Below, one piece after another: positions 1 through 64,000 of a DNA stretch of 64,000 bases. The notes beneath the pieces are model-generated. The model made no database searches, had not been told where the DNA came from, and saw only the letters and a program-made list of their open reading frames with translations. The DNA lies in the NCBI RefSeq assembly GCF_037477895.1, contig NZ_CP132744.1:372001-436000 (forward strand), written 5' to 3'. Every line of letters starts with the position of its first letter. Within the stretch, counting starts at the first letter, position 1. A program made the position numbers and the translations under genes. The DNA comes from Mycetohabitans endofungorum. GTDB taxonomy: Bacteria; Pseudomonadota; Gammaproteobacteria; Burkholderiales; Burkholderiaceae.

Positions 1-1056
1 GTGACGATCCTGAACATGCGCGCGCCTGGCATGACGCTGATGAAGATGCCGATGTTTTGCTGGACCTGGCTGATCACCGCATTTCTGTTGATCGCGGTGA
101 TGCCTGTACTGGCCGGTGCGATCACCATGTTGCTGTTTGATCGGCATTTCGGCACGGCGTTTTTCAATCCGGCCGGCGGCGGTGATCCGGTGCTGTATCA
201 GCACATCTTCTGGTTCTTCGGTCACCCCGAAGTCTATATCATGATTTTGCCGGCGTTCGGGATCATCTCGCAGGTCGTACCGGCATTCTCGCGCAAGCCG
301 CTGTTCGGCTATAGCTCGATGGTGTATGCCACGGCGTCGATTGCGATCCTGTCGTTCATGGTGTGGGCGCACCACATGTTCGTGACCGGTATGCCAGTCA
401 CCGGCCAGCTATTTTTCATGTACGCGACGATGCTCATTGCGGTGCCCACTGGCGTCAAGGTATTCAACTGGGTCGCAACGATGTGGCGTGGTGCGCTCTC
501 GTTTGAGGCGCCGATGCTGTTCGCCATCGGCTTCATCTTTGTGTTCACGATGGGCGGCTTTACCGGATTGATCCTGTCGATGGCGCCGCTCGATGTCCCG
601 CTTCACGGCACGTATTACGTGGTCGCGCACTTCCATTATGTACTCGTTGCCGGATCGCTGTTCGCGCTGTTTGCTGGATGGTATTACTGGTCGCCGAAGT
701 GGACCGGCTGGATGTATAACGAGACACGCGGAAAGATTCATTTCTGGACGTCGATGATCTTCTTCAACATCACGTTCTTCCCGATGCACTTCCTTGGGCT
801 GGCCGGTATGCCGCGCCGCTACGCTGACTATCCGGCGCAGTTCACCGATTTCAACCAGATTGCGACGATCGGTGCATTCGGTTTTGGGCTTGCACAAGTG
901 TACTTCCTGCTGGCGGTCGCATTGCCGGCGTATCGTGGTCATGGCGAACACGTGAAAGCGGAAGACCAACCATGGGATGGTGCAACGGGTCTTGAGTGGA
1001 CCGTGCCCAGCCCGGCGCCATTCCATACGTTCGAAACGCCGCCGACGGTTAAATGA
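1..1056 (+). CDS. ctaD: cytochrome c oxidase subunit I (aa3 type), 3' part
   Basis: Catalytic subunit of the aa3 terminal oxidase, an inner-membrane protein that reduces oxygen and pumps protons. The first 351 visible codons are open from base 1, so the gene enters from the left and roughly the first third is missing. Diagnostic residues are present: HPEVY (visible residues 75-79, the CuB histidine and cross-linked tyrosine), the HH pair at 124-125 (CuB ligands) and AHFH at 209-212 (heme a3 and heme a ligands). About eight membrane helices can be seen. It heads the operon that continues with oxidase assembly genes. Identity is secure; the true start is outside the window. Confidence 0.97.
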
Positions 1057-1128
1057 GCATTGGACGGTAATCGAAACGAACATGCTGTTACTGTGATGGG
1101 GGGCCCTGGCGGGCGCCGGGGCCGCAAA

Positions 1129-1263
1129 ATGGTGCGAACGGATTCACAAAAAAGACGAACGCCAGCTGAGCAACGTGCGGCCAACCGCCGATTGCTGGCT
1201 ATTTTGATCGCGATTGTTGCCGTCTTCTTTATGAGTGTCGTGCTCAAGCATCGGGTCGCATGA
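1129..1263 (+). CDS. cytochrome oxidase small assembly protein
   Basis: A 44-residue protein with a charged N-terminus containing RRTPAEQRAANRR and one membrane helix (about residues 20-38). This matches the small assembly protein that follows ctaD in Burkholderia-type aa3 operons; its exact role is unknown to me. The ATG at 1129 is chosen because it gives the family's usual length and starts just before the conserved motif. In-frame ATG 1096 and TTG 1060 would add a glycine/arginine-rich extension without homology. No strong ribosome-binding site is visible. Its stop overlaps the ATG at 1260, which is an upstream alternative start of the DUF2970 gene. Confidence 0.75.
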   Translation: MVRTDSQKRRTPAEQRAANRRLLAILIAIVAVFFMSVVLKHRVA

Positions 1264-1280
1264 AAAGCGGGAGGACGGTC

Positions 1281-1508
1281 ATGTCGGATCGGCCGCGGGA
1301 CTTGAAGGCGGGCGCCGTCGCGCGTTTCACCCAATCGATACGCGCGGTGCTATGGTCGTTTTTTGGCGTACGCAAGGGCAAAGATCATGAACGCGATCTG
1401 GCAAGCCTGAACCCGTTGCACGTGATCGTTGCGGGCGTTGTCTGCGCTGCGATGTTCATCGGGATCCTGCTAGTGGTCGTTCACTGGGTGACGCAGCCGA
1501 CTTCTTAA
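1281..1508 (+). CDS. DUF2970 family membrane protein of the aa3 operon
   Basis: A 75-residue protein with a basic N-terminal half (QSIRAVLWSFFGVRKG) and one C-terminal membrane helix (about residues 48-70). This is the DUF2970 pattern found in betaproteobacterial oxidase operons, usually between ctaG and ctaE. The ATG at 1281 is preferred because GGGAGG lies 7 bases upstream; an ATG at 1260 would add seven residues and overlap the preceding stop. Function is not established. In related genomes the copper chaperone gene ctaG normally precedes it, and that gene is absent here. Confidence 0.75.
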   Translation: MSDRPRDLKAGAVARFTQSIRAVLWSFFGVRKGKDHERDLASLNPLHVIVAGVVCAAMFIGILLVVVHWVTQPTS

Positions 1509-1585
1509 TCGCGAAAGCCGGCGTCGGTGGTGGACAAGACAGGACCTGCATCAAGAAAGAACTGGACTGAAGTGGAGAATCAACA

Positions 1586-2443
1586 ATGAGCGGACAAAAC
1601 GAGAGCCCGTATTACTTCATACCCAATCCGTCGCAGCATCCGATCGCCGCGGCAGCGGGCTTGCTGGTCATGCTTGGCTCGCTCGCCGGCTGGATTAACG
1701 GCGTGTCGCTCGCGCCACTCACGTTTGCACTCGGTCTCGCGTGGTTGTTATTTGTGCTGTGGCACTGGTTCGGCGATTCGATCGGTGAGTCCGAGATCGG
1801 GATGTACGGCAAGCGCGTCGATACGTCGTATCGGTGGAGCATGAGCTGGTTTATCTTCTCCGAAGTGATGTTCTTTGGCGCGTTCTTTGGCGCGTTGTTT
1901 TATGCGCGGCAGTTCGCGTTGCACGACCTGGGTAATCTCGATGCGAAGTTGATATGGCCTGACTTTGCCGCAGTGTGGCCGAACAACGGCCCGTCCAATC
2001 TGGTCGCGCATTTCAAGTCGATGCAGCCGTGGCCCATTCCGACGATCAATACCGCATTGCTGCTAACGTCGGGCGCGACGCTAACGGTTGCGCACCATGC
2101 GTTGCGCGACGATCATCGTAACAAGGCGATTGTGTGGCTGGCCGCGACGGTGTTGCTCGGCGTGATTTTCCTATTCATGCAGGGATATGAGTATTTTCAC
2201 GCGTACAACGAACTGAACCTGAAGTTGACCTCCGGTGTCTACGGCTCGACGTTCTTTTTGTTGACTGGGTTTCACGGTTTTCACGTGACGATGGGCGCGT
2301 TGATGCTGGCCGTTGTGCTGGTGCGACTGATCCGTGGACACTTCAAGCCCGATCATCACTTCGCGTTTGAAGGCGCCGCATGGTATTGGCACTTCGTTGA
2401 CGTCGTCTGGCTTGGACTGTATGTGGTTGTTTACTGGTTGTGA
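1586..2443 (+). CDS. ctaE: cytochrome c oxidase subunit III
   Basis: Core membrane subunit of the aa3 oxidase, thought to stabilise subunit I and proton uptake. The 285-residue protein has the seven-helix layout of the family, with the typical WHWFGD, FFGAFFGALFYAR and TGFHGFHVT segments and the ending WYWHFVDVVWLGLYVVVYWL. The ATG at 1586 follows a GGAGA site. It closes this part of the operon: a strong hairpin lies 12 bases after its stop, facing a convergent DUF2909 gene. Identity is certain. Confidence 0.97.
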   Translation: MSGQNESPYYFIPNPSQHPIAAAAGLLVMLGSLAGWINGVSLAPLTFALGLAWLLFVLWHWFGDSIGESEIGMYGKRVDTSYRWSMSWFIFSEVMFFGAFFGALFYARQFALHDLGNLDAKLIWPDFAAVWPNNGPSNLVAHFKSMQPWPIPTINTALLLTSGATLTVAHHALRDDHRNKAIVWLAATVLLGVIFLFMQGYEYFHAYNELNLKLTSGVYGSTFFLLTGFHGFHVTMGALMLAVVLVRLIRGHFKPDHHFAFEGAAWYWHFVDVVWLGLYVVVYWL

Positions 2444-2455
2444 TATTCACTGTGA

Positions 2456-2488
2456 CAAAACGCCGCCCTTCTTCAAGGCGGCGTTTTG
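2456..2488. terminator. bidirectional terminator between ctaE and the DUF2909 gene
   Basis: Perfect 12-bp inverted repeat (CAAAACGCCGCC / GGCGGCGTTTTG) around a 9-base loop, with T-rich stretches on both strands (GTTTTG then CATTTT on plus). It lies between two convergent genes, so it probably ends both transcripts. Confidence 0.85.
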
Positions 2489-2511
2489 CATTTTGCGGGA
2501 AGCGACGACAT

Positions 2512-2721
2512 TTATCGTCCGTACGGAATGCCGGTCGACTCTATCCAACCCATCCAGTGCGCGAATAGGATGAACAGGAACAGTGAGATGGATAAGCCAA
2601 CGCGCGTCGCGAGCGACCACACCATCCGTTTGGTGGTGCCGCGGTCGCGCATCATGAAATAGAGTGCGCACGCCATACTGGCAATAATCAGTGTGAACGC
2701 GATGGCAACAAGGATACCCAT
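2512..2721 (-). CDS. twin transmembrane protein, DUF2909 family
   Basis: A 69-residue protein with two membrane helices (about residues 3-22 and 42-62) separated by the conserved MMRDRGTTKRMVWSLATRVG loop. This is the small DUF2909 protein found beside surf1 in betaproteobacterial aa3 clusters. A much longer reading frame continues upstream across surf1 on this strand, but its composition is that of an antisense shadow, so the ATG at 2721 is used. It is divergent from surf1 and convergent with ctaE. A role in oxidase assembly is suggested by context only. Confidence 0.85.
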   Translation of the reverse strand: MGILVAIAFTLIIASMACALYFMMRDRGTTKRMVWSLATRVGLSISLFLFILFAHWMGWIESTGIPYGR

Positions 2722-2790
2722 GAAGAAGGCCGAAAAAAGCTGTTTGGATATTATCCCACTATGTTGGATGGTACGCGCTGTCGTGCCGGC

Positions 2791-3510
2791 ATGCTGAAAA
2801 TCCGCTTTTGGCCAGCGTTGGCGGTGCTGATCGTTATCGCGGTGACCGTCCGGCTCGGATTCTGGCAGCGTGACCGTGCACACCAGAAAGAGGCGCTGCA
2901 GGCGCGTATCGAGCGGTTCGAGCATGCGACCCCGATATCGCTGGATGGTCGTAGATGGGCGCTGGCGGACATCGAGTTCCACCGCGTCGTGGTGCGCGGC
3001 CGGTTCGTGCCGGATGCGACGGTCTATTTGGACAATCGGCTGTACAACGACCAGCCCGGCTTCTATGTCGTCACGCCGCTGAAGCTGGCGGCTGGCGGCT
3101 ACGTGCTGGTCAACCGGGGCTGGCTGCCGCGCAACGCGCAGCAGCGCAGCGTGATCGCACCCTATCGTACGCCTTCCGGCGAGGTGACGATCGAGGGCGT
3201 GGCTCGGGCGGATGCGTCGCGCGCGTTCGAACTCGGGCGAGGGGGGGCGGCGCCGCACCAGTCGATCCGCCAGAACCTGGATGTGGGATCGTACGCAGCG
3301 GAGACCGGTTTGCCGCTGGAGCCGTTTGTGCTGCAACAGACCAATGACACGGCGGACGGGCTGGTGCGTGACTGGCCGGCACCGGACACCGGTGTCGAAC
3401 GTAACTATGGCTATATGGTGCAGTGGTGGGGCATGGCGTTGGCGGCGCTTGCCTTTGGGCTGTATGCGGCGCGCCGCGCTGCGCGGGGCGGCAACGACGC
3501 TCAGGCATGA
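2791..3510 (+). CDS. SURF1 family cytochrome oxidase biogenesis protein
   Basis: A 239-residue membrane protein thought to help heme a insertion into subunit I. It shows the SURF1 layout: an N-terminal helix, then GFWQRDRAHQKEALQARI, a periplasmic domain with LDNRLYNDQPGFYVVTPL and VLVNRGWLPR, and a C-terminal ERNYGYMVQWWGMALAALAF helix. The ATG at 2791 is chosen because the helix then starts at once; the ATG at 2761 adds ten unrelated residues. Neither has a clear ribosome-binding site. It starts the second half of the assembly cluster (surf1, SCO-like protein, ctaA, ctaB, sco). Confidence 0.9.
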   Translation: MLKIRFWPALAVLIVIAVTVRLGFWQRDRAHQKEALQARIERFEHATPISLDGRRWALADIEFHRVVVRGRFVPDATVYLDNRLYNDQPGFYVVTPLKLAAGGYVLVNRGWLPRNAQQRSVIAPYRTPSGEVTIEGVARADASRAFELGRGGAAPHQSIRQNLDVGSYAAETGLPLEPFVLQQTNDTADGLVRDWPAPDTGVERNYGYMVQWWGMALAALAFGLYAARRAARGGNDAQA

Positions 3511-3519
3511 TCCTGCACG

Positions 3520-3583
3520 GTGACTTGGTGACTTGGTGACTTGGTGACTTGGCAGTGTGGCAGTGTGGCAGTGTGGCAGTGTG
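3520..3583. repeat. two adjoining octanucleotide tandem repeats
   Basis: GTGACTTG is repeated four times (3520-3551), followed directly by GCAGTGTG four times (3552-3583), with no mismatch. The array lies between surf1 and the next gene, ends 67 bases before that gene's TTG start, and is outside any supported coding frame. Confidence 0.97.
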
Positions 3584-3650
3584 GCGGCGCGTGCAACGCG
3601 TAGCCAGCGCGGCAACCGATGTTGTGAATGAAGTGTGAAGGAGTGTAGCG

Positions 3651-4334
3651 TTGACCGATTCTTCTCGATCGGAACCCGGTTCCGAGGTGCCCGGTACGCG
3701 CCGCGTCGACCCGATGGTCACCGGCGGCGTGCCCGCATCGCATCGTGGCAGGCGGCGTACGCGGTGGATGCTGCTGTTGCTGGCCGCGGTTTGTGCCGCG
3801 CCCGTCGTCGCATCGTACTTGATGTACTACGTATTCAAGCCCGGCGGTGGCTCGACTAGCTACGGCCAATTGATCCAGCCGCAACGGCCGATTCCGGATC
3901 ATCTTATCGTGCGTGATGAAACGGGTCATCCGATGCGGCTCGATTCGCTGAAAGGGAAATGGCTGATGTTGTCGGTCGATCCGAGCGCCTGCGATGACGC
4001 GTGCGCGAAAAAGCTGTACTTCATGCGGCAGGTGCGGGCGACGCAGGGCGCCGAACGTGAGCGAGTCCTTACTGTATGGCTGCGCACCGACGACGGCGCG
4101 ATACCGGCGCGCGTCGCTGGTGCGTACCCGGACACGCCCAAGCTGATCGTGCCGCCGGCGCAGGTCGCCGCGTGGCTGCCGCCCGATCCGGATGTGGCTG
4201 GCGATTCGATCGCCTCGCACATTTACTTGGTTGACCCGAACGGAAACTTGATGATGCGCTTTCCGCGCGATCCGGATCCGTCGCGGATCAAGCAGGACCT
4301 GACCAAGCTGCTCAAATGGTCGAGAATCGGCTGA
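3651..4334 (+). CDS. membrane-anchored thioredoxin-like protein of the aa3 cluster
   Basis: A 227-residue protein with a basic N-terminus (HRGRRRTRW), one membrane helix (about residues 38-62) and a periplasmic domain resembling SCO/thioredoxin folds: GHPMRLDSLKGKWLMLSVD, then CDDAC (about residues 115-119, the usual CxxxC copper or redox position), and HIYLVDPNGNLMMRFPRDPD. Such a gene commonly sits between surf1 and ctaA in Burkholderia; a part in copper delivery or thiol reduction is inferred. The TTG start at 3651 is supported by GAAGGAG 7 bases upstream. The octamer repeats lie just before it. Confidence 0.8.
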   Translation: MTDSSRSEPGSEVPGTRRVDPMVTGGVPASHRGRRRTRWMLLLLAAVCAAPVVASYLMYYVFKPGGGSTSYGQLIQPQRPIPDHLIVRDETGHPMRLDSLKGKWLMLSVDPSACDDACAKKLYFMRQVRATQGAERERVLTVWLRTDDGAIPARVAGAYPDTPKLIVPPAQVAAWLPPDPDVAGDSIASHIYLVDPNGNLMMRFPRDPDPSRIKQDLTKLLKWSRIG

Positions 4335-4375
4335 ACGGTCGGGCTGCCTTTCGATGAAGTCCCTACACCATTGCC

Positions 4376-5485
4376 ATGTTTGTCGTTGAGCTTGCGTTGA
4401 TCGGCGCGGCGGTCGCGCTGTTGCCTCTCGGCTGGATCCTGTTGCGGGTGCGCTCGGACCGCTATCGCAAGCTGGCCTGGCTGACGATGTTCCTGACGCT
4501 GGACCTCGTGATGTTCGGTGGCTTCACGCGCTTGACCGACTCGGGCCTGGGCTGTCCGGACTGGCCCGGCTGCTATGCCAGTTCGTCGCCGTTTGCTGCG
4601 CATGCGTCGATCGCCGCCGCGTATGCGGCGATGCCGAGCGGACCGGTCAGTGTGATGAAGGCCTGGATCGAGATGACCCACCGCTATTTTGCGATGGCGA
4701 TTGGGCTGCTGATCGTGCTGATGACCGCCATCGCGTGGATCCGACGATGGCGTGGCCAGCCCTTGCCGGCTTCGCCGTGGTGGCCGACCGCGTTGCTGGC
4801 GCTGGTGCTGGTGCAGGGGGCATTCGGTGCGTGGACCGTGACGTTGAAGTTGCAGCCGGTGATCGTGACCACGCACTTGTTGCTTGGCCTTGGCTTGCTG
4901 GCGGCGCTCGGCCTGTTCGCGGCGCGCATGACGCCAGCACCGCAGCGGGAGCCGGCCGCCAGCCGCGGTTCCGTGGCCGCGCTCGTCGCGCTTGCACTAT
5001 TGATCGCGCAGATCGCACTCGGTGGCTGGGTCAGCACGAATTATGCGGTGCTCGCGTGCCCCGATTTCCCGACCTGCAATGGGCAATGGGTGCCGCCAAT
5101 GGACTTCGCGCAGGGATTCCACCTATGGCGGGCCCTCGGCCTGGATGCCAACGGCGAGGTGATCACGCAGGACGCGCTCGTGGCGATTCACTGGACCCAC
5201 CGCACGTTCGCGATAATCGTCATTGCCTATCTGCTCGGATGGGCGTGGCGCATCCGGCGCGTGAAGACGCTGACACGGTTGGCCGATGGCGTGCTGGCGG
5301 TCGTCGTGCTGCAGTTTCTGACCGGCCTGTCCAACATCGTGCTGCAATGGCCGCTGCCCGTCGCTGTCGCGCACAACGGCGGCGCGGCAATCCTGCTGTT
5401 GCTGGTTGTCATGTTAAACTGGCGCATTGCCTCCAGCCGCGCCGTTGCCGCCTCGTCGGCGGAATCGAGCCCCGTCACCGCGTGA
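4376..5485 (+). CDS. ctaA: heme A synthase (COX15/CtaA family)
   Basis: Membrane enzyme that oxidises the C8 methyl of heme O to make heme A for the aa3 oxidase. The 369-residue protein has eight predicted helices and the family signatures [19 protein letters not shown] (about residues 43-61), the [10 protein letters not shown] heme-ligand segment, and a second half with [19 protein letters not shown] and HWTHRTFA. It precedes ctaB by a few bases and acts after it in the pathway. Start and length agree with the family. Confidence 0.95.
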
Positions 5486-5492
5486 TTCACGA

Positions 5493-6398
5493 ATGGACAG
5501 TACAACGCTTCGTCACTCGTCCGGCAGCCGCATCGCACAATATTTTGCGTTGACCAAGCCGCGTGTCACCCAGCTCGCCGTGTTCTGCGCGGTGATCGGC
5601 ATGTTCCTGTCCACGCCCGGCATGGTGCCGTGGCAGAAATTGGTTGGCGGCACGATCGGCATCTGGCTGTTCGCCGGCGCGGCGTTTGCGATCAATTGCC
5701 TGGTTGAGCAGCGTATCGACGCGATGATGCGGCGTACCGCGTGGCGTCCGTCGGCGCGCGGCGAGATCACACCGGCGCAGATTCTGACTTTTTCCGCGGT
5801 GCTCGGTGGGCTGGGCATGGGGACGCTGTACACGTTCACGAACGCGTTGACGATGTGGTTGACGTTCGCGACGTTTATTGGTTACGCGGTCATCTATACA
5901 ATCCTGCTGAAGCCGGCTACGCCGCAGAACATCGTGATCGGCGGCGCCTCGGGCGCGATGCCGCCTGCGCTGGGTTGGGCGGCAGTGCAGGGCACGGTGC
6001 CGGGCGACGCGTGGATCCTCGTGCTGATCATCTTTGTATGGACGCCACCGCATTTCTGGGCGCTGGCGCTGTATCGTCGCCAGGACTACGAGAGCGCGAA
6101 GTTGCCGATGCTGCCCGTTACCCATGGCGTGCACTTCACTGCGCTGCATATCCTGTTGTACACGCTCGTGTTGTTCGCCGTCACGCTGATGCCATTCGTG
6201 TCAGACATGAGCGGGGTGCTGTACCTCGCCAGCGCGGTCGTGCTCGGCGTACTGTTTCTGAGCTATGCATGGAAGATGTATCGCGACTATTCGGACGAGA
6301 TTGCGCGCAAGACATTTCGGTATTCGATCGTCTATTTGTCGCTGTTGTTCGTTGCATTGCTGATCGATCACTACGCGCGCGGTTGGATCGGCTTCTGA
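5493..6398 (+). CDS. ctaB: protoheme IX farnesyltransferase (heme O synthase)
   Basis: Adds a farnesyl group to protoheme to form heme O, the substrate of CtaA. The 301-residue membrane protein carries the UbiA-type signatures [19 protein letters not shown] (allylic-diphosphate binding, near residue 70) and [20 protein letters not shown]. The ATG at 5493 begins the conserved part ([17 protein letters not shown] follows); the frame is open further upstream, over the end of ctaA, but without homology. Its stop overlaps the sco start (TGATG), implying coupled translation. Confidence 0.96.
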
Positions 6399-7069
6399 TG
6401 TCGGCGCGCGCTTTTTCCCATCTTCTGGCAGCGGCCCGGGTAGTATCCGGTCTACGCGAAGCGGCTCGTGCGAGCCACGGCGGGTTGCGGCGCGCGGTGG
6501 CCGCAGTCATGGTCGGCACGGCGCTCGCATTGGTTGGCTGCGGCGACAAGCCGGCGTTCATGAACGTCGACATCACTGGCGCGAGCCAGTTCGGCACCGA
6601 CTTCGCGCTTGCCGATACCAACGGCCACGTACGTACACTGGCCGATTTCAAAGGCAAGGTGGTGGTGCTGTTCTTCGGCTACCTGCACTGCCCAGATGTG
6701 TGTCCGACGACGATGGCCGAACTTGCACAAGCGATGCAGCAATTGGGCGACCAGGCAAAACGCGTGCAGGTGCTGTTCGTCACGCTTGACCCGAAACGCG
6801 ACAGTGCACCGTTGCTCGCACAGTACGTTGCGGCGTTCAACCCGTCGTTCATCGGCCTGCGGCCTGCCAACGACGTGCAGCTGTCGAAGGTGACCAAGTC
6901 GTTTCGCGTGTACTACGCGAAAGAGCCGGGCAAGGATGGTGCCGATTACATGGTGGATCACACTGCCGCGAGCTACGTGTTCGATCCCGCCGGCAAGCTG
7001 CGGCTGTTCGCGCGCGACGGCCAGGGTTCGATGCCGTGGGTGCACGATATCAAGTTGTTGCTCGACTAG
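6398..7069 (+). CDS. SCO1/SenC family copper chaperone lipoprotein
   Basis: Delivers copper to the CuA centre of cytochrome oxidase from the periplasmic face. The 223-residue protein has a long N-terminal region ending in a lipobox (ALVGC), then the SCO domain: FALADTNGHVRTLADFKGK, FFGYLHCPDVCPTTMAEL with the copper-binding CxxxC, and the conserved histidine in YMVDHTAASYVFDP. The ATG at 6398 overlaps the ctaB stop. The stretch before the lipoprotein signal is longer than usual (about 45 residues), so a start nearer the hydrophobic segment is possible. It ends the oxidase assembly run. Confidence 0.92.
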   Translation: MSARAFSHLLAAARVVSGLREAARASHGGLRRAVAAVMVGTALALVGCGDKPAFMNVDITGASQFGTDFALADTNGHVRTLADFKGKVVVLFFGYLHCPDVCPTTMAELAQAMQQLGDQAKRVQVLFVTLDPKRDSAPLLAQYVAAFNPSFIGLRPANDVQLSKVTKSFRVYYAKEPGKDGADYMVDHTAASYVFDPAGKLRLFARDGQGSMPWVHDIKLLLD

Positions 7070-7093
7070 GTGGCCCGTAGTCGGAGTTGGTAA

Positions 7094-7127
7094 TCGGTGG
7101 TCGGTGGTCGGCGTCGGTGGTCGGCAG
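7094..7127. repeat. short TCGGTGG-type heptamer array
   Basis: Three copies of TCGGTGG (7094-7100, 7101-7107, 7114-7120), interleaved with and followed by the variants TCGGCG and TCGGCAG, between sco and metQ. It lies outside genes, like the other simple arrays in this window. Confidence 0.85.
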
Positions 7128-7240
7128 CCAGTAGCCCGATGGTCTCTCCCGTAAAAGCATAAGCGTATGCGTATTCGGTAGTTCACTTCGTTGGTGCTGC
7201 CATGCGACCATCGCGTTCTCAAAATCGAAGTGGGGTACCC

Positions 7241-8044
7241 ATGCTACGCAGAACACTACTGAAAACGCTGTCCATCGTCGCAATGGCAGCTGCATTGTCG
7301 AATGTTGCGCGAGCCGATCCGGTGCTGCGCGTGGGCACGATGAGCGGCCCGGACGCGCAGATCTGGGCGAAAGTGGCGAAGGTGGCGGCGAAGAACGGCT
7401 TGAAGATTAAAGTCATCGAATTCAATGACTACGTGCAGCCGAATGCCGCGCTTGATGCCGGCGACCTGGACGCGAACGGCTTCCAGCACCAGCCGTTCTT
7501 GGACAGCCAGATCAAGCAGCGCGGCTACAAGATTGTGAACGTGGGCCTAACCTATGTGTCGCCGATGGGCTTTTATTCGAAAAAGTTCAAGTCGTTGAAA
7601 GACCTGCCGGAAGGCGCCAAAGTCGGTATCCAGAACGATCCGTCCAACGGCAACCGCGCGCTGTTGCTGCTGCAGAAATACGGGATCATCAAGCTGAAGG
7701 CCGGTGCGGGCGTGGGCGGCGTGAACGCGACGCCGCTGGATGTGATTGAGAATCCAAAGAAGATCAAGCTGGTCGAGTTAGATGCCGCGCAGATGCCGCG
7801 CTCGCTCGATGATCTGGCTGCCGCAGCAATCAATAACAACTACGCGGTGGGCGCTGGCTTCTCGCCGATCAAGGATGCAATCGCGATCGAAGACCTGAAG
7901 GGGCCGTATGCGAACCTGATTGCCGTGCGCGTGCAGGACAAGAACAAGCCGTGGGTGAAGAAGCTGGTGGCCGCGTACGAGTCCGACGATATTCGCAAGT
8001 TCCTTGAGACGCAATTTAAGGGTGCGATCTTGCCCGCCTTCTAA
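7241..8044 (+). CDS. metQ: MetQ/NlpA family methionine-binding protein
   Basis: Periplasmic substrate-binding protein of the methionine ABC importer type. From the ATG at 7241 the protein has 267 residues: a signal peptide (basic MLRRTLLK, hydrophobic core, cleavage after NVARA) and a mature domain with the NlpA pattern FNDYVQPNAALDAGDLDANG, FQHQPFLD, GIQNDPSNGNRALLLLQ and the ending FLETQFKGAILPAF. No lipobox cysteine is present, so it should be a soluble periplasmic protein rather than a lipoprotein. The usual ATPase and permease genes (metN, metI) are not beside it. An earlier in-frame ATG at 7202 has no support. Confidence 0.92.
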   Translation: MLRRTLLKTLSIVAMAAALSNVARADPVLRVGTMSGPDAQIWAKVAKVAAKNGLKIKVIEFNDYVQPNAALDAGDLDANGFQHQPFLDSQIKQRGYKIVNVGLTYVSPMGFYSKKFKSLKDLPEGAKVGIQNDPSNGNRALLLLQKYGIIKLKAGAGVGGVNATPLDVIENPKKIKLVELDAAQMPRSLDDLAAAAINNNYAVGAGFSPIKDAIAIEDLKGPYANLIAVRVQDKNKPWVKKLVAAYESDDIRKFLETQFKGAILPAF

Positions 8045-8328
8045 GGCGTGACGCCCGTGGCCGGCTGCCGGGCAGGGTGGTCCGGCTACAGGGCCTACCT
8101 CCACACGGGGCCGCTCGCCGTATGGGTGGCTTACCGCGCCCGGCCATGTCGGCCGCGCATGAAGGCGCTGAGCCCGCATAAGCGCCGCGCCGACGAGCTC
8201 GCCCTTGGGGCGCGCGATAAGCGCATGTTCACGGCCGTGTCCTGCGACGACGCGCTCGCTATCACGGTGCATACGTTATCCACTAACCACAGATCCCGGT
8301 TTTTGCCTTTCCCTCCTTTCTCGCACGT
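8045..8328. other. gene-free stretch after metQ
   Basis: I see no gene with recognisable sequence here. Short open frames exist on both strands, but they lack conserved motifs and plausible starts. It leads into the nagA remnant and may be further decayed coding sequence. Confidence 0.5.
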
Positions 8329-8589
8329 ACAGAACGCGTGCGGCTGGCCGACGGCACACTGGCGGGCAGCACCCTGACGATGGACCAAGCGCTGCGCAAT
8401 CTCGCCTCGATTGGTTTGCCGATCGCCGACGTGTCGGCACGTCTGTCGCGTCATGCGGCAGATTACCTGGGGCTGGGTGACCGTGGCCGCATCGAGCAGG
8501 GCACATGGGCCGACGTGGTGGTGAGCGATCGTGAACTGACGCTCGTTACCACGTACGTCGAAGGAGAAGCCGTTGTCGACGATGCTTAA
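8329..8589 (+). pseudogene. nagA: nagA remnant: C-terminal piece of N-acetylglucosamine-6-phosphate deacetylase
   Basis: The intact enzyme (about 370 residues) removes acetate from GlcNAc-6-phosphate. Only about the last 85 codons remain: ERVRLADGTLAGSTLTMDQA, the middle ADYLGLGDRGRIEQGTWADV and the end VTTYVEGEAV match the C-terminus of NagA, including the TLAGS motif of the metal-dependent hydrolase fold. The catalytic N-terminal domain and any start codon are absent, so it cannot encode an active enzyme. The remnant ends with the operon-style overlap to the next gene (its TAA lies inside the following ATG context), showing it was once nagA followed by agaS/nagB. Confidence 0.85.
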
Positions 8590-8644
8590 CGAGGCGTTGG
8601 CCTTGTCCGAAGTCGTGGCCGCGCAACTAGCCCCGGCAGTGTGA
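8582..8644 (+). pseudogene. remnant: first 20 codons of a SIS-domain sugar isomerase (AgaS/NagB type)
   Basis: MLNEALALSEVVAAQL matches the beginning of the SIS-domain glucosamine-phosphate isomerase that follows nagA in Burkholderia. The frame stops after 20 codons and the rest of the roughly 330-residue protein is not recognisable. Start and overlap with nagA are preserved. Recognition is from memory of the family and rests on a short stretch. Confidence 0.6.
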
Positions 8645-9008
8645 CTTGCGCAGTGCTGCAGGCGCTGGCCGGCTAACTCGCGGGTTGCCGATACGTTCCA
8701 CATCGTGTGCGGCCATGCCGGCCGAGCGCTACGCGAAGACGATGGCGACGCGGCTGCTAGGCGCCGGGCGTTTGACCGTGCTTGTGTCGATGGTCCCGTT
8801 AGGGGGCGGCATTCGAAATTGACTGCCCTCCTAAGGCGCGAGTTAGCGCCGCGCGTACGGCCGAAGTACGCTGCCCGGAATGGGGCGTCGCGCGGCCTTT
8901 CTCCCGCTAATGCCCGGCCGACAGTCCGCATGCCGACGCTTCATGCGGCGTAGGCGAGGTGCGCGGGAGCGGTGAAAACCGTCAGCCGGCACCGGCCATT
9001 TCAGCGTG
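8645..9008. other. decayed sequence between the nag remnants and cydX
   Basis: No supported gene. A frame reading RYAKTMATRLLGAGRLTVLV near 8728-8790 has a coding look but no start and no family I can name. A short hairpin (CGCATG / CATGCG) lies at about 8928-8948. Probably residual nag-operon sequence. Confidence 0.4.
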
Positions 9009-9131
9009 TTATTTCTTCGCGTTAGGCTCTGTCAGTCTTTGTGCGTCGCGATGCGACTCGAGCCACATCGCGTTGATGACGCCGAACGCGAGTGCGACGC
9101 CAATACCCAATATCCAGCTGAAATACCACAT
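9009..9131 (-). CDS. cydX: cytochrome bd oxidase small subunit CydX (YbgT family)
   Basis: A 40-residue single-helix protein that stabilises the heme site of cytochrome bd. It starts MWYFSWILGIGVALAFG, followed by INAMWLESHRD, which is the CydX/YbgT pattern. It lies 39 bases after the cydB stop and is the last gene of cydP-cydA-cydB-cydX. A weak AGCA(G)AG-like site precedes the ATG. Confidence 0.9.
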   Translation of the reverse strand: MWYFSWILGIGVALAFGVINAMWLESHRDAQRLTEPNAKK

Positions 9132-9170
9132 GCTCTGCTCCGTCAGATCGGTCGATTGAAGTAAGGCGGC

Positions 9171-10310
9171 TCAGTACATCGAGTGCGTGTTGCTTTGCAC
9201 CCCTTGCTCGGTGACCTTGCCGCGCATCACGCGATAGACCCAGCTGGTGTACAGCATAATCAGCGGCACGAACACGATCACCACGATCAGCATGATGCCC
9301 AGCGTGCGGTGGCTCGACGTCGAGTCCCACAGCGTCAGGCTGCTGGCCGGGTCCAGCGACGATGGCATGATGAATGGGAACATCGAGAAGCCAGCGGTCA
9401 GGATCACACCGGTCACCAGCAGCCCCGTCATGATGAAGCCCACCACGGTGAAGCGCGATGAGGCAAGCGCCAGTGCGAGCACGCCGGCCACGATGCCTAG
9501 CGCCGGTGCGAGCATCATCCATGGGTAGGCGATGTAGTTGGCCATCCACAGGCCGGGCGCGGCGGCCACGCGCTTGAGCAGCGGGTTGGCCAGCGCGTCC
9601 AGCGGCGCCGCGCGGGTGATTTCGAAGCCGGTGATGCGGGTGGCCACAAGAATGCCGGCCATGATGAACAGCACGACTGTGATCAGCGACGCGATGCGCA
9701 GCACGTGCGACGCGCGGCGCGCTACTGCCCCTTCGGTCTTGATGCGCAGGAACGCGGCGCCGTGCGCGACCAGCATGCCGACGCTGACCGCACCGCACAG
9801 CACCGCGAACGGGTTCAGCAGCGCGAAGAAGCCGCCATGGTAGCTCACGCGCAGATCGTCGTCGAAGCAAAATGGCACGCCTTGCAGCAGGTTGCCAAAC
9901 GCGACACCGAACACCAGCGCCGGAATCGCGCTGCCGGCGAACAACGCCCAATCCCAGCTCGTGCGCCACCGCGGATCGTCGCGCTTGGCGCGGTACTCGA
10001 AGCCGACCGGTCGCATGAACAGCGCGAACAACACCAGCAGCATCGCGAAATAGAAGCCGGAAAAGGAAGCGGCGTAGACTAGCGGCCACGCGGCGAACAT
10101 TGCACCGCCGGCCGTGATCAGCCACACCTGGTTGCCCTCCCAGGTGGGGCCAATCGCGTTGATGATCACGCGGCGTTCAGTGTCGGTTTTGCCGATGAAC
10201 GGCAGCAGTGTACCGACACCCATGTCGAAGCCGTCGGTGAGCGCGAAGCCGAGCAGCAAGACGCCGATTAGCACCCACCAAATGACCTTCAAAGTCGGAT
10301 AGTCAAACAT
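9171..10310 (-). CDS. cydB: cytochrome bd ubiquinol oxidase subunit II
   Basis: Membrane subunit of the high-affinity bd oxidase. The 379-residue protein begins [20 protein letters not shown], followed by [13 protein letters not shown], then [12 protein letters not shown] and [22 protein letters not shown], all typical of CydB. The ATG at 10310 is chosen by family alignment; a start seven codons upstream is not conserved. It lies 39 bases after cydA and 39 bases before cydX on the same strand. Confidence 0.96.
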
Positions 10311-10349
10311 AGTGATTTTGTCCAGTAACAAAGGCTTCGATCCACGGCA

Positions 10350-11966
10350 TCAGGCTTGCCCTGCGTGAGACAGCTGTCGGGTTTCGTAAGCTGTTGCGTC
10401 GTCATGCGGCTGCGGCTGCTCGTGGTGGTAGCGGCCGGTATGCAGCGACGACGGCCCGAGTCTTGCATACTTGAACATCAGCGTGATCTCGACGATAAAT
10501 AGCACCGTGTAGAACAAAACAAACCCGCCGATGCTCCAGTAAAGGTCTGAAGGCGCCAGGCTGGAGGCTGACGAGAACGTCGGCAGTACACCGGCGATCG
10601 TCCACGGCTGGCGGCCCATTTCGGCGACGATCCAGCCAAACTCGGCGGCGAGCCACGGCAACGGGATCGCCCAGACGCACCAGCGCAGGAACCAGCGCCG
10701 GCTCTCATGCGCCACGCTGCGCGTGGCGCAGAACCAGAAGGCGAGCACAAATGTCACGAGGAACAGGATGCCCAGACCGACCATCAGCCGGAATGACCAG
10801 AACACCGGTGCCACGGGAGGAATCGAGTGCTTGGCTGCCTCGGCGATTTGCGCGTCAGTCGCATTCAGCACCTCCGGTGCATAGCGCTTGACGAGCAGCC
10901 CGTAGCCGAGGTTGTTCTTGTGGGTGTCAAACACCGTGCGCGTTGCATCGGACATGTCGCCCTGCTTCATCTTTTGCAGCGCTCCGTACGCGACGATACC
11001 GTTACGGATGCGCTGCTCGTTCTGAGAGATCAGATCGCGCAGCCCGATCACGGGCTCATCGATCGAGCGCGTGGCGATTAGTCCCAGTGCGTAGGGTATG
11101 CGCAGCGCGTAGTCGGTGCGCTGCTCGTCCTGGTTCGGCAATCCGAATACGGTGAATGCAGCCGGTGCCGGCTCGGTGGTCCATTCCGATTCGATCGCGG
11201 CGAGCTTGGCTTGCTGAACTTCGCCGGTCGTGTAACCCGACTCGTCGCCGAGTACGATCACGCACAGCGTTGAGGCCAGCCCAAAACCGGCCGCGACGGC
11301 AAACGAGCGCAATGCGAAGTCAACATCGCGCTTCTTCAACAGGTACCACGAGGATACACCGAGCACGAACATCGCTGCCGTCACGTAGCCTGCCGACACA
11401 GTATGGACGAACTTGACCTGCGCGACCGGATTGAACACCACCTCAGCTAAGCTGGTCAGTTCCATGCGCATCGTTTCGTAATTGAACTCAGCGCCGACCG
11501 GATTGTTCATCCAGCCGTTGGCGATCAGGATCCACAACGCCGACAGGTTCGAGCCAAGTGCGACGAGGAACGTGACGATCAGATGCCCGACGCGCGACAG
11601 CCGGTTCCAGCCAAAGAACATGAGTCCAACGAACGTCGATTCGAGGAAGAATGCCATCAGACCTTCTACCGCGAGCGGCACGCCGAAAATATCGCCGACG
11701 TAGTGCGAGTAGTACGACCAGTTCGTGCCGAACTGGAACTCCAGCGTGATGCCGGTCACCACGCCCATCGCAAAGTTGATGCCAAACAACTTGGCCCAGA
11801 ACTGGGTCATGTCCTTGTAGATCTGCTTGCGGGTCATCACATAGACGGCTTCCATGATGACCAACAGCCAGGACAGACCCAGCGTCAGTGGGACGAAAAG
11901 AAAGTGGTACAGCGCAGTAATGGCGAACTGCAGCCGCGAAAGGTCGACGACTTCGCTACTTATCAT
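10350..11966 (-). CDS. cydA: cytochrome bd ubiquinol oxidase subunit I
   Basis: Carries hemes b558, b595 and d and oxidises ubiquinol at low oxygen. The 538-residue protein shows LSRLQFAITALYHFLFVPLT (heme b595 histidine region), the GRQPW motif (EMGRQPWTIAGVLPT) and the quinol loop. The ATG at 11966 follows AGGTGA; a GTG three codons upstream lies inside that site. Its 5' end overlaps the cydP stop by 11 bases, so the two are translationally linked. Confidence 0.97.
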   Translation of the reverse strand: MISSEVVDLSRLQFAITALYHFLFVPLTLGLSWLLVIMEAVYVMTRKQIYKDMTQFWAKLFGINFAMGVVTGITLEFQFGTNWSYYSHYVGDIFGVPLAVEGLMAFFLESTFVGLMFFGWNRLSRVGHLIVTFLVALGSNLSALWILIANGWMNNPVGAEFNYETMRMELTSLAEVVFNPVAQVKFVHTVSAGYVTAAMFVLGVSSWYLLKKRDVDFALRSFAVAAGFGLASTLCVIVLGDESGYTTGEVQQAKLAAIESEWTTEPAPAAFTVFGLPNQDEQRTDYALRIPYALGLIATRSIDEPVIGLRDLISQNEQRIRNGIVAYGALQKMKQGDMSDATRTVFDTHKNNLGYGLLVKRYAPEVLNATDAQIAEAAKHSIPPVAPVFWSFRLMVGLGILFLVTFVLAFWFCATRSVAHESRRWFLRWCVWAIPLPWLAAEFGWIVAEMGRQPWTIAGVLPTFSSASSLAPSDLYWSIGGFVLFYTVLFIVEITLMFKYARLGPSSLHTGRYHHEQPQPHDDATAYETRQLSHAGQA

Positions 11967-12234
11967 GATGATCACCTGAAGCGGGCGGATGTGTTGCGGG
12001 CACCGACAACAGCGCTTGCGCGACCTGGGCCGGCGGCAGTTCCATGTGCGGTGCCTGGGGATGACTGAACAACGTGTACTTGAAGACGAGCAAGATCGCG
12101 ACCTTGGCCATCACAACCAGTGTCAACTCGCGAACCAGTCCAGGGCGGTGCAGGATCGCGGCTAGCAGACCGGAGCGCTGCGCAGGGTCGGCACGGTTGA
12201 TATCGGTGCTATGGCGAACGTCATGGCTAAACAT
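11956..12234 (-). CDS. cydP: cytochrome oxidase putative small subunit CydP
   Basis: A 92-residue protein with one membrane helix (LVVMAKVAILLVFKYTLF) followed by FSHPQAPHMELPPAQVAQALL. This matches the small protein encoded ahead of cydAB in betaproteobacteria and named CydP; its function is inferred from linkage only. The ATG at 12234 begins MFSHDVRHSTDINRADPAQR; an upstream TTG at 12270 is unlikely. A TATAAA box lies upstream on the minus strand (about 12279-12284), so the cyd promoter is probably there. I found no clear FNR/ANR site. Confidence 0.8.
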   Translation of the reverse strand: MFSHDVRHSTDINRADPAQRSGLLAAILHRPGLVRELTLVVMAKVAILLVFKYTLFSHPQAPHMELPPAQVAQALLSVPATHPPASGDHHDK

Positions 12235-12393
12235 AGTGTTTCGTGGGCTGTGCGGCAGGCGCGACTTCAACGAAACTTATTTTATAGATGGGGGGAAATG
12301 AGGGGCAGTTATTGCAGCGCGTCAAACCGCCGCATTTTCACCGCGCTGCGGCCTCGCGCATCAGTATTGTGTCGATTTGTCGCGGTGCAAATA

Positions 12394-12414
12394 AAAACCC
12401 GGCCGAAGCCGGGT
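12394..12414 (-). terminator. rho-independent terminator of rpoH
   Basis: Read on the minus strand: stem ACCCGGC, loop TTCG, stem GCCGGGT, then a T-rich tail (TTTTAT). It lies about 25 bases after the rpoH stop. The UUCG tetraloop makes this a strong intrinsic terminator. Confidence 0.92.
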
Positions 12415-12438
12415 CCGGTGAGTGCACGCGGCAAACGC

Positions 12439-13365
<927 letters not shown>

Positions 13366-13427
13366 TCGTGTTACTCCTTGTATCGGCAGCTTCATGCGCT
13401 ACTGCGCAAACGGCGTTCCGCTACATC

Positions 13428-13454
13428 TTAGCACTCAATGCCACAGAGTGCTAA
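13428..13454 (-). promoter_or_regulatory. CIRCE element (HrcA operator) upstream of rpoH
   Basis: Exact inverted repeat TTAGCACTC, nine-base spacer, GAGTGCTAA, which is the canonical CIRCE sequence. On the minus strand it overlaps a possible sigma-70 promoter (TTAGCA, 18 bases, TAAGAT), where a repressor would block transcription. HrcA-CIRCE control of rpoH is established knowledge for some betaproteobacteria. Confidence 0.93.
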
Positions 13455-13677
13455 ACCGTTAGGCTGACAGTGGCGCAGCCGGTTCTGTTTAACTATTGAT
13501 ATGGATATTCTAATAGTTTTTTTGACCCGCGGACGCGGATAGAAGTTTCCTCCGGCGTGCGGGCTGAATATAAGGGGCAGAAGGCGGCAAAGAGTACGCA
13601 GTGAGCAGCGATCCGCGCGGCAACCTAAAATGGCGGGCGAACCACGTTGTCAGTGCTTGCTTAATATTTGGAGAACA

Positions 13678-14256
13678 ATGAGTACGTTCACGACGAAGCA
13701 CGGCCCGGCGGCGCCAGCGCAGCGCGTGCTGCGCGCAGCGTTGGCGGCACTGGCGCTGGCTGCCAGCGCGGCAGCCCATGCGGACCGGTTTGGCGTCCAA
13801 CTCGGCGGCGGGATCGGCGACCGCCACATCAAGAAGGGCGACCTGGCGCTGGTATGGGATCCGGACATGACGTGGTGGGATACGGGATCCTGGCACTTTG
13901 CGCTGGTCGGCGAAATGCATGTGTCGTATTGGCATACGGACGAAGGCGATGGGCATTCGAACATCGGCGAGTTTGGTATGACGCCGGTGGTGCGTTTCAT
14001 CAAGAACAGCGGCCAGGTCCGTCCGTATGTCGAGGCCGGCGTGGGCGTACGGTGGTTGACGCGCCCGCGCATCTCAGCGCGTTTCACCGTCTCGTCGGCG
14101 TTCCAGTTCGCGGACATGGTTGGCGTGGGCGCGCAGTTCGGCGAGCGCCAGCAGTACCAGGCGGGATTTCGTTTCCAACATGTGTCCAATGGCGGTATCA
14201 AGCAGCCGAATCCTGGTATAAATTTCACCCAGCTTTATCTGCAATACAACTTCTGA
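13678..14256 (+). CDS. pagL: PagL-type lipid A 3-O-deacylase
   Basis: Outer-membrane enzyme that removes the 3-linked acyl chain from lipid A. The 192-residue protein has a signal peptide (about residues 1-37, cleavage after AAAHA) and an eight-strand barrel pattern ending in phenylalanine. The catalytic signature is clear: FRFQHVSNGGIKQPNPGINF, with the HxSN histidine and serine and the conserved NPGxNF. The ATG at 13678 has GGAGA 4 bases upstream. The NTF2-like gene follows 46 bases later. The gene's retention suggests LPS remodelling matters to this organism. Confidence 0.88.
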   Translation: MSTFTTKHGPAAPAQRVLRAALAALALAASAAAHADRFGVQLGGGIGDRHIKKGDLALVWDPDMTWWDTGSWHFALVGEMHVSYWHTDEGDGHSNIGEFGMTPVVRFIKNSGQVRPYVEAGVGVRWLTRPRISARFTVSSAFQFADMVGVGAQFGERQQYQAGFRFQHVSNGGIKQPNPGINFTQLYLQYNF

Positions 14257-14302
14257 AGCGGGCGTCACGCTCGGCCCGTTTCGCGTTCGAAGCGAGGCAC
14301 AG

Positions 14303-14686
14303 ATGGCGGCCAAGGTTATTGAGACGATCCGGGGATTGGAGCGCAAGCGCTTTCAAGCGATGGTTGACGGCAACAGCGAGTTGTTGGACACGTTAATTGC
14401 CGACCACGCCAGCTATGTGCATACGAATGGCAAGCGCGAAAGCAAACAGCAAGTGATCGATTCGATCGTCGGCGGCCGGCGGCGCTATCGGCAGATCGAG
14501 GTGCAGAGCCAGGAGATCGTGCCGCTGTCCCACGATATTTGCATGGTGAACGGGCGCGTGCTGATCGAGATGGAAGCCAACAGCGGCGCACTTGTGTACC
14601 CGATTGCCTACACGGCGGTTCAGGCAAACGACAACGGGCACTGGCGTCTGGTCGTCTGGCATGCGACGCGCTGCGCGGTGGAGTGA
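14303..14686 (+). CDS. NTF2-like (SnoaL/DUF4440) small protein
   Basis: A 127-residue cytoplasmic protein with the cone-shaped NTF2-like pattern: an N-terminal helix (IETIRGLERKRFQAMVDG), LLDTLIADHASYVHTNGKRESKQQ, then strands ending ANDNGHWRLVVWHATR. Members include isomerases, hydrolases and proteins of no known activity; no specific function can be assigned. It follows pagL on the same strand and may be co-transcribed. Confidence 0.75.
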   Translation: MAAKVIETIRGLERKRFQAMVDGNSELLDTLIADHASYVHTNGKRESKQQVIDSIVGGRRRYRQIEVQSQEIVPLSHDICMVNGRVLIEMEANSGALVYPIAYTAVQANDNGHWRLVVWHATRCAVE

Positions 14687-15173
14687 GCCGGCGCCACCGG
14701 GCGTCGTGTCCGCAAGCCGGAAGGCGGCTGCGGCAGCGGGTTGCCGCGTGCCAGTCGTCGCTGCAGTGGCGAGCGTCATCCGCTTGCCGCCATGGGCTGG
14801 GTTTTCAACAGTAGCGTGCGACCCAGATCGGTGCTCACACCGGCGCGTCGGCTATGGACCGAGTAGGCCATCGGCACGAGCGCAGGCGCATGTCCAGCGT
14901 TGCATCGCAGGCGTAGCCGGCGGCCTGGGTTCATCGTTGAGCGCGGGCTGCGTTGTTGTCGCCCTTGCGGTCCGGTCAAAGCCGAACGGCCGATGAGGCG
15001 ATAGCATGGTCGCTGTCAAACGACCGGCGAGGGCTTGCTCAACGGCGGGTTGATGCGGTTTCTGCCGGACGCAGGTCGGTCCGAATGTCAGCGCGAAGAA
15101 AGGATTTTGCGGCCCGATGCGAAACACTGTGCCGTTGTGCGAATGCGCGTGAGCGACTCGCGCATGAGGTAAT
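14687..15173. other. gene gap, no supported gene
   Basis: About 490 bases with open frames on both strands but no recognisable protein, conserved start or ribosome-binding site. Composition is like coding sequence, so it may be an old gene remnant. Confidence 0.45.
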
Positions 15174-15200
15174 TTGGCCACGATGCCAAAATGCTATATT
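15174..15200 (+). promoter_or_regulatory. possible promoter of the small secreted peptide gene
   Basis: TTGGCC (15174-15179) and TATATT (15195-15200) with a 15-base spacer in a locally AT-rich stretch, 48 bases before the ATG at 15249. The spacer is short, so this is tentative. Confidence 0.35.
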
Positions 15201-15248
15201 GATGTCGCGTACAAAAAGTGCGTTATCCGAAACAATATGGAGATTGAT

Positions 15249-15374
15249 ATGGGATACAAAGTAATGAAGGTAGTGATGGCAGTTGCGTTGACCGTATCGG
15301 CCGTGACGGGTATTGCTGTGGCAACGAGCCAAAGCAGCTATGCGTGTGGCACCATGGCCCGTTACTGCAACTAA
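15249..15374 (+). CDS. small secreted peptide with two cysteines, unknown function
   Basis: A 41-residue product from ATG 15249, with GGAGA (15239-15243) five bases upstream. Residues 1-31 look like a signal peptide: a short basic start (MGYKVMK), a hydrophobic core (VVMAVALTVSAVTGIAVA) and a possible cleavage after SSYA. The remaining tail would be only ten residues, CGTMARYCN, whose two cysteines could form a disulfide ring. I recognise no family. The codons sit in an island unlike the high-GC surroundings, with a possible promoter upstream. A lipoprotein reading is less likely because no proper lipobox precedes the cysteine. It could be a signal peptide, a bacteriocin-like product or a remnant. 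Confidence 0.6.
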   Translation: MGYKVMKVVMAVALTVSAVTGIAVATSQSSYACGTMARYCN

Positions 15375-15576
15375 CCTTGCGGTGCTATAGGAGTATTTGC
15401 AGCAGGTAGCAACGTGTGTCGCTGCGGCTATCCGACGCTGTCGCAGCGATACGCCAGCACAACGTAGCGAGCGAATCACAAACATGTCGCCACGCGTTGA
15501 GCCGTTGCATGGAACATAGCGTGTGCAGGCAACACAGGTGGACAGCGTTGCTGATCGGCCGCAACGGTCGATGCGC

Positions 15577-16586
15577 TTACGCGCACGGTGCCTGTCCCGA
15601 TTCCCTCCATCGGGCAACGCGCTCGATGAGTTCGACTTGCTTCACGATGGCCTCGGGTGCCCTCGCGTGACCATCCAGTACGTCCGTTATCCATCGCGCG
15701 GTCGTTGCCGCATCCAAAGCGTCGGGCAGTTCGACCACGGGTGCTTGCGTCGATGCACGTTCAGCATCGACCAGCGTCTCGCATACCTGATCATGCAGCC
15801 AATCGACCTGCACCCGGCGCCGGGTATCGGCCGCGGCTTCTCCTTCGGTTCCACGCGCCAGCAACACACCACCGGCTGCTGCCTGCGGGAAATCGCGGAA
15901 CAGCGCTGACAGGCTGTCACGGTAAGCCGGATGGGTAAGTTGACCAGCCGCAGTCCCGGTTCGGCGAACGGTTGTAGCAGCTTGACCAGCGTATGGGTCG
16001 TATTGCGCACGCCGAGTGTCGCGCGTAGCCCGAGCAAGCGGGACATCTTGGGCGCGAGCACGTCGATCGGCGCAAATGCGACCCGCGCGTGAGCGAGTGC
16101 CGGGTCGATTTCGTCGATCGAGCGCGCAGCCGGCAGGTCCAATTCGGCAAAGATTTCGGCGCTGGTCACCCGTCCCGGGTCCACTGTCACGCCATGCACG
16201 AGTACCGGCACGCCGCGACGCGCAAGCAACAAGGCGAGCAGCGGTGTGAGGTTTGGTTGCTTGCGCGCGCCGTTGTAGCTCGGTATCGACACAGGGCGGT
16301 AGTGATCGCCGCGCGTGGCGAGTGGTCTGAGCGACGCTTGCGCCGCAGCAAGCATCGCCGCAAGCTCCTGCGGCGTCTCGCCCTTGACTCTGTAAGCGAG
16401 CACCACTGCGCCCAGCTCGACATCGGAGACGCGCCCGTCGAGCATCGCGGTATAGAGCGCATAGGCATCGTCATGCGAAAGCGCGCGGGCGCCGCGCGCT
16501 CCTCGCCCGATCTCCTTAATCAACGGCGCACAACGAAAACTTGCGCCGCCGGGCGTGCTGTCGGATAACGGGTTCGATTCAGTCAT
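15577..16586 (-). pseudogene. ybiB: frameshifted ybiB-like gene (TrpD2-family DNA-binding protein)
   Basis: The intact family resembles anthranilate phosphoribosyltransferase but binds nucleic acids. The 5' part is normal (SHDDAYALYTAMLDGRVSDV, YNGARKQPNLTPLLALLLAR, GLRATLGVRNTTHTLVKLLQ) up to GLRLVN. There the frame is lost near 15937-15941: with one extra base the sequence reads on as THPAYRDSLSALFRDFPQ and then continues in the frame of MLLARGTEGEAAADTRRR to the stop at 15577. A single-base deletion explains it. The start is taken at ATG 16586. A sequencing error cannot be excluded. Confidence 0.85.
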
Positions 16587-16610
16587 GGCATCGGGCGACC
16601 AATGCACCGG

Positions 16611-16730
16611 CTATGTAAGCGCATGTGCCGATACGATCAGCCGCTTCACTTCGGGAATGCAGGAGCCACACTGAGTACCGCATTCGAGGCTTTCTGGCAA
16701 GCGCGCAAGGCATGCCGCGCCGGACTGGCG
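16611..16730 (-). pseudogene. remnant of the C-terminal [2Fe-2S] tail of an assimilatory nitrate reductase
   Basis: The minus strand reads LPESLECGTQCGSCIPEVKR and then LIVSAHALT and a stop at 16611. CGTQCGSCIPE with following K/R is the BFD-like [2Fe-2S] motif at the end of NasA-type nitrate reductases. Only about 40 codons remain, directly upstream of ybiB. Assignment to nitrate reductase rather than another BFD-tailed reductase is inference. Confidence 0.6.
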
Positions 16731-16836
16731 ATCGCCACCGGTTTAAACTTGGGTGTTTCGTCTAAGGCGTACGCCTCGCCGGTTGTTCCGCGGGCGGATA
16801 CCGATGTAGTGCTCACACTCGTCAGGGGAGCATGTG

Positions 16837-17532
16837 ATGGCTTATTTATTCGAGGTGCCCAACCCCGCGGTGCCGGTAGTGCAGTCGTCCGATGTGTTTC
16901 CGGTGCGCCGTATCTATTGTGTCGGCCGCAATTACGAAGCGCACGCGCGCGAGATGGGCCACGACCCGCAACGCGAGCCCCCCTTTTTCTTTAGCAAGCC
17001 CGCCGACGCAGTGCTGTATGTGGCGCCCGGGACCGTGGGCGAATTTCCGTATCCGCCTGAGTCGGGCGAGGTCCATCACGAGATGGAACTGGTCGTGGCG
17101 ATCGGGCGTGGGGGGCGCGACATCCCGGTGGAGCACGCACTGGAGCATGTGTACGGCTATGCGCTCGGGCTTGACATGACACGCCGCGATTTGCAGGCGC
17201 AGGCTAAGAAGTTGGGCCGTCCCTGGGACATGGCCAAGGGTTTTGACCTGTCTGCGCCAATTGGGCCGATCCATCCGGTATCGCAGGTCGGGCACGTCGC
17301 TGCCGGCCAATTGTGGCTGACGGTCAATGGCGTGCCGCGACAGCACGCGGACGTGTCGACGATGCTCTGGCCAGTGCCGGAAACGATCGCCTACTTATCG
17401 CGGTTCATTGCTCTGGCGGCGGGCGACCTGGTCTATACCGGAACGCCGGAAGGGGTGGCGGCGGTGGCGAAGGGCGATGTGCTCGAAGGCGGCCTGGACG
17501 GATTCGACATACTGACATTGCGTGTAGTCTGA
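16837..17532 (+). CDS. fumarylacetoacetate hydrolase family protein (fumarylpyruvate hydrolase-like)
   Basis: A 231-residue cytoplasmic hydrolase of the FAH fold, which cleaves C-C bonds in acyl-pyruvates. It shows the family's metal ligands and loops: IYCVGRNYEAHAREMG, PFFFSKPADAV, the EVHHEMELVVAIG metal site (E and E), GYALGLDMTRRDLQ, WDMAKGFDLSAPIGP and DLVYTGTPEGVAAV. This spacing is most like fumarylpyruvate hydrolase. The ATG at 16837 has AGGGGAG six bases upstream; an adjacent GTG is less likely. Its former partner maiA is reduced to a fragment just downstream, so the gentisate-type pathway is probably incomplete. Confidence 0.9.
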   Translation: MAYLFEVPNPAVPVVQSSDVFPVRRIYCVGRNYEAHAREMGHDPQREPPFFFSKPADAVLYVAPGTVGEFPYPPESGEVHHEMELVVAIGRGGRDIPVEHALEHVYGYALGLDMTRRDLQAQAKKLGRPWDMAKGFDLSAPIGPIHPVSQVGHVAAGQLWLTVNGVPRQHADVSTMLWPVPETIAYLSRFIALAAGDLVYTGTPEGVAAVAKGDVLEGGLDGFDILTLRVV

Positions 17533-17546
17533 CACGCGCGCTGTAG

Positions 17547-17831
17547 GAGCAAGTTCATGAGGCACAAAAAGACGCGTGGTGCCGCCACTGGATCGAGACG
17601 GGCTTCAGCGCGTTTAACGCGCAGTTGGCGAACGATTCGCGCATCGGCAAGTTTGCGATCGGCGACACGCCGACCCTCGCTGACCTGTGCATCGTGTTGC
17701 AAGTTTTCAACGCGCAGCGCTTCAACATCGACCTGGCGCCCTTTGCCGCGATCCAGCGCCTCTTCGACAACGCGATGCAATTAGACGCATTCCGCCATGC
17801 TGTGCCCGCCGCTCAGCCGGATGCCAAATGA
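17547..17831 (+). pseudogene. maiA: maiA remnant: C-terminal half of maleylacetoacetate/maleylpyruvate isomerase
   Basis: The full enzyme (about 215 residues) is a GST-fold isomerase. What remains is 94 codons after an in-frame TAG, beginning EQVHEAQKDAWCRHWIETGF and ending DAFRHAVPAAQPDAK. It contains the C-terminal GST helices with GDTPTLADLCIVLQVFNAQRF. The thioredoxin-like N-terminal domain, including the catalytic site, has been deleted, joining the fragment almost directly to the hydrolase gene. An ATG within it (17625) could give a 68-residue peptide but no enzyme. Confidence 0.85.
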
Positions 17832-18398
17832 GCTGGGCTGAATCATTGCCGGTGTTCGGATCGACCTATGCGTCGGGCTTCGGATTGTGCGCGAGCCTGA
17901 TCGTCGCGATCGGCGCCTCAATCGATATCGTGCTCATCGCGGCGGGCGTCGCTGGCATGGGCGCGTTGATGACACGGATGCCGGCGTTGCTCGTGGTGGT
18001 CAAATACGTCGGCGCGCTGTTCGTATTCCTGTATGGCCTGCGCGCGCTGTATAGCGCGTGGAAAGGGCCGGGGTACCTCGATGCCATCGGATCGAGACGA
18101 TGCGCAGTCGGCGGTTGGCATGGCCGGCACGATCGTCGCATTATCGCTGCTTAATCCGCATGTCTATCTCGATACCGTCGTGCTGCTCGGCGCGGTCGGT
18201 GGCCGCCATCCATGGCCGGCCAACCTGTGGTTCGCGCTCGGTGCAATGAGCGCGTCACTCGTATGGTTCTGCGCGCTCGGCTACGGCGCGCGGCTGTTAC
18301 GGCCGGTGTTCGAGAAAGACGTCGCGTGGCGCGTGCTCGATGTGCTGATCGCCTGCGTGATGGGTTGGATCGCGCTGATGCTGGTGTCAGGCGGTTAA
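17828..18398 (+). pseudogene. broken LysE/ArgO family amino-acid exporter
   Basis: The gene starts at ATG 17828, overlapping the maiA stop, and reads GFGLCASLIVAIGASIDIVL, followed by IAAGVAGMGAL. Compared with LysE/ArgO proteins, the QNAFVLRQG helix region (about 20 residues) is missing after VAIGA. Near 18060-18090 the frame shifts: AWKGPGYLDAIGSRR goes to a stop, while GMAGTIVALSLLNPHVYLDT and the C-terminus continue in another frame to 18398. Two independent lesions make it a pseudogene. Confidence 0.85.
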
Positions 18399-18427
18399 CA
18401 GGGAGGGGCACGCGTTGCGCCGCGTGC

Positions 18428-19867
18428 TTACCCGAGCAGCGCGTCGGCAAATTCGGCGGCGACGAACGGTTGCAGGTCTTCGACCTTCTCGCCAACGCCG
18501 ATGAAATACACCGGCACTGGGCGTTGGCGCGCAATGGCGGCCAGGATGCCGCCCTTGGCGGTACCGTCTAGCTTCGTGACGATGAGTCCAGTCAACCCCA
18601 GCGCCTCGTCGAACGCCTTGACCTGGGCCAACGCGTTCTGGCCGGTATTCGCATCGAGCACCAGCAGTATTTCGTGCGGGGCCCCGTCCATCGCCTTGCC
18701 GATTACCCGCTTGACCTTGCGTAGCTCCTCCATCAGATGCAACTGGGTCGGTAAGCGTCCGGCGGTGTCTGCCATCAGCACGTCGATGCCGCGCGCGCGC
18801 GCGGCGCCGACCGCGTCGAAGATCACCGCGGCCGGGTCACCGCTTTCCTGCTGGATCACAGCAACGTTGTTGCGCTGGCCCCAGATCACCAACTGCTCAC
18901 GCGCGGCGGCGCGGAACGTGTCGCCGGCGGCCAGCATCACCGACTGGTTAAACGACTGCAGGTGCTTGGCGAGCTTGCCGATGCTTGTAGTCTTGCCGGC
19001 TCCGTTGACGCCGGCAATCATCATCACCAGCGGTTGTGTGCGGCCAAGCACCATCGATTGCTCAAGCGGCGTGAGCAATTCGATCAACAACGTGCGCAAC
19101 GCCGCCTTGACCTGTTGTGCGTCAGTCAGTCTCTCGCTGCGGACCTTCTGACGTAGCGCATCGAGCAGGTAAGTAGTGGCATCCACACCGGCATCAGCCA
19201 TCAATAATGCGGTCTCGAGCTCCTCGAACAGCGCCTCGTCGACCTTCACGCCGATGAAAATGCCGGTCAGACTCGAGCTGGTTTTGGTCAGCCCCGATTT
19301 CAACCGGCTGAGCCACGAGCGCTTGGCGGTCGGCTCGGGAGCAGGGGGCGGCACGATCTCAACGATCTCTTCGTCCGCGCCGCCGACGAGCTGCTGCGTG
19401 GCGGTTCCAGCGGGCTTGGCGGGCACGGGTTGCGGTGCCACGCCGGACGCGGATCGGGCCGAGACTTCCGCAAGCGGCGCCGCAGAGGCTGGCGAGAGTG
19501 CCGGCGCCGGCGAAGCCGCGGGTGAGGATGACGTCCCGGATGCTGATGAGGGTGCCGGCTGGACTGATCCTGCCGGCTGCGCTGATTCGAGGGAGGAGGG
19601 CTCGGGCCCTGGCGCGCCGATCGCGCCCAGCGTGCCGCTTGGCGCTGCCTCAGGGGCCGACGCCGGTGCTGGTGGTGTGACAGGTGCTGTGGTTGCAGCA
19701 GGTGCAGTGGTCGTAGCAGGCGCAGCTGGCGCACCACGCGCTTCAGACGTGTCCGGGGCGGCCGGCGTGCTGGACGTGGTGGTTTGCGAGGCGGAATCCG
19801 CTACGGGCGCGTCTTGCTTCTGGCTGGACGCATCGCTCTTCCTGAATCGTTTGAAAAAGCTGAACAT
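18428..19867 (-). CDS. ftsY: signal recognition particle receptor FtsY
   Basis: SRP receptor GTPase that docks ribosome complexes at the inner membrane. The 479-residue protein begins MFSFFKRFRK and has a long Ala/Pro/Ser/Thr-rich linker (about residues 20-165) in place of the usual acidic A-domain, then the NG domain: G1 [45 protein letters not shown] and the C-terminal FIGVGEKVEDLQPF. The ATG at 19867 starts the conserved N-terminus; the open frame upstream is non-conserved. Confidence 0.96.
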   Translation of the reverse strand: MFSFFKRFRKSDASSQKQDAPVADSASQTTTSSTPAAPDTSEARGAPAAPATTTAPAATTAPVTPPAPASAPEAAPSGTLGAIGAPGPEPSSLESAQPAGSVQPAPSSASGTSSSPAASPAPALSPASAAPLAEVSARSASGVAPQPVPAKPAGTATQQLVGGADEEIVEIVPPPAPEPTAKRSWLSRLKSGLTKTSSSLTGIFIGVKVDEALFEELETALLMADAGVDATTYLLDALRQKVRSERLTDAQQVKAALRTLLIELLTPLEQSMVLGRTQPLVMMIAGVNGAGKTTSIGKLAKHLQSFNQSVMLAAGDTFRAAAREQLVIWGQRNNVAVIQQESGDPAAVIFDAVGAARARGIDVLMADTAGRLPTQLHLMEELRKVKRVIGKAMDGAPHEILLVLDANTGQNALAQVKAFDEALGLTGLIVTKLDGTAKGGILAAIARQRPVPVYFIGVGEKVEDLQPFVAAEFADALLG

Positions 19868-20091
19868 GGTTCGCAATGTGGCGGTACGCGCGCCGCGGGC
19901 GGGCGACGTCGGGGCCGGCAACGGAGCGCCGGTGGCAGACCGGACATTCTAGCAGAGCGCCGCATGGGCTTCTGAGTTTGTGCTCCGGCTATGGTAAGGT
20001 TGCCTCTCCCCACCCCGGCGCGGGAGGATGGCTGGTTGCGCGCGGCGACGGCGTCCGTTCCCGCGTCACGACAGCCTAATGGAATGAATCG

Positions 20092-20805
20092 ATGAACCAC
20101 TCGTCCCGCACGCGCGCCCGTGCGCCTTTTGCCGCCCCCGACGGTGCGCAAACGCGTGCCGCCGGTGCCGCAGCATCGCGCCGCGTTGCCGCGACGCGTC
20201 ACGCGCCGCACCAGGTCCGCCTCATCGGCGGCATCTGGAAGCGTACGCTGCTGCCGGTGCTCGATCTGGCGGGGCTCAGGCCGACGCCGGACCGTGTGCG
20301 CGAAACCTTGTTCAACTGGTTGGGCCAGCAACTGGATGGCCTGGTGTGCCTGGACCTATTCGCCGGCACCGGGGCGCTCGGCTTCGAAGCTGCATCGCGC
20401 GGCGCGCAACGTGTGGTAATGGTCGAGCGCGATGGGCGCGCGGTTGCACAACTAAACGCGATCCGGCAAAAATTGGATGCGCAGACGATCGAAATTGTGC
20501 AGGCCGATGCGCTGCGGCTGGCGGCCGGCCTCGCGCCGGCGGGGTTCGACATCGTGTTCCTCGACCCGCCGTTCAATGCCGAACTGCTTGGGCGCGCGCT
20601 GACGCTTGCGTTGCCGCTGGTGGCGCCTGGCGGTGCAGTTTATGTCGAATCCGATGCGCCATTGGCTGCGGTGCGGGACGCTCAAGCGCAGCAGGGCGTC
20701 GCTGCCACGCCCGGCTGGCCGTCGCTGCAGGAATGGCGCATCGTACGCCACGCGCGCGCCGGCGCGGTGCATTATCATTTGCTGCGGTGCGAAAATGGTG
20801 AATAA
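20092..20805 (+). CDS. rsmD: 16S rRNA (guanine966-N2)-methyltransferase
   Basis: Methylates G966 of 16S rRNA with SAM. The 237-residue protein has a disordered basic N-terminus (about 45 residues) before the domain HQVRLIGGIWKRTLLPVLD, with RPTPDRVRETLFNWL, the SAM motif LDLFAGTGALGFEAASRGA and the catalytic DPPF (FDIVFLDPPFN). It is divergent from ftsY and leads into coaD on the same strand, a common order in betaproteobacteria. Confidence 0.95.
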   Translation: MNHSSRTRARAPFAAPDGAQTRAAGAAASRRVAATRHAPHQVRLIGGIWKRTLLPVLDLAGLRPTPDRVRETLFNWLGQQLDGLVCLDLFAGTGALGFEAASRGAQRVVMVERDGRAVAQLNAIRQKLDAQTIEIVQADALRLAAGLAPAGFDIVFLDPPFNAELLGRALTLALPLVAPGGAVYVESDAPLAAVRDAQAQQGVAATPGWPSLQEWRIVRHARAGAVHYHLLRCENGE

Positions 20806-20955
20806 TGCGCTTTCCAAAAACGAGCTGGCGGCGTTTTACCGCGACGTCACGCCGGCCACCGCTGTACCGGTCCCGCTTGCCGCCGGGCATTGGCGGCGAG
20901 TGCCAGCGCGACCGCGCATCGTGCCACCGGCTTGTTAAGCGAGAGGAGAATATTG

Positions 20956-21459
20956 ATGGTAGTTGCGGTCTATCCCGGTACGTTCGATCCGCTCACTCGC
21001 GGTCATGAAGATCTTGTGCGCCGTGCTTCGAGCATTTTCGACACGCTGGTGGTCGGAGTCGCCGACAGTCGCAACAAGAAGCCTTTTTTCTCGTTGCAGG
21101 AGCGTTTGGACATCGCGCAGGAGGTGCTGGGTCACTATCCGAACGTGAAGGTGATGAGTTTCGCGGGGTTGCTCAAGGACTTTGTCCGCGCCAATAATGC
21201 CCGGGTGATCGTGCGCGGCCTGCGTGCGGTGTCGGACTTCGAATATGAGTTTCAGATGGCGGGGATGAACCGCTATCTGCTGCCGGACGTCGAAACGATG
21301 TTCATGACGCCGTCTGATCAATATCAATTCATTTCGGGCACGATCGTGCGGGAAATCGCGCAGTTAGGCGGTGACGTCAGCAAATTCGTGTTTCCTTCGG
21401 TGGAGAGGTGGCTCAAGGACAAGGTCGCCGGGGCCTCTCGGGCCGCGGCCGGCGGTTGA
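20956..21459 (+). CDS. coaD: phosphopantetheine adenylyltransferase
   Basis: Fourth step of coenzyme A synthesis: joins phosphopantetheine and ATP to dephospho-CoA. The 167-residue hexameric nucleotidyltransferase starts [20 protein letters not shown] with the T/HxGH motif, followed by [34 protein letters not shown] and the ISGTIVRE segment. The ATG at 20956 has GAGAGGAGAA upstream. It follows rsmD after 150 bases. Confidence 0.97.
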
Positions 21460-21628
21460 ATTACCGCTTGCACTACTGACGCAGCGGCAGCGGTATTGTC
21501 GAAGCGGCGCGGTCTATCGCACCTGACTCGGAGGCCACCGAGCGGACGTTCTTACTTTGCACGGACCGGACATTCTCACGTTACGCTGACATGCAATGTT
21601 GCGCAGCCGAGAAGCAGGCCAGAAAAGT

Positions 21629-21939
<311 letters not shown>

Positions 21940-21995
21940 GCCACCCCGCGCCAATCTAATTGTCCTGTGCCGCCGTTGCGGCTTCTCTATCGTAC

Positions 21996-22595
21996 TTAAG
22001 CGCGGTGAAGTTGCATCATTGCGCGTTCCATTTCCCCGCTGACAATCAGCGGCATCACCGCGAGACTTTTGTCGGTGGCTGCGTCGATAAGTTGCTGTTC
22101 TTCCTTGCGCGGCGGTTTCAGCACGAAATTGACCACGTCAGGTTTGGCGCCCGCGCGCGCGCCCTCCGGAATCAGCTCCCGCGGATGGCCAATGCCGATA
22201 CGCAGACGCCAATATTGCTGCGTTGACAGATGAGCGGAAATATCCTTCAAGCCGTTGTGTCCGCCACTGCCGCCGCCTAACTTCAGTTTCGCGACGCCCG
22301 GCGGCAAATCCAACTCGTCATGAACGACGAGGATGGATTGGGGCAGAATCTTGAAGAACTGTGCCACTGCCACCACGGACAACCCAGACCGGTTCATAAA
22401 CGTTTGGGGTTGCAGCAAGTGGATTTCCTCGCCGTGCAGGCGCACCTTCACATAGGCGCCGTGAAAGCGCCGCTCGTCGCGCAGCGTGGCGCCTGCTTTG
22501 TGTGCGAGCTGGCCGATGAACCAGAATCCCGCGTTATGCCGCGTGGCCGCATATTCAGCGCCCGGATTGCCGAGTCCGACGATCAACTTGATCAT
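21996..22595 (-). CDS. pth: peptidyl-tRNA hydrolase
   Basis: Releases tRNA from dropped-off peptidyl-tRNA. The 199-residue protein starts [20 protein letters not shown], followed by NAGF (catalytic His and Asn), [30 protein letters not shown] and HNGLKDI. The ATG at 22595 is the conserved start; a 48-codon upstream extension is rejected because it runs over the rplY terminator. It is third in the prs-rplY-pth series but separated by that terminator. Confidence 0.96.
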
Positions 22596-22623
22596 GATGG
22601 TCGTGCCACTCGTGAATTCAGTT

Positions 22624-22654
22624 AAAAAAACCCGCCGGGCATGGCCTCGGCGGG
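22624..22654 (-). terminator. rho-independent terminator after rplY
   Basis: Minus-strand stem CCCGCCG / CGGCGGG with an inner GGC-ATG-GCC pairing and a run of seven T. It separates rplY from pth. Confidence 0.9.
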
Positions 22655-22769
22655 TCACTTCGTCCCGCTGATCCGACTTCGTTGCATCGTACCGGCGGAT
22701 CGAGAGGATCGATTCTACTATGTGACGGGCACGCAGCATTGCGTCCCCGTATGCAGTGTCCGTACTGCG

Positions 22770-23387
22770 TTATGCAGCCGGCGTGCCGCCTTCTGACGAT
22801 TCACCTGCTTCATCTGATACCGCGCCAGCAGGTAGCGTCGCCGACACGATCACCGGGTTTTCCTGCTCGACGTGCGGCGTCAGTTCAACCCCGGCCGGCA
22901 GCTTGACATCCTTCGCGTGCAACGACTGGTTCAACCCGAAGTTGGCCAGGTCGACTTCGATGAACTCGGGCAGGTTGCCCGGCAGGCACGATACTTCGAT
23001 TTCGTTCAGCACGTGCGTAATCACGCCGCCACCGAGTTTCACCGCCGGCGAGCCTTCCTGGTTCATGTAGTGCAGCGGGACCTTCACCGTGATTTTCGTC
23101 TTTGCGTCGACACGCTGGAAGTCCACGTGCAGCACCATTCGACGGAACGGATGATATTGGACGTCGCGCAGCAGTACTTGTTCGGTCGCACCGGCGATCT
23201 CGAGATCGAGAATCGACGAATGAAATGCTTCTTTGTTCAGCGCGTGGTACAGCGCATTATGGTCCAACTCGATCAACTTCGGTTCGGTGCCAGCGCCGTA
23301 CACGATTCCCGGCGTCTTGCCGGCATTGCGCAGGCGGCGGCTCGCACCCGTTCCCTGCTGGCTACGCTCGAAAGCGACTACTTTCAT
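22770..23387 (-). CDS. rplY: 50S ribosomal protein L25/general stress protein Ctc
   Basis: Binds 5S rRNA in the large ribosomal subunit. The 205-residue protein is the long two-domain Ctc form: the N-terminal L25 domain ([40 protein letters not shown]) and a C-terminal TL5 domain ([20 protein letters not shown]) with an acidic alanine-rich tail. It is downstream of prs, with a complex hairpin in the intervening 186 bases, and ends at the terminator near 22640. Confidence 0.96.
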
Positions 23388-23453
23388 GTTGTCTCTCCAA
23401 TGACTGCCCGCGACCAGGCAGTGGGTCCGGGCAAATTGCCCGGGTCATCAAAA

Positions 23454-23491
23454 CGGGACCATCGAATCCGACACGGATCCCGTCGGTCCCG
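23454..23491. other. nested inverted repeat between prs and rplY
   Basis: Outer arms CGGGACC / GGTCCCG enclose inner arms ATCCG / CGGAT around ACA. A second palindrome (CCGGGCAA-A-TTGCCCGG, 23427-23443) lies next to it, nearer rplY. No T-run follows, so neither is a standard terminator. They would fold in the rplY leader. Confidence 0.6.
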
Positions 23492-23573
23492 AAATACGCG
23501 GCGCGCGTTCGTAACTGCGCACCACGGGCTGGCAGTGCCACTCGAGGGCGGCCTTGCCGGAATACAGCTATTC

Positions 23574-24527
23574 TTAATGTTCGGCGAACAGCGACATCAC
23601 CGAGTCGCCGCGGCGAATCCGCGAGAAAGTTTCAGCCAGCAGGCCGGCGCATGACAACGCGCGAATCCGCGAGCATTCCAGTGCCTCCTTGCCCAGCGGA
23701 ATCGTGTCCGTCACGACCAGCTCATCGAGCGCTGAGTCCGCGATGCGCTGGATCGCGCCACCGGACAGCACCGGGTGCGTCGCATACGCGAACACTTTCT
23801 TCGCGCCGCGCTCTTTCAGCACTTGTGCGGCCTTGCACAGTGTGCCGGCAGTGTCGACCATGTCATCCATGATCACGCACGTGCGACCCTCAACTTCGCC
23901 GATGATGTTCATCACCTCGGCGACGTTCGCCTTCGGGCGGCGTTTGTCGATGATCGCCAGATCGGTGTTCAGCTGCTTTGCCAGCGCGCGCGCGCGTACC
24001 ACGCCGCCGACGTCCGGCGACACGACCAGCAGCTTGTCGTACGCTTGCTTGCGCAGGTCGCCGAGCAGCACCGGCGTCGCGTAGATATTGTCAACCGGAA
24101 TGTCGAAGAAACCTTGGATCTGATCGGCATGCAGATCCATCGTGATGATCCGTTCGACACCGGCGATTTCCAGCATGTTGGCGACGACCTTCGCGGAAAT
24201 CGCAACGCGCGCCGAGCGCGGGCGGCGGTCCTGCCGCGCATAGCCGAAGTAGGGGATGGCTGCCGTGATCCGTCCGGCCGATGCGCGTTTGAGCGCGTCG
24301 ACCATAATCATCAATTCCATCAGGTTGTCGTTCGTCGGCGCGCAGGTGGACTGCAAGACGAATACATCCTTGCCGCGGACGTTCTCTTGGATCTCGACCT
24401 GGATTTCTCCGTCCGAGAAGCGGCTGACCATCGCTTTGCCAAGAGGAATACCCAGGGTCTTGACGACTTCCTGTGCAAGCGAGGGATTCGCGTTGCCAGT
24501 AAATACCATCAGGCCGTCACTGTTCAT
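23574..24527 (-). CDS. prs: ribose-phosphate pyrophosphokinase (PRPP synthetase)
   Basis: Makes PRPP from ribose-5-phosphate and ATP for nucleotide, His and Trp synthesis. The 317-residue protein starts [15 protein letters not shown] and has ATP-binding [19 protein letters not shown], the [19 protein letters not shown] loop and the PRPP loop [17 protein letters not shown]. The ATG at 24527 is the conserved start. tRNA-Gln lies just upstream on the same strand, as is usual in Burkholderia. Confidence 0.97.
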
Positions 24528-24608
24528 CGTGCACCTGCTACTCGGGGGGCGTGGCATGGGATGGAGCGTGTGGCGCTAGGGCAAGATCATGCCCGCGCTA
24601 TGGGTAAC

Positions 24609-24685
24609 TGGCAGGGGAGGAAGGACTCGAACCCTCGAATGCCGGAATCAAAATCCGGTGCCTTAACCAACTTGGCGACTCCCCT
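24609..24685 (-). tRNA. tRNA-Gln (anticodon TTG)
   Basis: On the minus strand AGGGGAG pairs with CTCCCCT to form the acceptor stem. The anticodon loop is TTTTGAT with anticodon TTG; the T-arm GGTTCGAAT is present and CCA is encoded. It lies between ispE and prs on the same strand. Confidence 0.97.
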
Positions 24686-24737
24686 ACACGAACCGTCTGC
24701 CTGGTCGGGACTCGCGAACCCGACACGGCGAAACCTT

Positions 24738-25640
24738 TTATGACGCAAAAGTGTACAACGGATGGCGGTCCAGACTCGATGCTATCGCACTTTGCCAGCC
24801 GGCAGGGAGCTTTGCTTGCGCCAACTCCGCTTGCGCCCTGCTGGGAAATGCTGCGAATACACTCGCACCCGATCCCGTCATACGGGCGGGCGCGATTGTC
24901 GAAAACCAATCCAACACTTGCGCCACTTCTGCATATTTTCCCGCGACAACCGGCTGCATGTCGTTTCGACCAAAATGATCTGGCCAACCCGCCTCGCTTG
25001 CCTTATTGTCATCAGCGATGTTTTGCCGTGCAAGAAAGTCCACAATTGTGATGTGTTTGGTGTCTCTTGTCAATGCCTCGGAGCGGAAAATTTCAGCGGT
25101 CGGCACATGTACCGCGGGTTTAACCACCAGGAACGTGCGTGCTGGCAGCTGAACCGGTTGCAGTTGCTCGCCCACGCCTTGCGCAAAGGCATTGCGCCCG
25201 AACACGAAGAACGGCACGTCGGCGCCCAGTTCTAGTGCCAGGGCTTGCAGCGTCGCGCGCGGCAGATACAGCCGCCACAGCCGGTTCAACGCGAGCAGCG
25301 TGGTTGCCGCATCCGAGCTGCCGCCCCCGATGCCGGCTCCCATCGGCAGGCGCTTGTCGATGTCGATCTCCACACCGTAGCGACAACCGCTGCGCTGTTG
25401 CAACAGCTTTGCCGCTCGAACGCTTAGATCGGCCTGCTCGGGGACCCCGTCCAGTGGCCGCAGGTGGCGCACCGTGCCATCGTCGCGGCGCCGGAAATGC
25501 AGCACGTCGCTCCAGTCCAGCAACTGGAACACCGTCTGTAGCTCGTGATACCCGTCCTCGCGGCGGCCAGTCACATGTAGGAAAAGGTTGAGCTTCGCGG
25601 GAGCTGCGCAGTCGCGCAGTATGTCTTCGGTTTCAGTCAT
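24738..25640 (-). CDS. ispE: 4-diphosphocytidyl-2-C-methyl-D-erythritol kinase
   Basis: ATP-dependent kinase of the MEP isoprenoid pathway. The 300-residue GHMP kinase shows [20 protein letters not shown], the phosphate loop [20 protein letters not shown] and C-terminal [12 protein letters not shown]. It is part of the TPR-lolB-ispE-tRNA-prs series, a typical Burkholderia order; lolB ends 35 bases upstream. Confidence 0.96.
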
Positions 25641-25675
25641 GGGGGTTCATCACGCCGTGGATGCCTGTGCGCGGC

Positions 25676-26374
25676 TTATTGGTCCAGTACGAGTTTGACC
25701 GACAGCGGTGGCGCCTGCCGCGTCAGGTTTACGCGCTTGACGCGGCTTACCGGCGCGGCGACGTACGCTAGGTATTCAATCGTCCAACCGTCCTGCTCGA
25801 CGCGGCTCAGGCGGCCGGCGCCGTCGGTCGCCGTCCAGGCGCGCGAGTCTGGCGACACGGATGGCTGCAACCAGTAGCGCAGCCCTTCGACCGGCAGTGA
25901 GAAGCCCAGCGTGCCCTGCATTAGCTCGGATACGCTTGGCGCCATCTGTGGCGCTTTGTTGGGCAATTCGAGGGTGGCCAATCCTGGTGCCGACGCGACG
26001 ATGGCCAGCGTCTGACCGAGCGGGCTCAGCAATTGCAGCTTGACGGTTTGGCCGGCTTCCTGCCAATCAAAATTGCCATACGCGTTGCGCGGCTGCCCAT
26101 TTTGGTCCTCGTAGCTGACCGCGAAGCGTCCATGGTACGCGTGCACGGTTTGCCCGGCCTGCGCGCTGCCTGTGCCGGCAACGGGCGCAGTGGGCCGCTG
26201 TTGTGGCGTCACACAGGCGCTCAGCAGCGCAGCGAGCCCGAGCGCGCCACACCCGTGGCGCATGGCGCGCGACTGCCGCAGGCCGCCAGCAGCGCAGCGC
26301 AACACGCGGCGAACAGACGAAACACAACGAGCAGGCCGGGCGCGCACGTCGGCCAGTAGTGGAACTTGGTTCAT
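25676..26374 (-). CDS. lolB: outer-membrane lipoprotein LolB
   Basis: Receives lipoproteins from LolA and inserts them in the outer membrane. The protein (232 residues from ATG 26374) has the lipobox LLSAC and the LolB domain HAYHGRFAVSYEDQNGQPRN with LQLLSPLGQTLAIVA, LMQGTLGFSLPVEGLRYWLQ and GWTIEYLAY. The ATG at 26374 overlaps the stop of the TPR gene (TGATGA). An ATG at 26263 would put the lipobox 17 residues from the start, a more normal signal length, so the real start is uncertain. Confidence 0.88.
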   Translation of the reverse strand: MNQVPLLADVRARPARCVSSVRRVLRCAAGGLRQSRAMRHGCGALGLAALLSACVTPQQRPTAPVAGTGSAQAGQTVHAYHGRFAVSYEDQNGQPRNAYGNFDWQEAGQTVKLQLLSPLGQTLAIVASAPGLATLELPNKAPQMAPSVSELMQGTLGFSLPVEGLRYWLQPSVSPDSRAWTATDGAGRLSRVEQDGWTIEYLAYVAAPVSRVKRVNLTRQAPPLSVKLVLDQ

Positions 26375-28164
26375 CACAGGTCGTCGATCTGGAAGCGTTT
26401 CAGCGTCTTGACCAGCGTGTCGTTGTGCGGTTCCAGCTTCCGTGCGTCGCGCCACGCCGCGCGGGCCTGGTCACGATCGCCATTTTCCCACAGCACCTCG
26501 CCTAGATGCGCGCCAATCTCCGCGTTCGGCTGCAAGTTGTACGCGCGACGCAGCACCTTCACTGCACCAACCTTGTCGCCGAGCCGATACTTGATCCAGC
26601 CGACGCTGTCCATGATGAATGCATCGTCCGGTGCCAGCGATGATGCTTTTTCGATCAGCTGATTGGCCTCGTCCAGCCGCTGGTTGCGGTCCGCGAGCGA
26701 ATAGCCGAGTGCGTTATAAGCCTGCGGGTTTTCCGGTTGCAGCCGGATTAGATCGCGCAATTGCTTTTCCATTACGTCGTAGTGACCGTTGCGCTCGGCG
26801 GCCATCGCGTAGTCGTAGGCCAGGTCCGGATCGTCCGGAAACGCCTTAGCCGCTTGCGCGAGCCGCGCCTCGGCTTGGGCATAGCGCTTGGCGTCAAACA
26901 AGATCGCGCTGTCGGTACGCGCGATCAGCGCCGCTTCGCGCGGCGTCATCGGCTTGAGTTCGGCGAGCAGGTTGCGTGCGTCGTCGACCTTGCCCTCGCG
27001 GGCGATGATCTGCGCGCGCGTGATTTGTCCCGCCAGGTGTTGCGTGCTTCCGGGCGAGATCTTGTCCAGCCATTGCGACGCAGCCTGGTCATCCTTTTGC
27101 TCGAGCGCGATCTGTGCCAGATAGAGGTACGCTTGGCCCGGATCGGCGTTTGGCTGACGCTGCGCGGCCGCGACGTACCGTTGCAGGTATTGCTTCGCGC
27201 TCGACCAGTGCCGCTGCTGGATCTCGATCAGCGCGAGCGCCATCAACGGCAGCAGGTCGTGGCTGTCGTCATTGGCCAGTCGCGTGAACTCGATTTTCGC
27301 GTCGTCCAGCTGATCGCTGGCCAGATACAACTGGGCCAGCGACATCCGCGCCTCGCGCGCCTGCGGATTCTTACGCACGTATTGCGACAGCCGCTGCGTG
27401 GCCTCCGCGCGATCCTGTGGGCCGAGCTGCGCGAGCAGTAGCACTGCGGGCAGGAAGTCGGGCTTTTCCTTCAGCGCGACTTGCAGCGACTGGCGCGCGC
27501 CATCGCGATCCTGCGTAAGTGCCTGCTGTCGGGCGATCGCGTAGTTCGCCTCTGGCTTGTCCATGTCGTGACGCAACAAACTCTGCAGCACATGCAGGCC
27601 CGACGTGCGGTTCGGGCCGCGCGCCAGCAGCATTTGCACCCCGATTAGCGCATTGGCACGATTATCCGGCGCAACTTTCGCCAATTGCTGCTCCAGCAGC
27701 GGCTTGGCTTCCTCGGGCTTGCCAGCCAGCACCAGCAGCGAGGCATCGATTTGCGCGGCACGATCCGACTGGGGCGCGTACTGTTGCCACAGCTGTGCCG
27801 CGTTCAGCGCGTCGACCGGGCTTTGCGCAAGCAGCGCGATTTCCGTGGCGCGCTGCGCGAAGCGCGGGTCCATCGTGTCGCGGGCCAATGCCAGGTAAGT
27901 CTGGTAGGCCGGTGCGGGCTGGTTGCGCTGCAGCGCAACCTCGGCGGCCAGCACCTGGTAGACCACCTGGCTGGTCAGCGGCAGGCGCGGCAGCGCCTTC
28001 TGCTCATCGGGCGTTGGCGTGCTGATGATATCGGTCAATTCCGGCGAGTCGTTGTCCTGCGCGGCGGCGGGCCGTGTGAGCACGAGCGAGACGGCGAGCA
28101 ACGCGGCAGCCGCCGCCGGGCGTGCTGGGCCTCGGTGGAGCAGCTTGGCAAGAAGCAGGTTCAT
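26374..28164 (-). CDS. tetratricopeptide repeat protein, exported
   Basis: A 596-residue protein with a signal peptide (about residues 1-36, cleavage after PAAAQ) followed by about a dozen TPR-like helix pairs (for example NPQAREARMSLAQLYLASDQ and NPQAYNALGYSLADRNQRLD). Such proteins lie upstream of lolB in Burkholderia and probably scaffold envelope complexes; no specific partner can be named. The ATG at 28164 is used because an upstream extension of the frame would cover the mutM 5' region. It is divergent from mutM and translationally linked to lolB. Confidence 0.88.
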   Translation of the reverse strand: MNLLLAKLLHRGPARPAAAAALLAVSLVLTRPAAAQDNDSPELTDIISTPTPDEQKALPRLPLTSQVVYQVLAAEVALQRNQPAPAYQTYLALARDTMDPRFAQRATEIALLAQSPVDALNAAQLWQQYAPQSDRAAQIDASLLVLAGKPEEAKPLLEQQLAKVAPDNRANALIGVQMLLARGPNRTSGLHVLQSLLRHDMDKPEANYAIARQQALTQDRDGARQSLQVALKEKPDFLPAVLLLAQLGPQDRAEATQRLSQYVRKNPQAREARMSLAQLYLASDQLDDAKIEFTRLANDDSHDLLPLMALALIEIQQRHWSSAKQYLQRYVAAAQRQPNADPGQAYLYLAQIALEQKDDQAASQWLDKISPGSTQHLAGQITRAQIIAREGKVDDARNLLAELKPMTPREAALIARTDSAILFDAKRYAQAEARLAQAAKAFPDDPDLAYDYAMAAERNGHYDVMEKQLRDLIRLQPENPQAYNALGYSLADRNQRLDEANQLIEKASSLAPDDAFIMDSVGWIKYRLGDKVGAVKVLRRAYNLQPNAEIGAHLGEVLWENGDRDQARAAWRDARKLEPHNDTLVKTLKRFQIDDL

Positions 28165-28255
28165 GGAAATCCAGTCAATGTTTCGATGGATTGTAACGCG
28201 GTGGCTACAATAGTGGGCGTGGACCACGGTGTGTCCACCTGCCTGCCTATTAGAC

Positions 28256-29086
28256 ATGCCAGAACTGCCGGAAGTTGAAGTGACGCGACGCGGAATTGAA
28301 CCGTATGTCGCTGGACGACGCGTGCAGCGCGTCGAGGTGCGTAATGTTGCGCTGCGCTGGCCGGTGCCGGCCACGCTGGCGCGCGAGCTTGAGCAACGCG
28401 TGATCCACAAAGTGGAACGGCGCGGCAAGTACCTGCTGTTCGAGCTGGACGACGGATGGCTCATCGTGCACCTGGGGATGACCGGTACGCTGCGCGTGCT
28501 GCACAACCTGCCCGCGTTGCCGCCCGCCGCCCAGCACGATCATATCGACTGGGTCTTCGATGAGTTCGTGTTGCGTTTTCGCGACCCGCGTCGCTTCGGT
28601 GCGGTGTTGTGGCATCCGCGCGCGTCGGGCGGCGTGCTCGAGCATCCTTTATTGGCCAGCCTTGGAGTCGAGCCTTTTTCGAGCGCATTTTCGGGCACGC
28701 TGCTGCATCGTCGCACGCGTGGGCGCACGGTGTCGATCAAACAGGCGCTGCTGGCCGGCGACATCGTCGTCGGTGTGGGCAACATCTATGCATCCGAGAG
28801 TCTGTTTCGCGCCGGCATTCGGCCGAGTACGCCGGCGGGACGCGTGTCGCTGCCGCGCTATGAACTGCTGGCCGACGCTATTCGCGCGACACTGGCGGCG
28901 GCAATCGACAAGGGTGGCAGTACGTTGCGCGACTTTGTTGGCAGCCACGGCGAGAGCGGTTATTTCCAACTCGACTATTTCGTCTATGATCGGGCCGGCC
29001 TGCCTTGCCATGCCTGCGGTGTGCCGATCCGGCATATCGTACAAGGACAGCGCTCGACCTATTACTGCACGCGCTGCCAGCGCTGA
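28256..29086 (+). CDS. mutM: formamidopyrimidine-DNA glycosylase
   Basis: Removes 8-oxoguanine opposite C and nicks the strand. The 276-residue protein starts [20 protein letters not shown] (Pro2/Glu3 active site), has [20 protein letters not shown], followed by FRAGIRP (H2TH motif), and ends with the zinc finger [20 protein letters not shown]. The start at 28256 is fixed by the need for N-terminal MPE. It is the first of the mutM-mutY pair. Confidence 0.97.
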
Positions 29087-29107
29087 ATCGACCCCTTGGA
29101 GGCCAAT

Positions 29108-30250
29108 ATAGAACCAGCTGACTTCGCGCCGCGCCTGATCGCGTGGCAGCACACGCATGGGCGGCACGACCTGCCGTGGCAGCGCAGCCGGGACCCATAT
29201 CGAGTCTGGCTGTCGGAGATCATGCTGCAGCAAACGCAGGTCTCGACGGTGATTCCGTATTATTCGAGGTTCCTCACACGCTTTCCTCACGTTCACGCAT
29301 TGGCGGCTGCCGCGGCTGACGACGTGATGGCGCTATGGAGTGGACTGGGATACTACACTCGCGCGCGCAACCTGCACCGGTGCGCGCAGGTCGTCGTCCA
29401 GCAGTATGGCGGCGCGTTCCCGCAGACTGTTGAGCAACTCGCGGCACTGCCGGGAATCGGCCGTTCGACGGCGGCGGCGATTGCCGCCTTCTCGTTCGGC
29501 GTGCGCTCGCCGATCCTGGATGGCAATGTCAAGCGGGTGCTCGCGCGGATTTTTGGGATTGACGGCTTTCCGGGCGACAAGCGCGTAGAGACCGCGATGT
29601 GGGCGCTAGCTGAGTCGTTGCTGCCGACGGCCGGTGACGCATCCGACAAGGCGTCCGGGAAGGCGTCCAATGACGCAGCCGATAGCGTACGCCAGCGCGA
29701 TGGCGCACCGGTCGAGCCCATCGTGGCGTATACGCAAGGACTGATGGACCTGGGAGCGACGCTGTGCGTACGGGGCCGGCCAGATTGCGGTCGCTGCCCG
29801 TTTGCGCACGCGTGTGTGGCCAATCTGACGGGCCGACAGCGTGAACTGCCGGCCGCTAGGCCCAAAAAGCCCGTGCCGACACGCCGCACAATGATGCTGG
29901 TGCTGCGCAGTGCCGATCAGGTGCTGCTCGAGAAACGCCCGCCGTTGGGCATTTGGGGCGGGCTCTGGAGCTTGCCCGAGGCGCCGGACGTGGACGCGCT
30001 TGCCGCGCGTGCGGCGCAACTCGGCGGTGCGCCGGTCGTGCTGGCGCCGCTTGCCCCGCTGGCGCATACGTTCACACATTTTCGCCTCGAAATCGAGCCG
30101 CGGCTCGCGCAACTGGTGGACGAACCGCGGGCCGCAGTGCGCGACGCGCAGGCGGACACTGCATGGGTGCGGCTGGATGCCATCGGCGACTATGGCTTGC
30201 CCGCGCCGGTGCGCAAGCTGCTCGATGCGCTGGACGGAACGTTGTTGTAG
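29108..30250 (+). CDS. mutY: adenine DNA glycosylase, possibly with an ATA start
   Basis: Removes adenine mispaired with 8-oxoguanine, so it works with MutM. The protein (about 380 residues) has WLSEIMLQQTQVSTVIPYY (catalytic Glu region), LPGIGRSTAAAIAAFSFG (HhH), ILDGNVKRVLAR, the [4Fe-4S] cysteines C-x6-C-x2-C-x5-C (CVRGRPDCGRCPFAHAC) and a C-terminal Nudix-like domain (GIWGGLWSLPE). The best ribosome-binding site, GGAGG at 29098-29102, is five bases before an ATA at 29108. The only standard start nearby is TTG 29096, which overlaps that site. The true start is therefore uncertain. Confidence 0.93.
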   Translation: MEPADFAPRLIAWQHTHGRHDLPWQRSRDPYRVWLSEIMLQQTQVSTVIPYYSRFLTRFPHVHALAAAAADDVMALWSGLGYYTRARNLHRCAQVVVQQYGGAFPQTVEQLAALPGIGRSTAAAIAAFSFGVRSPILDGNVKRVLARIFGIDGFPGDKRVETAMWALAESLLPTAGDASDKASGKASNDAADSVRQRDGAPVEPIVAYTQGLMDLGATLCVRGRPDCGRCPFAHACVANLTGRQRELPAARPKKPVPTRRTMMLVLRSADQVLLEKRPPLGIWGGLWSLPEAPDVDALAARAAQLGGAPVVLAPLAPLAHTFTHFRLEIEPRLAQLVDEPRAAVRDAQADTAWVRLDAIGDYGLPAPVRKLLDALDGTLL

Positions 30251-30255
30251 CCCAA

Positions 30256-30318
30256 GTTACAGCAGTGGGTGATGCAGGTTACAGCAGTGGAGTGGGTAGA
30301 GCAGGCTACAGCAGTTGG
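30256..30318. repeat. three-copy TTACAGCAGTGG repeat at the 3' end of the Lon-domain gene
   Basis: GTTACAGCAGTGG at 30256-30268 and 30278-30290, and the variant GCTACAGCAGTTGG at 30305-30318. The last copy contains the stop and final codons of the minus-strand gene, so the others look like partial duplications of that gene end. Confidence 0.85.
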
Positions 30319-30944
30319 TGCTGCAGCATGTAGTGGTGCACGACGTCGATCCGCGCGCCGGCATCGAGGACTTCCATTAGTTTTTGCCGCGCGCGCGCGG
30401 AGACCGGCAGGACCTCGGCGAGCCGGTTGGATACCCAGCTTGGATCGTCGAATGCGTACGGCTCGATGAATGGCAGATTGCCCGGGCTGCGCTCGGACAG
30501 CGTGGCAACGATTCGCTCGAGCACCTCTGCGCACGCGCCGAACTTCGCGACGCGCTCGTCGCCGTTCAGCGGGCGGTCCTCGGGCAGTAACTGCACCTGG
30601 CCGCGTAGCAAGCCGTTGGGCTCAGTCCGATGCGACAATAACCGGAAGCGGCGCGTGCCTCGGGCGCGGATATGCATCAGGCCGAAACGCTCTACGTCGC
30701 AATCGACAATCTCGGCCAGGCAGCCGATCGATTCGGGTACTGGCGGCTCGTCCTGCTGGATCACTTCACTGCCGCTCTTGAGCAAGCATACGCCGAACGG
30801 CGCATGATCGCGCAGGCAGTCACGGGTCATGTCCTGGTAGCGGGCCTCGAACACCTTCAACGGCAGCAGGCCACCAGGAAACAGCACCGTGCGCAACGGG
30901 AACAGAGGCAGCTTAGCAAGGGTATCGGATGGGACAGTTGACAT
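30306..30944 (-). CDS. Lon protease substrate-binding (PUA-like) domain protein
   Basis: A 212-residue single-domain protein of the LON_substr_bdg family: LPLFPLRTVLFPGGLLPLKV, then FEARYQDMTRDCLRDHAPFG, IGCLAEIVDCDVERFGLMHI and ARGTRRFRLL. It has no ATPase or protease domain. Function is unknown; related proteins may bind proteins or RNA. It is the last gene of the long minus-strand block, after rapZ. Its 3' end lies in the repeat noted above. Confidence 0.9.
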   Translation of the reverse strand: MSTVPSDTLAKLPLFPLRTVLFPGGLLPLKVFEARYQDMTRDCLRDHAPFGVCLLKSGSEVIQQDEPPVPESIGCLAEIVDCDVERFGLMHIRARGTRRFRLLSHRTEPNGLLRGQVQLLPEDRPLNGDERVAKFGACAEVLERIVATLSERSPGNLPFIEPYAFDDPSWVSNRLAEVLPVSARARQKLMEVLDAGARIDVVHHYMLQHQLL

Positions 30945-30968
30945 ACGTTCGTGCTCGGTTTGGCGCGG

Positions 30969-31883
30969 CTAGCCGGACGCTCGGGCCGATGTACTGGCAA
31001 ACGACGCGCTGTCACCATGCGCGCCGGCGATCTCGCGATGCCGCACCAGCACGTTTGCGGCGCTTGCGAAGCGCGCGGCGAGTGCCTCGGCAATGTAGAC
31101 GGAGCGATGCTGCCCGCCGGTGCAGCCGATCGCCACGGTCAGGTACGCACGATTGTCGTCGCAGAAATGCGGCAACCACTTGGACAGGTACTCGGCGATA
31201 TCGTCGATCATCGTGCCGACCAGCGGCGTGGCGGCAAGAAAGTCGATCACCGGCCGATCGAGTCCCGTCAGCGGCCGCAGCTCCCGGTCATAATAGGGAT
31301 TAGGCAGAGTCCGCGCGTCGAATACCAGATCGGCGTCCAGCGGAATGCCGCGCTTGAAGCCGAACGACTGGAACATTAGCGCGAGACCGGTCTGATCGTG
31401 TTCGATGAACTGCTTGACCCAGGCGCGCAGCGTGTTCGCGCGCAGGCTGCTGGTGTCAATCTGGTGCCCGAATTCCGCCAGATTGGCCACCAGCTCCCGT
31501 TCGTGCTCGATTGCATCGGCCAGCGAAGCCTGTATGCCATCGAGCGCGTCGTCCGCCATTGACGCGGACAGCGGGTGCTTGCGGCGCGTTTCGGAGAATC
31601 GCTGGATGAGTGATTGCGTGCTCGCATTCAAGAACAGCACGCGAACGTCGTGGGTGTGGCCAAGTGCACGGATAATTTCCGGCATTTCGTCCAGCGAGCG
31701 CGCCGAGCGCGCGTCGATCGCGACGCCGAGCCGCGCCTGTCCCTCCCGGGACAGGAACGCCACGAGTTCCGGCAGGAACCGTGGCGGTAGGTTGTCGACG
31801 CAGTAGTAGCCGGCATCCTCGAGCGCCGCGAGTGCCACCGATTTGCCGGACCCGGACATGCCGGTGATCAGGATGATTCGCAT
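30969..31883 (-). CDS. rapZ: RNase adapter protein RapZ (YvcJ family ATPase)
   Basis: P-loop protein that in enterobacteria guides RNase E to the GlmZ sRNA; in betaproteobacteria the target is not known. The 304-residue protein has Walker [32 protein letters not shown] and the C-terminal [20 protein letters not shown] segment. The ATG at 31883 is the conserved start; two upstream ATGs are in frame. It is encoded after hprK and ptsN, the usual nitrogen-PTS grouping. Confidence 0.95.
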
Positions 31884-31936
31884 CGAGTCAGGGTTCATGC
31901 GTTTCATCATAGCAGCGCTGTAGCGCTTCGGGCCGC

Positions 31937-32905
31937 TCAGATTAGCTTGCCTGGAAATTGTCCGTCCGGATCCTGCATCGCAAGCCGCTGGCGCTCCATA
32001 AAATCGCGCAATGTATCGATGCCGCGCAATTGCAGAATCGTATTGCGCACGGCGGCTTCGACCAGCACGGCCAGGTTGCGGCCGGCCGCAACCTGGATCG
32101 TGACCTTGCTGATTGGCAAGCCTAGCACGTCAACCGTTTGGCTTTCTAGCGGCAGGCGTTGGAATTCGCCGTCGGGGCGGCGCACCAGCTGTACAATCAG
32201 CTTGAGCTTCATTTTTCGGCGCACCGCGGTTTCGCCGAAAATCGTCTTGATGTCGAGCAGCCCGAGTCCGCGTACCTCCAGCAAGTTCTGCAGTAGCGGC
32301 GGGCAGCGGCCTTCGACGAAATCTGGGCCGAGCCGCACGAAGTCGACCGCATCATCTGCGACCAGCCCGTGGCCGCGGCTGATCAGCTCCAGCCCCAGTT
32401 CGCTCTTGCCCAGCCCCGAGTCGCCAGTCAGCAGCACCCCCATGCCGAGGATGTCGAGGAACACGCCGTGCAGCGTTGCGCGCGGCGCCAGGATACGCGA
32501 CATGTATAGCCGCAAGCTGTCGATCACGGCGGCGGCGGACATCGGCGTGGTGAACAGCGGCGTCGAGGAGCGCGTGCAGCGAAGCACCAACTCCGGCGGC
32601 GCCGCTACGCCGCCGGCCACGACTAGGAACGGCGGTTCAAGGGCGATCAGCTCGGCCATGTTACGCGAGCGATCCTCATCGCTTTGCCGCTGATAGTAGT
32701 TGACCTCGGCTTCGCCCAGCACCTGGATCCGGTTCGGATGGATCAGGTTCAAGTGGCCGACCAGATCGGCGCTGGAGGTCGCATTGGCGACGGTTTCCGT
32801 TGAAAAACCGCGGTCCCAGCCTTCATGACCCGTCAGCCAACTTAGCTTCAGCGAAGCGGCGTTGTCGTCGAAGATGCTTTGCGCGTTGATGCTGGACGTA
32901 TCCAT
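31937..32905 (-). CDS. hprK: HPr kinase/phosphorylase
   Basis: Phosphorylates and dephosphorylates the serine of HPr-type phosphocarriers. The 322-residue protein has an N-terminal DRTGG-like domain and a C-terminal kinase domain with Walker [17 protein letters not shown] and the HprK signature [20 protein letters not shown]. It lies 97 bases after ptsN on the same strand. With ptsN it makes up the regulatory PTS branch of proteobacteria. Confidence 0.96.
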
Positions 32906-33002
32906 GGTGGCCTTCTCGGGTTGCGTCGCGCGGCGCTGCTCATCGCGGTATGCGACGCATGCGCTTGAATCTATTGTGTTAGAAGCGCACGCGTCGCGGC
33001 GA

Positions 33003-33458
33003 TTAGGGTTGCCACTGAGTCAGCAGTTGGTGCAGCGCGCCACGGTCCGGCTCGGTGGACAGATTCTTGCGCGCTTGCTGGTCCGACAACAGTTGTGCGA
33101 TCTCGGACAGGATTTCGAGATGTTGCTGCGTCGCCTGTTCTGGCACAAGCAGGAAGATCAGCAATTGGACCGGCTGGCCGTCCGGCGACTCAAACGGAAT
33201 GGGTTCGGCAAGCCGCACAAATGCCGCCAGCGGCTGCTTCAGCCCCTTAATGCGCCCATGCGGGATCGCCACGCCTTCGCCCAGACCGGTCGAGCCGAGC
33301 CGTTCGCGCGCAAACAGGTTATCGGTGACGACGCTACGGGCAATGCCGTTTTGATTTTCAAAGATCAGGCCGGCTTGTTCGAAAACCCGCTTCTTGCTGG
33401 TCACGGACAGACCCAGCACGACATTCTCAATGGGCAGGATTTTAGCTAGACGATTCAT
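33003..33458 (-). CDS. ptsN: nitrogen-regulatory PTS IIA protein
   Basis: Phosphoacceptor EIIA-Ntr, which controls potassium and nitrogen responses. The 151-residue protein contains the active histidine in [17 protein letters not shown] and the domain end [20 protein letters not shown]. It is downstream of hpf and upstream of hprK. Confidence 0.96.
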
Positions 33459-33661
33459 AGGGACAGGCGAAAAGCAATTGTATCGCGCACGGGCTGTCGG
33501 CCAGCACTGGGGGCCGCGCGACGACTCACGGCAGACGCTTTCCGGCTGATGATTTTATAGGTGGCAACTATGGTAACCAAAGCATTATAGATCAGGCGAG
33601 TTGCGTATGGTGCAACGCGCCAACGCGGGTCCGGTCTACGCGATACAACGGTGCGGGTAAT

Positions 33662-33688
33662 GAAAAAGCCGCCCGGTGCGGGCGGCTT
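33662..33688 (-). terminator. rho-independent terminator after hpf
   Basis: Minus-strand 9-bp stem AAGCCGCCC / GGGCGGCTT, loop of five bases, then TTTTT. It lies just after hpf, so ptsN-hprK-rapZ likely need read-through or their own promoter. Confidence 0.92.
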
Positions 33689-33711
33689 GCCAACGCGGAC
33701 CCGATCCGCGC

Positions 33712-34062
33712 TCAGGGTGCCGGTTGCTCGGGAACAGGCACGTACTTGATCGCCTCATGCTGGTGGCCTTGCAGCCGGCCCTTGTAACGCAATACCTGAC
33801 GGTCGAGTTTGTCGATCAGCATGTCGATCGCCGCGTACAGGTCGCCATTCGCGCTCTCGACAAAGATGTCCTTGCCCTTCAGGTGCAGGTTGACCTCCAC
33901 CCTTTGCCGTTTTTCCTTTTCCTTGTGATTGTCCACGGCCAGTAGCACAGTGCCATCGATCACCTGGTCAAAATGCCTGAGCACTCGGTCGAGCTTCGCG
34001 ACCACATATTCGCGCAGGGCGGGCGTGACGTCCAGGTGGTGTCCACTGATCTTCAGATTCAT
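33712..34062 (-). CDS. hpf: ribosome hibernation promoting factor
   Basis: Binds the 30S subunit and promotes 100S dimers in slow growth. The 116-residue protein is the short form: [20 protein letters not shown], followed by [36 protein letters not shown] and [20 protein letters not shown]. The ATG at 34062 is the conserved start. It lies directly after rpoN, as in many proteobacteria. Confidence 0.95.
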
Positions 34063-34249
34063 AGCTGCCTCTCCGTGCTCAATAGCCGCTGGCGCAAAGG
34101 CATGATCCGGCGCCGCTCGAGCCTCGTCCCGCTTGTAGCGTGCACCCCGTTGTGACGAAAAAGGTGCGGCGGGCCGATATCGGCCGGCTCCTGACCATAT
34201 TCTATCTAAGCGCCGCGGCCGGTAAACGCCCACCGCAACATGCAGTAGG

Positions 34250-35773
34250 CTATAACGACTTACGCATGCTAACAGCCGGGATCTTCAGCGCTTCGCGATA
34301 TTTCGCCACAGTTCGGCGTGCGACCACGAAGCCCTGTTCGGCCAGCAGTTCAGCGATGCGGCTGTCTGAAAGAGGGGTTTTCGGGTCTTCGGCTCCTATC
34401 AGTTGCTTGATGAGCGCGCGGATCGCGGTCGATGACGCCGCGCCCCCCGTATCGGTCGACACGTGCGAGCCAAAGAAGTACTTGAATTCGAGCGTCCCAA
34501 AGGGCGTCAGCATGTACTTCCCGGTCGTGACCCGCGATACGGTCGACTCATGCAAGCCCAGCGTATCAGCAATTTCTCGTAAAACCAAGGGGCGCATCGC
34601 GATCTCGCCATGCACGAAAAAACTACGCTGACGCTCGACGATTGCTTGTGCGACGCGCAAAATCGTTTCAAATCGTTGCTGGATGTTCTTGATCAGCCAG
34701 CGCGCTTCCTGCAGTTGCTGGCGCAACGAACCGCTGCCTGGGTCACCCCGGTTGCTGCGCAGGATGTTCGCGTATAAGTGGTTGACCCGCAGCCGCGGCA
34801 CGACTTCGCGGTTCAACTCCGCCTGCCACCCCTGTGAGGTTTTCTTCACGATGATGTCCGGCACCACGTAGTCGGCCTCGGCCTTGCCGTACGCGGCGCC
34901 GGGGAACGGCTCGAGCGAGCGGATCAGCGCATGCGCGTCGCGCAGCGCGTCGTCGCTGGCCTTCAGGTGCTTGCGCAGACGCGTGAAGTCGCGCGCCGCC
35001 AGCAACTCCAGGTAGTTCGACACGATTTCCAGCGCCAGCGTGCGCGTGGCGCTTGGCTCCAGCCGCAACAATTGCAGCTTCAGGCATTCGGACGCCGAGC
35101 GCGCCCCGACCCCAGCCGGATCGAAGCTGTGCAGCAGCGCGAGCGCCGCGTTCAACTCATCGGCGTCGACCTCAAGTTCGGCCGGCAAGTCGGCGAGGAT
35201 TTCGTCGCAGCTCGCGCTCAGGTAGCCATCGTCGTCCAGCGACTCGATCAGAAACGTGACCAGCGCGCGGTCGCGCGGGCTAGCCTTGGTCAGGCGCAAT
35301 TGCGCGCCCAAATGCTCGCGTAGGCTGACCGTGGATTCGTGCAACTGCAGCGGCGGCATGTCGTCGTCGTCGGAGGTGCCACCGGGACGCACATAGTCGT
35401 CCAAATTCCACGACGCCGTGTCGGTGCCGCTGTCGCTGTTCATGCCGTTGTATTCGTCGACGGCGGCCGGCTCCGCGCTTTCCGCGCGCTCGCCGTTCAC
35501 GCCGTTGGCGCTGCCGAGCACCGGTGCTGGTGCCTCGGCCATGCCGGTGGGCAGCGCGCTGCTTTGCGACGGCAACAGTGAGCCGTCCGCGGCGACCCGC
35601 AACGGGCTCGCGATCCAGTCGTCCTCGTTCTCCAGTAAAGGATTTTGCGCGATCGCCGTGGCGACCTCCTGCTGCAATTCGAGCGTCGACAGCTGCAGTA
35701 GCCGAATCGACTGCTGCAATTGCGGGGTCAGTGCCAGATGCTGCGATAGACGGAGTTGAAGGCTTGCTTTCAT
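34250..35773 (-). CDS. rpoN: RNA polymerase sigma-54 factor
   Basis: Sigma factor for nitrogen and other enhancer-dependent promoters. The 507-residue protein has region I ([20 protein letters not shown], then [11 protein letters not shown]), an acidic region II, the core-binding domain and the C-terminal RpoN box ([15 protein letters not shown]) with an HTH near [18 protein letters not shown]. Coupled to lptB upstream by a 170-base gap with a 22-bp palindrome. Confidence 0.97.
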
Positions 35774-35914
35774 GGCAGATTGCTTTTTATTGTAGACAGT
35801 TTGCCACGTTGGCGGAACCTTGAGGGAACACGTTGGCCCATTTTGTGCATGTTTGAACGAGTCGGCGCACGCGAGCCACCCGCTGGCGCGGCAGTGTCGC
35901 CAGGTCGGCGCTGG

Positions 35915-35936
35915 CTGGGGCGGGAGCCCGCCCCAG
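35915..35936. other. perfect 22-base palindrome between lptB and rpoN
   Basis: CTGGGGCGGG / CCCGCCCCAG with only AG between the arms. No T-run follows on the minus strand. It could be a weak terminator, an RNA-processing hairpin or a protein-binding site. Confidence 0.7.
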
Positions 35937-35944
35937 TAAAGGGA

Positions 35945-36724
35945 CTACATACGAAAATGTTCGCCCAGGTACACGCGGCGCACGCTCTCGTTCGCAATGA
36001 TTTCCTTGGGCGCGCCGGCCGCGAGCACGCTGCCGTCGCTGATGATGTACGCGTGGTCGCAGATGCCGAGTGTCTCGCGCACGTTATGATCCGTGATCAA
36101 CACGCCGATGCCGCGCTCCTTCAAAAAGCGCACGATCTTCTGGATTTCCAGTACGGCAATGGGGTCCACGCCGGCAAACGGCTCGTCCAGCAGGATAAAG
36201 CTGGGGCGGGTGGCGAGTGCGCGCGCGATTTCGACACGGCGCCGTTCGCCGCCGGACAGCGACATCGCCGGATTGTCGCGCAAGTGTGCGATCTGCAGCT
36301 CCTCGAGCAATGCGTCGGCACGCACCGATACCGCTTGCTTGGACAGCGGTTTGTCATGCTCGTCTAGTTGCAACTCCAGCACCGCGCGGATGTTCTCGTT
36401 GACAGACAGCTTACGGAATACCGATGCCTCCTGCGGCAGATAGGACAACCCCATCCGGGCGCGCTGGTGGATCGGCAGCACGCTGATCGGCGTGTCATCG
36501 AGCATGATCTCGCCGGCATCGAGCGGCACCAGTCCGACGATCATGTAGAACGAGGTCGTCTTGCCGGCGCCGTTCGGTCCGAGCAGCCCAACCACTTCGC
36601 CGCTTTTCACGTCAAGCGACACGTCCTTGACGACGGTGCGCGCGCCGTAACGTTTGCGCAAGTTGCGCACCGACAGCGTGCTGGCCGCAGTCCGAGCAGA
36701 CACGGGGAGAACCGATGCGTTCAT
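35945..36724 (-). CDS. lptB: LPS export ABC transporter ATPase
   Basis: Cytoplasmic ATPase of the LptB2FG complex that extracts LPS from the inner membrane. The 259-residue protein has Walker [14 protein letters not shown]-loop, signature [17 protein letters not shown], Walker [14 protein letters not shown] and the switch histidine in [11 protein letters not shown]. Its start overlaps the lptA stop (ATGA). Confidence 0.97.
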
Positions 36725-37425
36725 GGTTGCGACGTTCCTTGCAGCGTCGTGGACGGGGTCAGCGTCACGTCGCCGGCCGGTTGAGGCAGCGCGCCGCCCC
36801 CCGTGCTGGGGGTGAGCATCGCGCGCACGCGGCCGCTTGGATTGCCCGGTCCCGCGACATCCTTGCCCGACTGCGCGGTGTAAAAGTCCTTTTGACCATC
36901 GTAGGTGATCACACTGCCGCGCACCTCATCGACGAGTTTGGACAACCCATGCAAGCGCCGCACAACGGCGCGCGTGGTCAACGTTGTCAGGTCCTGCTTG
37001 CCGTCGTAGTCGATGCGCACCGCGTTGCCTTCGATGTATTCGTCCATGCCGTCGCGCTTCTGCCGGAAGTACGACAGTGTGCTGCCGTTGCTGGTGCCGA
37101 TGGCGTGCTGGTAGCCTTGCGGATCCTGCTTGACTTCCACGCGGTCCGCACGGATCAGGATCGTGCCCTTGGTCGCGACGACGTGGCCGGTGAAGACCGT
37201 CAGCTGCTTCAGGTCGTCGTACGTCATGTTGTCCGCTTCGATGTTTAGCGGCTTGTCGCGATCCGCGCGCTCGGCGTGCGCAACGGACAGCGACAGCGCA
37301 AGCGGCAGCGCGACGGCCAGCGTCGACACGATCCGCCTGCCTGCCGTGCGGGCACGGCTCGCCCTGGCGCAGCGCTGCGGATGCAGCATGCGCGCAGGCA
37401 CGGGGCGGTCAAACATTGGGTTCAT
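36721..37425 (-). CDS. lptA: LPS transport periplasmic protein LptA
   Basis: Forms the periplasmic bridge for LPS. The 234-residue protein has an unusually long N-terminal region before a signal peptide (cleaved about after SVAHA), the OstA-like domain [20 protein letters not shown] with [18 protein letters not shown], and a Pro/Thr-rich tail. It lies between lptC and lptB. Confidence 0.94.
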
Positions 37426-37452
37426 GCGCGTCGTGCGAGAAAGAGGTGCCCG

Positions 37453-38058
37453 TCATTGACTGAACGGTCCGCCCGCCGCCGTGTCGGACGCGGCAATCAT
37501 GCCGCGTACCTGGCCGAGCAGATGCATTTCGCGGGTCACGTTGTTGTAGATCATGCCATTGGCCGTCATCTGGGACGGGCCGCGTAGCAGTTTAACCGGC
37601 TTTTCGGTTTCGATGATATCGTCGTTGGTCAGCACGCGGAAGTGCTCGGAATCAGCTTGCATCCGCGGATCGGTCGGACCCGCGTCGCGCACGATGCGCG
37701 CGTCGTCGTACAGGTCCACGATCGAGCCGTCCGCATTAATGACAGCGTGCTTGCCGGTGGCGGTGACGACCGGCTGACCCGGCGCGAACGCGCGGATTGC
37801 TGGCAGCGTTGCGTGCGTCGCCGCATCGTCCTCGTAGTGGACCATCGACGCGGCCGCGATCCGGTACTGCGTTACGCCACTTTCGTCCAGCATCGAGATC
37901 GAGAAGTGGTCGGCGAAATAGTCCGGCGTATGCGCCTTGGTCGCCGATACCCCCTGCGACGGGCGCGGCAATGTGTTCTGCAGCAGCCAGTACGTGCCGG
38001 CGGCGAGTACCGCCATGATCACGAGCGGCAACCAGGCGGACAGGCGTATCTCGCGCAT
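37453..38058 (-). CDS. lptC: LPS export protein LptC
   Basis: Single-pass inner-membrane protein that passes LPS from LptB2FG to LptA. The 201-residue protein has one N-terminal helix (SAWLPLVIMAVLAAGTYWLL) and a beta-jellyroll domain with PDYFADHFSISMLDESGVTQ and the NDDIIETEKPVKLLRGPSQM segment. Four bases separate it from kdsC. Confidence 0.93.
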   Translation of the reverse strand: MREIRLSAWLPLVIMAVLAAGTYWLLQNTLPRPSQGVSATKAHTPDYFADHFSISMLDESGVTQYRIAAASMVHYEDDAATHATLPAIRAFAPGQPVVTATGKHAVINADGSIVDLYDDARIVRDAGPTDPRMQADSEHFRVLTNDDIIETEKPVKLLRGPSQMTANGMIYNNVTREMHLLGQVRGMIAASDTAAGGPFSQ

Positions 38059-38061
38059 CGC

Positions 38062-38592
38062 TTAGCCTTCGCACGCCGCCGCGAGCAGACCGTCATACCG
38101 GCCCTGTGCGCGCAGCAGTGTATCGATGACCTCGCGAGCGGCGCCGTGACCGCCGCGTGCGGTGGCGATCCAGTGCGCGCGACTGCGTACCTCGGGGTGC
38201 GCGCCCGCTGGCGCGGCGGCAAAACCGACGCGCAGCATGACCGCCAGATCAGGCCAGTCGTCGCCCATGTACCCGCATTCGTTGGCGGTGACGCCGGCGG
38301 CATCCAGCAACTTGTCGAACGCGACGAGTTTGTCGCTGATCCCTTGGTACAGATATGACACGCGGATCTCGCGCGCGCGCAACTCGACGATCTTCGAATC
38401 GCGCCCGGTGATGATCGCGGTCGCGACACCGGCCTGCTCGAGCAGCTTCAACCCATGGCCGTCCATCGAGTTGAAGCCCTTCATTGCATCGCCGTCTGGC
38501 GTAAAGTACAACGTGCCGTCGGTTAGCACGCCGTCCACGTCGAATATCATCAGCTTGACGCGCGCGGCACGTTCAATTGCGGTCAGGGCCAT
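38062..38592 (-). CDS. kdsC: 3-deoxy-D-manno-octulosonate 8-phosphate phosphatase
   Basis: HAD-family phosphatase releasing Kdo for LPS. The 176-residue protein has the catalytic motif IFDVDGVLTDGTLYF, GHGLKLLEQAGVATAIITGR and GYMGDDWPDLAVM. Lacks a cap domain, as is normal for the tetrameric KdsC group. It lies seven bases after kdsD. Confidence 0.95.
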   Translation of the reverse strand: MALTAIERAARVKLMIFDVDGVLTDGTLYFTPDGDAMKGFNSMDGHGLKLLEQAGVATAIITGRDSKIVELRAREIRVSYLYQGISDKLVAFDKLLDAAGVTANECGYMGDDWPDLAVMLRVGFAAAPAGAHPEVRSRAHWIATARGGHGAAREVIDTLLRAQGRYDGLLAAACEG

Positions 38593-38599
38593 GGTCGGA

Positions 38600-39583
38600 T
38601 CAGATGACTTTGGCGGAGAAAAGGTCGTGCGTGTTCAGCGCGCCGATCAGCGTGCCATCGGCGTCGGCGACCAGCATCTGGTTGATGCGGAACCGCTCCA
38701 TCAGTTCCACGGCCTCCACTGCGAGTTGTTCGGCGCTAATCGTGCGCGGCTTGTGTGTCATCACGTCGGTAATCGGCAGGCCCAGGATGTCGCCCTTGTG
38801 CTCCAGCACGCGGCGCAAATCACCATCGGTGAAGATGCCTTCCACGTGTGAATCCTCATTCACGATCGCGGTCATGCCTAGCCGTTTCGCAGTGATTTCA
38901 AACAATGCGTCTCGCACCGTCGCGCACAGCGTCACGCGCGGCACCTCGTCGCCGGTGCGCATCACATCGCGCACATAGGTCAGTAGGCGCCGGCCCAACG
39001 TGCCGCCCGGATGTGAGCGCGCAAAATCGTCGGCAGAAAAGCCGCGCGCGTCGAGCACCGCTACCGCCAGCGCGTCGCCAAGCGCGAGCGTGGCTGTGGT
39101 GCTGGCCGTGGGCGCGAGGTTCAGCGGGCATGCCTCTTTTTCCACGCGCGCATTCAAGTGCACGTCGGCCAGCTTGGCCAGGCTCGATTCCGGCCGTCCG
39201 GTCACCGCGATCAATTTTGCGCCGAGCCGCTTGATTAGCGGCAGGATCGCAACCAGTTCTTCCGATTCGCCGGAGTTGGACAAACCGATGAACACGTCGT
39301 TAGCGGTGACCATGCCCAGGTCGCCGTGGCTCGCCTCGGCCGGATGCACGAAGAACGCGGGTGTGCCGGTGCTCGCCAGCGTGGCCGCCAGCTTGCGCGC
39401 AATATGGCCTGACTTGCCGATGCCGGAGACTACCACGCGCCCCTTGCAGGCCAGCAACATTTCCACGGCGACGACAAACTCGCCGTTCAGGCGCGTACTC
39501 AGGCTCCGGATGGCCTCTGCCTCGATGTCGAGCACGTGCTGCGCCAGCTGCAATGCCCGGGCGCCATTGATTTTCGCTATCAT
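38600..39583 (-). CDS. kdsD: arabinose-5-phosphate isomerase (KpsF/GutQ family)
   Basis: Makes D-arabinose 5-phosphate, the first step of Kdo synthesis. The 327-residue protein has a SIS domain (VVVSGIGKSGHIARKLAATL, HPAEASHGDLGMV, IGLSNSGESEELVAILPLIK) and two C-terminal CBS domains. The ATG at 39583 is used; eight residues more upstream are not conserved. First gene of the minus-strand LPS block, divergent from the antiporter gene. Confidence 0.95.
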   Translation of the reverse strand: MIAKINGARALQLAQHVLDIEAEAIRSLSTRLNGEFVVAVEMLLACKGRVVVSGIGKSGHIARKLAATLASTGTPAFFVHPAEASHGDLGMVTANDVFIGLSNSGESEELVAILPLIKRLGAKLIAVTGRPESSLAKLADVHLNARVEKEACPLNLAPTASTTATLALGDALAVAVLDARGFSADDFARSHPGGTLGRRLLTYVRDVMRTGDEVPRVTLCATVRDALFEITAKRLGMTAIVNEDSHVEGIFTDGDLRRVLEHKGDILGLPITDVMTHKPRTISAEQLAVEAVELMERFRINQMLVADADGTLIGALNTHDLFSAKVI

Positions 39584-39735
39584 GCGCGGAGTATAGCAAA
39601 CGCGCATTTGGCTCGCGGCGCACCCGGCGGCGCGGCTCCCGAAGCGTTGATGGCGCTGCCGCGTGTGTACCGGCCGTTACTGCCTGGTTTTGCGCACGTC
39701 GGCTGACCACTGAAAGGACCGGCGCAAGGGCCCGT

Positions 39736-41739
39736 ATGACATCGCCGCTCGAACTCACGCTTTTTTTGTTGCTGGCCGCGGTGGTCGGGGTCGTGATCTT
39801 TCGCATGCTGAACTTGCCGCCCATGCTTGGCTACTTGAGCGTGGGCATGCTCGTCGGTCCCCATGCGCTGGGCATGGTGAGCGATTCGGAGCGGGTGCAG
39901 TATCTAGCCGAATTCGGCGTGGTGTTCCTGCTGTTCTCGATCGGGCTGGAGTTCTCGATCGCCAAGCTGCGCTCGATGCGCACGATCGTGTTCGGGCTGG
40001 GCCTGTCGCAGGTAATGGCCACGATTGCGTTGGCCGTGCTCGCCGGTATGGCCACGCGCGCCTGGCTGCACCTGAGTTGGCAGGCGAGCGTTGCGCTCGG
40101 CGGTACGCTGGCAATGTCTTCGACTGCAATTGTCAGCAAGTTGCTCGCCGAACGGCTCGAACTCGAGTCTGCGCACGGGCGCACCATCTTTGGCATCCTG
40201 TTGTTCCAGGACCTGGCCGTGGTGCCGCTGCTACTCGTGATCGGCGCGCTCGGGGCTGATCCGAAGGAATTGGCGATTGCACTCGGGTGGGCTGTGGTCA
40301 AGACCGCCGTGGTGCTCACGATCTTGCTGTTTGTCGGACAGCGGTTCATGACTCGCTGGTTCAATGTGGTGGTCCGGCGGCGCTCGCAGGAACTGTTCAT
40401 GCTGAACCTGCTATTGGTGACGCTGGGCGCCGCGTTCATCACGGAGACGTTCGGATTGTCGCTGGCGCTCGGCGCGTTCATTGCTGGCATGCTGATCTCC
40501 GAGACGCCATATCGGCATCAAGTCGAAGAGGACATTAAGCCGTTTCGCGATGTGCTGTTGGGCTTGTTCTTCATCACCACCGGGATGGTGTTCGATCCGC
40601 GGGTACTATGGCAGCACCCGCTGATGGTGCTGTTGTTCCTGGTCGGTCCGTTGCTGTTCAAGGCGGCGCTAATCACCGGCCTGGCTCGTCTGTTCGGCGC
40701 GATGCCCGGCGCGGCGATGCGCACCGGGCTCGCGCTCGCGCAAGCCGGCGAGTTCGGTTTCGTGCTGCTGAATTTGGTCCGCGAGCAACGCCTGATTTCG
40801 GACGAACTGATGCAAATAATCCTGGCGGCGATGTTGCTGTCGATGCTGGCGGCGCCGTTCGTTATCGATACGATGGACTGGATCGTGCTGCGCCTGTCTT
40901 CGAGCGAATGGATGATGCACTCCCTACAGATGACGCGTATCGTGACGCAGAGCATCACGCAGCAGGGGCACGTGATCATCTGCGGCTACGGGCGCAACGG
41001 GCAGAACCTGGCTCGGATGCTCGAGCACGAGGGCCTATCGTATGTCGCGCTGGATCTGGATCCGGACCGCGTGAGCGCCGCGGCGACGGCCGGCGAGCAA
41101 GTCGTGTTTGGCGACGCGGGGCGCCGGGAATCGCTGCTGGCCGCCGGTATCCATCGGGCGGCGGCGCTCGCGATCACCTATGCGAATACGCCCTCGGCGC
41201 TGCAGGTGCTGTATAACGTACATGAGCTGAAGCTAACCCTGCCGGTGATCGTGCGCACGGTGGACGACGCCGACCTAGACACGTTGCTGGCCGCGGGCGC
41301 CACTGAGGTGATCCCGGAGATCGTAGAAGGCAGTCTGATGCTCGCATCGCATACGCTGGTGCTGGTCGGCGTGCCGATGCGCCGCGTGCTGCGGCGCATC
41401 GAAGACTTGCGCAACAAGCGCTACAGCCTGTTGCGCGGCTATTTCCACGGCGCGGACGACTTGGATGAGGATGGCATCGAGCAGGTGAGGCTACAATCGG
41501 TGCCGATTGACGAAAGCGCTGACGCAGTCGGCCAGAGCCTGGATGAGCTCGGGTTGTTCGAAATGGGCATCGAAGTCACTGCGATCCGCCGGCATGGTAT
41601 ACGGGGTGTCGAGCCCGATCGCGACACGAAACTGCGCGCGCATGACATCGTCGTGCTGCGCGGCTTGCCCAACGCGCTCGCGCTGGCCGAGGAGCGGCTG
41701 CTGCGCGCGCGGCGTGGTGCGGCAACGAAGCCGGCCTAG
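39736..41739 (+). CDS. CPA2-family monovalent cation/proton antiporter (KefB/YbaL type)
   Basis: A 667-residue inner-membrane antiporter with about twelve N-terminal helices (Na/H exchanger domain) followed by a TrkA-N nucleotide-binding domain (HVIICGYGRNGQNLARMLEH, near residue 415) and a C-terminal TrkA-C domain. It probably exchanges potassium or sodium for protons under control of a bound nucleotide. This gene is often found divergent from kdsD in Burkholderia. Whether it needs a KefF-like partner is not visible. Confidence 0.93.
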   Translation: MTSPLELTLFLLLAAVVGVVIFRMLNLPPMLGYLSVGMLVGPHALGMVSDSERVQYLAEFGVVFLLFSIGLEFSIAKLRSMRTIVFGLGLSQVMATIALAVLAGMATRAWLHLSWQASVALGGTLAMSSTAIVSKLLAERLELESAHGRTIFGILLFQDLAVVPLLLVIGALGADPKELAIALGWAVVKTAVVLTILLFVGQRFMTRWFNVVVRRRSQELFMLNLLLVTLGAAFITETFGLSLALGAFIAGMLISETPYRHQVEEDIKPFRDVLLGLFFITTGMVFDPRVLWQHPLMVLLFLVGPLLFKAALITGLARLFGAMPGAAMRTGLALAQAGEFGFVLLNLVREQRLISDELMQIILAAMLLSMLAAPFVIDTMDWIVLRLSSSEWMMHSLQMTRIVTQSITQQGHVIICGYGRNGQNLARMLEHEGLSYVALDLDPDRVSAAATAGEQVVFGDAGRRESLLAAGIHRAAALAITYANTPSALQVLYNVHELKLTLPVIVRTVDDADLDTLLAAGATEVIPEIVEGSLMLASHTLVLVGVPMRRVLRRIEDLRNKRYSLLRGYFHGADDLDEDGIEQVRLQSVPIDESADAVGQSLDELGLFEMGIEVTAIRRHGIRGVEPDRDTKLRAHDIVVLRGLPNALALAEERLLRARRGAATKPA

Positions 41740-41818
41740 CGCGGCACGCAGTCGAATGACGTCCGAATGAACCCGGCGCGGGCTGACACCCGGCGCCCGA
41801 TCCGCAATGGAGACCACC

Positions 41819-42385
41819 ATGCAAGAGCGCGCTGCGCCGCCACCGGCGGTGCTGACCGATTCTGCCGCCTATATCCGCCAACATATCCGTACTGTGCCCG
41901 ACTGGCCGCAGCCTGGCGTGCAATTTCGCGACATCACGCCGCTGCTGCAGGACGCGAAATGCCTGCGGGTGCTGGTCGACTTGTTCGTGCAGCGCTATAT
42001 CGACCAGCGGCTAGACTATATCGCAGGGCTTGATGCGCGAGGATTCATCGTCGGACCAATCCTTGCCTACGAGCTGAACGTGGGTTTTATTCCGATCCGC
42101 AAGAAAGGTAAACTGCCGTTCACGACCGTATCAGCGTCCTACTCGCTCGAATATGGGGAGGCGACGGTCGAAGTCCACGCAGATGCATGCCGCCCGGGCG
42201 AGCGCCTCGTGCTCATCGATGACTTGATCGCCACGGGCGGCACAATGATGGCCGGGCACGCGCTGCTGGAGCGGCTCGGTGCACGCGTCGTCGAGTGCGC
42301 GGCGATCATCGATCTGCCCGAGCTGGGAGGCTCGACGCTGCTGCGCAATGCCGGGGCACCGCTCTATACCGTATGCACGTTTTGA
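41819..42385 (+). CDS. apt: adenine phosphoribosyltransferase
   Basis: Salvages adenine to AMP with PRPP. The 188-residue protein has [20 protein letters not shown], the [17 protein letters not shown] segment, the [11 protein letters not shown] loop and the PRPP motif [18 protein letters not shown]. The ATG at 41819 is preferred because GGAG lies six bases upstream; ATG 41807 overlaps that site. Confidence 0.95.
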
Positions 42386-42418
42386 GCCGCTGCGGCCATG
42401 ATCTGCTGGAGCAAGGCG

Positions 42419-42568
42419 ATGTCTGAATTGCCGCTGTTCCTCGCCACGTCCGTGGCGATCACCGTCGCGTCGGGTCCGGGCTACTTGTCAGTACTCGCGC
42501 GGGACGTCTCGCCGGGGCGCGCCGTTGACCGCGTGTGGGCGTTAGGTTGGGCGGGCTGGCGGGCGTGA
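42419..42568 (+). pseudogene. remnant of a LysE/RhtB-family exporter gene
   Basis: After a good site (GGAGCAAGG) the ATG at 42419 reads MSELPLFLATSVAITVASGP, then GYLSVLARDVSPGRA, the start of a RhtB/LysE transporter, normally about 210 residues. The frame stops after 49 codons; WAG-LAGVTFIAF continues briefly in another frame to about 42610. The remaining helices are gone. This is the second lysE-type pseudogene in the window. Confidence 0.75.
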
Positions 42569-42656
42569 CCTTCATCGCCTTCGACGCTCGGGTTGCCGCG
42601 TCGCAGAGTTGAAGAGGCGTTAGAATCATTGGTTTTATGCGCAAAGGGCATCGGCG

Positions 42657-43568
42657 ATGACTTGGGGCTGCATTGACGCCGCGCGCCGTTTCCGGCGCGA
42701 CCAGCATCTGCGGTTCGTGATCGGCGGGCAGCCGGTCGGCTGGATCCGCGCGGGCGACGTGCGTTGGCTCGCGCACTGGCCGGACGTGTTCGCCATCAGT
42801 GAGCGCTGCGTCGTGATGGCCGATGCATTCGATACCGTCCAGGCGCGCAGCGCCGCACTGGGCTCGGTCATGGGTGCGCTGGCCGCGCACGGCCTGATTC
42901 GCGGATGGCGCAACGAGACCTATGCGATACGCAATGCATTTGACGACCCGCCGCTCGCCTTTATCGAACGTGCGGCGTCGCGGTTCTTTGGCACGACGAC
43001 ATACGCTGTCCATCTGAACGGCGTGGTGGTGGGCCTCGACCGCGAGGCGCCGCCGCTGCGCGTCGGCGGTGCCGCCCCGCCGGTTGCGCCGCGCGGCGCG
43101 GACAGTGAACCGTATTTCTGGATCGCGCGCCGCAGCGACACGAAGCCGACCGATCCCGGCATGCTCGACAGCCTGGTTGGCGGCGGAATCGGCTGGGGGC
43201 TGCCGGTGTTCGACACACTGGTAAAGGAAGCGTACGAAGAGTCCGGCATCGATGCGTCGTTGCTCGTGAGCACGGCCAGCGCGGGGCGCACGATTCATGT
43301 TTTGCAGGAAATTGACGAGGGCACGCAGGCCGAGCAACTGTTCGTCTACGATCTGCTGGTGCCCGATGATTTCGCGCCGCGCAATACCGACGGGGAAGTC
43401 GCCGAGCACCGGCTGGTGTCGCGCACGCAATTGCTCGACATCGTTCGAGCTGGCCGGATGACCGTCGATGCGAGCCTGGCGACGCTTGATTGCCTGTTGC
43501 GCCGCGGCTGGCTTGATTCCGCCGAATGCGGCGCTTTCGACGTACTGCTGCAGGCGCCCGGCGATTGA
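42657..43568 (+). CDS. DUF4743 plus Nudix hydrolase protein
   Basis: A 303-residue protein with an N-terminal DUF4743 domain (about residues 10-130) and a C-terminal Nudix domain with box GGGIGWGLPVFDTLVKEAYE followed by ESG, a version of G-x5-E-x7-REUxEExGU with K in place of R. Relatives are Nudix proteins linked to thiamine-phosphate or nucleotide clean-up; the substrate is not known. It lies between the lysE remnant and purU on the same strand. Confidence 0.85.
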   Translation: MTWGCIDAARRFRRDQHLRFVIGGQPVGWIRAGDVRWLAHWPDVFAISERCVVMADAFDTVQARSAALGSVMGALAAHGLIRGWRNETYAIRNAFDDPPLAFIERAASRFFGTTTYAVHLNGVVVGLDREAPPLRVGGAAPPVAPRGADSEPYFWIARRSDTKPTDPGMLDSLVGGGIGWGLPVFDTLVKEAYEESGIDASLLVSTASAGRTIHVLQEIDEGTQAEQLFVYDLLVPDDFAPRNTDGEVAEHRLVSRTQLLDIVRAGRMTVDASLATLDCLLRRGWLDSAECGAFDVLLQAPGD

Positions 43569-43645
43569 ACGCCGCTGCGTCGGCTGGCACCGGCAGACCT
43601 ATCCAACCGTATTACCCGGTGACGAATTAAACAAGGGGTTATGGC

Positions 43646-44515
43646 ATGGCCACCGAACACAGCTTCATTCTCAAACTCGCCTGCGCCGACCGGCCCGGCA
43701 TCGTGCATGCGGTGTCCGGATTTCTGTTCGAGCGAGGCAGCAATATTCTGGATTCTGCACAGTTCGGCGATAGTCGCACCGGCGAGTTCTTCATGCGTGT
43801 GCACTTCCAGCAGGTGGGCGGCGATCCCGGCCTACACGCGCTGCGCGCCAGTTTCGCGACGCTGGCCGAGCAATTTGGCATGCGCTGGGAATTGCACGAT
43901 GCGAACGTCAAGTCGCGCGTGATGATCATGGTGTCCAAGATCGGTCATTGTCTGAACGACTTGTTGTTCCGTTACCGCACCGGACAGCTTGCGATCGAGA
44001 TCCCGGCGATCGTGTCGAACCACCAGGACTTCTACCAACTCGCGGCGAGCTACAACATCCCATTCCACTATCTACCGCTGGCCGACGGCACGCCGCAGGC
44101 GAAGGCGGCACAGGAATCCCGCGTCCTGGAGTTGGTCGAGCACCACGGCGTGGACCTTGTCGTGCTGGCGCGTTACATGCAAATTCTGTCGGGCGAGCTG
44201 TGTGAGAAGCTGGCCGGCCGGGCCATCAATATTCATCATTCGTTTCTGCCCAGCTTTAAGGGGGCGAAACCGTACTACCAGGCGTTTGATCGCGGTGTGA
44301 AGCTGATTGGTGCCACTGCGCACTATGTGACCACGGATCTGGATGAAGGTCCGATCATCGAGCAGGAAGTCGAACGCGTTGACCATAGCATGACGCCCGA
44401 CGAACTGACAGCCGTGGGCCGGGACGTCGAATGCGTGACCCTTGCGCGGGCGGTGAAGTGGCACGTTGAGCACCGCATCGTGCTCAACGACACGAAAACC
44501 GTGGTATTTCGCTGA
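43646..44515 (+). CDS. purU: formyltetrahydrofolate deformylase
   Basis: Releases formate from 10-formyl-THF. The 289-residue protein has an N-terminal ACT domain (SFILKLACADRPGIVHAVSG) and a C-terminal formyltransferase-like domain with AINIHHSFLPSFKGAKPYYQ and GATAHYVTTDLDEGPIIEQE (catalytic His and Asp). The ATG at 43646 follows AAGGGG. Confidence 0.96.
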   Translation: MATEHSFILKLACADRPGIVHAVSGFLFERGSNILDSAQFGDSRTGEFFMRVHFQQVGGDPGLHALRASFATLAEQFGMRWELHDANVKSRVMIMVSKIGHCLNDLLFRYRTGQLAIEIPAIVSNHQDFYQLAASYNIPFHYLPLADGTPQAKAAQESRVLELVEHHGVDLVVLARYMQILSGELCEKLAGRAINIHHSFLPSFKGAKPYYQAFDRGVKLIGATAHYVTTDLDEGPIIEQEVERVDHSMTPDELTAVGRDVECVTLARAVKWHVEHRIVLNDTKTVVFR

Positions 44516-44658
44516 CTCAGTGCATCGCCCACGGACAAGTGCACCGCCCACGGACACGCTCAGCACATCGGTGTTGGCGGGGCATGGGCGTTGACCAACG
44601 CGTCGTGCACTGCGAGCGGGCTAGGTGCGGCAGCGTGCGCCGTGCGCCGCCCGCGCGC

Positions 44659-45789
44659 TCAGATCAGCTTGGAGAGCACCAATTCACGCTTGATGTAGGC
44701 ATAGAAGATGGGCGCCGCGATGACGCCAAGCAGCCCAAACGCCGCTTCCATCACCAGCATCGCGATCAGGAGTTCCCACGCCTTGGCCTCGATCTCGCCG
44801 CCGACGATACGCGCGTTCAGGAAGTACTCGAGCTTGTGGATCACCACCAGGAACGCGAGTGACGAAATCGCGACGCCGATCCCGGAAGCCAGCGAGATCA
44901 GCACGATCACGGTGTTCGAGATCAGGTTGCCGACCACCGGCAACAGGCCAACCACAAACGTGAAGATCACCAGCGTCTTGGACAGCGGCAGCCGCGAATG
45001 GAACAGCGGCAGGGCGACAAGCAGGTAGAGGCCGGTGAAGAACGCATTGACCGCTGAAATTTTGACTTGTGCGAACACGATCCGCCGAAACGCGTCGGCC
45101 AAGCGCGACACCCGCGTGACTAGCGCCGCGGACAGCGGCGCGCGAGTCGCATGATGCTGCGCGTCGACGGCCACGATTGCGCCGAGAATCATGCCGAGCA
45201 GCACGTGCGTGATGCCGCGCATCGCCGTTTTGCCGCCCTCCTGCAACTGCGTCGCGTGCGAGTGCAACAAGACAGTAATCTTCGATTCGATCTCGGCGGC
45301 GTTACTTGGCAGGTACGTCAACGCCCAAGCCGGAAGCCGCGCACGCGCTTGATCGAAGAACCGCATCACCTGCTCGAACAGCGCTTGTACGCTGGTGACG
45401 TGCTTTTCTAGATGCTGTGCGATGCCCAACGAGATGCCGGTGAAGGCGGCGACCACCGCACAGGCGACGAACACGACCGCGAACCACCGCGCGCGCTGGC
45501 TGGACAAATGACGTTCCAGGCGCGGCGAGATTTGGTGCACGACCTGATAAACAAGTAGCCCCGCCAGCAGCGCGCCGAGCAATTTCAGCTCGATGACCAG
45601 CACCATCGCGGCGATCATGAATAGGTAGCTGGCGATATCCACCAGCGCGAGCCGGGACAACGACGCAGGGCCCGGTCGATTCACGTTGTGTGTCGGAAGC
45701 GGCTGCACCGGACGCGACCCCTGCGCCGAGCCGCGTCCGTCATTGCTATCGCTCGGACGCGCCGCTTCATATTCTGTTGCCATCCCCAA
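44659..45789 (-). CDS. AI-2E family transporter-like membrane protein
   Basis: A 376-residue protein with about eight helices and the family pattern FFTGLYLLVALPLF, FVVGLLPVVGNLISNTVIVL and a C-terminal IVGGEIEAKAWELLIAMLVM, followed by EAAFGLLGVIAAPIFYAYIK. Members transport autoinducers or cations; the substrate here is unknown. ATG 45789 is shown; ATG 45783 is equally possible. It lies upstream of uvrA's end on the same strand. Confidence 0.85.
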   Translation of the reverse strand: MGMATEYEAARPSDSNDGRGSAQGSRPVQPLPTHNVNRPGPASLSRLALVDIASYLFMIAAMVLVIELKLLGALLAGLLVYQVVHQISPRLERHLSSQRARWFAVVFVACAVVAAFTGISLGIAQHLEKHVTSVQALFEQVMRFFDQARARLPAWALTYLPSNAAEIESKITVLLHSHATQLQEGGKTAMRGITHVLLGMILGAIVAVDAQHHATRAPLSAALVTRVSRLADAFRRIVFAQVKISAVNAFFTGLYLLVALPLFHSRLPLSKTLVIFTFVVGLLPVVGNLISNTVIVLISLASGIGVAISSLAFLVVIHKLEYFLNARIVGGEIEAKAWELLIAMLVMEAAFGLLGVIAAPIFYAYIKRELVLSKLI

Positions 45790-45842
45790 TCCTCGTTACG
45801 ACTATTTGTCCGCACGGACGTTGGCGCAGCGTAGCACATGCG

Positions 45843-48716
45843 CTAGGCCTGCGTCTGGCGTGCGCCGAGCAGGGGCGCCAGGTACTTGCCGGTAAAGCTT
45901 GCCTTGGATTGTGCCACGTGTTCCGGCGTGCCCTGCGCGATGATTTGACCACCGCCGGCGCCCCCCTCCGGTCCGAGGTCGATGACCCAATCCGCCGTCT
46001 TGATCACGTCAAGATTATGCTCGATGATGACAACCGTATTGCCATGATCGCGCAATCGGTGAATGACTTCCAGCAGCAGTGCGATATCGTGGAAGTGTAA
46101 TCCCGTCGTCGGCTCGTCCAGGATATAAAGCGTGCGACCAGTGTCGCGCTTACTCAGTTCCAGCGAAAGCTTGATTCGCTGTGCTTCGCCGCCGGACAAT
46201 GTGGTCGCGGACTGGCCCAGCCGGATATAGCCGAGCCCCACGTCGAGCAGCGTCTTGAGCTTGCGCGCCACCACTGGCACCGCGCGGAAGAATTCATACG
46301 CGTGTTCGACCGTCATGTCGAGCACTTCGCTGATGCTGCAGCCCTTGTACTGGATTTCGAGCGTCTCCCGGTTGTATCGCTTACCGTGACACACGTCACA
46401 TGGCACGTAGACATCGGGCAAAAAGTGCATCTCTACTTTCAGCACGCCGTCGCCCTGGCACGACTCGCAGCGTCCACCCTTGACGTTGAACGAAAATCGT
46501 CCCGGATCATAGCCGCGCTCCTTGGCCGACGGCACGCCGGCGAATAACTCCCGGATCGGCGTGAATAGGCCGGTGTAGGTGGCCGGGTTCGAGCGCGGTG
46601 TACGGCCGATCGGCGACTGATCGACGTTGATTACTTTGTCGAAATGCTCTAATCCGTCGATGGCCTCGTGCGGGGCGGGCTCGGCCGCCGAGCCGTACAG
46701 ATGGTGTGCGACCGCGTGGTACAGCGTGTCGTTGATTAGCGTGGACTTGCCTGAGCCTGATACGCCGGTCACGCAGGTGAGCAGACCCACCGGCAGGTCC
46801 AGCGTTACATGCTTCAGGTTGTTGCCGTAGGCCCGCATGATCTGCAGCCGGCGCTCATCCGGTGCGCGCCGCTGCTGCGGCACCGCGATTCGCCGCGCGC
46901 CGCAAAGATATTGGCCGGTGACCGAGGCAGCGTCGCTCTCAATTTGCTGCGGTGTGCCGTGCGCGACCACCATGCCGCCGTGCTCGCCGGCGCCCGGGCC
47001 CATGTCTACCACGTAATCGGCCATCCGGATCATGTCATCGTCGTGCTCCACGACGATGACCGAGTTGCCTAGATCGCGCAGGTGCTTCAATGTCGCGATC
47101 AATCGGTCGTTGTCGCGCTGATGCAGCCCAATCGAAGGCTCGTCGAGCACATACATCACGCCAGTCAGGCCCGAGCCAATCTGCGACGCGAGGCGGATGC
47201 GCTGCGCCTCGCCGCCGGACAGCGTGTCCGCGCTGCGCTCCAGCGACAGGTAATCGAGCCCGACGTTGTTTAGGAACATCAGGCGCGCGACGATTTCTTT
47301 GACCACCTTGTCAGCGATTTCACGCTTGGCGCCGTCCAGCTTCAGCGTCTGGAAGTAACCTAGTGCGTCGCGCAGCGGCCAGCTGTTCACCTCTAAGATT
47401 GCTCGCGCGTTGTCGTCGGAGCCGATCTTCACATGGCGCGCCTCACGCCGCAGCCGGGTGCCCTCGCATGCGGGGCACGCCTGGTTGTTTTGGTATTTGG
47501 CCAGTTCCTCGCGCACCGCCGCCGAATCGGTTTCCCGGTAGCGGCGCTCCAAATTGCGGATAATGCCTTCGAACGGATGCTCGCGCACCGACGCGCGGCC
47601 GCGCTCGTTCATGTACGAGAAGGGGATGGCCTGTTCGCCGGAACCGTACAGCACGGACTGGCGCACCGCCTCGGGCAGGTCCTCGAATGCTGTTTCGATG
47701 TCGAACTCGTAGAATGCCGCCAGGCTTTGCAGCATCTGGAAATAGAATTGGTTGCGCCGGTCCCAGCCCTTCACTGCGCCGGCGGCCAGCGACAGCGACG
47801 GATGCGCGACTACCCGCTTCGGGTCGAAGAAGGTGATTTGTCCCAGGCCGTCGCATTCCGGGCATGCACCCATCGGGTTGTTGAATGAGAACAGCCGCGG
47901 CTCAAGTTCTTGCAGTGAGTAAGAGCAGACCGGGCACGCGAACTTTGCGCTAAACAGATGTTCGGTGTTGCTGTCCATCTCCAGCGCGATCGCGCGACCG
48001 TCGGCGAGCCGCAGCGCGGTCTCAAACGACTCTGCGAGCCGCTGCTTCATGTCTGGGCGCACTTTGAGCCGGTCCACGACGACGTCGATCGTATGCTTGT
48101 CGTTCTTTTTTAGCTTGGGCAGCGCGTCGACGTCATAGATTTGCGCGGTCCCTTCGTGCGCGGTGCCGCCGCCGGAGCGCACTCGGAAGCGGATGAAGCC
48201 CTGCGCCTGCATCTGCTCGAATAGCTCGGCGTGCTCGCCCTTGCGGTTGACCACGACCGGCGCGAGAATCATCAGCCTCGTATCCTCGGGCAGAAACAGC
48301 GCGGCGTCGACCATCTGCGATACGCTTTGTGCCTGCAGGGCGATGCTGTGATCCGGGCAGTACGGCGTGCCCACCCGTGCGTACAATAGTCGCAGGTAAT
48401 CATGGATCTCGGTGACGGTGCCGACCGTGGAGCGCGGGTTGTGCGACGTCGCCTTCTGCTCGATCGAGATGGCCGGCGACAGACCCTCGATCAGGTCGAC
48501 ATCCGGTTTTTCCATCAACTGCAGGAACTGCCGCGCATACGCGGACAGGCTCTCGACGTAGCGTCGTTGCCCCTCCGCGTACAGCGTGTCGAAGGCGAGC
48601 GATGACTTACCGGAACCCGACAACCCTGTGACCACGATCAGCTTGTGGCGCGGCAGATCAAGGTTGACGTTTTTCAGGTTGTGGGTGCGGGCCCCACGGA
48701 TGCGAATCTCTTCCAT
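45843..48716 (-). CDS. uvrA: excinuclease ABC subunit A
   Basis: DNA-damage recognition ATPase of nucleotide excision repair. The 957-residue protein has two ABC modules, with Walker [11 protein letters not shown] near residue 31 and [10 protein letters not shown] near 645, signatures [14 protein letters not shown] and [14 protein letters not shown], and zinc-finger cysteines ([15 protein letters not shown]...CDVC). No typical SOS box is visible upstream. It is divergent from the MFS gene. Confidence 0.98.
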
Positions 48717-48852
48717 TGAGCGATGGTGCCGGCTTCGCGGGCGTTGCTGCCAAACCTGCTACTATAACGACTTTTCCTCACCGCCGTACCAGCGCCCAAC
48801 GGGCAGAGCTGACACCCGGTCAGGGTGCATGAATGGACGGAAATTCATCTCG

Positions 48853-50058
48853 ATGCCCACGTCGTCCGCTTCTTCTTCTCGAATGAGCGCGCCGGAGTTG
48901 CGCGCGACCGTCTCACTTGCGTCGGTTTTCGCGTTGCGCATGCTCGGTTTGTTCATGATCATGCCGGTGTTCTCCGTCTATGCCCACACGATCCCGGGCG
49001 GCGACGACACGGTGCTCGTTGGTATCGCGCTGGGCGTCTACGGCGTGACGCAGGCGGCGTTGTATATTTTCTACGGATGGTTGTCCGACCGCATCGGGCG
49101 CAAGCCGGTGATCGTCGCCGGGTTGGTGATCTTCGCGCTTGGGGCCGCGGTGGCCGCGCTCGCGGACACTATCCACTGGATCATCGTCGGCCGCGCGCTG
49201 CAAGGTGCGGGTGCGATTTCGTCGGCCGTGCTCGCGCTGATCGCCGACCTGACCAGCGAGCATCACCGTACGAAGGCGATGGCGATGGTCGGCGGCAGCA
49301 TTGGCGTCTCGTTTGCAGTAGCCATTGTCGGCGCGCCGGTGCTGTATGCGGTGATCGGCATGAGTGGGCTGTTCGCGGCAATCGGCGTACTATCGGTATT
49401 AGCGATCGCAGTGGTGCTGTGGATTGTGCCCGATCCAGCGTCACCGCCGGTCCATGTCAAGGCGCCGTTCGCTGAGGTGCTGCGTCACCGCGAACTGCTA
49501 CGGATGAACTTCGGCGTGTTCGCGCTACACGCGACGCAGACCGCGCTGTTCGTCGTCGTGCCGCGGATCCTGGTCGGCGCCGGGCTGCCGGTCGCGTCGC
49601 ACTGGAAGGTCTATCTGCCGGTCATGGCACTGGCGTTCGTGCTGATGGTGCCGGCGATTATCGCGGCAGAAAAGCGGGGCCAGATGAAGGCCGTGATGCT
49701 CTCAGGCATCATCGCTATCCTGATTGGCCAGCTTGCGCTGTCCCAGGTCGGCCATGCGATGATGGCGGTAGCGGTTATCCTGCTCGTGTACTTTACTGGA
49801 TTTAACGTGCTGGAGGCGTCGCAGCCGTCGATGGTATCGAAGCTCGCGCCGGGCACGCGCAAGGGCGCCGCGATGGGCGTCTATAACACGACGCAGGCGC
49901 TTGGGCTCGCGCTGGGTGGTGTGATGGGCGGCTGGCTGCTCAAGCTGCATGGCGATGCGTCGGTATTCCTGGCCTGTTCCGTGCTGGTGTTCGTTTGGCT
50001 TATCATTGCGGCCCCGATGAAGGTGCCGCCGCCAGCGGGCAGCCGCGGCGCGCATTGA
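48853..50058 (+). CDS. MFS transporter (multidrug/arabinose-efflux type)
   Basis: A 401-residue 12-helix major facilitator. Motif A-like [16 protein letters not shown] lies after helix 2, and [20 protein letters not shown] is in helix 4, a pattern of drug:H+ antiporters. A gene like this is placed between uvrA and ssb in Burkholderia; substrate unknown. The ATG at 48853 starts near the helix region; an in-frame ATG at 48829 would add eight residues. Confidence 0.9.
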
Positions 50059-50112
50059 CCGCGCATCCGACGCCTCGTGTAACGCGTATCGAATCAAACT
50101 GGAGAAAGGCAT

Positions 50113-50631
50113 ATGGCATCCGTTAACAAAGTGATTCTTGTCGGCAATCTCGGCGCCGACCCGGAAACGCGCTACTTGCCAAGCGGCGATGCGGTGACCA
50201 ACATTCGTCTGGCCACGACGGACCGGTACAAGGACAAGGCATCGGGTGAATTTAAGGAACTGACCGAGTGGCACCGCGTGGTGTTCTTCGGCCGCTTGGC
50301 GGAGATCGCCGCTGAATACTTGAAGAAGGGCTCGCCGGTGTACGTCGAAGGGCGTATCCGCACCCGCAAATGGCAGGATCAGAGCGGCCAGGACCGTTAC
50401 TCGACCGAAATCGTCGCGGACAGCATGCAGTTGTTGGGTGGCCGTGGCGGCTCAGGCGGTGGCGATGACTTCGGCGGCGGCACGTCAGGCGGATCGCGGG
50501 GCGAAGGCGGTGGCGCCGGTGGAGGGCGCGCGTCGGGTGGCGCACGCCAGGGTGCGGGCGGCGGTGCGAGCCGGCCCAGCGCGCCTGCCGGCGGCGGATT
50601 CGATGAGATGGACGACGATATTCCGTTCTAG
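50113..50631 (+). CDS. ssb: single-stranded DNA-binding protein
   Basis: Coats ssDNA in replication and repair. The 172-residue protein has the OB fold ([40 protein letters not shown]), a Gly-rich linker and the conserved acidic tip DDDIPF. A GGAGAAAGG site precedes the ATG. A terminator follows. Confidence 0.97.
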
Positions 50632-50661
50632 CGAGTACTTTTAGGATGATGTAACTAGGAG

Positions 50662-50691
50662 GCCCGTACGCCTTATGCATACGGGCTTTTT
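50662..50691 (+). terminator. rho-independent terminator of ssb
   Basis: Stem GCCCGTA / TACGGGC with an 11-base loop, followed by TTTTT (50687-50691), about 30 bases after the ssb stop. Confidence 0.9.
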
Positions 50692-51630
50692 CTTATTGCG
50701 GTTTCACTCTTATCAAATCGAGCCAAGGCAAGGGACAGTCTTTCCAAAGTCGATGGTGATTCCGTTGGTGTCCGGATACGCTATGTTCGGCAGTTCATCG
50801 TACGTCGTCGGGCGGCCCGTTGAGTCATTGTGCGGGCATGGCACCAAGCGTTGCCGCGCACGTGTGTTGTCAGACGCCGTCAGACTTGGCAATTAGGTGG
50901 GGCAGCTGTCGCAGAGCGACCGGCTTGATGGTTCTGCATGGCATAACCGCCACTTGGCGCCGTGGGCGGCAGAGTTCGAATCAAAGTCCATCGGCAACAT
51001 GGTTAGTTGTGTTTCTAATAGACGTGGAAGTAACTGCCGGTGTCATTGGCGCACCCGCCCGCGCAGTGTCATCACCATCACACATCGTATTGATAGCTCC
51101 TTGGCAAACCGTGCAGGCGATTTGTCCCCTTCATGCGCGGCGCCGAGCGCTTGGCGCGCTGATGCAGCAGCGCCATCTGGTTGCCGCGCAGGGCCAAGGA
51201 GAAACTCATCCTCCATTAACCTTTTCTTCTTTATCAGCCCGACTACCTGCCAGCTCAAGTTCCGGCTAATACAAGTTAGCCGACAAGAGGCCTGCTCCAT
51301 CGCAGTGATATGAGACGTACTGAGTGAGGCACGCGTAGCTAAACAGCACACGACAAAAACGCTTGGGGTTGCTGCGGATTGTGGCAACCACGCATGCGTC
51401 GTTTCCATTTCCGCGTGGAGGGCTATGTTCGGTTGAGTAGGTCACCCGTGTGCGGCCGCCTTCACAAACACGCGCTGCCTCTCGGTAAGCGCTGTTAACG
51501 GGGACTTTGTTGCCCGATAGCGGCGCAGCTGGCCGGTGACAATGGTGCATGCCACGGCACCCGAGCGCAGCGCACGCTTGGCATTGTCAGCACGCGAAGT
51601 AGGGGCCTAAGCCCTGAATTGCCCGGATGA
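50692..51630. other. long gene gap at the start of the accessory patch
   Basis: About 940 bases without a supported gene. The minus strand at 50713-50892 has a 59-codon frame from a TTG, with GRPTTYDELPNIAYPDTNGI and a tail FGKTVPCLGSI, which looks coding but matches no family I can name. Another minus frame (51043-51408) includes DEFLLGPARQPDG, also unassigned. Probably decayed mobile or accessory DNA. Confidence 0.45.
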
Positions 51631-51852
51631 TTAGTGGCAGATTTGCTTCATGTCGGCTTCGGACAAGCCCGTCATACGTTTGACCGTCTCGCGCTCCAAT
51701 CCGCTTTCTAGCATCGTGCGCGCGATCTTCAGTGCGGCTTCCTTGTGGCCTTCTTCGCGCCCTTCTTCACGTCCTTCTTCACGTCCCAACATCCGGCCGC
51801 GCTCCAGACCTTTTTGCTCGCCTTTTTGCTCGAGCTTTTGTGCAATCGTCAT
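51631..51852 (-). CDS. candidate intragenic RpnS-type C-terminal protein inside the Rpn gene
   Basis: In the same frame as the Rpn gene, ATG 51852 is preceded by AGGAGG (51858-51863) five bases upstream, a near-ideal ribosome-binding site in the middle of a coding region. It would give a 73-residue protein: MTIAQKLEQKGEQKGLERGR, the GREEGREEGREEG repeat and the tail ERETVKRMTGLSEADMKQ. In E. coli the C-terminal parts of Rpn genes are known to be made separately as small proteins that inhibit the full-length nuclease. This site fits that design; expression is not shown by the sequence. Confidence 0.7.
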   Translation of the reverse strand: MTIAQKLEQKGEQKGLERGRMLGREEGREEGREEGHKEAALKIARTMLESGLERETVKRMTGLSEADMKQICH

Positions 51853-52581
51853 CAAGACCTCCTCGTGTTGCGGGGAACGGATCGCCAACTCTCGCATAAA
51901 TCGCTCCGGATCCGTCGTGTCGCCCCACTGCAGCATATAATGCATCAGCGACACCAATTGCTCGTGCGTAGTGTACCCCGCGATCAACAGGCTTGCCAGT
52001 TGCTCCAGCAGCGTCGCCAAATCACGTTGCCGGATATGCTTTTGCAGCAACTCTAGCATCGCCATGCGCCGATGCGTGAGGATTTCATCATCCGGAATCA
52101 CCGTGACATCCACTAACGGAAAGCCTCCCGCATACAGCTGCGACGCCAACTCAGGCGCCTCGAAGCTGTCCAACCACCGCATTGAGTACGGATACGGACT
52201 GACTTGCCCGTGATAAAACAGCATCGGAATCACCAGCGGCAACTGGTCATGTCCGGCTTCTAGATGGCGCTGCATGGCGGCTATCGCGTAACGCATTAGC
52301 CGAAACGCCATGTGACGTTCCGGCCGGCTTTGATGCTCAATCAGCGCATAGACATACCCCTCGCCCTGCCGGGTCTGCAGCGACCACAGTACATCCGAAT
52401 AGTAAGCGCGCAGATCTTCTTCCACAAAGCTGCCCGACTCCAGACGCAATGTGTTCAGGTCGCACTGCGCCAACCACTGCGTGGGCAAATGCAGGCTTAA
52501 GAAATCCCGCGCGGTGTCCGGATGCGTGAGAAACTGCTTAAAGAGCGCGTCGTGCGGCGTCATCGTCGATGAGCGTTTCAT
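51631..52581 (-). CDS. Rpn family recombination-promoting nuclease/putative transposase
   Basis: A 316-residue PD-(D/E)XK nuclease of the RpnA/YhgA group. The N-terminal domain starts PHDALFKQFLTHPDTARDFL. Catalytic residues are visible as the Asp in YYSDVLW (about residue 63) and the E-x-Q of ALIEHQS (about 82-88). The C-terminal quarter holds GREEGREEGREEGHKE, a tandem repeat of 12-bp units typical of this family, and ends MTGLSEADMKQICH. Rpn proteins are linked to phage defence and recombination. Start ATG 52581 is used; ATG 52563 is possible. A strong internal start lies inside this gene (separate entry). Confidence 0.93.
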   Translation of the reverse strand: MKRSSTMTPHDALFKQFLTHPDTARDFLSLHLPTQWLAQCDLNTLRLESGSFVEEDLRAYYSDVLWSLQTRQGEGYVYALIEHQSRPERHMAFRLMRYAIAAMQRHLEAGHDQLPLVIPMLFYHGQVSPYPYSMRWLDSFEAPELASQLYAGGFPLVDVTVIPDDEILTHRRMAMLELLQKHIRQRDLATLLEQLASLLIAGYTTHEQLVSLMHYMLQWGDTTDPERFMRELAIRSPQHEEVLMTIAQKLEQKGEQKGLERGRMLGREEGREEGREEGHKEAALKIARTMLESGLERETVKRMTGLSEADMKQICH

Positions 52582-52824
52582 GCCGAACGTGAATGAGGGG
52601 AACCGCTTATTTTACCATCGCCTGCTCTCGATGCCCGCACGCTGCTGTGCATCGCTGCCTATGGATTTCTTGTTGCACCATGCCTCATTCGACAGTAATA
52701 AAACGCCGACATCCGCCGCCCGCCTGCCTTACCTGCGCACTACATGCCGCGCGGCCGCACAGCGCGTACAGCGACACATGCCTGATTCGATCGCGACGCT
52801 GCGCTGGTGCATCGCTAGGTCAGC

Positions 52825-53279
52825 TCATAATCCCAGTTCGGTGGCGATGATGTTGCGTTGAATATCAGAGGTTCCCGAATAGAGGAGGGATGCGATGGCG
52901 TCGCGCAGTCCTCTTTCAGTAGGGGTTTGAGCGAGATAACCTTGCGCACCGTAAATGCGCAGTGCGTCTATCGAAAACTTCGTGTACGTTTCCGAGACGA
53001 ACAGCTTCGCACAGGCCGCTTCCAGCGTGGCATCTTTGCCCGCATCCTTGAGCCGCCCTACCCGGTAGACGAGTTCGCACGCGGCATCGAGGTTGACTTT
53101 CATGTCGGCGAGGCGATGGGAGGTGGCCTGGTTCTTCCCAATGGGTTGGCCGAACTGGCGGCAGGTACGCGCGTGGGTAATGCATGCTTCAAGGCGGCGG
53201 CGCATGGCTCCCAACGTGATGGCAAGAATGCGTCCACGTTCATATTCGATGGCACTTCCAAAGACCTTGACGCCTCGTC
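52825..53279 (-). pseudogene. acyl-CoA dehydrogenase remnant, C-terminal part
   Basis: About 150 codons reading SAIEYERGRILAITLGAMRR, CRQFGQPIGKNQATSHRLAD, CAKLFVSETYTKFSIDALRI and the final SLLYSGTSDIQRNIIATELG. These are the C-terminal helical domain of acyl-CoA dehydrogenases, including the FGxPIG and YSGTSDIQRNIIA motifs. The N-terminal and middle domains are absent: at about 53280 the frame runs into IS3-type transposase sequence. It therefore cannot work as an enzyme, although a fused frame stays open to 53541. Confidence 0.88.
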
Positions 53280-53284
53280 CCTCC

Positions 53285-53825
53285 CGCCCCGGTACGCCTG
53301 ACTTTTCCCCAACTGCCAGCCTTCGCGGCGTAATAGCATGGGGACACGCCGATAGCCGTAGCGCACGCATGTGTAGGCAATTTCGCGCATGCGTGCGTGA
53401 ACTCAGCACGAGGGTCCTGGCGCTGCGGTAGTACTGAGCGCTGCGCGGTTGCTTTACGAGCCGGCAGGCCTGCCCCATCGTCAATCCGTAGCGGCTTACC
53501 ACGTAACCCACTACCTCTGTCCTCAGCGCGGGCCGGGCCACTTTTTTGAGGCAACATCTTGCAACATAGTCTTGTCCAGGCTCAGTTCAGCAACTAGCTT
53601 CTTGAGCCGTGCATTCTCGTCCTGCAATTGCTTGAACTCACGCACTGGGTCCGACTGCATCCCAGCGTATTGCTTCTTCCACCGATAGAACGTCTGCTCG
53701 CAAATGCCGATCTGGCGAATCAAGTCCGCCATCGGCATCCCCAGTCCCGCCTGCTTGAGTACAACCACAATTTGTTCGAGCGAAAACGCTTGCGTTTTAT
53801 GACAAACTACCTCGTTCAGGGCCAA
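53285..53825 (-). mobile_element. degraded IS3-family (IS407-like) insertion sequence
   Basis: OrfA-like frame (53523-53825) has the HTH and leucine-zipper pattern QIGICEQTFYRWKKQYAGMQ with LQDENARLKKLVAELSLDKT. Downstream, OrfB pieces VVGYVVSRYGLTMGQACRLV and AYTCVRYGYRRVPMLLRREG appear in different frames, so orfB has frameshifts and is cut off after GWQLGKSQAYR by the acyl-CoA dehydrogenase junction. The 5' end of orfA also looks replaced. The DDE core is gone, so the element is inactive. Confidence 0.88.
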
Positions 53826-54017
53826 GTTTGCCGCAAAACTCGCTTTCGAGTCGGTCCAGAATTCCTAAAGCAGATCAGTATTCCATCCACGCTAAATCTA
53901 ACACCAGGCTATAGGCTTTCACGCTGTATTATCGCGTCTCGTGCACCGCACTACCGTCGCCGTCCATTGATGGTCGTGAGCGTCATCATTCAACTCGTCA
54001 ACGTACCGTACTTCCTT

Positions 54018-55241
54018 ATGAACCCGGCTCTTGGCATCATTTTGATGATCGTTACACTCGCCGCCATCGGCGGCGGCATTGTCATTCCTGTGTTGCCCAG
54101 CCTGCTGCACGAGTTGAGCGCCACTGAGTCAGTCGCCAGCCAGTACGGCATGCTGCTGGCCATCTACGCGCTGGCGCAGTGCCTGTGTTCATCCATGCTC
54201 GGCGCGCTCAGTGATCGTTTCGGGCGCCGCCCGATGCTGCTGGCCTCGCTAATCGGCGCCACGATTGACTATGCCGTGATGGCCATCGTCCCCTCGCTGT
54301 GGGTGTTGATAATCGGCCGCTTGGTGGCCGGCATGACGAGCGCTAACTTGGTGGTGGCGACCGCCTATCTTGCCGATATCGCACCTAGTGGGCAACGCGC
54401 CAGTCACTATGGTTACCTGCACGCTTGCTTTGGCCTGGGTCTGGTGGCCGGACCCGCGCTGGGAGGCTTGCTAAGCCAGGCTTCGTTACGGTATCCGTTT
54501 ATGTTTGCTGCGCTATTGAGCGCACTGACTTTTGTGCTGGCCTGGCGGGCGCTGCCCGAATCCCATCACCCGCACCGTCGCGCGCTGGCCTGGAAAGAGA
54601 TTCACCCTTTTGCCGCGTTGCAGGGTGTCATTCGGCACACTGGTGTGCTGCCGCTGCTGGCCGTATTTTTCATCATAGCGTTAGCAGGCCGTATACCGCA
54701 TTCATTGTGGCCGATCTATAACGAAAACCGTTTTGGCTGGGACCCGCGCATGATCGGGATGTCACTGGCGGTGTTTGGCTTACTGCGCGCACTCACGCAG
54801 AGCTTGATGGTCAAGCCGGCCTCAGCGCGACTGGGCGAACGGCGAGCCATCCTACTGGGTCTGGGCATCGAGGGATTGGCGTATGTCATCATGGCTTTTG
54901 CGTCCCGCGGCTGGGTCGTATTTGCCGTGATGCCGATGCTGGTCACCGGTGGAATCGTATTGCCCACGCTGCAAGCGCTACTATCGCGGCGCGTGGCACA
55001 AGATAAGCAAGGGGAATTACAAGGCGCATTGGCCAGTGTGCTGAGCCTGGTAGGGGGGATTGGGCCGCTGGTGGCCACTACACTCTACGCATTGTCCTAC
55101 GCATCATGGACTGGCTGGGTGTGGCTTGTCGGCGCACTCCTGTTGCTGGGCGGCATGCTTAGATTGAACCGATTGTTGCGACAGTGGACTGCGCCTGATC
55201 TAAACGCTAACCAGCCATCGAGGCAATTGTCGGGCACGTGA
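54018..55241 (+). CDS. TetA-like MFS efflux pump
   Basis: A 407-residue 12-helix transporter close to class-type tetracycline pumps: after ATG 54018 comes IPVLPSLLHELSATESVASQ with GMLLAIYALAQCLCSSMLGA, motif A LSDRFGRRPMLLASLIGA, RLVAGMTSANLVVATAYLAD, and LGERRAILLGLG in the second half. Similarity suggests drug or metabolite export; the real substrate is not known. The frame is open upstream and no good ribosome-binding site is seen, so the start is tentative. It sits beside IS remnants, so acquisition by transfer is likely. Confidence 0.85.
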   Translation: MNPALGIILMIVTLAAIGGGIVIPVLPSLLHELSATESVASQYGMLLAIYALAQCLCSSMLGALSDRFGRRPMLLASLIGATIDYAVMAIVPSLWVLIIGRLVAGMTSANLVVATAYLADIAPSGQRASHYGYLHACFGLGLVAGPALGGLLSQASLRYPFMFAALLSALTFVLAWRALPESHHPHRRALAWKEIHPFAALQGVIRHTGVLPLLAVFFIIALAGRIPHSLWPIYNENRFGWDPRMIGMSLAVFGLLRALTQSLMVKPASARLGERRAILLGLGIEGLAYVIMAFASRGWVVFAVMPMLVTGGIVLPTLQALLSRRVAQDKQGELQGALASVLSLVGGIGPLVATTLYALSYASWTGWVWLVGALLLLGGMLRLNRLLRQWTAPDLNANQPSRQLSGT

Positions 55242-55280
55242 AACAGAATCACGGCATGCACTGCTATGAGCGCTATAGTC

Positions 55281-55710
55281 TAGCAGGCTGTTGAAATAGT
55301 TCACCTCGTCGTCATCGAAGCGGGAGGGGTAAACGTTGAAACAAGGGAGCGGCCAGCATAGAGGCCGAAACGATGCGCAGAGCGCACGGCTACACCGAGG
55401 CTATGTTCACCATGGTGAAGCTCAATGACTTCGTGCCGGCCAGCCACCTCTTGCGCCCAATTCGTATCTGGCTGAACGACGCGCTCAAGCGTATGGAGCC
55501 GGTGTTCGTACGCATGGACGAGAGTGACGCGAAGGGCGGCCACCCGAGCATCGCCCCGCAGAAGCTGATTCGCGCGTTGCTGTTGCAGGTGCTGTATTCG
55601 ATTCGAAGCGAGTGCATGCTGATGGAGCAAATTTCTACAACATGCTGTTTCGCTGGTTTGCCGGCCTGGCGATGGACGATACGGTGTGGGACCACTCTTT
55701 ATGGGAGCGT
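55281..55710 (+). mobile_element. IS5-type transposase remnant
   Basis: After an end-like sequence GGCTGTTGAAA (about 55287) the frame from ATG 55373 reads MRRAHGYTEAMFTMVKLNDF, the N-terminus of an IS5-group transposase, through KGGHPSIAPQKLIRALLLQV and SIRSECMLMEQI. There the frame shifts: YNMLFRWFAGLAMDDTVWDHS continues in another frame and then ends. The catalytic domain is absent. Confidence 0.85.
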
Positions 55711-55783
55711 GCTAGAGCCGTTTGCCCACGCGCTGATGCTGCAACGCCGTTATGATGAGGCCGGCATGTAATGGGAGGCCGCG

Positions 55784-56698
55784 GTGAGTTGGCAACGCGT
55801 CGTCGTGTCGTGGGGACTGCGCCGGTATTTCCGGCCGTATACCGAACTGCCGGATATCAGCGTGAGCCGCGTGCGCGCGCAGGTCAACAAGCGTCTGTGG
55901 ACGCCCAGGGTACCGGCCGGATTCCGGCTGCGCGAGCGCTATGGCAGTGAGTGTGCGCCGCTCGTCGGCGAATGGCTCGAGCCTGAGCCGCCGGTGCCGG
56001 ACCGCAAGCGCCCGATGGTCCTCTATCTGCATGGCGGCGGCTATTACTTCTGTTCACCACGTACGCATCGCACGATCACGTTCGAGTTGACGGCGCGGGC
56101 ACGGGCCGCGTTGTTCGCGCTGGACTACCGGCTTGCACCCGAGCATCCGTTTCCAGCCGCGCTGCACGACGCGCTCGCGGCGTACCGCGCGTTGCTTGCG
56201 TGGCACGCGCCCAGTTCCATTGTGATTGCTGGCGATTCAGCGGGGGGCGGCCTCGCGCTGGCAACGCTGGTCGCGCTGCGCAATGCGGGTGAGCCGCTGC
56301 CGGCCGGGGCCGTGCTGTTCTCGCCATGGACCGATCTGGCCGCATCCGGCGCGTCGATCGTCTCCAATCATGGACAGGACCCGATGTTTGCTGGGTCGGT
56401 GATTGGCCGCGCGGCGAAGCTGTACCTTGGCGACGCGTCGCCGGACCATCCGCTGGTTTCCCCCGTCTACGCAGATTTGCACGGGTTGCCGCCGCTGTTC
56501 ATCCAGGTGGGCAGCACCGAGGTGCTGCTCGATGACTCGGTGCGCGTCGCGCACAATGCGCGCATGGCCGGCGTGACGACGCAGTTTCGGATATGGCCGG
56601 ACATGCCGCATGTGTGGCAGATCTATGCGCCGTTTCTCCCGGAGGGGCGACGTGCACTGCGGGAGGCGGCACAGTTCGTGACGTGCGTTGCGGCGTGA
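55784..56698 (+). CDS. alpha/beta hydrolase, hormone-sensitive-lipase type esterase
   Basis: A 304-residue protein with the family IV (HSL) signature: oxyanion motif YLHGGGYYFCSPRTHR, nucleophile elbow IAGDSAGGGLALATL, and the later Asp and His in EVLLDDSVRVAHNARMAG and DMPHVWQIYA. It hydrolyses short acyl or carboxyl esters; no physiological substrate is known. The GTG start at 55784 has GGGAGG five bases upstream. It is convergent with the EcsC gene. Confidence 0.92.
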   Translation: MSWQRVVVSWGLRRYFRPYTELPDISVSRVRAQVNKRLWTPRVPAGFRLRERYGSECAPLVGEWLEPEPPVPDRKRPMVLYLHGGGYYFCSPRTHRTITFELTARARAALFALDYRLAPEHPFPAALHDALAAYRALLAWHAPSSIVIAGDSAGGGLALATLVALRNAGEPLPAGAVLFSPWTDLAASGASIVSNHGQDPMFAGSVIGRAAKLYLGDASPDHPLVSPVYADLHGLPPLFIQVGSTEVLLDDSVRVAHNARMAGVTTQFRIWPDMPHVWQIYAPFLPEGRRALREAAQFVTCVAA

Positions 56699-56719
56699 CG
56701 CGGCGCGCGTCGTCCCCCA

Positions 56720-57637
56720 TCATGGCGCGTGCTGCGCGATCGCATCATAAGCGGCCCGCACCGCCGGCTCGCCATAGCGTCGTTCCAGCCGGCGCACCGT
56801 GAAGTGCGCGTGGGCCATATTCTGGAAATGCTCGATGAATGCGGCGTTAACCAGCGCGCCAAGCACCGCGCCGAGCGCTGGCACGGATTTGGCGGCGAGT
56901 TGCTCGCTGACCTGGACCGAAAAGCGCGCAGCGACGGCATGGATTAACCGGGCCAATGCAGTGGATGCCTGGGCAGCCATGCCATGCGCGAAACCTTTGG
57001 CCGCGACGTCGGAGGAGGCCTTCGATACCGCTTGCGCGAGCGCGCCTCGCACGAAGAAGTAGCCCATCTCCGCGCGGCCTGGCCCAATTGCGGTGTGACC
57101 CATGGCAAGCACCGACAAGCATTCGAGTTGCACGTCGAGTGTGGACAGATCCTCGCCCTCGCTCCGAGCGATGTCGCAGATCGAGCGGAACATCAAGGTC
57201 GTCGTGACGGGCAACTCGATCGGCAGTGCGACGAGCCCGAATGCGCCGCCGGCCGCACCCGTGGTTGCCACCGCGACCTTATGTAGCCAGTTGCGCGGCC
57301 GCGGGGCCGCAATCGCCCCGAGCGTGGTGGGTCGTGCCTCTGCATCGGCCATCGCCGGATCGTATTCGGTGGACAACGGCAACGCGCTGTCGCGGTGGCC
57401 AAGGCTGTGCAGCGCAGCGCGCAGGCATCGGCGCAGCGCGATATGAGTCGCATCGAGCACTTTATCGTTGGCGCCGGCCGGCAGGCGCGACAGCAATGCC
57501 TCGAACGGCGCGCCGATCAAGCTGGTCAGCTTGATCGCTAGGCCGGGGCGCTCCAACAGTTGCCTGGCGCTGCGCAACGCCTTCAGGTCGGCATCGCGCA
57601 TGGTCGCATTCGATGGGGCAATGAGCGCATTTGACAT
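56720..57637 (-). CDS. EcsC family protein
   Basis: A 305-residue protein of the EcsC family, named from the Bacillus ABC transporter partner; molecular function unknown. Visible family features: ATTGAAGGAFGLVALPIELP followed by VTTTLMFRSICDIARSEGED, and glycine- and alanine-rich amphipathic helices. The ATG at 57637 starts MSNALIAPSNATMRD. It is divergent from the DHA2 pump, so both promoters lie in the 126-base gap, which is AT-rich. Confidence 0.87.
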   Translation of the reverse strand: MSNALIAPSNATMRDADLKALRSARQLLERPGLAIKLTSLIGAPFEALLSRLPAGANDKVLDATHIALRRCLRAALHSLGHRDSALPLSTEYDPAMADAEARPTTLGAIAAPRPRNWLHKVAVATTGAAGGAFGLVALPIELPVTTTLMFRSICDIARSEGEDLSTLDVQLECLSVLAMGHTAIGPGRAEMGYFFVRGALAQAVSKASSDVAAKGFAHGMAAQASTALARLIHAVAARFSVQVSEQLAAKSVPALGAVLGALVNAAFIEHFQNMAHAHFTVRRLERRYGEPAVRAAYDAIAQHAP

Positions 57638-57763
57638 CGCATTGAACTCCGGAACAAAAAAGACGATTCGAGGACGGCCGTGACCGTCCATCTGAATTCG
57701 TTAGAGCGGCTTTTCTTGCTATAATTTCAATCAATTGATAAGGCAATTATTGTATACGCAAAT

Positions 57764-59362
57764 ATGCCATTCGACTCTTCCGCTCAACATTCGAGCGGGC
57801 AGGTACTGCCGTTTCGCGAATCGCTGCTTGCGATGCTGGGCCTCTCGTTTGTGACGATGCTTGTCGCGCTCGACCAGACCGTGGTGGGTACCGCGCTGCC
57901 CACCATCGTGGCAGACCTCAAAGGCTTTGACCTGTACGCGTGGGTCGCTACCGTGTACTTGTTGGCGTCGGTGATTACCGTGCCGATTTTTGGGCGGCTG
58001 GGTGACTACTACGGCCGCAAGCCGTTTGTCATGGCATCTATCATTTTGTTCACGGCGGCTTCGGCGCTGTGCGGGCTCGCGCACGACATGCTATTTCTCG
58101 TGCTCGCGCGCGCCTTGCAGGGTGTGGCCGGTGGCATGCTGGTTGGCACGGCGTTCGCCTGTATTCCGGATTTGTTTCCCGATGCTCACGTCCGGCTGCG
58201 CTGGCAAGTGATGATGAGTTCGGCGTACGGCATCGCGAATGCGGTCGGCCCGTCGCTCGGCGGATTCCTAACGCAGTATGGCGGATGGCGCTCGGTGTTC
58301 TACGTGAATCTGCCAGTCGGATTATTGTCGCTGTTCTTTGTCTGGCGTTGCTTGCCGCATTTGCGGCAGGCGCAGCACCAGGGTCGGATGCGGGTGGATT
58401 GGCTTGGCGCGGTGTTGATCGCGGCGTCGCTATGTGGCTTGCAACTATTCGTTGAGTTGTTGCCCAGGCACGGGTTGACGTGCGGCACTGGCGCGCTGCT
58501 TGTGGTCAGCGCGCTGTGCGCGGTGGGACTATGGAAGTGGGAGCGGCACGTCGCGCAGCCGATGCTGCCCATCGACATGTTCGGGCATCAAAGCTTGTCT
58601 GTGCTATTTGCATTGTCGCTGTTGGTGGGCTTCTCGATGTTCTCGCTGCTGTTCTATGCACCGTTGCTGCTCCAGGGCGGTTTCGGTCTGTCGCCCCGCG
58701 ATGCGGGCATCGTCGTCACACCGCTGGTGGTCTGCATCACGCTAGGCAGCATCCTGAACGGGCGCATTGTGACGCGGATCCGTCATCCCAATGCGCTGCT
58801 GCACGTTGGCTTTGCGCTGCTCGCATTGTCGTGTGTGGGCGTGGTGGTGTCCACGCGGGCGATGCCGCAGGCGTGGCTGATGGTGTGCATGGCGCTCGGC
58901 GGACTCGGGCTGGGCCTCGTGACGCCGAACTTGACGGTATTCGCGCAGCAAAGCGCCAGTCGCGAGCATCTGGGCATTGTCACGGCGTTGCTGCAGTCAT
59001 TGCGCATGATCGGCGGCATGCTCGGCACCGCAGTGACCGGAACATTGGTGTCTCATTGGTATGCGAGCGGAGTGCGCGATACGCTTGCGCGCAGCCATGC
59101 CGGTGCCTGGTTCGACGCGTTCGGCGATCCACAAGTGCTGATCAACCAGCAAGCTCAGCACAGGCTGGTTCAGCAGGTCGACGCGGCCGGGCACGATGGT
59201 GTCGCGCTCCTGGAGGGCGCGCGCGAGGCATTGGTAGGGGCGATCCACCTGGGCGTCGCGCTTGCTGCGCTCGTCGCAGTATGGGCGGTGTGGCACGCCC
59301 GGCGCGTGCCACGCATCCAGCTGGCGCGCTCCGCCAAGCATGAGCCGACAATGACGGAGTAG
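57764..59362 (+). CDS. DHA2-family MFS transporter (EmrB/QacA type)
   Basis: A 532-residue 14-helix drug:H+ antiporter. The start MPFDSSAQHSSG is followed by LSFVTMLVALDQTVVGTALP with TIVADLKGF, motif A GRLGDYYGRKPFVMAS, ALQGVAGGMLVGTAFACIPD and motif C-like GIANAVGPSLGGFLTQYGGW. The marR gene starts three bases after its stop, indicating a self-regulated pump operon. Confidence 0.94.
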   Translation: MPFDSSAQHSSGQVLPFRESLLAMLGLSFVTMLVALDQTVVGTALPTIVADLKGFDLYAWVATVYLLASVITVPIFGRLGDYYGRKPFVMASIILFTAASALCGLAHDMLFLVLARALQGVAGGMLVGTAFACIPDLFPDAHVRLRWQVMMSSAYGIANAVGPSLGGFLTQYGGWRSVFYVNLPVGLLSLFFVWRCLPHLRQAQHQGRMRVDWLGAVLIAASLCGLQLFVELLPRHGLTCGTGALLVVSALCAVGLWKWERHVAQPMLPIDMFGHQSLSVLFALSLLVGFSMFSLLFYAPLLLQGGFGLSPRDAGIVVTPLVVCITLGSILNGRIVTRIRHPNALLHVGFALLALSCVGVVVSTRAMPQAWLMVCMALGGLGLGLVTPNLTVFAQQSASREHLGIVTALLQSLRMIGGMLGTAVTGTLVSHWYASGVRDTLARSHAGAWFDAFGDPQVLINQQAQHRLVQQVDAAGHDGVALLEGAREALVGAIHLGVALAALVAVWAVWHARRVPRIQLARSAKHEPTMTE

Positions 59363-59365
59363 GCC

Positions 59366-59893
59366 GTGGAACTGCAAGAGCGAATCGCGATATTTCAACA
59401 ATTTGGCCGGACCTACCGTGCATTCATGACCGCGTTCGAGTCGCGTGTCGGTTTGCCGTTGCCCCGCTGGCGGATTCTGCTGGCACTCTACGACCACGCA
59501 CGGCTTGTCGAGCAGGGGGCGGGGGCGGTGAGCGGCGACGATACGCCGCACGGCGGACCAAGCCTGTCGCAAAAGCGGCTCGTGGAACGGCTCAGCATCG
59601 ACCCGGGCGCATTGACCCGGCAGTTAAAGCAGCTTGAAAGCCTCGGGTGGATCGCCCGCAGTACGGACGAGCGGGACAACCGGTTAACCAATGTCGTGCT
59701 AACGGACGCAGGGCGTCAGGCAGTCGAGCACGGATTACCGCGCCGCAACGCGTTTCTTGCAAGTGCGCTCGGGGCACTGTCCGAAGATGCACTGCATGCG
59801 CTCGAGGAAGCACTCAAGAACATCGAGTGTTGCGTGACGCATGGCGAGCCGTCGGTCCTGGCCGAGCACGGCGACGCGCCAGCCATTGAATGA
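59366..59893 (+). CDS. MarR-family transcriptional regulator
   Basis: A 175-residue winged-helix repressor: FGRTYRAFMTAFESRVGLPL, DNA-recognition segment KRLVERLSIDPGALTRQLKQ and wing LGWIARSTDERDNRLTNVVL, then TDAGRQAVE. The GTG at 59366 is three bases after the pump stop. It probably represses the pump until a drug-like ligand binds. Its own operator was not found; the AT-rich gap before the pump (57640-57763) is the likely place. Confidence 0.93.
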   Translation: MELQERIAIFQQFGRTYRAFMTAFESRVGLPLPRWRILLALYDHARLVEQGAGAVSGDDTPHGGPSLSQKRLVERLSIDPGALTRQLKQLESLGWIARSTDERDNRLTNVVLTDAGRQAVEHGLPRRNAFLASALGALSEDALHALEEALKNIECCVTHGEPSVLAEHGDAPAIE

Positions 59894-60068
59894 CAGCTTG
59901 ACCCGCGACAGCTTGACCCGCCGATAGGCATGCGGGCCCATCATCCGGGTGACTTCTCCGCAGGCAAAGCTTCGCCACGGGGCCTGGTATCCGGCGCGGC
60001 GCGCGCAACGATGCCACGCGGCCCGGCTCAGTGCCGCGCCGCTTGCCCCACATTACAGGTTCCATGTC

Positions 60069-60614
60069 CTAGGCGGGCAGCCAGTGCGCCATCTCGACCT
60101 GCACCGGCTGATGGACAGCGCTGCCCAGCCATACGTCGCCGTCCTGGACCGTGCATTGCAGCCGCATCGTGCGTTCGGCCAGCGTCGCGAGCGCCGGCGC
60201 GACGCCTTCAGCGAGGTTCAATACGGTGACATTGCGCAGTCGCGCGACCTTGCCCTGGATCGCGTCCCACCAGATCCGGGATGTGCGTCCAGCGTATACC
60301 AGCACGACCACGTCGTCTGCCCGCGCGCTCGCTTTAGCGATGCGCCGCTCGTCCGGCTGGCCGACTTCAATCCATCGTTGCACTGCGCCAGTCAAGTCCT
60401 TTTGCCACAGGTCCGGCTCGTCGGTATCGGACAGCCCTTTGCAGAACTCGAGCCGCTCGTGTGCATACAGCGCGAATGCCAACAGGCGCACCATCATCCG
60501 TTCATCGGTTTCGGACGGATGCCGGGCCAGCGTCAGCGAATGGTCTGCATAGTAATGACGATCCATGTCGGCGATCTGCAGCTCGGCTTTGTAAATTGTT
60601 GATTTCAGCGCCAT
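60069..60614 (-). CDS. yaeQ: YaeQ family protein
   Basis: A 181-residue protein of the YaeQ family, which has a PD-(D/E)XK nuclease-like fold but no proven activity. The conserved stretches are MALKSTIYKAELQIADMDRH, ARHPSETDERMMVRLLAFAL, LWQKDLTGAVQRWIEVGQPD with ERRIAKAS, and WWDAIQGKVARLRNVTVLNL. Start ATG 60614 is conserved. Confidence 0.94.
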   Translation of the reverse strand: MALKSTIYKAELQIADMDRHYYADHSLTLARHPSETDERMMVRLLAFALYAHERLEFCKGLSDTDEPDLWQKDLTGAVQRWIEVGQPDERRIAKASARADDVVVLVYAGRTSRIWWDAIQGKVARLRNVTVLNLAEGVAPALATLAERTMRLQCTVQDGDVWLGSAVHQPVQVEMAHWLPA

Positions 60615-60760
60615 CGGTTAAACAGTATTCGTTGCGAGTGCCGCGCCGGGACTTGCACGACCCGCATGGTCTGTGCAATCCGCGTGACCGCCGTCGCTTC
60701 TGTGGCGTACCGGCTCGCGTGATCGGCACCGCTTCGATGCTGAACACTTTTTACGCAGCA

Positions 60761-60816
60761 TGCACAGCCTGTGTGGACGTGCATAGCCTGCGCGGACTGC
60801 ACAGCCCGCGTAAGCG
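60761..60816. repeat. three-copy 18-base degenerate tandem repeat upstream of yaeQ
   Basis: TGCACAGCCTGTGTGGACG, TGCATAGCCTGCGCGGAC and TGCACAGCCCGCGTAAGCG follow each other (60761, 60780, 60798), sharing TGCAYAGCC and the spacing. They lie between queF and yaeQ. Confidence 0.8.
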
Positions 60817-60854
60817 TGTATGCGATGCATCAAGATGGGGCACGGTCGCACGGC

Positions 60855-61679
60855 TTATTGGCGCGCGGTTCGCGCGTTGTCCGGCAACGGCAGGTTGAAA
60901 TTGGTGCGCAGTGGGTTGATGTCCAGCCCGCCGCGTCGCGTATAGCGTGCGTAGACTGCCAGCTTGATCGGCTTGCACACGCGTTGGATGTCGATGAAGA
61001 TGCGCTCCACGCATTGCTCGTGAAACCCAGTGTGGTCGCGGTATGACACGATGTAGCGTAACAGGCCGGCGTGGTCGATCGGTGGGCCGACGTACCGGAT
61101 CTGGATGCTGCCCCAGTCCGGTTGCCCGGTCACCGGGCAATTGGACTTAAGTAGATTCGAAAACACCGTTTCATCGACAGGCGCCTGGTGGGTGTCAGCG
61201 CTCAGCAGTGACGGGTCAGGCGTGTAAATATCGGTGTCCAGATCCAACCGGTCTAGCGACGTTCCCGCAAGTTCATCTAGCGCCAGCGTCGCGAATTCGG
61301 CCGGCGGCGTGAGCCGTACCGACACGTTCGCGCCCGCGCATGCGCAGACGTCGCGGTGGATAGTCTCGCGCAGCGTGTCGATCGACGCAATACGTGTCTG
61401 CGCGAACGACCCTAGATACAGCTTGAACGATTTGGATTCGATAATATTGGGCGATTCGGCTGGCACGTGGAACGTAGCCAGCGCGATCTGCGGCTTGCCG
61501 CGCTCGTTCAGCCAAGATAGCTCGTACGCGTTCCAAATATCGGTGCCGAAGAACGGCAGTACTGCCGGTACGCCGATTGCGTCGCGGCCTTGCCTGCGCT
61601 CGATCGGGAACAACAGCGTCGGGTCATACTGCTGAGCATAGCCTACCGGCTTGCCCAAAGGGGATTGGTCGGGTGTCAT
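60855..61679 (-). CDS. queF: NADPH-dependent 7-cyano-7-deazaguanine reductase
   Basis: Reduces preQ0 to preQ1 in queuosine tRNA modification. The 274-residue protein is the two-domain YqcD/QueF-II form: [36 protein letters not shown], the NADPH-type ESKSFK segment, the nucleophile in [20 protein letters not shown], and [23 protein letters not shown] 61679 is chosen by homology. Confidence 0.95.
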
Positions 61680-61693
61680 GTTGCGGCTCGAAC

Positions 61694-63217
61694 TTAAGCG
61701 AGGAACAATTTGTACGCTGGGTTGGCTGTTTCGTCCCAATGGGGATACCCCAGCGCCGCCAGGAACTGCTGGAACTGGGCGTCTTCGTCCATCGGCACTT
61801 GCAGGCCCACCAGGATCGAGCTGTAGTCCGCGCCGCCATTGCGGTAATGGAACAGGCTGATATTCCAGTCGGGCGCCATCGATGATAGGAACTTCATCAG
61901 CGCGCCCGGGCGTTCCGGGAACGCGAATCGGTACAGGCGCTCATCGCGGGCCAGCGGTGAGTGGCCGCCGACCATGTACCGCACGTGCTGTTTGGATAGC
62001 TCGTCGTTGGTCAGATTGACGATCGCAAAGCCATGTTTCTCGAAGGTCTGGGCAATCAGCTGCGACTCGTCGCGACGCTGGATCTGCAGGCCGACGAAAA
62101 TGTGCGCTTGCTCAGCGTCGGCGATCCGATAGTTGAATTCGGTGACGTTGCGTGCGCCGATCAATTCGCACAAGCGCTTGAAGCTGCCGCGCTCCTCAGG
62201 GATCGTCGCTGCGAACACCGCTTCGCGTGCTTCGCCCACCTCGGCGCGTTCCGCAACGAAACGCATCCGATCGAAGTTCATGTTCGAGCCCGAGGTGATC
62301 GCAACAAACGTGCGGCCCTCCGACTTTTCGCGTTCGGCATAGGCCTTGGCGCCGGCGACGGCCAGCGCGCCGGCCGGTTCCAACACGCTGCGTGTATCCT
62401 GAAAAACGTCCTTGATCGCCGCGCATAGCGCGTCGGTGTCCACGGTCACGAAACCGTCGACGTATTGCTGCACGAGCCGAAATGTCTCTTCGCCGACGAG
62501 CTTGACCGCCGTGCCATCGCTGAACAGGCCGACTTCGCTGAGCGCGACGCGCTCACCTTTTGCGATCGAGCGCGCCATCGCGCATGAATCGTCGGTTTGT
62601 ACGCCGATGACCTTGATCTCCGGGCGAAGCGCCTTGACGTATGCCGCGACGCCGGCGATTAGGCCACCGCCACCGATCGGCACGAAGATCGCGTCAATCG
62701 GACTCTGGTGCTGGCGCAGGATTTCCATTGCGACGGTGCCCTGGCCCGCGATCACGTCCGGATCGTCGAACGGATGCACAAACGTCAACCCGTACTGCTG
62801 CTGGATCTGCAGCGCATGCGTGTAGGTATCGGAATACGATTCGCCGTGCAACACGACCTCCACCGTCGGGCCACCGTGCGCGCGCACCGCATCGATCTTG
62901 ACCTGCGGTGCGGTGATCGGCATCGCGATGACAGCCTTGCAGCCGAGTCGGGCCGCCGAATAGGCGACCCCTTGTGCATGGTTGCCGGCCGACGCGGTCA
63001 CCACGCCGCGCGCCAGCGCGTCGCGCGGCAATTGCGCCATCCTATTGTATGCGCCGCGCAACTTAAACGAGAAGACCGGCTGATTGTCCTCGCGCTTCAG
63101 ATAAATCGCATTCCGAATTCGAGCCGACAGGTTGCGTGCGTGTTCGAGTTCGGTTTCCCGCGCCACGTCGTAGACGCGGGCGGTCAGGATTTTCTTCAGA
63201 TAATCGGGCGAGGACAT
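61694..63217 (-). CDS. ilvA: threonine ammonia-lyase, biosynthetic
   Basis: Converts threonine to 2-oxobutyrate for isoleucine synthesis. The 507-residue protein has the PLP lysine in [38 protein letters not shown], the glycine loop [20 protein letters not shown], and two C-terminal ACT-like regulatory domains. ATG 63217 ([19 protein letters not shown]) is the conserved start. It precedes queF by 14 bases. Confidence 0.96.
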
Positions 63218-63500
63218 GGCAGTCTGCAAAGGTATGGATCTGAAACGGCGGGAAAAGGATCAATCATAGCGCTATCCGGCGCCGCGTTCGTATGTAGGCG
63301 TGCATTCGATGCCGCAACGGCCGATTAGAGACCCGTGAAGTGGCCTGGATCAGCTGAGATATTGTTCAAACGGACAATGTCGAACGCATGGCCGCAATAA
63401 GCTGACATGGCGTGCTCCGGATGGAATACAAGATGCGGGTGGCGCGGCGAGCCGCATCCGGCGGCGTGGCTGCCCCGGATGCACCAATTCATAGGGTCGA
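63218..63500. other. divergent promoter region between ilvA and the exported protein gene
   Basis: No supported gene. It must hold the ilvA promoter on the minus strand and that of the right-edge gene on the plus strand; no clear boxes were identified. Confidence 0.4.
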
Positions 63501-64000
63501 ATGGTTTTCTCCTCAAAAGGACGGCATCGGAAAGCCGGCACTCAGGTTGCTAGCCCAGCCAGCCGCGTCGATCGCAGGCGCCGTTCCGTTGTGCAGCTCG
63601 GCGCGCTGGCCGCGTCGGTGGGCGTGGGTGTGGCCACGACCGCGTTGGTCGGTGGCAACACGCGCATCGGCGGCTCGGGCGGTGGCGGCTCGGACAACGG
63701 TGAGAGCGCCCGCTTGCCGGTGTCCATCAAGGACGCGTCGCACGACACGGGCACTGGGTCGATGACCACGGTGCTGCTGGTGTTTCCTGACCATTTTTCG
63801 TTTCGTCCCGACGAGATATTCGTTGCCGTGCTGGGCCGCGCGCCATGGGCGCCAGACGTATTCGGTTATGTTGACCCGGTGCGCGGCACGTTTCATCCGA
63901 CGGGAAGCGCAGCCGATTTCCGGCTCGACAGCGCGACGATGACGTTCAGCGTGTCGACATTGCGGCGCGACGGCGGCCAGTCACTGACGCTGACCATCCC
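63501..64000 (+). CDS. unknown exported protein, 3' end outside the window
   Basis: A continuous frame of 166 codons from ATG 63501 to the right edge, without a stop. It begins with a basic stretch and a possible twin-arginine signal: RVDRRRRSVVQLGALAASVG followed by VGVATTALVGG, then a Gly/Ser linker and DTGTGSMTTVLLVFPDHFSF and APDVFGYVDPVRGTFHPTG. I recognise no domain. The Arg-rich n-region and hydrophobic core suggest Tat export. A weak AGGG precedes the ATG. The start could lie elsewhere. Confidence 0.6.
   Translation, partial: MVFSSKGRHRKAGTQVASPASRVDRRRRSVVQLGALAASVGVGVATTALVGGNTRIGGSGGGGSDNGESARLPVSIKDASHDTGTGSMTTVLLVFPDHFSFRPDEIFVAVLGRAPWAPDVFGYVDPVRGTFHPTGSAADFRLDSATMTFSVSTLRRDGGQSLTLTI

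Follow-up and report, generated by a model that had tools for sequence, protein, structure and literature searches.

A very probable RpnA-type toxin-antitoxin gene in Mycetohabitans, with an antitoxin start inside the nuclease reading frame

The window, a stretch of 64,000 nucleotides of a Mycetohabitans endofungorum genome (G000, 3.55 Mb), carries an rpn gene whose reading frame contains a late ATG codon preceded by a Shine-Dalgarno sequence (Table 1). We refer to the full-length protein as RpnL and to the C-terminal product that would start at the internal ATG as RpnS.

Table 1. Features of the rpn locus, with coordinates in the window
Feature	Coordinates	Strand	Basis
rpnL, full-length Rpn nuclease, 316 aa	51631..52581	minus	Reading frame, PF04754 and TIGR01784
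PF04754 domain, residues 8-209	51955..52560	minus	Profile match; nucleotide coordinates computed from residue numbers
Stretch with catalytic residues D11, D63, E82 and Q84	52330..52551	minus	Identity to E. coli RpnA
AGGAGG Shine-Dalgarno sequence, formed by codons 240-242 (GAG GAG GTC)	51858..51863	minus	Sequence, energy of -12.4, codon bias in the family
rpnS, putative 73-aa antitoxin from ATG 51852 (M244)	51631..51852	minus	Sequence, family conservation, fold model
12-nt tandem repeat, REEG units, inside the predicted long RpnS helix	51749..51786	minus	Repeat and model

In a profile search, the protein matched positions 1-202 of the 203 positions of PF04754 with 293.8 bits, for a curated cut-off of 21. 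Its NCBIfam bit scores were 407.7 for PRK09956, 391.4 for RpnA (NF007361) and 225.9 for TIGR01784; the curated cut-off was exceeded only for TIGR01784, as NF007361 needs 583. The protein is a member of the Rpn family that NCBIfam does not call as RpnA itself. Comparison with E. coli RpnA, using the set of residues named or tested in the published work (PMC5350276), showed that D11, D63, E82, Q84, R94 and the PDDE motif around D165 are all identical in the two proteins. The gene is the only PF04754 match of the genome, in which no second copy of rpnS was found either. A search with PF12784 was uninformative, with no match in this genome but also none in 14 control genomes.

The flanks of rpn that we tested comprise ssb, a transporter gene, a hydrolase gene and a transposase/acyl-CoA-dehydrogenase remnant. 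By eye, the minus strand of 52825-53825 harbours a piece of transposase fused to the acyl-CoA-dehydrogenase remnant, with a small transposase-like frame after it, and part of this flank (to 53297) travels with rpn in genome G080 and with a split rpn copy in genome G090. PADLOC listed nothing for Rpn and four of its neighbours (five proteins given). The site beside ssb is also occupied by rpn in G080 and G070, two genomes of the same genus. There is no rpn beside ssb in G090, another Mycetohabitans genome, whose three intact copies and one split copy (L003, L017, L030 and L126) are located elsewhere. PF04754 is present in 16 of the 398 genomes of the family, with no match in four small genomes (1.1-1.2 Mb) of the genus. 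Close Rpn relatives, at 60-71% identity, are also encoded on 26 contigs of a viral collection (L137-L162).

Within the gene, the minus strand reads GAG GAG GTC TTG ATG, with AGGAGG at 51863-51858, a 5-nt spacer and the ATG at 51852-51850. This ATG is codon 244 of rpn and shares its frame down to the stop codon at 51633-51631. The original prediction of an in-frame ATG with AGGAGG five bases upstream, giving a 73-residue C-terminal product that includes the REEG repeat, thus describes the sequence exactly; the product has three REEG units. With an anti-Shine-Dalgarno energy of -12.4, the site at ATG 51852 is the best among the 35 in-frame starts located from codon 9 onwards, whereas the energy at the called full-length ATG is 0.0 and no Shine-Dalgarno sequence was seen there. 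A consensus scan detected no sigma-70-like site in rpn, but such a scan cannot exclude an internal promoter.

The original prediction also argued that chance seldom leaves such a site within a coding region, which is overstated for this single gene. Synonymous resampling of the codons of the window gene matched or surpassed the site in 31% of 300 draws (p = 0.31), a high rate that stems from the two consecutive Glu residues of the protein at that place. The pattern AGGAGG-N4-8-ATG was observed 3 times in the window vs 1.13 expected from shuffles, and 99 times genome-wide vs 31 for the reversed pattern. Fourteen of the 97 distinct placed sites of the genome, including the rpn site, are preceded in frame by a start codon 100 or more codons upstream, although some of them may be true gene starts, and at nine of the 14, the rpn site again among them, the product would have at least 50 residues. 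As 31% of the resampled genes match the site and 14 of 97 sites lie deep in frames, rarity is a weak argument. The 13 other deep in-frame sites (L176, L205, L208, L209, L210, L212, L223, L227, L233, L236, L245, L248 and L260) are candidate internal or mis-called starts. Chance as the whole explanation is compatible with this gene taken alone, but it is rejected by the codon bias found across the family.

For the family, the alignment comprised 118 distinct Rpn proteins, taken from named genomes, E. coli K-12 and genomes of the window's family. BLAST analyses of the ORFs of the loci gave 146 rows, from which 27 partial or poorly covered ones were set aside, and the removal of one identical protein from the remaining 119 yielded the final set; loci L015 and L016 had no BLAST row. 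The PF04754 places used were those with loci (30) or taken in a second set (20). The search for aligned starts allowed a shift of at most 3 residues, and full-length starts were picked by rule, not from annotation. A start codon is present at the place aligned with M244 in 116 of the 118 genes (ATG in 115, GTG in one). The two exceptions, L065 and L108, have a split frame at that place and the start in the next frame. In 114 of the 116 genes (exceptions L079 and L007), the called full-length start has a weaker ribosome site than the internal start. The count is 114 of 116 as well when the comparison is made with the best start codon close to the called one, and in 83 genes the internal site is the best of all in-frame starts. 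Two genes, L007 and L021, have weak internal sites (-3.0).

It is conservation that makes the case, and it extends to the third positions of the codons that form the Shine-Dalgarno sequence. In the RpnA-like subset, 84 genes of 50% identity or more, codon 240 has G as its last letter in 75 of 75 Glu, Lys or Gln cases vs 27.6 expected, and codon 241 in 62 of 68 such cases vs 27.7 expected, the expected counts having been computed from the codon usage of each gene. These codons are the top two of 74 Glu/Lys/Gln columns for G-ending bias, with z values of 12.0 and 8.8 (next 5.3), which are not probabilities since the rows are related and the columns overdispersed (-7.1 to +5.3 where no reason is known). 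Figures from one gene per cluster (37 genes) are safer, the rows being related; in this set, too, codons 240 and 241 lead the 72 columns, with z values of 8.2 and 5.4 (next 2.9, lowest -3.9). The bias extends to 18 genes of 32-50% identity (8 of 8 and 14 of 15 G-ending codons; z of 5.3 and 5.1) and is weak in the 14 most distant homologues (10 of 10 and 7 of 10; z of 2.4 and 1.4). As controls, we considered other conserved Met codons of the RpnA-like set. A site of -5 or better precedes M91, M96, M103 and M290 in 5%, 0%, 1% and 9% of the genes, respectively, vs 100% of the 83 genes with a Met at place 244. Because the silent positions of codons 240 and 241 are biased towards G and other conserved Met codons rarely have such a site, we read the ribosome site itself as being under selection, and not only the protein. 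Alignment of the internal site among homologues, a check proposed with the original prediction, thus came out in its favour.

Small frames that correspond to RpnS also occur on their own. The start codon falls exactly at the aligned Met in 10 of 14 partial or small frames checked, and 8 of 12 small database proteins begin there, including a 65-residue protein of Klebsiella listed with 1000 contigs. E. coli ypaA (L114), an annotated pseudogene, starts at the aligned Met with its own AAGGAG, and its product was reported to be synthesized (PMC10327210). In L108, a copy from an Enterobacter metagenome-assembled genome, the codon just before the RpnS ATG is a stop, possibly through a sequencing error. 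L126, the split copy of G090, keeps both the internal site and RpnS. Extra rpnS-like frames were seen near rpn in the Edaphovirga and Yersinia alsatica loci (L050 and L067), like the published rpnE/ypaA arrangement of E. coli.

The structural model of RpnS (mean pLDDT 82.9, pTM 0.48) has helices at residues 3-49, 54-61 and 65-71. Its top PDB match is 7TH0, the structure of RpnA-S, with a probability of 1.00 but an E value of 0.034, no match reaching 0.001, and with an rmsd of 14.5 A over the whole alignment. A sequence comparison of the whole window Rpn with the PDB likewise gave 7TH0, as its only match (E 0.00036). Among the 40 PDB entries listed in an RpnS profile search, no stretch passed alone besides 7TH0; the remaining matches, repeat proteins or designs, were treated as low-complexity noise. 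In the RpnL model (mean pLDDT 86.9), one helix is predicted to cover residues 237-292 and to span the repeats; Foldseek with this model gave no match at E 0.001. Repeat number varies within Mycetohabitans and RpnS ranges from 61 to 73 residues. The window RpnS has 73 residues, that of strain B8 69 and that of G070 65; in G090, the intact copies give 73, 61 and 69 residues and the split one 65 (lengths of 65 counted by hand).

Those features can be compared with the experimentally characterized Rpn systems of E. coli (PMC10327210, a preprint). There, M244 was proven to be the internal start of RpnA, and changes at K240, E241 and M244 abolished expression of RpnA-S. All five E. coli rpn genes gave small products on blots, a C. 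difficile rpn gene yielded one in E. coli, and the E. coli genes were reported to have an internal transcription start. RpnL of RpnA alone cleaves DNA strongly and RpnS blocks the cleavage, the two forming a 2:2 tetramer. That the C-terminal part can inhibit the nuclease, which the original prediction cited as published for E. coli, is documented in that work. Four-residue repeats were described 8-20 residues after the internal Met, in numbers that vary among relatives, and one extra repeat in RpnC breaks the RpnL/RpnS pairing. The window RpnS has this feature, with four-residue repeats after the internal Met that vary in number among relatives.

E. coli RpnA (YhgA) shares with the window protein 55% identity, the catalytic residues and the aligned internal start, and both RpnS proteins have three helices, those of the window protein being modelled and matched to 7TH0 at the E value of 0.034 given above. 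The two differ in bacterial order, in the Shine-Dalgarno sequence (AGGAGG in the window gene vs AAGGAG in rpnA) and in the length of RpnS, longer in the window (73 vs 49 residues) owing to the four-residue repeats. Other Enterobacterales Rpn proteins (Erwinia, Serratia, Yersinia) are closer, at about 70-74% identity, and have the same HEEVLM junction with AGGAGG, but the Mycetohabitans copies form a clade of their own with REEG-type repeats. In other genera of Burkholderiaceae, 32 PF04754 genes of 24-41% identity have the aligned internal ATG with a Shine-Dalgarno sequence that is mostly present, but weak (-3.0) in two genes of G008. Unlike the window gene, the 10 of these included in our tree lie outside its group.

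The nearest named relative of the window Rpn is that of Mycetohabitans sp. B8 (95% identity). A tree built from 77 rows groups the five Mycetohabitans sequences in a single clade (support 100), surrounded mostly by Enterobacterales sequences and away from other Burkholderiaceae. In this quick tree, several joins around the clade are weakly supported, long branches meet and sequences below 32% identity were left out. The position of the clade among sequences of that order suggests that the window rpn was transferred from Enterobacterales.

The match at M244, the codon selection at the Shine-Dalgarno sequence, the catalytic residues, the stand-alone RpnS frames and the tentative fold match to RpnA-S together make it highly probable that the Mycetohabitans genome has a complete single-gene toxin-antitoxin system of the RpnA type. 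The homology at M244, the codon selection and the stand-alone RpnS proteins speak for the predicted Rpn gene with an internally started antitoxin; the argument from the rarity of a single site is weak by itself. Modelled mainly on the E. coli system, ribosomes would start at ATG 51852 and make more of the 73-residue RpnS than of RpnL, which would be initiated poorly. RpnS, a predicted helical dimerizer, would pair through its repeat helix with the same C-terminal region of RpnL and block DNA cleavage, and some condition, possibly phage attack, would set the nuclease free. Which RpnS pairs with which RpnL may be determined by the count of four-residue repeats. For the window gene, toxicity, inhibition and phage defence are predicted by analogy with the E. 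coli work.

Other readings of the locus must be weighed against this one. The gene might be a decaying, insertion-sequence-like remnant neither product of which matters now. This is improbable, but the annotation as a putative transposase family, the adjoining transposase and acyl-CoA-dehydrogenase remnants and the split copy of G090 would fit it; on the other hand, the window frame is intact with all the tested catalytic residues, the gene occupies the same site in two relatives and G090 has three further intact copies. Slightly less probable still, the E-E-V-L-M stretch could be kept only for the protein, as part of the helix joining nuclease and tail, with AGGAGG a by-product of the two Glu codons and with no separate product. 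The stretch indeed falls in a long predicted helix, and for the window gene alone the resampling rate is what this reading would expect. It is countered by the G-ending third positions of codons 240 and 241, far above the genes' own usage, by the other conserved Met codons that lack such sites, and by the small proteins that start at the aligned Met and exist alone.

A small product might also be made and yet be a structural subunit needed for activity rather than an inhibitor, as in the Cas11d/Cas10d pair cited as a precedent (PMC10327210). Both Rpn products share the dimerizing tail, and the published 2:2 complex of RpnA would suit such a role. We nevertheless consider this the least probable of the three, and very unlikely, given that E. 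coli RpnL cleaves strongly by itself and is blocked by RpnS, and that active site and boundary are unchanged in the window gene. The preferred reading remains an RpnA-type nuclease with an internally started antitoxin.

The mechanism is already known from E. coli work, and a C. difficile gene has also been reported to yield a small product, so that only the lineage is new; the window gene leaves the known Rpn mechanism unchanged, and its presence in this new lineage is very likely. No published description of a Mycetohabitans rpn was found among the titles and abstract beginnings of the literature on Rpn antitoxins and on Mycetohabitans toxin-antitoxin systems, and the term 'Rpn' is absent from the main text of a paper on the genus (PMC12696581). 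That paper reports that no cas operons were found in Mycetohabitans, non-CRISPR defences being outside its survey. From Enterobacterales to distant Burkholderiaceae, the strong internal and weak full-length sites of 114 of 116 genes lead us to propose, tentatively, that antitoxin excess may be set largely at translation. As part of the same tentative proposal, copies with different repeat numbers in this endofungal genus, such as the four of G090, may be insulated nuclease/antitoxin pairs that do not cross-react. Beyond E. coli and C. difficile, the sequences by themselves point to an internal antitoxin start kept by selection at silent positions, and they add a candidate defence gene to Mycetohabitans, which has yielded no cas operons.
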